This document shows, piece by piece, positions 1 to 33,009 of a DNA stretch of 33,009 bases. This DNA comes from a bacterium. GTDB lineage: Bacteria; Bacteroidota; Rhodothermia; Rhodothermales; UBA10348. Both the position numbers and the translations under genes were made by a program. Numbering within the stretch: the stretch's first letter is position 1; each line of letters begins with the position of its first letter. The notes under the pieces are model-generated. The model was not told the DNA's origin and did no database searches. It worked only from the letters and a program-made list of their open reading frames with translations. Location: NCBI GenBank assembly GCA_013204185.1, contig JABMOI010000113.1:1-33009 (forward strand), given 5' to 3'.

Positions 1-479
1 CGAATCGAACCCAAGTACCCTTCTTGAACCATTTGCCTGGCTTGCTTTACTGCAGGATATCCTGTGTAGTTATGTGTTAAAGCGAAAACCCTGCCCGTTG
101 CCTTTACGACACGGCATAAATCTTCAGACTCCTCCACGGTCATGGTCATGGGCTTATCGCACACCACGTCAAAGCCAGCCTCCAAGGCAGCTTTGGCGAC
201 GGGATAATGCAAGAAATTAGGCGTTACGATGCTTACGAAATCAATTCGGTCTTCCGTGCGGCTCGATTCGGTGGCTATCATCTCTTCCCACGATCCGAAT
301 ACGCGATCTGGGTCCAAGTCTAGTTCTCGGCCGGTTTGAGCCGACTTTTCGGCCGACGAGGAAAACGCGCCGCCTACAATTTCCGCTAATCCATCCAAGC
401 CGGCAGCCATTCGGTGCACTGCCCCTATGAAGGCTCCCGGGCCTCCACCAACCATTGCATATCTTAGTTTTCTTGCCAT
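1..479 (-). CDS. Gfo/Idh/MocA-family NAD(P)-dependent oxidoreductase, N-terminal part (runs off window)
   Basis: The frame is open from an ATG at 479-477 to the window edge (about 159 residues), so the C-terminal half is missing. It begins MARKLRYAMVGGGPGAFIGA, a Rossmann dinucleotide-binding fold with the glycine-rich GGGPGAFIG loop typical of the family. Further in are VTPNFLHYPVAKAALEAG and CDKPMT, which is the family's EKP motif with D in place of E; its Lys is the conserved catalytic or cofactor-contacting residue. The segment THNYTGYPAVKQARQMV follows. The family oxidises or reduces sugars and cyclitols such as inositol and glucose derivatives in the cytoplasm; the substrate cannot be read from this half. 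It is divergent from the response-regulator gene at 603, and the 123-bp gap contains a palindrome that may regulate either gene. Confidence 0.88.
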   Translation of the reverse strand, partial: MARKLRYAMVGGGPGAFIGAVHRMAAGLDGLAEIVGGAFSSSAEKSAQTGRELDLDPDRVFGSWEEMIATESSRTEDRIDFVSIVTPNFLHYPVAKAALEAGFDVVCDKPMTMTVEESEDLCRVVKATGRVFALTHNYTGYPAVKQARQMVQEGYLGSI

Positions 480-511
480 TTCAACCGTTTATTTAACCGT
501 ACTCTTATTGT

Positions 512-525
512 TTACCGTATGGTAA
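512..525. promoter_or_regulatory. Candidate operator: TTACC-N4-GGTAA palindrome, site 1
   Basis: The sequence TTACCGTATGGTAA has 5-bp perfect arms and a 4-bp centre. It lies in the divergent gap between the oxidoreductase (start 479) and the response regulator (start 603). Read on the other strand, the palindrome at 18336-18349 is TTACCGAATGGTAA, which differs at one position. ACCGT also recurs at 484-488 and 496-500 in the same gap. A dimeric repressor such as a TetR-family protein would suit this geometry. No such regulator gene is in the window, so the binding protein is unknown. Confidence 0.35.
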
Positions 526-602
526 TCTAAAGGACAAAAGGTATTTGTACATTCCTACTTTCATAAAAATGGAACTTCCTTCAACCGAAGGTCCAACTTC
601 GT

Positions 603-1319
603 ATGTCCGCTAACGCTTCCTTCAGAGACAGACCCCTTATCCTCATCGTCGATGATGAAGAGGACATTGTAGATCTAGTTCAGTATAACCTTAAAAAGGA
701 AAAATACGATACGGTCGTAGCCTGTAATGGGGCGGATGGGTTAAAAAAAGCACAGGATACGCTTCCAGATCTAATTGTTTTGGACATCATGATGCCCATT
801 ATGGATGGGTTTGAAACGAGCAAGGAAATCCGCAAGGACCCACGGCTTGCCACGGTTCCAATTCTGATGTTAACCGCAAAGGACGGTGAGTCGGATCACG
901 TCAGCGGGTTAGATTCGGGAGCAGATATCTATCTGACGAAGCCAATCTCCATACCCGTGTTCATGAGCCAGGTTAAGGCGCTCCTTCGCGGTACTACCCG
1001 ATTCGCTTCGCCCTCGGATGTCCTGGTAATCGGCGACCTCATCATCGACAAAGATCAATATAAGGCCAGCATTAAAGGCCAAGAAGACTCCATTCATTTG
1101 GCCCGAAAGGAATTTGACTTGCTCTATTTCTTGGCCCAGAAGCCTGGAAAGGTATTTTCACGCCAAGAGCTGCTAGACCGCGTTTGGGGGCACGATGTGT
1201 ATGTTGTAGACAGAACGGTCGATGTACACATCCGAAAAATCAGAGAAAAGATTGGAATTCAGTACATTGAGACGGTGAAAGGAGTAGGTTACCGACTCAG
1301 CTCCAACTTCAATCATTAG
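603..1319 (+). CDS. OmpR/PhoB-family response regulator transcription factor
   Basis: This 238-residue protein has the full two-domain layout. The receiver domain spans about 11-128 with the acidic pair D17/D18, phospho-acceptor D61 in LIVLDIMMP, T91 in MLTA and K113 in YLTKP. A winged-helix DNA-binding domain spans about 140-236 and ends in VDVHIRKIREKIG and TVKGVGYRL, the recognition-helix and wing signature of the PhoB/OmpR group. It would be phosphorylated by the kinase encoded 63 nt downstream and then bind direct-repeat DNA. Its residues resemble PhoB/PhoP-type phosphate or envelope-stress regulators, but the signal cannot be inferred. The start ATG at 603 has no strong Shine-Dalgarno sequence; it was chosen because the receiver fold starts about 10 residues in. 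Confidence 0.93.
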   Translation: MSANASFRDRPLILIVDDEEDIVDLVQYNLKKEKYDTVVACNGADGLKKAQDTLPDLIVLDIMMPIMDGFETSKEIRKDPRLATVPILMLTAKDGESDHVSGLDSGADIYLTKPISIPVFMSQVKALLRGTTRFASPSDVLVIGDLIIDKDQYKASIKGQEDSIHLARKEFDLLYFLAQKPGKVFSRQELLDRVWGHDVYVVDRTVDVHIRKIREKIGIQYIETVKGVGYRLSSNFNH

Positions 1320-1382
1320 GCTTGAAAGTCGCGTTCAAGTCTCGGATCGATTGCACCGCGATCGACCTTTTGTCTGATTTTT

Positions 1383-2477
1383 ATGAGCCGCTCAAAAACT
1401 CGCTATTCAAGGCCCGGACGAATCAGGCGCCGCGCTCCCAAAATTAACCTTTTGGCCGTGAAAATCAGTTTGTTTGTAGGACTGATCATGGCCCTCGCTG
1501 TGTCCTTAGTTGAATTTCTGTTCTGGGATTGGTCTTGGATAGGAACCATTGTGATCATCGTGGTGGCCTCCTCTTCGGCCTACGCAGCTACGGTAAAACA
1601 TGCCGCGCATCGGCTGGACTTTGTCCGAAGCGCGTTAAAAAAAATCAGGAAAGGCACGTTTGAGCCTTTAGACCTTGCTGCGGAACTCAAGGGTGATGAA
1701 ATAAATGACCTAATCCGGCAAGTTTATCGAACCGGACAGGTGGTAGATAGGGAGTTCGAAGAGCTCAAAAACTTGGAGCACTATCGCCGAGATTTTATCG
1801 GAAATGTGTCCCATGAGTTAAAAACGCCAATTTTTGCGATTCGTGGCTTCGCAGAGACCCTCTTGGACGGCGCTTTGGAAGACGAACAAGTACGATATGA
1901 GTTTGTCGAAAAAATTGTCCGCAATGCCGACCGCTTAGCCAACTTAGCACAGGACTTGTCCGAAATATCTCGCCTTGAAACAGGTCAAAAGGCGATGAAC
2001 ATCCAATCCTTCAGCGTTCAGCGCTGGATAGACGACGTAATTGATTCTGTGGCGCCAATGGCCGCTGCCTCTGAGATTACATTGGAAACAAAGATATCAA
2101 ATACACTTCCTGCGGCTCTCGGAGATGCCCTCCAGCTGCGTCAGGTGCTTACAAACCTGGTAGTTAATGCGATCAAATACTCGAATCCTGGGAAAAACGT
2201 ATTGATTAAGGCCACCCTTTCCAGAAATGAAGCGATTACTATTTCAGTTCAAGACCAAGGAATTGGAGTCAGCAAGCAGCACATTAGTAGGCTTACGGAA
2301 CGGTTTTTCCGAGTTGATAAAAGCAGGTCTCGCGTGGGAGGCGGAACGGGCCTTGGGCTCTCGATCGTGAAGCACGTCCTTGCGGCGCACAACAAGGTCC
2401 TCTACATCAAAAGTACTCCCGGAAAAGGTTCTACCTTTCAATTTGAATTGGACACCGCCACTGAATCGGTTTACTAA
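1383..2477 (+). CDS. PhoR-type membrane sensor histidine kinase
   Basis: The 364-residue protein has a basic N-terminus (about 1-20), two membrane segments at about 25-47 and 51-70 with almost no loop between them, and a HAMP-like linker around 72-125. The HisKA dimerisation helix carries phospho-acceptor H144 in NVSHELKTP. The HATPase domain shows the N box (NLVVNAIKYSN, around N262), G1 box (DQGIGV, 291-296) and G2 box (GGGTGLGLSIVKHV, about 319-332). With no periplasmic sensor domain, it probably senses membrane state or a partner protein rather than an external ligand. It follows the response regulator in the same direction, forming a standard two-component pair. Confidence 0.93.
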   Translation: MSRSKTRYSRPGRIRRRAPKINLLAVKISLFVGLIMALAVSLVEFLFWDWSWIGTIVIIVVASSSAYAATVKHAAHRLDFVRSALKKIRKGTFEPLDLAAELKGDEINDLIRQVYRTGQVVDREFEELKNLEHYRRDFIGNVSHELKTPIFAIRGFAETLLDGALEDEQVRYEFVEKIVRNADRLANLAQDLSEISRLETGQKAMNIQSFSVQRWIDDVIDSVAPMAAASEITLETKISNTLPAALGDALQLRQVLTNLVVNAIKYSNPGKNVLIKATLSRNEAITISVQDQGIGVSKQHISRLTERFFRVDKSRSRVGGGTGLGLSIVKHVLAAHNKVLYIKSTPGKGSTFQFELDTATESVY

Positions 2478-2562
2478 TCGTTGGCTGTAGTCGGAATTGC
2501 CATCTTGAAATTGGGTGTCTGATCGTGTAATCTTGGGCACCCATCCATTCATCTAACTCGTC

Positions 2563-3297
2563 ATGAGCAAAATCCATCTGCTCTCTAGGCCACAAAAGCT
2601 CTTTGTGGTGTGCACAGCCATCTTTTTGACGGCCTTGGTTGTTGCTGAAGCGACCGCTGGAAAGCTGTTTACCGTCATTAAACTTCCCTTCGCCATCAAC
2701 ATCCTCGGGCAGTCCTTCGATGAGGTTGTGATGACGGCCGGTGTCATTGCCTTTCCCATCACATTTATCATCACGGACTTACTCAACGAGTACTTTGGCA
2801 AGCCCGGTATCAAATTCGTGACCTATATCGGCATGATGATGATTATGTTTGAGTTTGGCTTGATCCAGGTAGCGATGTCGGTTCCGACGGCTTCTATCTC
2901 ACCAGTACCTGCAGAAGCATTCAATACGGTATTTGGAGCGAGCGGGCGAATTATTGTGGGTAGCTTGGTAGCCTATTTGGTGGGACAGCTTGCCGATATT
3001 TCTCTGTTCCATTGGCTCAGAAAACTCACCGATGGAAAGCACTTATGGCTCCGCGCGACGGGCTCAACATTCGGTTCGCAGTTTTTGGACACGTTTATCG
3101 TTTTGTTCATCGCCTTCTATGGCCCAATGACCATCCAAACCATTGTTGCCGTAACGCTTTTCAACTACGCATATAAGTTTATTGTGGCCATCCTCATTAC
3201 GCCCCTAATTTATGTGGCCCATTGGGTTATCGATCGATATTTAGGAAATGAAACCTCTCATGATCTAATCGAATCGGCAGCGCTGGAGTCTTCGTAA
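2563..3297 (+). CDS. yhhQ: Queuosine-precursor transporter, YhhQ/VUT family
   Basis: This 244-residue inner-membrane protein has about six hydrophobic segments. Family hallmarks are FPITFIITDLLNEYFG (about 64-79) and the late motif around GSTFGSQFLDTFIVLF (about 167-182). YhhQ proteins import queuine-type precursors (preQ0/preQ1) for queuosine modification of tRNA; that function is known for the family, and no queuosine synthesis gene is present here to confirm it. It begins 85 nt after the kinase stop in the same direction and may be read through from the two-component genes. No clear Shine-Dalgarno precedes ATG 2563. Confidence 0.85.
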   Translation: MSKIHLLSRPQKLFVVCTAIFLTALVVAEATAGKLFTVIKLPFAINILGQSFDEVVMTAGVIAFPITFIITDLLNEYFGKPGIKFVTYIGMMMIMFEFGLIQVAMSVPTASISPVPAEAFNTVFGASGRIIVGSLVAYLVGQLADISLFHWLRKLTDGKHLWLRATGSTFGSQFLDTFIVLFIAFYGPMTIQTIVAVTLFNYAYKFIVAILITPLIYVAHWVIDRYLGNETSHDLIESAALESS

Positions 3298-3460
3298 TAC
3301 TGGGGTAATAATCGAGTTACTTCGAGGATATATCTCCCTTCTTTTTTACATTCACCGATGCTGTCCTTGAACCGTTTTGGGGACTCACTTCAGAAACTGG
3401 CTTACCCGCCAAAAGCCCTCGTTTCTGTTTCCCCGTGAGCCCAGACATTTATCCCATTCC

Positions 3461-5320
3461 ATGAAGCCGTTTCGTAGCCTAGTTTTATTGATCGCGCTGG
3501 TTGGCGTCCCTGCGTTGGCGTTTGGACAACCAGTAACCCAACCATTCACCTTTAGCAATCTTGAACACAATCTGCCCATGCTTCGCCATGGAAGTATTTC
3601 TTGGGGCGATATCGACGGGGACCTGGACCTAGATGTTTTTCTGAGCGGCGAATCAGAGGCCGGGATTGAAACAGGGATTTACATTAACGAGGGCAAAGGC
3701 GCTGACGGGAAGGCCGTATTTACCAAATTAAGTACCAGCATCACAGCGGTAGTGTATTCCTTCTCTTCGTGGGCAGATGTTGACGGGGACTCAGACCTAG
3801 ACCTGTTGGTAGCCGGCAGCACGAGTCTTTCCTTCCCCTATTCCGCCAACACGACGCTCTATCGAAATGATGGAAACGGAGCTTTTTCTGCAACTTCCAC
3901 CGGTTTTCCTGGACTCCACTCTGGTTCATCTTCGTGGGGAGATCTGGATAAAGATGGTGACCTCGATTTAGTACTGACGGGCGTTCAATCCTCTGACGAG
4001 GCCATAACGGTGCTAGCCATAAACCAGGGTGGCTTTCAGTTTACATTGAATACCGATGCGCTTCCGGCTGTCAGTTATGGCGATACAGTGCTCGGGGACT
4101 TGGACAAAGATGGCGACTTAGACCTTGTGCTCTCTGGTTCAAGTGCGACCGGATTTACAACCAAGCAATTCACAAACAACAACGGTGGGTTCACTGCGGG
4201 CACGGCCGAGTTGGGTGCTCTTGGTTTTTCTTCCGTTGACCTTGGAGACTACGACAGCGATGGGGACTTAGACTTGATCCTTTCAGGCGGAGCCATTTCA
4301 GTGAGTCTCATGGACGGAGAAGTGAGACTCCTGCAAAACAATAACGGCGTTTTATCCCCCGTTTCGCATGCGTTTGAAGGCGTCCTCGCGGGCGATGCCA
4401 CTTGGGGCGATTACGACAATGATGGAGACGTAGATCTACTCTTTGTTGGAGCTACAGAAGTGTTTGGAAGACGCAACGCGCGTATTTACCGAAACGATGG
4501 CGGGGGCACCTTTGTCAATTCGTCTAATTTGATTGGATCGCTCTTTTCGGATGTAGAATGGGGCGATTTTGACGCCGACGGCGACCTAGATCTGATGAGT
4601 AGCGGATTTACTCCTTACGGTCAGTCAACCACAAATATTTACGAGAACAGACGCCAGGTTCGGCCAGCCATCCCATCATCGCCATCTGGGCTTGCTTCAA
4701 GGGTCACCGATGGTTCTGTGGAATTGAATTGGACGCAGCCAACTCAAAGCGATCCTACGAATGCATCTCTTTCGTACAACGTACTCGTGGGCACCGCGCC
4801 AGGTGGTTCTGACATTGTTTCTGCCATGGCGGACCGCGCCACCGGCCGGCTAAGAAGTCCTCGCCCAGGCAATGCTTCTTCTTCAGTATCGTTCAAGTTA
4901 GAGAACTTGGAAAACGGCACCTACTACTGGACGGTTCAAGCGATCAATAACGCGCTAATTGCCTCTCCATTTGCAAGTGAAGGCGTGTTTTCAATTTCAG
5001 GTGCTTTTGCAACTGACACTGAAACGTCCGATGTGTTACCCACCAAGTTTGCGCTCAAGGGTAGTTATCCCAACCCGTTTTCTTCAACCACCCATATAGA
5101 GTTTGATATTCCGGCGCCAACTGGGGTAACCTTACGCATTTATTCCATCCTGGGGCAAGAAGTAGCCCGTATTTCAGCTGGGGTCCTGTCCGCTGGAACG
5201 CATCGGCTGGACTGGTCTGGCCTAGACGCCACCGGGCAACGCGTAGGATCTGGAATCTATCTTTATGAACTTCGGGCCGGATCGAATGCAGAAACCGGTT
5301 CAGTTACGCTCGTCCGTTAA
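3461..5320 (+). CDS. Secreted FG-GAP/VCBS-repeat beta-propeller protein with FN3 and T9SS sorting domain
   Basis: I chose the ATG at 3461 (MKPFRSLVLL...) because it puts a signal peptide ending near AFGQ at the N-terminus; an in-frame ATG at 3377 would add 28 residues unlike an export signal. The 619-residue product contains seven calcium-binding-loop repeats of the DxDxDGDxDL type, for example WGDIDGDLDLDVFLSG and WGDLDKDGDLDLVLTG, consistent with a seven-bladed propeller. A fibronectin-III-like segment lies at about 408-515. The last ~94 residues (from LPTKFALKGSYPNPF to GSVTLVR) match the type A T9SS C-terminal domain, with YPNPF and GSGIYLYEL landmarks. It is probably released or anchored on the cell surface as an adhesin-like or binding protein; the ligand is unknown. 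A related gene follows 43 nt later. Confidence 0.88.
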   Translation: MKPFRSLVLLIALVGVPALAFGQPVTQPFTFSNLEHNLPMLRHGSISWGDIDGDLDLDVFLSGESEAGIETGIYINEGKGADGKAVFTKLSTSITAVVYSFSSWADVDGDSDLDLLVAGSTSLSFPYSANTTLYRNDGNGAFSATSTGFPGLHSGSSSWGDLDKDGDLDLVLTGVQSSDEAITVLAINQGGFQFTLNTDALPAVSYGDTVLGDLDKDGDLDLVLSGSSATGFTTKQFTNNNGGFTAGTAELGALGFSSVDLGDYDSDGDLDLILSGGAISVSLMDGEVRLLQNNNGVLSPVSHAFEGVLAGDATWGDYDNDGDVDLLFVGATEVFGRRNARIYRNDGGGTFVNSSNLIGSLFSDVEWGDFDADGDLDLMSSGFTPYGQSTTNIYENRRQVRPAIPSSPSGLASRVTDGSVELNWTQPTQSDPTNASLSYNVLVGTAPGGSDIVSAMADRATGRLRSPRPGNASSSVSFKLENLENGTYYWTVQAINNALIASPFASEGVFSISGAFATDTETSDVLPTKFALKGSYPNPFSSTTHIEFDIPAPTGVTLRIYSILGQEVARISAGVLSAGTHRLDWSGLDATGQRVGSGIYLYELRAGSNAETGSVTLVR

Positions 5321-5363
5321 TCAAAATTATTTTGAGGAATGGGAGCTGCGCGGCGACTGTTCA

Positions 5364-6617
5364 ATGCTAAACCTTATGCAAATCAACGCCCAGTTCTTTA
5401 GAGTCTTGTTGGGAATAGCCCTTGTTTGCCTTTTGGTGGATCCCAGTTGGGCTCAACGTCAATTCGTTTTCGTTACCGGCATTCCCCCGCTTCGTGACGG
5501 TGCACACGCTGGTGCCGATTTTGATGGCGACGGCGACGAAGATGTGTTCGTTTCGGGACGTGCTGAAGACGGAACGCTTCACACAGTACTTTATAAGTTC
5601 TTGCGCAGGCGCGTGGTGCAGTTAGGACCGCTAGCGAAACCGGAAGTGTATGCGGACTATCAACAAGTTCCTTTTTTTAAAACTAGTGTCATGAAGGGCT
5701 CCGTGACCTGGCACGATATGAACGGGGATTCCAGGCCCGACTTGGTGGTAACGGGCCTGACTATATCAGGATATACACCGGATAACTCTGAAATCCTCAC
5801 CCCATCCACCTCAATCTATCTGAATAAGGGCACTGATGACTTTGGAATTGTGCCCAATCACGGCTTACCGGGCGTTTACAACAGTAAAGTGGCCGCTGGC
5901 GATTTCAATGGGGACGGATTTCAAGACCTAGTGATCGGAGGTCAGTCCGCTAATGGACCTGTCTTTAATGTGTGGATAGGTGACAGTTTGCAGCGTTTCG
6001 TGCCCGGTCCAACTTCATTTTCAGGGGTGCAGCCCAGCTCAATTTCCGTTGCGGACGTTGACCAGGACAACGATCTCGATTTTATTGTTGCCGGGGTTGA
6101 CGCAGCAGGCATTGCTAGCATAAAACTGTTCGTAAACGATGGGAATGCTCAATTCACAGAAGCGGAGACCTCCCTGCCAAATCTGTATTTTGGTGGGACA
6201 GCGTTTGGAGACATCGATTTTGACGGAGATCCAGACCTACTTATCAATGGCGGACATCTTGACCCCGTATTTATGAGAGGCGAAACCAGCCTTTTCATGA
6301 ATGACGGCGCAGGGCACTTCAGCAAAGCTCAGACAAACTTCAAAGGCCTTTACGGCGGCGGCGTTTCATTAATCGATCTGGATAGAGACACGGATGCCGA
6401 CGTCTTCTCGTGGGGCATTGAAACGCTGAATCAAATTGGATCTGAACAGATCACCGTTTCAGAGAATATCGACACCTACTTCCTACCCATTGGCTCCGCA
6501 CCTTCCATTCTAAATGGGAGCGTCGCTTGGTTCGATTATGATGGAAATGGCCGAAAAGACGCATTTCTTGCCGGCGATCGCGACGGCGTTCGGTCGATGT
6601 TCATATACGAATTTTAG
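5364..6617 (+). CDS. Exported FG-GAP/VCBS-repeat beta-propeller protein lacking a T9SS sorting domain
   Basis: The preferred start is ATG 5364 (or ATG 5376), giving a signal peptide ending at about PSWAQ. An in-frame ATG at 5265 would overlap the preceding gene by 56 nt and add 33 non-signal residues. The product is about 417 residues and has seven aspartate-rich repeats, including GADFDGDGDEDVFVSG, AGDFNGDGFQDLVIGG and WFDYDGNGRKDAFLAG. The seventh repeat ends about 15 residues before the stop, so the mature protein is essentially one seven-bladed propeller. Unlike its neighbour it has no FN3 region and no YPNPF-type sorting tail, and would stop at the periplasm unless it has another export route. 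The two genes are likely an old duplication transcribed together. Confidence 0.82.
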   Translation: MLNLMQINAQFFRVLLGIALVCLLVDPSWAQRQFVFVTGIPPLRDGAHAGADFDGDGDEDVFVSGRAEDGTLHTVLYKFLRRRVVQLGPLAKPEVYADYQQVPFFKTSVMKGSVTWHDMNGDSRPDLVVTGLTISGYTPDNSEILTPSTSIYLNKGTDDFGIVPNHGLPGVYNSKVAAGDFNGDGFQDLVIGGQSANGPVFNVWIGDSLQRFVPGPTSFSGVQPSSISVADVDQDNDLDFIVAGVDAAGIASIKLFVNDGNAQFTEAETSLPNLYFGGTAFGDIDFDGDPDLLINGGHLDPVFMRGETSLFMNDGAGHFSKAQTNFKGLYGGGVSLIDLDRDTDADVFSWGIETLNQIGSEQITVSENIDTYFLPIGSAPSILNGSVAWFDYDGNGRKDAFLAGDRDGVRSMFIYEF

Positions 6618-6658
6618 CCTGGTAGCCCTTCAGATGGCAGCCCTTCTGCGCCCTTTTG

Positions 6659-7585
6659 CTATACGGCTGAAGTAACGGGCACGTGCGTTAGCCATCCGTG
6701 AGAATCGTTTCCGTTGTGAACGATATCAAAATACGCTGTTTGCAACCGCTCCGTAATTTCGCCACGACGCCCAGTTCCGATCTTGTGATGATCGATGGTG
6801 CGAATAGGGGTTACTTCGGCTGCCGTTCCAGTAAAGAACACTTCGTCTGCAATGTAGAGGGCCTCGCGGGGAATTAATCCTTCTTGAACCGAAAGCCCCA
6901 TTTCCCTAGCAAGTGTCGTAATGGTATCACGGGTAATACCAGGAAGAATAGAAAGGGCAACTGGCGCTGTGTAGAGCGTGTTGTTTTTAACTAGGAACAG
7001 GTTTTCTCCAGAACCTTCTGCAACGTGACCGTTTGTGCTCAGCATGATGCCTTCGGAAAAACCGTTTAGCACCGCATCCATCTTGACCAAGCCTGCATTC
7101 AGGTAATTTCCACCCGCTTTAGCCATTGAAGGAAACGTGTTTGGAGCCATGCGATTCCACGATGCGACATGCACATCGACCCCTTCTTCCAATGCTTCTG
7201 CGCCTAAATAGGCTCCCCATTCCCAAACGGCAATGATGGTGTCAACCGGATTGTTAATCGGATTTACACCCATCCTGCCCATTCCACGGTAAGACAGCGG
7301 CCGAATATAACATTCTTCCATTCCTGATCTAACAATGGTGTCTATAGAAGCTTGCTCTAGTTCTTCCCGTGTGTACCCAATGTCCATGCGGTAGATGCGC
7401 CCTGAATCAATAAGGCGCTGCATGTGCTCTGCATGGCGGAAAATGGCAGATCCTTTTTTTGTTTTGTAGCACCGTATTCCCTCGAATACAGAGGTACCGT
7501 AATGCAAGGCATGAGTCAAAACGTGAACAGTTGCATCTTCGTGGCGAACGAAAGAGCCATTTTTCCAAATTTCAGGTTTCGACAT
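6659..7585 (-). CDS. ilvE: Branched-chain amino acid aminotransferase
   Basis: The enzyme uses PLP to transfer the amino group between glutamate and the keto acids of valine, leucine and isoleucine. From ATG 7585 it is 308 residues, close to E. coli IlvE. Visible class IV signatures are [15 protein letters not shown] (about 24-38), the PLP-binding lysine K156 in [24 protein letters not shown], and the LPGITRDT phosphate-binding stretch. A longer frame starting at 7675 was rejected because ATG 7585 has a clear ribosome site (GAGGAG) and matches the family N-terminus. It follows the TonB/DUF4249 genes in the same direction after a 182-nt gap, so it may have its own promoter. Confidence 0.95.
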
Positions 7586-7589
7586 GGTG

Positions 7590-7595
7590 CTCCTC
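7590..7595 (-). promoter_or_regulatory. Strong Shine-Dalgarno of ilvE
   Basis: On the minus strand GAGGAG lies 4 nt before ATG 7585. This is among the few strong ribosome sites in the window and decides the ilvE start against the upstream in-frame ATG at 7675. Confidence 0.75.
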
Positions 7596-7767
7596 AATGG
7601 GATTAAAAAGATCGGGGTTGCGGACAGGGTTAAGGCTGAAAGTACTGACCAAGAGGCTGTATTGTTGCCTTCCACCGGGCCAAATCAATTCAATTAACAC
7701 TCCCTTAAAGAAAGCGACCCGTGTTAAAAAAAGACCCGGAATTAATGAAACCCAACACAATGAATAC

Positions 7768-8706
7768 CTAGCGTTTACCTGGGTTGGTGTAGCCCGCAAT
7801 TCGGGTCGCTTCTGGCGACAGAGTCCATTCTAAGGCGAATTGGTTTAAGGATCCAAAAAATCCAAAACCGCCTTCCACGTTTGAAAACGTACCCGGTTGG
7901 ACCAAGATTTCGGGCGCAAAAAAACCGTCTGGTGGTCTCCATTGGTCGTCCGTGTGGGTGAGACGCATGCCCATCGACATTAAAATGGGTTGATCACCCT
8001 CTCCAAAGCCGAGCTGCCTTCCAACTTCTTTTTTGTCGTCAGCGTATCGAACGACAATTTCCCACCCATTTGCTGTCTGCCTTCCCACGCGACCAGCATC
8101 ATCTCCGTAAATAACTACAGCTTCCCGAAATGGGAGGCCCTCTGTTGCTGTATCCAACGTGCGATACCAGACCTCGACCCGAAACGGAATGAAGTCAACC
8201 TGAGGCCACAACACTTTTTGAGTAACCCCTACAAATCCAGGAACGGGATCGCTCAATTGAACCGACTGCAACGTCGGAATGAGAGTGGTTGCCGAGGCTC
8301 GTTTACCGTCTGAACGCGTCACATTCAGTTCGTAATGAAGACCAGGCACAGGCCTGAAATTACCCACAAAAACGTGGCCAATGGATCCATCAGTAAAGGT
8401 CACAACAGAATCCCGCCAAACGGTAGTAACTCCAGTTTCTTTCTCTGTGGTCGACACCAAGGCATCAATGGACTCGTCTCCGTCCGTTGCAAACTCGGTT
8501 CTGAGTTCAATCACTCGAACAAGTTGCTCATTTGAAGCGGTATCGAGGTACCCATATACAGAGAAGTAGCGGTCCTCCTCAACAAATGGATTGACGTCCT
8601 CCTCGCAGCCTGCCCAAAAAGTGAGGCCAAATATGAATAGAAGGGACAATAAAACGCTCTGCTTCATCGCGGATGTTTTTTTCACTGTGCTTAGGCTTTG
8701 CATCAT
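7768..8706 (-). CDS. DUF4249-type lipoprotein (second TonB-receptor partner)
   Basis: The 312-residue product has a lipoprotein signal peptide. A basic N-region (KK, K) and hydrophobic core (SVLLSLLFIFGLTF) are followed by WAGC with Cys34, then the acidic EED, which resembles the surface-export signal after the lipid-modified Cys in Bacteroidota. The body begins with the family-typical EEDRYFSVYGYLDT segment and is beta-rich (VWRDSVVTFTDG, GHVFVGNFRPVPG, FFGSLNQFALEW). DUF4249 proteins are lipoproteins repeatedly found beside SusC-like receptors; their substrate is undefined. The ATG at 8706 overlaps the receptor stop as ATGA, with GGAG 5 nt before it (8712-8715), implying coupled translation. 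ATG 8667 is an alternative start that also leaves an intact signal peptide. Confidence 0.82.
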   Translation of the reverse strand: MMQSLSTVKKTSAMKQSVLLSLLFIFGLTFWAGCEEDVNPFVEEDRYFSVYGYLDTASNEQLVRVIELRTEFATDGDESIDALVSTTEKETGVTTVWRDSVVTFTDGSIGHVFVGNFRPVPGLHYELNVTRSDGKRASATTLIPTLQSVQLSDPVPGFVGVTQKVLWPQVDFIPFRVEVWYRTLDTATEGLPFREAVVIYGDDAGRVGRQTANGWEIVVRYADDKKEVGRQLGFGEGDQPILMSMGMRLTHTDDQWRPPDGFFAPEILVQPGTFSNVEGGFGFFGSLNQFALEWTLSPEATRIAGYTNPGKR

Positions 8707-11027
8707 TTGTACTCCAACTTTATCCCGAGCGTCGGAATGAGCGGGAGCTGATCTACTCGCCGTAGGGTAAATAGGTCAAGGTAGAACAGATTTCGACGGT
8801 CGTAAGCATTCAAGACGCCCGTCTGAATGGTCAAGAATGTGGTTGGGCCAATTCTAAATTCTCGATCGAGAGAAATGTCTAAGCGGTGGTAGGTTGGTAG
8901 GCGCCCCGTGTACGGCTTGCCATACAAAACGCGCTCTTCGCCTGGCACTTCAACTACGTTAACAAGGCTATCCAACAAGAGCCAGCGATCAAATCCAAGC
9001 GATTCGTTAAACGGTAGGCCGGTTCCAAATTGCCAGCGCACATTAAAGTTGAACCCTTTAATTTTTAGCGCAGTCATGATGTTGATTTGATCCTTTCTGT
9101 CGTGCGGAGGAGAATATTCAACCTCCTTTTCACCCGTCAAAATCTGAAGTGCTCGGGAGGTCGAACCATACACTACCTCGCTTCGGCCCCAGCTAAGGGT
9201 AGTCTGAAATTTATCACTGCTCCCCAGTTCCATGCGAATATCGAATCCTGTGGCATGGCCATCTGCAGGCTGAATATTGGTTGTAAAGCGAGGGAAGGCG
9301 GTCCATTCAGGGACCACAATATTTTGTAGATTTTTGTAAAACCCTTCTGCCGAGAACGTCAACCAGTTGGTCGGTTCAATCCGATATCCCCCGATAAGAT
9401 GGGTAGCCTCCGGCATTTGCCCGCTGGGCGCGGCCGTCCAAGCCGTAAAGATATCGCCGGCGTTTCGTCTGTCATTTAGCCCAGTCACTTCCTGGTGGTA
9501 CACACCACCAGCCATTGACAAACGGTGAATGCCCGTATTCCACACGATGCGCAGTCTAGGCTCTAGAAACGACTGGCCCTTGCTAGGGAAGGATTGCAGC
9601 CTAAGCCCTGGCTGAACGGTCAGACCCTCAATCGGGTTGAATTCGGGCTCAATGTACCCGCCCACCTCAGTGATGTACTCTATGTTCAGGTCGACATTTT
9701 GGAAAATGCCTCCTAAGTTCGAGTCCAATTTAGATGAGCTCAGGAAGATGCCCCAGTTAAAATTGGTGGTACCGATGTAATGCGTCAGGTTAGACGAAAA
9801 TGAAAAGAGAGTTGCGTTGGTTGTTTGGACTGGATCTCCGGGGGGGCCAAACTCGTTTTTCAACTCAGAGTAGCTAACCAGTAGCTCAGCGAAAACGGGC
9901 AACGTTGCGGGAAGAAATATTAAGCGGCCACCAACTGCCAAATTTTCCCAGTTGACCTCATCAGGCACATAGTCTGGACCGGGATCCACGAGCGGATCCA
10001 GACCGAGCCTGCCATTGTCTGTTGTCTGAATTCCCGTTACGGAAAGCTGCGCGCTCTCTCCAAGGTTAGCGTGGATTTTCGCAAAGATATCTCCAAATTC
10101 AAACGGCAGGTCTTGGTCAATCAGCTTGGATGCCCCCTGCTCAATGACCGACTGACGATACGAGGCCAACAATGAAATTTTTCCTGGTAGAAGGGGTCCT
10201 TCCAAACGAATGGTCGACACAAAAGGAGCAACCGTTGCCGCACCTACGAAACGCCGCTTGTTTCCAGTCCGGGCCGTGATATCCAAGACAGAGGATAGCC
10301 GGCCACCAAACTTGCCACCATACCCGCCTGCATACACATCGGCCGTGTTGATGATGTCAGATGGGAAGGCTGAAAAGAACCCGACAATGTGGAAGGGCTG
10401 GAATATCTGCATCCCATCCAGCAACACCAAGTTTTGGGTTGGCTCGCCGCCTCTAATAAAGAGCTGACCGCCTCGGTCTCCTTGAGAAACGATCCCTGGG
10501 AGCGCTGTCAAATAGTTTACCAAGTCAGCAGAAATGTCTGGAGCTGGGACAAGGGAAATATCGGCCGGTCGTATGGTTTGGAGACCTGCCGTTATGTTGG
10601 CCGCCCCAGCTGTCTCACGGGCTCCTTCCACAAAAACTTCGCCTAACTCGGTTTCCGAGACACGCATCTCAATGTTCAGCGTTTGAAACTCATCCGCCTG
10701 CAGCGTGATGTCTTTCTCAAACTCCTCGTACCCAATAAATGAAGCCTTGAGCTTGTACGTTCCTGGCGCAATTCTGGATATGCCATAAAACCCATCTGTG
10801 TCCGATGCGGATCCAAATAAATTGCCATCAACATCCGTCAGGAATACGTTGACGCCTGGCATGGGCTGACCGTCTGATGCATCGGTAACGAAACCTCTGA
10901 CGGTTGCAGTTTGGGCACTTGCTGCCGTCACAAAAACAAGCAGCATGGGCACAATCAAAACTGATTTTGCCAGTCGTTTTAAGAAAAACAATTCTTTGTT
11001 GAGTCTAGATGCGAATGAAGAGCGCAT
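8703..11027 (-). CDS. TonB-dependent outer-membrane receptor with carboxypeptidase-regulatory-like N-domain (copy B)
   Basis: The 774-residue protein has a signal peptide ending near ASAQ (about 39), then a carboxypeptidase-regulatory-like beta-sandwich (about 41-125) with VRGFVTDASDGQPMPGVNV and APGTYKLKASFIGYEE. The TonB plug covers about 145-260, with LFIRGGEPTQNLVLLDGM, FQPFHIVGF and DVYAGGYGGKFGGRLSS. A beta-barrel runs to the C-terminus (LPLIPTLGIKLEYK). It would import a large or scarce substrate across the outer membrane using TonB energy; the substrate is not readable. It is paralogous to the receptor at 11944-14247, with near-identical plug motifs. The 5' leader (11028-11083) has no Shine-Dalgarno but holds the palindrome AAAAACGTTTTT. 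Confidence 0.9.
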   Translation of the reverse strand: MRSSFASRLNKELFFLKRLAKSVLIVPMLLVFVTAASAQTATVRGFVTDASDGQPMPGVNVFLTDVDGNLFGSASDTDGFYGISRIAPGTYKLKASFIGYEEFEKDITLQADEFQTLNIEMRVSETELGEVFVEGARETAGAANITAGLQTIRPADISLVPAPDISADLVNYLTALPGIVSQGDRGGQLFIRGGEPTQNLVLLDGMQIFQPFHIVGFFSAFPSDIINTADVYAGGYGGKFGGRLSSVLDITARTGNKRRFVGAATVAPFVSTIRLEGPLLPGKISLLASYRQSVIEQGASKLIDQDLPFEFGDIFAKIHANLGESAQLSVTGIQTTDNGRLGLDPLVDPGPDYVPDEVNWENLAVGGRLIFLPATLPVFAELLVSYSELKNEFGPPGDPVQTTNATLFSFSSNLTHYIGTTNFNWGIFLSSSKLDSNLGGIFQNVDLNIEYITEVGGYIEPEFNPIEGLTVQPGLRLQSFPSKGQSFLEPRLRIVWNTGIHRLSMAGGVYHQEVTGLNDRRNAGDIFTAWTAAPSGQMPEATHLIGGYRIEPTNWLTFSAEGFYKNLQNIVVPEWTAFPRFTTNIQPADGHATGFDIRMELGSSDKFQTTLSWGRSEVVYGSTSRALQILTGEKEVEYSPPHDRKDQINIMTALKIKGFNFNVRWQFGTGLPFNESLGFDRWLLLDSLVNVVEVPGEERVLYGKPYTGRLPTYHRLDISLDREFRIGPTTFLTIQTGVLNAYDRRNLFYLDLFTLRRVDQLPLIPTLGIKLEYK

Positions 11028-11050
11028 TTTACGGAGTTATGAGGAGGTAG

Positions 11051-11062
11051 AAAAACGTTTTT
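11051..11062. repeat. 12-bp perfect palindrome AAAAACGTTTTT in the leader of receptor B
   Basis: The palindrome lies between the DUF4249 stop (11084) and the start of receptor B (11027). It could be a weak stem-loop or protein-binding site that adjusts expression of the second pair; the sequence alone does not decide. Confidence 0.3.
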
Positions 11063-11083
11063 AGGGCAAAATGACCACTCTTT

Positions 11084-11947
11084 TTAATTTCTTTTCTGTC
11101 CGTCAACAAATCCAAGTGTATTCAGGAACCCTGAATCGATGAACCAGGCATGTTCAAATACGCCCACCGAGCCAAAAAAGCCGTGTGCATTGTCCAAATT
11201 AGCCTCTTTTTGAGGTTCTTTCCACTCATCGCTGAAGACCGTCATTTCAAAAGACACACTTCTGAATTCCACGTCTTTGACCGTTACATTCAACCCCAAC
11301 TGATTCAATATGATGATGCGGTCCGTTACGAGATCGACGTCAAATTCCCATCCGCTTGAGGTTGCCACTCCCGGCTGTCCGTAGGCAATTCGAATGGTTC
11401 GTTCGCCTGAGTCGTCGGCTGGAACGACCACATAGCTCAAGGTGATTTGGATCGGTTTTTCGGTCATGCCCTGCAGCACAATTCGCTGTTTGATATTGAG
11501 TGAGTCGCCAACGGGAGGGTTCACGAACGTGGGCGGCTTGGCTGGAAGTTTGGCTATGGCTTCTGAACCACTTTCTCCATTTCGACTTACAATGAGCCGA
11601 TACGTCCGCCCAAGTTCGGGCCTGAAGTTCGCGGCAAACACAAAACCCGGCTCGCCTGAATTCAAAATAACGGTCGAATCTTTCCAAATCTGAAACAGAC
11701 CGGATTCTGATTCAATGGTTGAAACTTGAACGTCTTCTAAAGAAATTGGGTTCGAAAGCACGTTGGGACGGAGCGCTTCTATTCGAACCACTTGCCTTGC
11801 CACGCGCATATCCAAATATCCATGGATGGCAAACGCTTCAGATCCTGAATCGTCAATGGGCTCTATGGTATTGTCGCATCCTAACAACAACACGCTGAAC
11901 AGGAATGTGATCAGGACCCCGGTATGATGTCGATGGATTTTTCTCAT
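11084..11947 (-). CDS. DUF4249-type lipoprotein (first TonB-receptor partner)
   Basis: The 287-residue protein begins MRKIHRHHTGVLITFLFSVL and has a good lipobox (LLLGC, Cys24) followed by DNTIEP with an acidic run soon after. Body motifs parallel those of the lipoprotein at 7768-8706: AFAIHGYLDMRVARQVVRIE, QIWKDSTVILNSG, FVFAANFRPELGRTYRL and GFFGSVGVFEHAWF. The two are thus clear paralogues. The start overlaps the stop of receptor A by 4 nt (ATGA), so translation is probably coupled. By analogy with SusD it may sit on the cell surface against the receptor mouth, but DUF4249 is not a proven SusD homologue and that role is inference. Confidence 0.83.
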   Translation of the reverse strand: MRKIHRHHTGVLITFLFSVLLLGCDNTIEPIDDSGSEAFAIHGYLDMRVARQVVRIEALRPNVLSNPISLEDVQVSTIESESGLFQIWKDSTVILNSGEPGFVFAANFRPELGRTYRLIVSRNGESGSEAIAKLPAKPPTFVNPPVGDSLNIKQRIVLQGMTEKPIQITLSYVVVPADDSGERTIRIAYGQPGVATSSGWEFDVDLVTDRIIILNQLGLNVTVKDVEFRSVSFEMTVFSDEWKEPQKEANLDNAHGFFGSVGVFEHAWFIDSGFLNTLGFVDGQKRN

Positions 11948-14247
11948 TTCACATCTACTCGAATGCCCAACGATGGGATGATGGGAAGTTGGTCTACCCG
12001 GCCGCCACTGAAGACGTTGTATTCAAAAATATTATTTCGATCGTAGACATTGATTACACCTGCCATTGCAGTGATCGATGCCCCTTTGATCGAAAAAGAC
12101 CGCTCAAGCGTAATGTCAAGTCGGTGATACGTTGGCAGCCGCGATCCGTATAGCTGAGAACGAGAAACGTTCGTTGCGCCGGATGCGGTCACATAATTTT
12201 GATTATTGGGGTCGAGCGAGGACGCGAGGTCCGTGTAGTACCCATTTACCTGCGTAAATGGCAGTCCTGACCCAAATTGCCATCGAATGGAAGCTTTGTT
12301 TGAGCCAAAACGGTACTGAGCCATTGCATTTATCTGCTCCCTCCTATCATGCGGTGGGTTGAACGTTAAGGCCTCAAGCCTCGATGCCGAGCCAAAATTT
12401 GGACGAAATACACCGGTAGCTAACTGGGCTTTTCGCTGGTATTCAACTCGTGAATGACTAAAGGTTAGTGATAAGAATAGATCTTGTGTGGTCACTTCAA
12501 TCTTTGCGTCGACCCCCTGCGCAAATCCATCGACTTTTGAAAACTCAGCTACTTTGTTGATGGCATCGCCGAACACTGGAAAGGAGAGGTCGGACAAATT
12601 TTTCCGGTACCCTTCAAGAGTCAATTCGAGCCAAGGACGTGGCCTGCCTTTCCATCCAGCTATTAGATGAACAGCTTTCGGTACAGGGGTGTTACTTGGA
12701 GAAGCGGACCAAACCGTAAATACATCCGATACATCCTGTTCATTGTTCAGGCCCACAATCTGCTGATAGTACACCCCGCCGGCCAGACTAAATTGGTGGT
12801 GACTTCCTGTTCCACGCGGCAAATAAATGATGCGCGCGCGGGGACCAACCGTGTTATGCAGGCCTCTCGAAAAAATCTCTAGTCTGATGCCTGGCTCGAC
12901 GCGCAGTACGTTTCCAATAGAGAATTGACCTTCAATAAATGAACCGACACTCGTCACTCCAGACTTGCCCTCGGTACCCAAACTTCCCAGCTTGTAGTCG
13001 AAGAAATTGGTGTTTCCGAAAATTCCAAAGTGAATTTGGGTCGGGCCCAGCAAGTAGGCAAACCCAATGTTCATGTTCAAATCAGAAACGTCGGAAGTCC
13101 GGATTTCGTTTTCGGTTGGTCGGTACCGACTTTCGAGACTGGAATAATACACGGACAGCTCCGTCATTACGGCCGATTCCTCGGGTATATAGGTGTATTT
13201 ACCCCCGAAGGCCTTGTTTTTCCACGTCGATTTCCGAAATGCGTCTTCCCCTCCGCTGCTACCTATCCCCAAGTTTCCCTCGTCTGAGGTCGTAAGGGCT
13301 GTGAACGTCATGCTACTCGTCTGATTCAAGTAGGAGTGCAGCTTCACATACCGATCGCCGAAACGGAAGGGTAGATCCTGCCCAAGGACCGCAGGGCTCA
13401 CCCGGTCAATGATGGACTCACGGGCCGAAATAATGAGGGACGTATCTCCGGGGCGAACAGGGATGGAGATATTAAATCCGCTCAAAAAAGGCGCAATGGA
13501 TGCTGAATACGTCAGCTTTTCTTTATTGCCATTGACCGTCTTAATATCAATCACGGACGAAATACGACCGCCGTACCGAGCACTAAATCCGCCGGCATAT
13601 ACGTCGGCATAAGAGATGATATCCGCGGGAAACGCACTGTAAAACCCTACGATGTGGAAGGGCTGAAAAACCCGCATCCCATCTACTAAAACCAGGTTTT
13701 GGGTAGGCGTTCCGCCCCGAATAAACAATTGACCTCCTCTATCGCCTGTAGAAACGACACCTGGAAGGGTCACCAGGTAGCCTGCCAAGTCGTAGGATAC
13801 ATCCGGCATGGGGACGCGCGAAAGGTCTCCGGGCTTGATAATTGAAAGTCCGGCTACAAATCGATTTTCATCCGCTCGCTGGGTCTCCACAAGCACTTCT
13901 TCAAGAAACGTGCGCGTAGGTTGCAGCAAAACATCGTGCAGCTTTATTCTCGGTAGTTCTAATGTGTCCACGCGGGGTTCGTACCCGATGAATGACGTGG
14001 TTAGGATATACGTGTTGGGCGGGAGGTCTGGGAATGTATAGGCGCCTGCTGAGTTTGATATTTCCCCAGCAATCTGGGCACCATCTAGAGACAAAACAAG
14101 GGTAGCTCCTGGCAGGGTAATTCTAGTCTCTGCGTCTTGCACTCGACCCGCAAGCGCAGGTGCCTTGTTGTTCTGGGCCGCCACATCAGTGGCGGCCCAG
14201 AACACAAGAAATAGCAACGATAGGACTAAATATTTCCGGAAAGTCAT
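11944..14247 (-). CDS. TonB-dependent outer-membrane receptor with carboxypeptidase-regulatory-like N-domain (copy A)
   Basis: The preferred start is ATG 14247 (MTFRKYLVLSLLFLVFWAAT..., cleavage near DVAAQ), giving 767 residues; an in-frame ATG at 14313 would place 22 non-signal residues ahead. Domain order equals copy B: a carboxypeptidase-like sandwich (LAGRVQDAETRITLPGATLV, TSFIGYEP), a plug with LFIRGGTPTQNLVLVDGM and FQPFHIVGFYSAFPADII, and a beta-barrel ending LPIIPSLGIRVDVK. It is the first gene of the probable operon receptor A - DUF4249 - receptor B - DUF4249. A 10-bp palindrome (GGTAGCTACC, 14257-14266) lies 9 nt before the start codon, and no Shine-Dalgarno is visible. Substrate unknown. 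Confidence 0.9.
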   Translation of the reverse strand: MTFRKYLVLSLLFLVFWAATDVAAQNNKAPALAGRVQDAETRITLPGATLVLSLDGAQIAGEISNSAGAYTFPDLPPNTYILTTSFIGYEPRVDTLELPRIKLHDVLLQPTRTFLEEVLVETQRADENRFVAGLSIIKPGDLSRVPMPDVSYDLAGYLVTLPGVVSTGDRGGQLFIRGGTPTQNLVLVDGMRVFQPFHIVGFYSAFPADIISYADVYAGGFSARYGGRISSVIDIKTVNGNKEKLTYSASIAPFLSGFNISIPVRPGDTSLIISARESIIDRVSPAVLGQDLPFRFGDRYVKLHSYLNQTSSMTFTALTTSDEGNLGIGSSGGEDAFRKSTWKNKAFGGKYTYIPEESAVMTELSVYYSSLESRYRPTENEIRTSDVSDLNMNIGFAYLLGPTQIHFGIFGNTNFFDYKLGSLGTEGKSGVTSVGSFIEGQFSIGNVLRVEPGIRLEIFSRGLHNTVGPRARIIYLPRGTGSHHQFSLAGGVYYQQIVGLNNEQDVSDVFTVWSASPSNTPVPKAVHLIAGWKGRPRPWLELTLEGYRKNLSDLSFPVFGDAINKVAEFSKVDGFAQGVDAKIEVTTQDLFLSLTFSHSRVEYQRKAQLATGVFRPNFGSASRLEALTFNPPHDRREQINAMAQYRFGSNKASIRWQFGSGLPFTQVNGYYTDLASSLDPNNQNYVTASGATNVSRSQLYGSRLPTYHRLDITLERSFSIKGASITAMAGVINVYDRNNIFEYNVFSGGRVDQLPIIPSLGIRVDVK

Positions 14248-14256
14248 GATTAAAAT

Positions 14257-14266
14257 GGTAGCTACC
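14257..14266. repeat. 10-bp palindrome GGTAGCTACC just upstream of receptor A
   Basis: A perfect palindrome ends 9 nt before the receptor A start codon, where a ribosome-binding site would normally be. It may be an operator, a small leader hairpin or chance. Confidence 0.25.
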
Positions 14267-14479
14267 GGTTCACATCTTGGGTCGAGCAAACAGTACCCGA
14301 TAGACGACAGCAATGGTCCGGAAAATCCAATTGACTGAAAATACTCTGGAAAAGGGGAATAACTGACATTGAAAGTGGGTTGCCTTCAGTATTATTGATA
14401 TGGGTGTTGTTGAATTGTGTATTTTGTAGCGTCTTCAGAAACCAGTGGCCCCTTTGGGCACTCCAGATCGATTGAAACC

Positions 14480-14722
14480 ATGAATAAGCGAGCTAGATTC
14501 TATCTCTTAGTCATTATCAGCATATTTTTGGCCTTCGTTCTTTTAGATTCTGTCGGCGTTTTTAGTAACACTTCCTACAATGAAGTACCTCACGGTAGTC
14601 ATACGCATTACGTCCCGAAAGACTGTGATCCGCCTCTTGGGGTAAGTGACTCACCCACCAGGCGTCCCGCTGCGAATGAACGCATCGACTGCCAAGGCAA
14701 CTACGTCACGATCTCGGAATAA
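14480..14722 (+). CDS. Small membrane-anchored protein with histidine-triad (HxxHxH) motif
   Basis: The 80-residue product begins MNKRARFYLLVIISIFLAFV, a single membrane segment (about 8-22) with a positive N-terminus, so the remainder should face the periplasm. It then carries EVPHGSHTHYVPKDCDP, with H38, H41 and H43 as an HxxHxH triad followed by Y-V-P-K. This closely resembles the zinc-binding histidine triads of streptococcal Pht proteins (pattern HGDHxHYIPK). Two cysteines (C49, C71) could pair. ATG 14480 was preferred over 14417 because it puts the basic N-terminus directly before the membrane span. It is divergent from the TonB/DUF4249 operon and convergent with the GNAT gene. A metal-binding role is inference from the motif alone. 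Confidence 0.72.
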   Translation: MNKRARFYLLVIISIFLAFVLLDSVGVFSNTSYNEVPHGSHTHYVPKDCDPPLGVSDSPTRRPAANERIDCQGNYVTISE

Positions 14723-14755
14723 GCCTGGAATAAATCCCGCAGGATTTGGGGGCCC

Positions 14756-14802
14756 AGGCGCCTTTGGGTTCTACGCGAGATTCGAATCTAGGCGCCTTTT
14801 GG
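14756..14802. repeat. Direct repeat AGGCGCCTTT(T)GG flanking a 12-bp palindrome
   Basis: AGGCGCCTTTGG at 14756-14767 recurs as AGGCGCCTTTTGG at 14790-14802, 34 bp apart. The palindrome AGATTCGAATCT (14778-14789) directly abuts the second copy. It lies between two convergent genes and the second copy covers the last codons of the GNAT gene. It may contribute to transcription ending, but no U-tract hairpin is evident. Confidence 0.4.
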
Positions 14803-15261
14803 ATCTAAACGCATGGTCGTCCAGTCGGATAAGGCAACGGCGCCAAGTTGTTTATAAAACGCAATTGCCGATACATTCCAGTCCAACACGTTCCAATCCA
14901 ATCTTTTACACCCTCTTTCCGCCGCAATCTCCGCTAATCGTTTAAAAAGGCTCAGACCGATTCCCCTACCCCTGAATTCGGGCTCAACGAATAAGTCTTC
15001 CAGAAACATTCCGAAGTTCGTTAAAAACGTCGAGTAGTTGTGGAAAAACAAGGCAAATCCAACGCACCTACCGGAATCGAGGTCGTGAGCAACTAAAGCC
15101 TCAATTTTGGGATTGGCTCCGTCCTGCAAGTGACCTCTCAAAGACTGCTCATCAGGAAACGATTCGTGTCGCAATTTTTCATACGAAGCGAGCTCATTGA
15201 TCAGACGCACCAAATCAGGTGCATCGTCTGGGGTGGCGAAGCGAATGGAATGTTGGGGCAT
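14788..15261 (-). CDS. GNAT N-acetyltransferase, spermidine/thialysine acetyltransferase (SSAT)-like
   Basis: The 157-residue protein fits one GNAT domain. The acetyl-CoA-binding motif is R97-G-R-G-I-G102 in DLFVEPEFRGRGIG. Features of the SSAT branch are ELASYEKL near the N-terminus, GFALFFHNYSTFLTNFG, and the RLDWNVLDWNVSAIAFYKQLGA stretch (about 120-141) with the likely general acid Tyr136. SSAT-type enzymes acetylate polyamines or side-chain amines such as thialysine in the cytoplasm; the actual acceptor here is not certain. It ends 65 nt from the end of the convergent small gene and begins 10 nt after the M1 peptidase stop in the same direction, so the two are probably co-transcribed. 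Confidence 0.87.
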   Translation of the reverse strand: MPQHSIRFATPDDAPDLVRLINELASYEKLRHESFPDEQSLRGHLQDGANPKIEALVAHDLDSGRCVGFALFFHNYSTFLTNFGMFLEDLFVEPEFRGRGIGLSLFKRLAEIAAERGCKRLDWNVLDWNVSAIAFYKQLGAVALSDWTTMRLDPKGA

Positions 15262-15271
15262 AAGAATAGGA

Positions 15272-17314
15272 TTATCGAATAAAGACTACAGAATGGCTTG
15301 AAAAGGTGGATCCATGTTGAACTTGGGCCACATAGACACCTGGGGCTAGGGATCTCATCTGAATTTGGGGCTCAACAAGAAACACGAGTTGTTCGGGAGC
15401 AGACACCGCGCGGCGCTCCTCGAAAACAAGGCGTCCAAGCTGATCAAACAAGCGCAATTCTACGGGCTCATTACCCCCAGAAACTTCCACCTGAACATGA
15501 AATGACCGATTCGCTGGATTCGGGTAAATGGATACTTCCAGTCCATTTGGGACTTCGCTCGTGCTTGCAAATCCTGACGAAATCGGACTTTCGCCTCGAA
15601 GAACCCAGCGATCTGGATCAACGGTTGCAGAGACTAAGGCTGCATCCAGATCAATATCGTAGGTTTGAACTCGTTGGCCATTTTCCAACCGTACGAGGAC
15701 GGTTCGATTGCTTGTTTCGATATGAATCCACAACGGTAAATCGAAGGCTTCTACGTTTGATTCGTTCGATTCCTGCAGCTGAGTAATCGTCAAACGCGTT
15801 TTGAACGGACTGATGGGGGTGGGAATGGGCTCTGAACTGATCGCATAGGTAGGGTATCCCGTTCCAGAATAGACCCACTGATTAAAAAACGTCTCAAACG
15901 ACCTTCCGGAGACCTCTTCAACCACCCGCTGAAAATCTTGAGTGGTAACTGAACCATAAGCCCCCGCTGGTAGGGACGTATACGTTCTCAAAATCTGCTT
16001 GAACACGTCATCCCCCACAACACCTCGGATCATGCGCAAAACCATATACCCCTTTGCATAAACCCGCGAGAATGCAAACATCTCATTGATACTGGTCGTG
16101 TCCTGGAGAACCAGCGTGCCGCTGGCTGCCCTTGCCCTATCGTAATAGATATCTCCGAGAAAACCTTTCAGAAAGTCATATTTGGGATCTGATTCATAAA
16201 TCAGAAACTCACTCATCGTCGCAAATCCCTCATTTAACCATAAGTCTTTCCAAAAAGCCGGAGTCAATTTGTCACCGAACCATTGATGTGCTAGCTCATG
16301 TGCAATGAGTTCTGCCCCAATATTTCCCATGGAGCTAATGGTTTGATGCTCCATGCCACCGCTAAACGTCACATGGGCATGACCATATTTTTCTTTTGCA
16401 AATGGATAGGGGCCCATCCAGTCTTCAAAAACAGACATCATTTCGAGCGCCAGGTGCCAACCGCTGGTCGTACTCACCCCCTGAAATGCATTGCTATTTT
16501 TGTATGCAAAATGGTCGATTGGGAACGAGGCCGGACCAAATTCAGCGGCCAACGCAGGTGGCCTGGAATAAAGCTGATGAAAGACGTCATACTCGCCTAT
16601 GGCCAGCGAAACGAGATAGGGCGCAATGGGATAGCGATGCATCCAATCGAACGTTTTAGAGCCATCGTTATGCAGGAATTCGCTTAGCAGAACCCCATTG
16701 GACGCAACCGTCATGGGCGATGGCACCTTCACAGTGAGCCTGACCGAGTCTGCTTTATCCGTTAACTCATCGTCTACGGGCCACCATTCTTTGGCCCCGT
16801 ACGGCTCGGACAACGTCCAAATGGTATTGGGCCTGCCCGGCTCGTTTTGGAGAGAAGTGAAGGCTCCGAATCCCGTTTTGGTTGGATTTCCATGGTACAC
16901 AATGTCCAAATCCAGTACTGATCCCGCCGTCAACGTGTTTTCGAGTACCACCAGAATCTGATCTTGCGTGTGGCTGGACGAAAGTACCTTACCCGTGGTA
17001 AGGCTTACAAAGTCGACTACCATATTGCTGGATAAATCGAATAATAAGGTATCCAAATCGACGACTGCCTTTCCCGTAATCCGATTTCGGCCTACAAGGA
17101 TCGGATTTTGCAGACCGTTTAGGTTGAGCGTCAAATGATAATAGGAGACGTCAAAACCTGACGAAGAAGCTCGGCTTGGGCGCTCATCCATCCTGGGGAC
17201 CGATGCGCCGACACGCGCTCTTTCGGTGGTGAGGCGTGACTGAGCGATGGAAGTGTGGGGAGTGCTCAGAACGAGGCAAAAAAGAAGGGCTAAGACATAA
17301 AGATGCGTTTTCAT
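15272..17314 (-). CDS. Secreted M1-family zinc metallopeptidase with T9SS sorting domain
   Basis: From ATG 17314 (MKTHLYVLALLFCLVL..., signal peptide ending near SIAQ) the product is 680 residues; a start at 17356 would add 14 residues. The M1 N-terminal domain (SYYHLTLNLNG) is followed by the catalytic region with GGMEHQT, equivalent to GxMEN with His for Asn, then HELAHQWFGD and E in WLNEGFA. Together these give HExxH-x18-E with zinc ligands H339, H343 and E362. A conserved Tyr region is at FSRVYAKGYMVLRM. The last ~90 residues (LEVSIYPNPANRSF to APGVYVAQV) form a type A T9SS sorting domain. It should cleave N-terminal residues from extracellular peptides at the cell surface or outside. A GNAT gene follows in the same direction. 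Confidence 0.92.
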   Translation of the reverse strand: MKTHLYVLALLFCLVLSTPHTSIAQSRLTTERARVGASVPRMDERPSRASSSGFDVSYYHLTLNLNGLQNPILVGRNRITGKAVVDLDTLLFDLSSNMVVDFVSLTTGKVLSSSHTQDQILVVLENTLTAGSVLDLDIVYHGNPTKTGFGAFTSLQNEPGRPNTIWTLSEPYGAKEWWPVDDELTDKADSVRLTVKVPSPMTVASNGVLLSEFLHNDGSKTFDWMHRYPIAPYLVSLAIGEYDVFHQLYSRPPALAAEFGPASFPIDHFAYKNSNAFQGVSTTSGWHLALEMMSVFEDWMGPYPFAKEKYGHAHVTFSGGMEHQTISSMGNIGAELIAHELAHQWFGDKLTPAFWKDLWLNEGFATMSEFLIYESDPKYDFLKGFLGDIYYDRARAASGTLVLQDTTSINEMFAFSRVYAKGYMVLRMIRGVVGDDVFKQILRTYTSLPAGAYGSVTTQDFQRVVEEVSGRSFETFFNQWVYSGTGYPTYAISSEPIPTPISPFKTRLTITQLQESNESNVEAFDLPLWIHIETSNRTVLVRLENGQRVQTYDIDLDAALVSATVDPDRWVLRGESPISSGFASTSEVPNGLEVSIYPNPANRSFHVQVEVSGGNEPVELRLFDQLGRLVFEERRAVSAPEQLVFLVEPQIQMRSLAPGVYVAQVQHGSTFSSHSVVFIR

Positions 17315-17530
17315 GACCCTGTAACCAGTTTTGTATCTAGGCAACACAAGAATCACATGCTACACAGACGTTTGTGGCCTGTCGAGGTTAACGGTAACAT
17401 ACACTCTTTTGGCTCTCTTTTCGATGGACTTTTTCTCAATTTGGTCGAAGAACGAGGACTAGCTCAAGCTCGGAGCGAACTTCTGCGACCATTTTCTCGT
17501 AGATGGACGCTCCTTCTCAAATAATCCCAG

Positions 17531-18121
17531 ATGTTGATGCGACGTTTTAGTGCCCTTTTGCTACTCCTTTGCTTTTCGCTGCCGGTAATGGCACAAGAGT
17601 CAGACACAAATCGCGAACTCATTCGAATTGATCGAAATCACTCGACCATGGGCTTTAATGTACCCATCGTTAAAGGGCTTTCGAAGGTCACCGGCAAATT
17701 CACGGATTTCTCAGTCGATTTGGTTTGGGACGAAGCGAACCTCGATGCGTCCTCTGTCCAATTGGTTATACAAGTTGAATCAATCGATACCGGGATAGAA
17801 GGTCGAAATAAGCATTTGAAAACCGATGATTTTTTCGATGTAGAGCAGTTTCCGACCATCAAGTTCACCAGTTCATCCATTCAAAAGAGTGGCGATGGAT
17901 TTGACGTTCAGGGCACCTACACCATGCACGGTGTTTCCAAAGAAGTGACCCTACCGCTGACGCTGAAAACCTTCACTTCCGAGGAAGGCCAAACATGGAC
18001 AGCGTTTCGGGTAAACTATGTGATTGATCGCACTGACTACGGAATGAACTGGAAGCACAGCACGGCCGATTTTTTCGTGGGGAATGAAATCGAAACGGAT
18101 ATTGTGCTGCTTACTCGATAA
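17531..18121 (+). CDS. YceI-family periplasmic protein
   Basis: The 196-residue product has a signal peptide ending near PVMAQ (about 21), then the YceI lipocalin-like barrel: IDRNHSTMGFNVPIVKGLSKVTGKF, VESIDTGIEGRNKHLKTDDFFDVEQFPTIKF, GTYTMHGVSKEVTLPLT and FRVNYVIDRTDYGMNW. YceI proteins bind isoprenoid chains such as polyprenyl or quinone compounds in the periplasm; its role here is otherwise unknown. ATG 17531 and ATG 17537 are equivalent starts. The 3' end overlaps the opposing BFD-like gene by 11 nt, and it is divergent from the M1 peptidase. Confidence 0.92.
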   Translation: MLMRRFSALLLLLCFSLPVMAQESDTNRELIRIDRNHSTMGFNVPIVKGLSKVTGKFTDFSVDLVWDEANLDASSVQLVIQVESIDTGIEGRNKHLKTDDFFDVEQFPTIKFTSSSIQKSGDGFDVQGTYTMHGVSKEVTLPLTLKTFTSEEGQTWTAFRVNYVIDRTDYGMNWKHSTADFFVGNEIETDIVLLTR

Positions 18122-18308
18122 TGGATTGAGTAAAAACAGTCCTGCCGTCGATCAGCATCTGCTTGACGTACGGGATACATAGTTTACAGGACAGCCCGAA
18201 GGGGCGAACTTCTCGAAGCTTTTCCCAGTCAGTGATACCCTCTGCGTCTGCTGTTTTTTTCAATTCAGCAAACGAGACACTTGAACAGATGCAATGAGTA
18301 ATGGCCAT
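18111..18308 (-). CDS. BFD-like [2Fe-2S]-binding small protein
   Basis: The 65-residue protein carries C6-x-C8 near the start (THCICSSVSFAELK) and C41-x2-C44 later (LSCKLCIPYV). The pattern C-x-C-x32-C-x2-C is that of bacterioferritin-associated ferredoxin-type [2Fe-2S] domains (about x31-32), as is the overall length. Typical roles are electron delivery, for example releasing iron from bacterioferritin, but no ferritin gene is nearby. It is divergent from the TolC-family gene, with the shared palindrome (18336-18349) in the gap, and its 3' end overlaps the yceI-like gene by 11 nt. It is short, but the four cysteines and conserved layout support it as real. Confidence 0.72.
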   Translation of the reverse strand: MAITHCICSSVSFAELKKTADAEGITDWEKLREVRPFGLSCKLCIPYVKQMLIDGRTVFTQSIIE

Positions 18309-18335
18309 AGTGCCCTTAATAAACGAACTTCGAAG

Positions 18336-18349
18336 TTACCATTCGGTAA
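18336..18349. promoter_or_regulatory. Candidate operator: TTACC-N4-GGTAA palindrome, site 2
   Basis: The site lies in the divergent gap between the BFD-like gene (start 18308) and the TolC-family gene (start 18418). Arms extend to 6 bp (GTTACC-ATTC-GGTAAC, 18335-18350). On the other strand the core is TTACCGAATGGTAA, matching 13 of 14 bases of the site at 512-525. Divergent placement beside a TolC gene suits a local TetR-type efflux repressor, but none is encoded here. Confidence 0.4.
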
Positions 18350-18417
18350 CAGGGTGCGTCAAGAACATCCAAATAAATGCCGGCGTTCCCGCCCGCCGAA
18401 ATCCAATCTGATTTTAC

Positions 18418-19812
18418 ATGGCGAAGATCAAGACCATCCTCTTTCTATTCCTATCGTTCTGCTCGGTTCAAGTTAAAGCGCAGGACACGTTGGTCGTTTC
18501 GCTTTCCGACGCCATCATTCGCTCCCTTGAAATCAGCCCCGAAGTGCGAGCCAAGGCAGCCAAGGTCGATTATTCTTCCGCCAGATATAATTTGGCTAGT
18601 GCATCCCGCTTTCTACCGGACTTTACAGCGACCTCCGCGCATTCAACAGCTCCGGCTCTGGACAATCCGAACAATACTCCTGTGGACCGGCTCTATCTGG
18701 ATCCAGACGTGCGCAACGATTGGAACGACCTATCGATGTTCAATCGGATTGAGTTTTCGGCCATTCAGCCAATTTGGACATGGGGTGAAGTAGATCAATC
18801 CATTGCGGCCGCGAAGGCGGGAATAGCTGTTGATGAAGCGATTGAGCTCGGGACTTCTCATCAGGTAGCAGAACGGGCGGCGCAGCTTTACTATACGCTG
18901 CAACTCACAGAAGCATTGGCTCGGTTGACCTCCGAGGCGGGAGACATCGTTGACAAGGCAAAAACTGAAATTAACAGGCTCCTACAAGAGGGCGACGAAG
19001 GAGTAGATGACGCGGACCTGTTTCAAGTCCAAATCACGGAGCAGGAATTCCTGCAGCGCGTCGTAGAGGCAGACGAAAGCAGAAAAACAGCAAGGGCAGC
19101 GCTCACACGCCTGTTATTTCTGGAAGACGGACAGACGGCTGCGGTCTCATCCGTGCTCTTAGAACCTCTCCCGTTTGAGCCCCAACCGTTGGTCAACTAT
19201 CAAGAACTGGCGCTAAAGAACCGGCCCGAACTTCAGCAAGCAGGAGCCGGCCTAGCCGCGCGTTCTGCCTTGGTGAAAGTTGCCAGATCCAATTGGTACC
19301 CAAAATTCGTCATGGGATTGACTGGAAAGTGGTCTTATGCAGCAGGTAGAGAACGCCAACCCAACCCTTACGTTGGCGACGCATTTCTGTCGCGAAGCCT
19401 TCAAATTGGATTCGGATTCCGCCAAAACCTGAATTTTGGTCAGACGCGTGCCAAGGTGGCTCAAGCTAGAGCTGAAGAGTCAGAAGTTCAGTTTCAAGCC
19501 GAAGCTGCTCGTCAACTCATCTTGTTTGAAGTCGAAGAAGCCTACCGAAACGTCTTGATCACATTTGCCGCCGTTTCCTCGAGAGAGCAAGCGCTGCAAA
19601 TCAGTAAAGAGTGGTTGCGCTTGGAACAGGTGAACTTCGATTTGGAGATTGGCGACACTGAAAACCTAGTCAAAGCCGTTCGGGACAACCTTTCTTTGCG
19701 TGCCTCACGGCATGAGGCTGTGTACAAGTATAATGTGGCTGTCATCAAATTGATGAGCAAATCTGGGATATTGCTCGCTTCCGTTCAAGACGGCACGATC
19801 GTTGGACTATAG
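18418..19812 (+). CDS. TolC-family outer-membrane efflux/secretion channel
   Basis: The 464-residue protein begins MAKIKTILFLFLSFCSVQVK with signal cleavage near VKAQ. It shows the long-helix outer-membrane-factor layout: LSDAIIRSLEISPEVRAKAAKVDYSSARY, IQPIWTWGEVDQSIAAAKAG in the first half, and the second repeat NRPELQQAGAGLAARSALVKVARSNWYPKFVMGLTG with FGQTRAKVAQARAEESE. Such trimers form the outer-membrane duct of type I secretion or RND/ABC efflux systems. No membrane-fusion protein or pump gene is adjacent, so its partner must be encoded elsewhere. A MlaC-like gene follows after 56 nt in the same direction. Confidence 0.88.
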   Translation: MAKIKTILFLFLSFCSVQVKAQDTLVVSLSDAIIRSLEISPEVRAKAAKVDYSSARYNLASASRFLPDFTATSAHSTAPALDNPNNTPVDRLYLDPDVRNDWNDLSMFNRIEFSAIQPIWTWGEVDQSIAAAKAGIAVDEAIELGTSHQVAERAAQLYYTLQLTEALARLTSEAGDIVDKAKTEINRLLQEGDEGVDDADLFQVQITEQEFLQRVVEADESRKTARAALTRLLFLEDGQTAAVSSVLLEPLPFEPQPLVNYQELALKNRPELQQAGAGLAARSALVKVARSNWYPKFVMGLTGKWSYAAGRERQPNPYVGDAFLSRSLQIGFGFRQNLNFGQTRAKVAQARAEESEVQFQAEAARQLILFEVEEAYRNVLITFAAVSSREQALQISKEWLRLEQVNFDLEIGDTENLVKAVRDNLSLRASRHEAVYKYNVAVIKLMSKSGILLASVQDGTIVGL

Positions 19813-19868
19813 TCAGTGTAAATCACTAACAAGCTGAATTAACGGCCCTAGACTGCTCATTCGAATCC

Positions 19869-20489
19869 ATGTTGTACCAGAATCTATACACTCGACTTTC
19901 CGCATTGACCCTCGTAACGGTCATACTTGGTGCTGCTTTTGCCCCAGGTTTGGCACAGGCACAAAAGCCGGAGTCTGATATCCGGACGATGCTTGAGCAG
20001 CGTGATCGTGATATTAAAAAGCTCATCGGAACGGCGGGTAACATTCCCGACGCCAAGAAAGAGGAACTCCGAACCTTGGTCAACGGCTTAATCGACTTTG
20101 ACGCCATGGGCGAAGCAGCACTTGGAAGTTTCTGGTCCACCATTACCGCAGCAGAGCAAAAGGAATTTGTGAGGGTGTTTGGAGAAATTGTCAAACACCA
20201 GTCTCTTGCCGACATCGACGTGTATCGTTCTAGCGTGACCTACGATCAGATCAAGGCCAACGCAGCAACCGCTCATGTTACTACCACTACAACGTACAAA
20301 GACGTTCCCGCAAAGGTGGAATACGACTTTTTGTTAAAAGGCGATACGTGGCGTGCCAAAGATATTGTTATAGACGGTGTGAGCACAGTCGAGGGATACA
20401 GTCGCAGCTTTCAGTCACTGATCAGAAAGAAAGGATTTGGTTCGCTGATGAATAGCCTCAATAAGCGTTTGGCGAAAACGAAAGCGTAG
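19869..20489 (+). CDS. mlaC: MlaC/Ttg2D-family periplasmic phospholipid-binding protein (orphan)
   Basis: The 206-residue protein has a signal peptide ending near LAQAQ (about 32) and a MlaC/Ttg2D (ABC auxiliary) fold. Family landmarks are IRTMLEQRDRDIKKLIG, LVNGLIDFDAMGEAALG, ITAAEQKEFVRVFGEIVKHQ and VEYDFLLKGDTWRAKDIVIDGVS with YSRSFQSLIRKKGF. MlaC shuttles phospholipids between the inner-membrane MlaFEDB complex and the outer membrane. No mlaD, mlaE or mlaF gene is in the window. It instead follows the TolC-family gene, suggesting a TolC-linked lipid or envelope task, which is inference. Starting at ATG 19869; no strong Shine-Dalgarno is visible. Confidence 0.87.
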   Translation: MLYQNLYTRLSALTLVTVILGAAFAPGLAQAQKPESDIRTMLEQRDRDIKKLIGTAGNIPDAKKEELRTLVNGLIDFDAMGEAALGSFWSTITAAEQKEFVRVFGEIVKHQSLADIDVYRSSVTYDQIKANAATAHVTTTTTYKDVPAKVEYDFLLKGDTWRAKDIVIDGVSTVEGYSRSFQSLIRKKGFGSLMNSLNKRLAKTKA

Positions 20490-20555
20490 GCTTTATTGGG
20501 CGTAGCTTCTATTGAATTGAAAGTGCCTAGAACAATCATTCTTGGCTTGCGTTTG

Positions 20556-20587
20556 TTCGGGATTGACTCCATTTGACCCATCCCGAA
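20556..20587 (+). promoter_or_regulatory. Stem-loop immediately upstream of a TTG start
   Basis: TTCGGGAT (20556-20563) pairs perfectly with ATCCCGAA (20580-20587) around a 16-nt loop containing the near-repeats TGACTCCAT and TGACCCAT. The 3' arm ends 4 nt before the TTG start of the glycosyltransferase. No Shine-Dalgarno is visible, so the hairpin may control access to the start codon. Confidence 0.35.
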
Positions 20588-20591
20588 ACCC

Positions 20592-21584
20592 TTGGAAGGC
20601 TACGTTCTTCACACTTATGGTAGCGAACGCTATCTCCGTCACGCGGTAGCATCGGTTAGCACGCTTCGTCGGCACGACAAACATCGGCCGATTGCCTTGT
20701 TCGCGGATCAAAGTCAGATCGACATCCTTCGCGCCAACGGCTTGGACTCACTGTTCTCCGTTCTCGAAGTGTTGCCAGAGGGTCACCGGTCTATTGTAGG
20801 ATTTAAGCATCATCTTTCGCTCTTCAAGCCCTTTCCCAAGAGCCTATTTGTCGATTCAGACATCGTTTGGTGTAGAAATCCAGATCCGTTGTGGAAAAAA
20901 CTTCAAGCCTATTCATTTACCGCCACTGGTCTTGAAAGGGCGGACGCTTGGTTTGGCGGACCCAAAGGAATCGGCATTGTGTGGGATCGACTCCTAGATA
21001 GACGCCGCCGCACAATGAAGCGCTTTGGCTTGACGTACCTCCCGCGTGTTCAAGCAGGCATGATTTACGCTGAGGACGATCTTACCACTCGCCTGATCTG
21101 CGAAAAAGCTCAGGACTTCCTTGGTCGCAGGAAGGAAACTCACTTCAGAAGCCGGTTAGATGAAGGCAGAAGTGAAGAAAGTTGCGAATGGAGCCTAGCA
21201 ATGGCAATGAGTTCGCTCGATCTGCCCATTATGCACTGGTTTCAAGGTCAAGACAGCCCGCAAATGGACTTTATAGCCGGCTATGTAGATCACGACGATG
21301 CATTTGAAAGAGTCCGCTGCCTCTACTATACCGATCCGTTTATTCATGGATTGAGAGGCCTTCCAAACGAAAAATTTCGCAGGTGGCTCGTGGAATTACT
21401 CTCCAAATTGCCAGGCCGAGGGGACTATATGTGGGTCACCCCTTTCGCGCTACATTTTGGATGGATGCGTCACAAGGAACCCTTTTACGATTTTTCAGAC
21501 AGAATTTGGGATGACTTGCTCTCCGATGGCAAATCGATCGTATCTCAGGCCCGAAGCCTCGAATCGCGTCCAGAGCTGGCTTAG
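20592..21584 (+). CDS. Putative GT-A-type glycosyltransferase with a TTG start
   Basis: The 330-residue product has FVDSDIVWCRNPDPLW with a DxD pair (D88, D90) that binds the metal and nucleotide-sugar phosphates in GT-A enzymes. It is preceded by GFKHHLSLFKPFPKSL, and the N-terminal strand GYVLHTYGSERYLRHAVASVSTLRRH is the usual donor-site start. No signal peptide or membrane span is seen, so it should act in the cytoplasm on an unknown acceptor. The gap back to mlaC contains no ATG, and a TGA in the same frame at 20574 rules out earlier starts, leaving TTG 20592 as the best start. The closest family looks like GT8 or a related DUF group, but I could not assign it. Confidence 0.72.
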   Translation: MEGYVLHTYGSERYLRHAVASVSTLRRHDKHRPIALFADQSQIDILRANGLDSLFSVLEVLPEGHRSIVGFKHHLSLFKPFPKSLFVDSDIVWCRNPDPLWKKLQAYSFTATGLERADAWFGGPKGIGIVWDRLLDRRRRTMKRFGLTYLPRVQAGMIYAEDDLTTRLICEKAQDFLGRRKETHFRSRLDEGRSEESCEWSLAMAMSSLDLPIMHWFQGQDSPQMDFIAGYVDHDDAFERVRCLYYTDPFIHGLRGLPNEKFRRWLVELLSKLPGRGDYMWVTPFALHFGWMRHKEPFYDFSDRIWDDLLSDGKSIVSQARSLESRPELA

Positions 21585-21610
21585 TTTTCAGTCCGAGAGG
21601 CTAGCTAAGA

Positions 21611-23239
21611 CTACAGCCGGGTTGCGAGGTGCCAAAGAAACGTCACCTCGTCCCAATGAAAGAGCGACCAAGTGGTTAATACCAGCGAGCCTAAAATAAG
21701 TGGGTTGAGAAGCCAGATCAGCAAGGCCGTACCGGGCACAATTCTGGCCACTTTAAAGAGGTCATACGCCGTGCGGAGTGTAGCCCAGTAGGCACAGCCA
21801 ATCCATATGACTGCTAATAAGACGATGGCCCACAATGGGACTCCCGGAGTCGACTCAAACGTCATGGCGATAGGCAGAATGAAAAGTACTTGCCACCTGG
21901 GCCATACAGCCAACATCAACGCTTGGCTTGGATACAGAGGACTTCTTCGCCCCGAGGCCATCATCCACATTCCCATCCAGATTGACATAGACAGTAACGC
22001 AGTGCTCCCCATCAAGATGGCGAGTACAAAGGGCGCCTCCAAGACAAGCGTTAGCGAGGTTCTAGGCCCTTGGTCCATCAGTGAAAAAAGATGAAGCATG
22101 GGCCGCGTTTCTTGCAACGAGATAATGACATGCGTTGCAATGAGACCAATTGAAAGCCCCATGATGGTCAGAAGCGCCGTCGATGTAAGGGGGAGAACCT
22201 CGCGCGCTTCTCGCACAGCATTTCGATAGAATCCGTGTGCAAAAAAGTACCTGGGTATGATGGAGCGAAACCGGGGCGAGCCCGCATAGATCACGGCCAT
22301 CATGGAAAGCAAAATCCAGCCGACGAGGGTGAACCAATGGAGCGGCCGCTCTGCGGGCTTTCCTCGCTCAAAAACGAATGTGTTTTGAATGCCTAAATAG
22401 ACGCCCCTCGTCACATAGAGTGCAGGACGAGGGTCTTTTGCACGATTATACAGCCCGTAGTTTCGTCGGTAGGGATCCGGAAGTTGCTGAACGTTTCTGG
22501 ATTCGTCCTTCCATCGATGCACAAACACACCCATCGTATTTTCAGATTGCAGTCCGGCGAATACGTTTTCTAGGAATCGAGCTTGATATTGCTGGCTGCC
22601 TTTGATCTGGCTTCCGGGTTCGCTTCCTGGCGTCGCGCTGGTTCCGATACGGGCCAATCCCACCGGCGTTTGGTGTGCTCGTTTCCACCTTTCTAAGAGT
22701 TGCTCTGGATGTTCGTGGTCGAGCGCATCAATCAAAACGAAGTCGACTGCATCCGAACAGGCATCCGACTCAATGAAGTTGGTTACGTAGTACGCCTGGT
22801 TTCCGGACTGATGCAGAATATTGGTGAGTCGCTGGAGCTCAGGACAGACGGAAGGCGAACTGGTGTCTGAGTTGCGAACCAACCCGATTGGGCCGGCCGA
22901 AGAATAGCCCTTTCCCTGCTCTACCAGTATGAGTAGCAGAGAGTCGGCTCGAGACAGAGAATCGGCTAAAGATCGAGGCCCCAGTCCATGGAGGGGTAGT
23001 TCTCGGTAAAGAACCAAGCCGAGAGAGTCGGCCATTCGGATGAGACCTTGGTCAAAGACGAGGCCCGTTCTAACGGCAGATATCCCCATCAATTGCATCT
23101 CGAGGAGATCTTCTGCTGCTTCTTGAAAATCGTCAGGAATCTCCCAGACAACACCCTTGACAGATTGCTGAGCGCTCGCGACATCAAAACTGATACCGAG
23201 AAAAAGGAAAATCCATATCAAATGGGCGGTTGGGCGCAT
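21611..23239 (-). CDS. Glycoside-hydrolase-like periplasmic domain fused to a multi-pass membrane domain
   Basis: The 542-residue protein starts with a signal peptide (about 1-24, ending ASAQ). Residues about 27-280 resemble a GH2-type TIM barrel: KGVVWEIPDDFQEAAEDLLEMQLMGISAVRTG with LIRMADSLGLVLYRELPLHGLGP, and late YGLYNRAKDPRPALYVTRGVY, which mirrors the GH2 ending. The NE acid/base pair expected after the ADSLGL strand is not visible, so it may be inactive. From about 303 on it has roughly six membrane spans (about 303-319, 353-373, 400-425, 440-460, 468-486, 503-523) and a Yip1-like feel near FYRNAVREAREVLPLTS. Position and ligand are unknown. It is convergent with the glycosyltransferase and lies downstream of the division genes. 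Confidence 0.7.
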   Translation of the reverse strand: MRPTAHLIWIFLFLGISFDVASAQQSVKGVVWEIPDDFQEAAEDLLEMQLMGISAVRTGLVFDQGLIRMADSLGLVLYRELPLHGLGPRSLADSLSRADSLLLILVEQGKGYSSAGPIGLVRNSDTSSPSVCPELQRLTNILHQSGNQAYYVTNFIESDACSDAVDFVLIDALDHEHPEQLLERWKRAHQTPVGLARIGTSATPGSEPGSQIKGSQQYQARFLENVFAGLQSENTMGVFVHRWKDESRNVQQLPDPYRRNYGLYNRAKDPRPALYVTRGVYLGIQNTFVFERGKPAERPLHWFTLVGWILLSMMAVIYAGSPRFRSIIPRYFFAHGFYRNAVREAREVLPLTSTALLTIMGLSIGLIATHVIISLQETRPMLHLFSLMDQGPRTSLTLVLEAPFVLAILMGSTALLSMSIWMGMWMMASGRRSPLYPSQALMLAVWPRWQVLFILPIAMTFESTPGVPLWAIVLLAVIWIGCAYWATLRTAYDLFKVARIVPGTALLIWLLNPLILGSLVLTTWSLFHWDEVTFLWHLATRL

Positions 23240-23317
23240 ATCAGCAAAATACAGCTTTAGCCACAGCTTTGATCAGTGTACGGCAAGATGAAGGCGGAAA
23301 AGATTCCTGAAAAGGGA

Positions 23318-23349
23318 GAGGCGCGGCCGATACATATCGGCCGCGCCTC
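23318..23349 (-). terminator. Probable Rho-independent terminator of the ftsZ end of the dcw operon
   Basis: A perfect 15-bp inverted repeat (arms 23318-23332 and 23335-23349, GC-rich) forms a very stable hairpin about 140 nt beyond the ftsZ stop. Reading on the minus strand it is followed by CCCTTTTC, a short U-run, so it suits termination of leftward transcription. The other strand has no U-run, so a bidirectional role is less likely. Confidence 0.65.
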
Positions 23350-23411
23350 CTTCATACCGAACCACAACCACGCCTATTGGACGTACAGCCAACGCCACGA
23401 AAGGATGGGAA

Positions 23412-23455
23412 CCAGTTGCGCTCAACAACTGGGGTCGAGCCTGGAGAGCTCGACC
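23412..23455 (-). other. Two abutting stem-loops just downstream of ftsZ
   Basis: CCAGTTG (23412-23418) pairs with CAACTGG (23426-23432), and immediately afterwards GGTCGAGC (23433-23440) pairs with GCTCGACC (23448-23455). Both have 7-nt loops. They lie 33-76 nt after the ftsZ stop in the untranslated part of the transcript. They may act as an mRNA end-stabilising element or be part of a small RNA; no open frame with export or family features covers them. Confidence 0.4.
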
Positions 23456-23487
23456 ATGGCAGGTTCGACTAGAGATTCAATAGCCCG

Positions 23488-24753
23488 TTAATCCATCATT
23501 TTTCTGAGGAAAGCCGGGACTTCCTTATCCTTAACTTCCTCTTTTTCAAGCGCTGGAATTTCGTCCCGGTTTAGTAACCGAACTCGGGTAGAGCTGGCGG
23601 TGCCGCCATCCCCTCCCATGGGTTCCACCGAAAGCTGCGAACCGCGCCTTACAAATGCCGGCTTATCCAACTCTTTGAGACTGTCTTCCCCTTTGTAGCT
23701 CAGACCACCAAGGTCCACCCCACGCGTTTGGGAAAGAGAAACCGTTTTGCCCGGCATTCTTTGCTCAGGAACGACACTTTTTTCAAATCCGGTGGCAATG
23801 ACCGTGATGCGAAGGTCTTCTCCCATCGCGTCGTCGATTACGGTACCAAAAATGATTTCGACATCATCACCAGCTTCTTCTTGAATGATCTTCGTGGCAG
23901 CTGTAGCCTCCCGAATACCCAAACTGCGACCAGCTGTAATGTTAACCAACACATTGCGAGCGCCAGCGATGGAAAGTCCGTCCAAAAGCGGGCTGTTCAA
24001 AGCTTCGCGAGCTGCGCGCTCAGCGCGATTTTCACCCGTCGCCGTTGCTGCGCCCATCATAGCCGTACCCCCGCTACTCATAGTCGTTTTAACATCTGCA
24101 AAGTCTAGGTTGATCAAGCCATGAACGGTGATCAAGTCAGAAATACCACGCGTTGCGTTGTAGAGCACATCGTCTGCCGTTTCAAAGGCTTCCAGCATGG
24201 ATGTGTCCGCATCGGCAATGTCTAACAAACGTTCGTTGGGGATGATGATGAGTGTATCAACATTCTTTTTCAGAAGATCCACGCCTGCGCCTGCAAATTT
24301 AGACCGCTTTGGACCTTCACAGTCAAACGGTTTGGTTACGATGGCTACGGAAAGGATTCCCAAGTCCTTCGCGATGGCTGCTACAATAGGCGCACCACCC
24401 GTTCCCGTGCCTCCACCCATTCCAGCGGTAATAAACACCATATCGAATCCGCGAAGCGCGTTTTCAATATCTTTTCGGCTTTCTTCTACGGCCTCCGCTC
24501 CAATGCTTGGCCTTGCGCCAGCTCCAAGCCCCTTGGTGAGCCCTCTGCCAGCCTGAATTTTGTACGGGGCTAGATTGTTGTCTAGCGCCTGTGAATCGGT
24601 GTTGATCGCGTAGAATTCAACACCGGTAATGCCTTTTGTAATCATGTTGTTGACTGCGTTTCCACCGCCGCCTCCAACACCAATCACACAGATTTTTGCC
24701 TCTTCATTTTCTGCATCGTCGAATGCGAAATGAGTGCTAAATAAATTCTCCAT
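23488..24753 (-). CDS. ftsZ: Cell division protein FtsZ
   Basis: The 421-residue tubulin homologue builds the GTP-dependent cytokinetic ring at mid-cell. GTP-binding loops are plain: [14 protein letters not shown] (about 24-37), the tubulin signature [12 protein letters not shown] (about 111-122), and the synergy loop [12 protein letters not shown]. The C-terminal linker is short-to-moderate and ends [10 protein letters not shown], the conserved tail that binds FtsA and ZipA-like partners in this lineage. A good Shine-Dalgarno (AGAGG, 24759-24763) sits 5 nt before ATG 24753. It is the last gene of the dcw cluster, separated from ftsA by 75 nt that contain a stem-loop, and has a likely terminator about 140 nt past its stop. 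Confidence 0.97.
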
Positions 24754-24787
24754 TTAAACCTCTAGTCGTTCTTTTTTGGCTGTAAAA

Positions 24788-24819
24788 GAATGGAGTCAAC
24801 TGAGCAAGTTGACCCATTC
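24788..24819 (-). promoter_or_regulatory. Stem-loop with short U-run in the ftsA-ftsZ gap (attenuator or processing site)
   Basis: On the minus strand GAATGGGTCAACT (24819-24807) pairs over 13 bp with AGTTGAC-T-CCATTC (24801-24788), with one bulged base, around a 5-nt loop. It is followed by TTTTACA. This is terminator-like, yet sits inside the operon, about 35 nt before the ftsZ start. It may cause partial termination between ftsA and ftsZ, define an RNA-processing end, or protect ftsZ mRNA. Confidence 0.5.
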
Positions 24820-24828
24820 GTGTTTGGG

Positions 24829-26091
24829 TTAAAGCTCGTTAAACCACCCCATCATGGATTGCTTGATCTTCTTGACGATGTTGTCCCCACCTCCAGTTGG
24901 GTCCGTAGAGTCAAGATGATCAGTCCGAAATGGGGTGCTTCCTATCATTTCCGGTCTGAGCCCGTAAAGCACGAGCCCGACCGCTGTCGCAAATTTGGGA
25001 TCAGAGACTTCCTGGACTAACCCGGCGGAAAGGCCCATTGGCCTACCTATCCTGGCTTCCAATCCCAAAATTTCTGCTGCGAGTTCCACCGTACCTGGAA
25101 TGAGTGACCCACCACCGGTGAGTACGGCTCCTGCCGAGAGATGGCGTGAAAACCCGCTACGTTTAATTTCTATTGATGCGATTTCTAGAATTTCTTCTAG
25201 TCGAGGCTGAATAATTTGAGCAAGCGTTCCTCTGCCTACTCGTTTCTCCGTTCTCCCGCCTACTCCTGGAATCGCGATCTCTTCATCAGGCGCCATTTCA
25301 GCCATGGCCGTTCCAAATTCGCATTTTAATGCCTCGGCCTGGTCTCTCATCACACCCAGACCCTTTCGGATATCGTCAGTAACCTTATTCCCGGCGACTG
25401 CAACCACGGCCGTATGGCGAATGGTGTTGTCCTCGAACACCGCGATGTCCGTTGTGCCGCCGCCAATGTCAATGAGCGCCACACCAACCTCTTTTTCGTC
25501 GGAATGAAGGACGGCAAAAGACGAACCTAGCGGTTCCAGCACAATGTCGGCGACCTGATATCCCGCTTTTTCAACGCAGCGATAAATGTTTTTGGCAGCT
25601 GAAACCAGACCAGTAATAATATGGACGTTGGCTTCTAGCCGGACGCCGCTCATACCGACCGGATCGGCCACCCCATCTTGGCCATCAACTATAAACTCCT
25701 GTGGAATGACGTGCAGAATCTCTCTGTCGGCTGGCATAGCGACATGGGTCGTATCCTCCAATAGTCGCTGAACATCAGCTTCTGTAATCTCACCATCTTT
25801 GTTTGAAATGGTGACAACACCTCGAGACTGAAAACTTTGAACATGATCGCCGGCGATGCCCACAATCACATTGCGCACGGAAACACCCGCCATGCGCGCT
25901 GCTTCCTCTATTGCATCGCGAACGGCCGTAACTGTTTTGTCGATATTTACGACAACACCTCGATTGAGCCCATCAGATTCGGCTACACCGACGCCCAAGA
26001 TCTGGACCCGATCTAGATCATCTGATGTCGCTACAACGGCACACACCTTGGTGGTACCGATATCCAATCCGACAACAATGCGATTACTCAT
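24829..26091 (-). CDS. ftsA: Cell division protein FtsA
   Basis: The 420-residue actin-like ATPase tethers FtsZ polymers to the membrane and recruits later divisome proteins. Seen are the phosphate-1 loop near the start (VVGLDIGTTKVCAVVA), the SHS2/1C region (about 85-160) with VIPQEFIVDGQDGV, the phosphate-2 loop VALIDIGGGTTDIAVF, and the adenosine-site VLTGGGSLIPG. The C-terminus ends in an amphipathic membrane-targeting helix (IVKKIKQSMMGWFNEL). Length is normal for FtsA. It begins 8 nt after the ftsQ stop and precedes ftsZ, the standard order. Confidence 0.96.
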   Translation of the reverse strand: MSNRIVVGLDIGTTKVCAVVATSDDLDRVQILGVGVAESDGLNRGVVVNIDKTVTAVRDAIEEAARMAGVSVRNVIVGIAGDHVQSFQSRGVVTISNKDGEITEADVQRLLEDTTHVAMPADREILHVIPQEFIVDGQDGVADPVGMSGVRLEANVHIITGLVSAAKNIYRCVEKAGYQVADIVLEPLGSSFAVLHSDEKEVGVALIDIGGGTTDIAVFEDNTIRHTAVVAVAGNKVTDDIRKGLGVMRDQAEALKCEFGTAMAEMAPDEEIAIPGVGGRTEKRVGRGTLAQIIQPRLEEILEIASIEIKRSGFSRHLSAGAVLTGGGSLIPGTVELAAEILGLEARIGRPMGLSAGLVQEVSDPKFATAVGLVLYGLRPEMIGSTPFRTDHLDSTDPTGGGDNIVKKIKQSMMGWFNEL

Positions 26092-26099
26092 TTCTTTCC

Positions 26100-26882
26100 C
26101 TAGTTACTAATGGCTGATTCAAGCGGGACAGGCGGGGGCCTGAGCTCTTGTTTCGTAACGACTTGGCTGTTAAAACGGAGGTCTATGGAAGCAAATGCGA
26201 TGTCCTGATGCAACAAGACCTCTTGATTCCAAAACGCCTCTAAGAGTTTAAATTTGTTTTCAAAGTCCGAATCTCCCATCAAGACTGGGATCGACTCATG
26301 ATTTCCAACGGGAGTTGTTCGGAGTTCAAACCCGGAATCGATCCGGCGGATTTCAGAAAGCAGCGCATCGGCTCTCTGGCTGATTTCTGGAAGGGCTAAC
26401 AGCATGTCTCGCAACACACTATCGGTTACCCGAGTCACAGGATGATACCGTTCTAAACGCCCTGAAAGAATAGGTACTGGATACCATTTCACTGCTGAAA
26501 TCGGCATTCTAAACCCATTTCTATCCAGGTAATACCCAATATGTCCGCTCTCGTCTAGTGCCTGTGCAACAGGGTGCCTTTCGACGATTCGAATGTCTAA
26601 CAGGCCCGTGGGTAATCTGGAAACGCGAGCGTCCATGATCCATGGGTGCCTTCGAATGCGGTCCTCCAAAATTTGGGGATCGATATCGAACATAACGGCT
26701 CCAGTATCTACCTGTATGAGATCACGGACTTCACTTTCGGTAGCATGCGCGAGGCCTTGCATCTGGATATCGGTTAATACGACGTCACTGAGCCAACTCC
26801 ATCCGGCATAGCCTGCCGCGGCAATCCCCATCAGGAAGAGCACTCCAACAATTCGTTTCCATCTGGATTTTTTCTTGGCCAT
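26100..26882 (-). CDS. ftsQ: Cell division protein FtsQ/DivIB
   Basis: The 260-residue bitopic membrane protein has a basic cytoplasmic start (MAKKKSRWKR), one membrane span (about 11-29), and a POTRA domain (about 34-105: DIQMQGLAHATESEVRDLIQVDTG and WIMDARVSRLPTGLLDIRIVERHPVA), followed by the FtsQ beta domain. It links FtsL/FtsB to the divisome in the periplasm and regulates septal peptidoglycan synthesis. The start overlaps the murC stop by 1 nt (TAATG), so its translation is likely coupled to murC. Position between murC and ftsA is the usual one. Confidence 0.93.
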   Translation of the reverse strand: MAKKKSRWKRIVGVLFLMGIAAAGYAGWSWLSDVVLTDIQMQGLAHATESEVRDLIQVDTGAVMFDIDPQILEDRIRRHPWIMDARVSRLPTGLLDIRIVERHPVAQALDESGHIGYYLDRNGFRMPISAVKWYPVPILSGRLERYHPVTRVTDSVLRDMLLALPEISQRADALLSEIRRIDSGFELRTTPVGNHESIPVLMGDSDFENKFKLLEAFWNQEVLLHQDIAFASIDLRFNSQVVTKQELRPPPVPLESAISN

Positions 26883-28357
26883 TACACGTCCCCCCCGTTC
26901 AATTGGTGGAAGATTTGGCGGTTGAGCCTCCAGATATCACCCGCTCCCATGGTAATAATCACGTCTCCCGGGCGGGAAAGAGACACTACAAACGAGACGA
27001 GGTCCTCTTTCTCAGCAACATATTCAACGTGCGGATGCCCACCTTCGTGAGCACGATCGGAAATCAACTTACCGGTCACACCTTCCATGGGTTGTTCACG
27101 CGCACCGTATACATCCATGATAATCGCCAAATCCGCGTCAAAGAATGAAGCGCCGAATTCAGCCTGGAAATCCTGTGTTCTGGAATACAGGTGAGGTTGA
27201 AAAACAGCCACAATTCGCCGGTCCGGCCAGCATCCTGCAGCGCCTTCCAAGGTCGCTTTAATTTCTGTTGGATGATGCGCATAATCATCTACCACTAACA
27301 CCCCTTCCGCCTCGCCAATCTCCTGCATGCGTCGTTGAACACCGCTAAAGGAAGCAATGCCGCCTGCGATGTCCGCAAAGTCCATGTCCAACTCCAGCCC
27401 AATTGCAATGGCGGCCAGAGCGTTGAGCACGTTGTGCTGGCCAGGCGCAGCCAACTGTACTCTGCCAAGCCGGTTGTCTCCGTTGAACACGTCAAAAATC
27501 ATGTTCCGTCCGTCCCGAACGATGTGTTCCGCCCGAATCTGGGCTTGTCGCAAAGTCCCGTACGTTACAACACGTCGGTCTATACGGCCCAAAATGGATC
27601 GCACATTGGCGTCGTCGAGACATACAATGGCAGCCCCAAAAAATGGGACACTCGATGCATACTGGACGAAAGCGTCTTTGATATCGCCCAGATCCTCGTA
27701 GCAGTCCAGGTGATCCGCGTCAATATTCGTGATCACCGCGAGCGATGGAGTCAGTCTCAAAAAGGTCCGATCGTATTCATCGGCCTCAATCAATATGATA
27801 TCCCCTGCACCCGAAACGGCATTGGATCCAAATGCAGATACTTTCCCCCCAACAATAATGGTCGGGTCAAACTCTCCGGCGCTGATCACATGACCCGCCA
27901 TGGTGGTCGTTGTCGTTTTCCCATGCGTCCCGGCAATTCCAACGCCGAACTTCATTCGCATCAATTCGCCAAGCATTTCAGATCGCCGAATCACCGGAAT
28001 ATGGTGGCGATAGGCGTATTGAGTTTCTGGGTTCGACGCTGCATCTACGGCCGAAGAATGAACTACAACGCACGCTCCACTGACGTTGGGGCCGTGGTGG
28101 CCCACAAAAATGGTCGCCCCTTTCTCCTCCAAATGTTTTGTCACATCTGAGCTCGACATATCTGAACCCGTAATGCGGTATCCCCGCATCAACAGCACTT
28201 CAGCAATGGAGCTCATTCCGATGCCCCCGATACCAACCATGTGCACGTGACGCATCTTGCCAAACGTAGGCTGACGCCTCATGAGGTGAGTATCATGAGA
28301 TGCGCCATTTTCACTGCGCTCCGTCATTTCTGAGATATGACTGAAAGTTGGCATCAT
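26882..28357 (-). CDS. murC: UDP-N-acetylmuramate--L-alanine ligase
   Basis: The 491-residue enzyme adds L-alanine to UDP-MurNAc, the first ATP-dependent peptide step of peptidoglycan synthesis. The UDP-binding Rossmann motif is HMVGIGGIGMSSIAEVL (about 39-55). The ATP P-loop is GTHGKTTTT (143-151), and downstream are the Mur-ligase markers EADEYDRTFL, NIDADHLDCY and DDYAHHPTEI. ATG 28357 is the most likely start: it overlaps the murG stop (ATGATG), although about 34 residues precede the Rossmann fold, and a shorter start (for example the in-frame ATG at M35 or M40) cannot be excluded. The cluster context is unambiguous. Confidence 0.96.
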   Translation of the reverse strand: MMPTFSHISEMTERSENGASHDTHLMRRQPTFGKMRHVHMVGIGGIGMSSIAEVLLMRGYRITGSDMSSSDVTKHLEEKGATIFVGHHGPNVSGACVVVHSSAVDAASNPETQYAYRHHIPVIRRSEMLGELMRMKFGVGIAGTHGKTTTTTMAGHVISAGEFDPTIIVGGKVSAFGSNAVSGAGDIILIEADEYDRTFLRLTPSLAVITNIDADHLDCYEDLGDIKDAFVQYASSVPFFGAAIVCLDDANVRSILGRIDRRVVTYGTLRQAQIRAEHIVRDGRNMIFDVFNGDNRLGRVQLAAPGQHNVLNALAAIAIGLELDMDFADIAGGIASFSGVQRRMQEIGEAEGVLVVDDYAHHPTEIKATLEGAAGCWPDRRIVAVFQPHLYSRTQDFQAEFGASFFDADLAIIMDVYGAREQPMEGVTGKLISDRAHEGGHPHVEYVAEKEDLVSFVVSLSRPGDVIITMGAGDIWRLNRQIFHQLNGGDV

Positions 28358-29514
28358 GATATCCGACTCTCCGCGATTCGAATCACATCAAACGCGATCT
28401 CATTAGCCGCTTCGGGCTTTGCGAGCGCGCCCGCGCTCTTAGCCATGGATTGAAGGAGGGAATCCGAAGCAATGAGCTTGGAAACTGCGTTTAACAATCC
28501 GTCTTTCATTTCTGATTCGGGTAGAAGTACACAACCTCCCTGCCGCTCAATACTCTGCGCATTTTTCGTTTGATGATCTTCTGCCACATTGGGCGAAGGC
28601 ACCATGATGGACGGTTTGCGAGTCAGCATAATTTCTGCGCAAGTCGATGCTCCCGAACGGCATACAGCTAAATCAGCTGCTGCCAAAGCCAAGTCCATTC
28701 GGTCGATGTACTTGAGCATTTTAAGACGAGGATGAGGCGCTACCGACTCCATATATCGATCGAAATATCGCTCCCCAGTTTGCCAGATCACGCCGAGCCC
28801 CGAAATAGCCAATAGACTTCCAATCAGCGTATTCATTGCTTCGTTTATCGCCAAACTTCCAAGCGATCCTCCAAATACGAGAAGCACTTTGCCAGCGCGC
28901 TCCATTTGGAAGTAGGCCCGTCCTTCTTCTTTACTGGAGCCTGCCATTTCCGAACGAACCGGGTTTCCACTCAAATAGACCCGCGCGCGGGTTCTCTTAG
29001 GCCTCGCCTCTTCAAACGCAATGTGGATGCTTCGGGCGAATCGGGATGCTACCCTATTCGTGAGGCCCATGAATGCATTTTGTTCTTGGATTACGGTAGG
29101 TCTTAGCAGATACCTGGCAGCCAACAACACGGGCATTGCCACAAATCCACCGGTGCCAACCACGACGTCAGCATCAAATTCCTGTATCAACTCGCTCGAT
29201 TCCTTCAATCCTTTCGCCACTCTAAATGGCATGAGAAGGTTCTCAGCTGTGAGCTTTCGCTGCAGCCCTTGTACCGTTATGGGGTGAATAGGGTATCCCG
29301 CCGCAGGCACAACTCTAAACTCAATTTTTTCTGGTGAGCCTGCAAATGCGATCACAGAATCTGGTCGCGCCTTGCGAATAGCATCAGCGATAGCAATCGC
29401 CGGATAGACGTGCCCTCCCGTGCCGCCGCCGGCGATCAAAACCCTTGACGGGCGCCTCTTCGATATGGCGGTCGTTCTATTCAACGTGTCTTGATATGTT
29501 GAGTAGAATGCCAA
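28354..29514 (-). CDS. murG: UDP-GlcNAc:lipid-I N-acetylglucosaminyltransferase
   Basis: MurG adds GlcNAc to lipid I to make lipid II on the inner face of the cytoplasmic membrane. The GGGTGGH donor loop is at residues 29-35 (RVLIAGGGTGGHVYPAIAIA), with later GGSLGSLAINEAM, CRSGASTCAEIML and PSPNVAEDHQTKNA as UDP-GlcNAc-site motifs. The 386-residue length is typical. The ATG at 29514 overlaps ftsW by 38 nt; an alternative TTG at 29484 would shorten this overlap to 8 nt and remove ten poorly conserved residues. The 3' end overlaps murC by 4 nt. Confidence 0.95.
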   Translation of the reverse strand: MAFYSTYQDTLNRTTAISKRRPSRVLIAGGGTGGHVYPAIAIADAIRKARPDSVIAFAGSPEKIEFRVVPAAGYPIHPITVQGLQRKLTAENLLMPFRVAKGLKESSELIQEFDADVVVGTGGFVAMPVLLAARYLLRPTVIQEQNAFMGLTNRVASRFARSIHIAFEEARPKRTRARVYLSGNPVRSEMAGSSKEEGRAYFQMERAGKVLLVFGGSLGSLAINEAMNTLIGSLLAISGLGVIWQTGERYFDRYMESVAPHPRLKMLKYIDRMDLALAAADLAVCRSGASTCAEIMLTRKPSIMVPSPNVAEDHQTKNAQSIERQGGCVLLPESEMKDGLLNAVSKLIASDSLLQSMAKSAGALAKPEAANEIAFDVIRIAESRIS

Positions 29515-30616
29515 TCATGACTCCGTTTGCCAACATCGACGTTCCTCCGTAGGAAACAAAGGGCAACGGTAACCCTGTGACGGGCAACAAGTTAGCAGAT
29601 ACGCCAGCGTGTACAAATCCGTAAAGGGTCAGCATAATTACAATCCCGACACTTAGAAAAAGTCCGAGTGGATCGGGGGCATGTCGTGCAATCCTTAATA
29701 GCCCTCGAAACAGAATGAGGATGTAGAGGAAAAGCAGCGAGAGTGAACCAACCACGCCATATTCCTCTGCGATAATTGCAAAAATGAAGTCATTGTAGGG
29801 AGCGGGCAGAAAGTCTCGTTGCTGACTTTTACCGGGTCCCAGTCCAGTAAGTCCACCGTTTGCGATGGCTAACTTTGCTTGAGCCGCCTGATACCCTTCA
29901 TCTCCCGCGTCAAACACCTGCTCCGCAACCGTGTTTGGAAACAGCTTCATATGCAAGAAGGACTCCACACGGGCCGCACGCTGCGGCGAAGAGAGGAGCA
30001 TTAGGTAGGCCAGAAGTGCCCCCACGGGAACGAGCGAAAGGATGTGCATCGTGTTCACTCTCGCAACAAAACACATCACCATGATCGCGGTCAGAATCAC
30101 AAGAGATGTCGACAAATCTGAAATCCCAATCGCCAAAATGGTCATCCCAATCCAAAACATGATGGGCATGAATGCCTTGGTGAACGACTTGATATACACT
30201 TGTTTTTGAGCCAGAAGTACCGAAGTGTAGAGCAAGAGAGCCACCTTCGCGAGGTCCGAAGGTTGAATTTGAAGCCCCCCAATGGCAAGCCACCTAGCTG
30301 CTCCTCCCGACACAACTCCTAAAACTTGGGTTGCTAAGAGCAAACCGACCGAGATGATGAGCAATATTTTGCTAAGCTTCGCCAGAAAGTGATAGTTGAT
30401 AAACGAAAAAACACCCATCACAACGAGCGCGATCGCAACCCGAAACATGTGCCGAAATAAGAACCGCTCCGTGTCTCCACCTGCCGCGGTGGCAGCGAAG
30501 TAAGCAATCGCACTGTACACAGCCACAATACCCACCGCACTAAGCAGGAGCACGCTCCAGAGGACGAATTTGTCCACTGGTCCAGACCCAGGTCCTTTTA
30601 GAGTTAGAATCTGCAT
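29477..30616 (-). CDS. ftsW: Septal peptidoglycan glycosyltransferase FtsW (SEDS family)
   Basis: The 379-residue polytopic protein (about ten spans) polymerises lipid II into glycan at the septum with its class b PBP partner. Clear signatures are FRHMFRVAIALVVMG near span 3, QPSDLAKVALLLYTSVLL with the SEDS catalytic-loop area, GPGKSQQRDFLPAPYNDFIFA and IIAEEYGVVG, and the ending TGLPLPFVSYGGTSML. ATG 30616 follows murD by 12 nt. The partner FtsI is not in the window and would be expected further upstream in the cluster. It could in principle be RodA, but the murD-ftsW-murG placement favours FtsW. Confidence 0.95.
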   Translation of the reverse strand: MQILTLKGPGSGPVDKFVLWSVLLLSAVGIVAVYSAIAYFAATAAGGDTERFLFRHMFRVAIALVVMGVFSFINYHFLAKLSKILLIISVGLLLATQVLGVVSGGAARWLAIGGLQIQPSDLAKVALLLYTSVLLAQKQVYIKSFTKAFMPIMFWIGMTILAIGISDLSTSLVILTAIMVMCFVARVNTMHILSLVPVGALLAYLMLLSSPQRAARVESFLHMKLFPNTVAEQVFDAGDEGYQAAQAKLAIANGGLTGLGPGKSQQRDFLPAPYNDFIFAIIAEEYGVVGSLSLLFLYILILFRGLLRIARHAPDPLGLFLSVGIVIMLTLYGFVHAGVSANLLPVTGLPLPFVSYGGTSMLANGVMIGILLNISRHVE

Positions 30617-30628
30617 GCGCAGTTTCGA

Positions 30629-32023
30629 TTAAAGATTAGAAACAATTTGTTTGAATTGGTCTCCTCGATGTTCGTACGAATCGAACATGTCGAAGGAGGC
30701 ACAAGCCGGGCTAAGCAAGACCACATCGCCAGGTTTTGCCAGGAGGTGAGCGAGCTTGACCGCATCATCTAAACTCTCAGCAATCACGCTGTCCTGTGTA
30801 CACGACCCTAGTTCAGCATGCATTCTCTCTGCTGCCTCTCCGATCGTGATCAAGGCCCTCACCCGAGACGTAACGAGCGGCTTCAGCGAGGAATAGTCGT
30901 TTCCTTTGTCCCGACCGCCAGCAATGAGCACAACAGTTTCGGAGAAGCTTTCCAGAGCGAACCAGACGGCGTTCACATTGGTGGCTTTCGAATCGTTTAT
31001 GTACCGAACCCCATCAATTTCCCGTAGCACTTCGAGCCGGTGCGGAACGCCTGAAAAGGTCCGGAGACTTTCCCGAACCACGTCACTTCTGACCTCCATC
31101 ACGCGCGCAGCAACCGCTGCAGCCAGCGAATTGTACACGTTGTGACGGCCTCGTAAGGCCAGTTCATCGACATACATAAGTTTCTCGTTTTGATTGTTTA
31201 GGTGAAGATGAAGGCTATTTTTGTCTAAATAGGCTCCGCCTTCGACCGCTTGTTCTAGTGCCTTTTCTGGCGCGTCTTCCAGTGAAAACGTATAAAGTCC
31301 AGGTCCGTCCACCCGCGATACGGGCATTCGGTCTCGAATCGCAGGATCGTCTGAGTTAATGACCAATGCATCAGACTCCTTCTGATTCTGGCTAATACTC
31401 AACTTGCTTGCCGCGTACAGTTCAAAATTGTAGTCGTACCGGTCCAGATGGTCCGGCGTAATATTTAATAGCAGTGCAACGTGAGGTCGAAACGAGGTGA
31501 TGTGGTCGAGTTGAAAACTCGACACCTCAAGCACAACAACATCGTCCTCGCCCGACTGGTCACAGACGGTGGCAAAAGGGGTCCCCACATTTCCGCAAAC
31601 CCACGTCGTTCTGCCAGATTTCCTAAAAACATGACCCAAAAGCTCTGTGGTTGTGGTTTTCCCGTTCGAACCTGTGATGGCTACGATGGGCGCTTTGCAA
31701 AACCAACTTGCCACTTCTATTTCCGAAACAACTGGTTTGCCTTGCTGGACGCATTCCTGAACGATAGCAACCTTGCTTGGCACGCCTGGGCTAATCACAA
31801 CCCACTCCGATTCTAAAACACGTGCCGTGTGCCCATTTTCTTCCCAAGCAATCCCTTGGTCTTCCAACACAGACTGGTTTTGCGCAGAAATCTGTCCAAA
31901 CTCCGACACGAAGACCTTTGCGCCATGGCGTGACAAGAGCGCAGCCACGGCCATTCCACTTCGGGCTGCGCCCAATATGGAGACAGCTTTTCCAGAGACA
32001 TATGTCTTGTCGAGCGTTGTCAT
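30629..32023 (-). CDS. murD: UDP-N-acetylmuramoyl-L-alanine--D-glutamate ligase
   Basis: MurD attaches D-glutamate to UDP-MurNAc-L-Ala. The 464-residue protein shows the UDP-binding N-domain (VSILGAARSGMAVAALL), ATP P-loop GSNGKTTTT (118-126), LNITPDHLDRYDYNFE, GRHNVYNSLAAA and the C-terminal INDSKATNVNAVWFALESF with AGGRDKG, all standard for the family. Its start overlaps the mraY stop by 4 nt (ATGA), so translation is coupled. The order mraY-murD-ftsW is that of E. coli and many other bacteria. Confidence 0.96.
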   Translation of the reverse strand: MTTLDKTYVSGKAVSILGAARSGMAVAALLSRHGAKVFVSEFGQISAQNQSVLEDQGIAWEENGHTARVLESEWVVISPGVPSKVAIVQECVQQGKPVVSEIEVASWFCKAPIVAITGSNGKTTTTELLGHVFRKSGRTTWVCGNVGTPFATVCDQSGEDDVVVLEVSSFQLDHITSFRPHVALLLNITPDHLDRYDYNFELYAASKLSISQNQKESDALVINSDDPAIRDRMPVSRVDGPGLYTFSLEDAPEKALEQAVEGGAYLDKNSLHLHLNNQNEKLMYVDELALRGRHNVYNSLAAAVAARVMEVRSDVVRESLRTFSGVPHRLEVLREIDGVRYINDSKATNVNAVWFALESFSETVVLIAGGRDKGNDYSSLKPLVTSRVRALITIGEAAERMHAELGSCTQDSVIAESLDDAVKLAHLLAKPGDVVLLSPACASFDMFDSYEHRGDQFKQIVSNL

Positions 32024-33009
32024 CTAATGCGTAGTACCAATAGCGTTGCAATAACCGTTACGGCCGTGATGAGCCAGAATCTCAGGACGATTTTGGCTTC
32101 ATGCGTACCACCGGCTTCAAAATGGTGATGAATGGGAGCCATTTTGAAGACTCGCCTTCCAACACCGGTGCGTTTCCTGGTGTATTTAAACCAAGATGTC
32201 TGGATGATCACCGAAATGGTCTCCATAAAGAAGACGGCGCACAAGAGAGGCAACAAGAGCTCTTTTTTTACCATCAGAGCCATCGTCCCAACCGCCGCGC
32301 CAAGCGAAAGGGCGCCCGTATCGCCCATGAATACCGAAGCTGGATATCCGTTGTACCAAAGAAATCCGAAACAGGACGCCGCGAGCGAGGCGGCAAATAT
32401 GGTTAACTCGCCGGCTCCCGGAAGCAGCATTTCGTTAAGAAAATCGGCGGAAATTGCGTTCCCAGCGATGTAAGCCAGCGCCGTTAGTCCTAGCGCCACA
32501 ATTCCGGTGACACCGGCGGCGAGTCCATCAAGTCCATCCGTGAGGTTCACCGCGTTGGAAAGCGCCGTTAGAATGAACACTACAACGGGAATGTAGATGA
32601 GCCAACCCAGGTCTACACTGGTCACGAAGTACCGTAGGAAATTGTAGTCGAGAGTCTCGTCTGCTACGAACGGCAGATACGTAAGCGTTCGGATATCGCT
32701 GAACTGTGGGTGGAAATACAGGACTGATCCAACCAAAATGCCCAGAGTAACCTGTCCCGTCAGTTTGATGCGTGCAGGAATACCTGACTTGTCTCGCTTT
32801 ACGACCTTGATATAGTCATCAGCAAATCCAAACGCGCCCATCCAAGCAGTCGACAAGACAATGAGCCAAACATAGACTTCCGCGATTGCTCCCCACAAAA
32901 GAGTCGAACCGAGCACAGAAATCAGGATAATGAGCCCTCCCATACTTGGAGTCCCCATTTTGTGCGAATGATCCACCACGCCCGCATCTACGCCCTCTCT
33001 GACCTGTTC
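32020..33009 (-). CDS. mraY: Phospho-MurNAc-pentapeptide translocase MraY (5' end outside window)
   Basis: MraY transfers phospho-MurNAc-pentapeptide to undecaprenyl phosphate, forming lipid I at the inner membrane. The frame continues open to the window edge (EQVREGVDAGVVDHSHKMGT), so the first spans of the protein are missing. A GTG inside this stretch is not the start. Diagnostic motifs are KMGTPSMGG, FADDYIKVVKRDKSG, SNAVNLTDGLDGLAAG, the Mg-binding Asp set, and MAPIHHHFE in the last cytoplasmic loop. It is the first gene visible of the cluster, and the stop overlaps murD. Confidence 0.96.
   Translation of the reverse strand, partial: EQVREGVDAGVVDHSHKMGTPSMGGLIILISVLGSTLLWGAIAEVYVWLIVLSTAWMGAFGFADDYIKVVKRDKSGIPARIKLTGQVTLGILVGSVLYFHPQFSDIRTLTYLPFVADETLDYNFLRYFVTSVDLGWLIYIPVVVFILTALSNAVNLTDGLDGLAAGVTGIVALGLTALAYIAGNAISADFLNEMLLPGAGELTIFAASLAASCFGFLWYNGYPASVFMGDTGALSLGAAVGTMALMVKKELLLPLLCAVFFMETISVIIQTSWFKYTRKRTGVGRRVFKMAPIHHHFEAGGTHEAKIVLRFWLITAVTVIATLLVLRIR

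Follow-up and report, generated by a model that had tools for sequence, protein, structure and literature searches.

A membrane-anchored histidine-triad protein conserved throughout the Rhodothermales is a probable periplasmic carrier of copper or zinc

The window, the whole stretch of 33,009 nucleotides analyzed here (contig JABMOI010000113.1), encodes at 14480-14722 on the forward strand an 80-residue protein that is probably an inner-membrane-anchored periplasmic metallochaperone or buffer for Cu/Zn; its family has no description in the libraries that were searched. A membrane anchor, an invariant histidine triad, and metal proteins that neighbor or are fused to it in relatives together make a small metal carrier its most likely function. 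The reading frame is not a chance ORF, as it belongs to a conserved family.

Translation of 14480..14722 gives MNKRARFYLLVIISIFLAFVLLDSVGVFSNTSYNEVPHGSHTHYVPKDCDPPLGVSDSPTRRPAANERIDCQGNYVTISE, consisting of a single N-terminal membrane helix and VPHGSHTHYVPKD, and both translation and AlphaFold2 confirmed the original prediction of an 80-residue product with one N-terminal span and a triad. A longer frame could begin at the GTG at 14417; the homologues back the ATG at 14480. The helix comprises residues 3-24 (14486..14551, +), and no AxA-type cleavage site was seen after it by eye. The triad, H38-G39-x-H41-x-H43 (14591..14608, +), whose histidines are the proposed metal ligands, lies on a predicted β hairpin and runs on into Y44-V45-P46-K47. 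Further along are Cys49 (14624..14626, +) and Cys71 (14690..14692, +), proposed disulfide partners, and a C-terminal conserved stretch, P59..P63..G73..V76 (P-T-x-x-P ... I-x-x-x-G-x-I-V; 14654..14707, +), delineated from 45 sequences. Upstream alignment within the window's own family of relatives (f1) revealed short genus-conserved blocks around TCAATTG..GAAAATAC and GTATTATT; no clear regulator palindrome was seen by eye in that alignment.

H38, G39, H41, and H43 are identical in 107/107 distinct sequences, in a collection made with the motif HG.H.H for which no homologue lacking that motif was listed. The histidines singled out by the original prediction are thus invariant, and neither triad-less homologues nor a protein standing outside any conserved family was found. 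P63 and G73 are invariant as well, and P59 and V76 nearly so, in an alignment of 45 sequences. The AlphaFold2 model built from 45 sequences is confident (mean pLDDT, 95.4), with helix 3-24 followed by strands 33-38 and 41-46, which form the triad hairpin, and strands 67-69 and 75-77; searches with Foldseek and VIA-align turned up no solved fold that matched usably. Among 106 distinct sequences, 71 have no cysteine C-terminal of the triad, 35 have two, and none has an odd count, pointing to a periplasmic disulfide; in 26 sequences the pair is Cys49 and Cys71. Paired cysteines and a charged N terminus fit an oxidizing periplasm, and the protein looks to have its positively charged N terminus inside and the remainder outside the inner membrane. 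Judged from the helix, the charged N terminus, and the cysteine parity, the membrane-anchored, periplasm-facing placement proposed at the outset looks correct. The residue before the C-terminal G73 is acidic (D/E) in just 43 of the 96 parsed sequences (11/107 were not parsed), which makes a fixed fourth ligand unlikely. Glu67 was dropped as a candidate for that position; it is E in 85/96 parsed sequences and Q or M in the remainder.

A match to the triad protein was present in 57/60 relatives' genomes (E<=1), including 44/44 near-complete ones. At class level, a profile of 45 homologues matched 100/146 genomes, with 73/73 from the same order and 27/73 from the class outside that order; the order count was read from the kinship column, where unmatched genomes are ranked nearest kin first and the first of them lies outside the order. 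A phylum-wide search matched 44/296 genomes, every one from the same class, and the 80 named loci in the species collection are labeled as Rhodothermales, as Balneolales, or as Bacteroidetes or bacteria without further classification, with genera including Salinibacter, Salinivenus, Rhodothermus, Longimonas, and Fodinibius. The triad-family tree, built on few columns and with many weak forks, tracks taxonomy, the pattern that largely vertical inheritance would give. No relative was found in the search of viral contigs. Two weak matches (L057 and L058) were discarded as chance matches in other reading frames. In three homologues of family f4 (L047, L049, and L053) the domain is present twice, and the second copy lacks the triad but keeps the proline/glycine pattern. 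No named family in Pfam or NCBIfam exceeded its cutoff for the triad protein, and no description of the triad family was found in those parts of the searched literature that were available.

One tie to a metal comes from Balneolaceae, where fusion proteins in three genomes combine the triad domain with a C-terminal azurin-type blue-copper domain: L224 (6542-7270, -), L230 (4526-5284, +), and L231 (7797-8552, +). All three fusions have the C-x4-H-x4-M pattern; Pfam, scanned on L230 and L231, recognized Copper-bind at 44.9 bits in L230 and 41.2 bits in L231 versus a cutoff of 21.2. At a fourth locus, L227, Copper-bind is encoded by a gene of its own immediately downstream of the triad gene. When plasmids were searched with the L230 fusion, the 15 of 50 matches listed aligned only from query residue 133 on, in the copper-domain part. 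The triad gene of Balneolaceae also sits within heavy-metal modules: a DUF411 gene lies just before it in L221 and others (ending ~8 bp before it in L221), CusA/CzcA-type RND pumps exceed their cutoff in L221 and L227, and a copper P-type ATPase does so in L221. L230 encodes a CueO-like multicopper oxidase (NCBIfam CueO below cutoff, Pfam Cu-oxidase domains above), and CcmF and an AhpC/TSA-type thioredoxin are encoded beside the triad gene in L230 and L238. Some neighbors, namely, DsrE-like, SnoaL-like, and TolC-like proteins and membrane-fusion subunits in L225, L227, and L228, were named by eye. Metal modules occur in 10/18 selected loci (L221-L228, L230, and L231), which is not an unbiased rate since the 18 were picked partly for second copies or for nearness to ArsP_1 or cobW. 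Family scans covered L221, L223, L226, L227, L230, L231, and L238, and the others of the 18 were inspected by eye; no metal module was seen in this way in L232-L237 or L239. As a separate observation, L229 (14271-17045, -; genome G110) has three tandem COG0523-like genes ~24 kb from a triad gene. The fusions and copper modules would favor copper as the metal.

These data raise a narrower form of the carrier explanation, namely, that the protein delivers copper to cuproproteins, respiratory or other, as they are assembled. Such general help with copper insertion would explain the presence of the gene in all 73 genomes of the order, and the Copper-bind fusions agree with it, as do the CcmF and AhpC/TSA neighbors of L230 and L238 and the multicopper oxidase of L230. 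However, no terminal-oxidase gene was identified beside the triad gene in the loci examined, the family is absent from 46/73 class genomes outside the order, and neighbors in other lineages are of zinc type. We regard this narrower role as possible but rather doubtful.

The neighbors in those other lineages are diverse. In family f8, all three genomes (3/3) have a Cu/Zn-efflux-like permease directly upstream on the same strand, together with an MntR/DtxR-type regulator; in L169 the permease scores best with NCBIfam SO_0444 Cu/Zn efflux, at 206 bits versus a cutoff of 300, and exceeds the cutoff of ArsP_1. Within the same family, a cobW gene lies ~2.7 kb downstream of the triad gene in genome G033, and the DNA just before the triad gene of L048 encodes, by eye, a histidine-rich stretch. 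Salinibacter altiplanensis (L168) and a relative that is uncultured (L170) have a second copy of the triad gene among codirectional genes; these encode a TonB receptor of hemin/ZnuD-like type and a COG0523 GTPase in which a long loop is rich in His. These groups (L168, 2095-7572; L170, 207-5579) hold TonB receptor, DsrE-like, triad, and COG0523 genes in a slightly different order; ZnuA had no match in the S. altiplanensis genome (G057). In family f14, a ZnuD-like receptor adjoins the triad gene convergently in 3/3 loci, and that of L039 has Zn_piracy_ZnuD as its best NCBIfam match (7e-54, below cutoff). L136 encodes a receptor closest to a copper-receptor model (below cutoff) and a YtkA-like protein; this group (1688-5876, -), which also includes a small Cys-rich ORF and faces the triad gene, resembles an operon for metal acquisition that has no name. 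A MerC-like gene is near the triad gene in L163, L164, and L174. COG0523, the ZnuD-like receptors, and the resemblance to Pht proteins would favor zinc.

That resemblance, on which the original prediction was built, was only partly upheld. According to the portions available of the published account, Pht histidine triads bind Zn, and the Pht repeat motif [DEH]-G-phi-x(12,16)-phi-phi-phi-x-H-xx-H-x-H-phi-phi is present in at least two copies per protein (PMC3842936). The likeness to Pht/HTP (PF04270 and TIGR01363) lies in HGxHxHY[VI]PK, which is nearly identical and is likewise placed on a β hairpin, apparently outside the membrane. The triad half of the published motif was matched in 19/118 homologues, with one triad per protein among those listed, and the family profile matched the Pht chains PhtA 2cs7 (E 4.6e-4), PhtD 9p1v (6.1e-4), and PhtD 6csl (0.019) across ~15 residues around the triad only. 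The Pht-like triad itself is therefore real and invariant, but membership in the Pht family was rejected: the full motif occurs in 0/118 homologues, and the window protein reaches 17.4 bits versus a curated cutoff of 27 for PF04270. PF04270 weakly matches 45/45 family members at E<=1 (best E, 3.7e-4), the window protein is below the TIGR01363 cutoff, and nothing in its own genome exceeds that of PF04270. The window protein has one triad in 80 amino acids with a membrane helix, whereas Pht proteins have several triads. In Pht a [DEH]-G strand precedes the triad, while the triad family lacks it and has a G-containing strand after the triad instead; the triad domain could thus be a circular permutation of the Pht unit. 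The fourth Pht ligand, an Asp/Glu ~20 residues before the triad that the [DEH]-G strand supplies, corresponds to a position that lies in the membrane helix of the window protein and is not conserved. The two groups also differ in taxon, the triad family being from the class Rhodothermia and Pht from Firmicutes, and in context, as no ZnuA gene was found beside the triad gene in the eight genomes checked, unlike pht-adcAII.

CusF and ZinT, small metal carriers of the periplasm, cooperate with metal pumps or uptake systems, and their ligands and folds differ from those of the triad protein, for which Pfam gave no match to CusF/ZinT-type families. ZepA has a three-histidine site outside the cytoplasm, as the triad protein probably does; in the available portions of its description it is a secreted two-domain exoprotein with the motif H-X2-9-H-[FY]-H and a PEP-CTERM tail, and in its gene neighborhoods, too, COG0523, TonB receptors, and regulators of the Fur family are encoded (PMC10957091). 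The ZepA motif failed in 107/107 sequences, residue 42 being T, V, S, K, or I in all 107 and never F/Y.

In the window, the neighbors of the triad gene encode a TonB receptor, a DUF4249 protein, a GNAT acetyltransferase, an M1 peptidase, and YceI, and no dedicated metal gene adjoins the triad gene in the window or the f1 loci examined. The divergent TonB-dependent receptor (Plug and CarboxypepD_reg by Pfam; 11944..14247, -) is followed by a DUF4249-type gene for 287 amino acids (approximately 11084..11947, -), assigned by clustering with window gene 7768-8706, which matches DUF4249 (PF14054). Downstream and convergent is the acetyltransferase gene (14788..15261, -; Pfam), a neighbor in f1, f2, and f3 that reflects synteny only. 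Overall, 7768-14247 (-) comprises two tandem TonB receptor/DUF4249 pairs whose receptors are 40% identical. DUF4249 proteins, which are unrelated to the triad protein, have been proposed to work with TonB transporters as partners or lids, in the available text of a report that cites a preprint on lids (PMC11003636).

The original prediction suggested the triad protein as a partner of this transport system and proposed looking for repeated linkage. The linkage recurs in part: the divergent receptor directly adjoins the triad gene in 23/23 testable loci of f1, 2/2 of f11, 2/2 testable loci of f2, 3/3 of f4, and 2/3 of f15, with 22-44 TonB receptors per genome in ten genomes, so that ~2% of genes would have one adjacent by chance. 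Orthology comparison placed the f1 and f11 receptors closest to the window's adjacent receptor and those of f15 closest to the next receptor of the tandem; in f15 only a pair like the window's farther TonB/DUF4249 pair adjoins the triad gene. No DUF4249-type receptor is an immediate neighbor in f3, f6-f10, f12-f14, or most Balneolales, and at six loci in Balneolales the divergent receptor is of a different type. A dedicated TonB/DUF4249 partnership is therefore not supported: the triad gene is conserved without the operon, which makes the operon lineage synteny and not a defining partner. The recurring context of the family appears to be metals.

Could the protein still be a zinc-specific periplasmic scavenger, like a single Pht repeat, that feeds zinc uptake, including through the adjoining TonB/DUF4249 receptor? 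We consider this unlikely. The match to PhtA and PhtD, the ZnuD-like receptor in all three f14 loci, the His-rich COG0523 GTPase with its hemin/ZnuD-like receptor in L168 and L170, and the conservation of the divergent receptor in f1, f2, f4, f11, and most of f15 are as expected of such a scavenger. The blue-copper fusions and copper modules of Balneolaceae are not, adjacent receptors are of unrelated types across lineages, ZnuA genes do not adjoin the triad gene in the eight genomes, and the triad gene persists where the DUF4249-type receptor does not. Zinc, the metal first suggested, is not established, and the fusions and many of the neighbors seem to point at least equally to copper.

Metal neighbors are not universal. 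A genetic link between the triad gene and metal transport or metalloproteins is present in relatives but not in the window's own family; no metal neighbor was found in f3, f6, f7, f9, f10, f12, or the main f13 copies, and in several families the neighbors are housekeeping genes only. In genome G000, cobW had no match, and the ZnuA-type, ArsP_1, and DUF411 genes are on contigs other than that of the triad gene. Picking the longest ORF as neighbor hid the DsrE-like gene of L168 and cobW of L170 behind antisense ORFs, so negative neighborhoods in high-GC loci are less certain. Over 146 class genomes, independently of the choice of 18 loci, DUF411 lay within 5 kb of a triad-family gene in 7/136 cases, ArsP_1 in 3/60, and cobW in 2/47, against upper-bound random expectations of 0.39, 0.17, and 0.14 (Poisson P, 2e-7, 8e-4, and 0.008, respectively). 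Positions were compared by eye, and the counts are not phylogenetically independent; the three ArsP_1 cases are all from f8 and the seven DUF411 cases all from f18, suggesting few events, and the loci rich in metal genes belong to a handful of lineages, so the probabilities overstate independence. The metal-handling role first put forward is thus strengthened by neighbors and fusions in relatives and not by the window's own genes, and neighborhoods with metal genes in some lineages stand beside many families with none. A structural or binding role of the hairpin without metal transfer, for example as a small accessory subunit of some unrelated envelope complex, with incidental metal neighbors, is improbable: mostly housekeeping neighbors in many families and the conservation of P63 and G73 to the level of the histidines would suit it, but the invariance of the triad in 107/107 sequences, the fusions to copper domains, and the way in which separate lineages have each joined it to a different metal module argue against it.

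We therefore favor a metallochaperone or buffer for Cu/Zn. In such a model, the N-terminal helix would tether the protein in the inner membrane, and the outer 50 residues would fold as a small hairpin domain. Its three invariant histidines would coordinate a single ion of a borderline transition metal, copper and/or zinc, leaving the fourth site open or weakly held. From the outer surface of the inner membrane, the protein would buffer Cu/Zn and hand ions to envelope partners, which may vary by lineage and include efflux pumps (RND or P-type), cupredoxins and copper oxidases, or systems for uptake. A bolder proposal, to which we give only a modest chance, is that the family provides the order, in every genome sampled, with its core copper carrier of the periplasm, a Pht-permuted triad domain plugged into pumps, receptors, and an azurin-type fusion.

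An order-wide gene with an invariant triad and no named family makes a good candidate for some basic function of metals in the envelope, which would concern Rhodothermales and part of Balneolales. With the blue-copper fusions, what began as a guess from a short motif becomes a claim on one specific protein that can be tested. Streptococcal Pht surface proteins are vaccine candidates, and the triad family offers a model, single-domain and Gram-negative, of a site that until now was known from those surface proteins.
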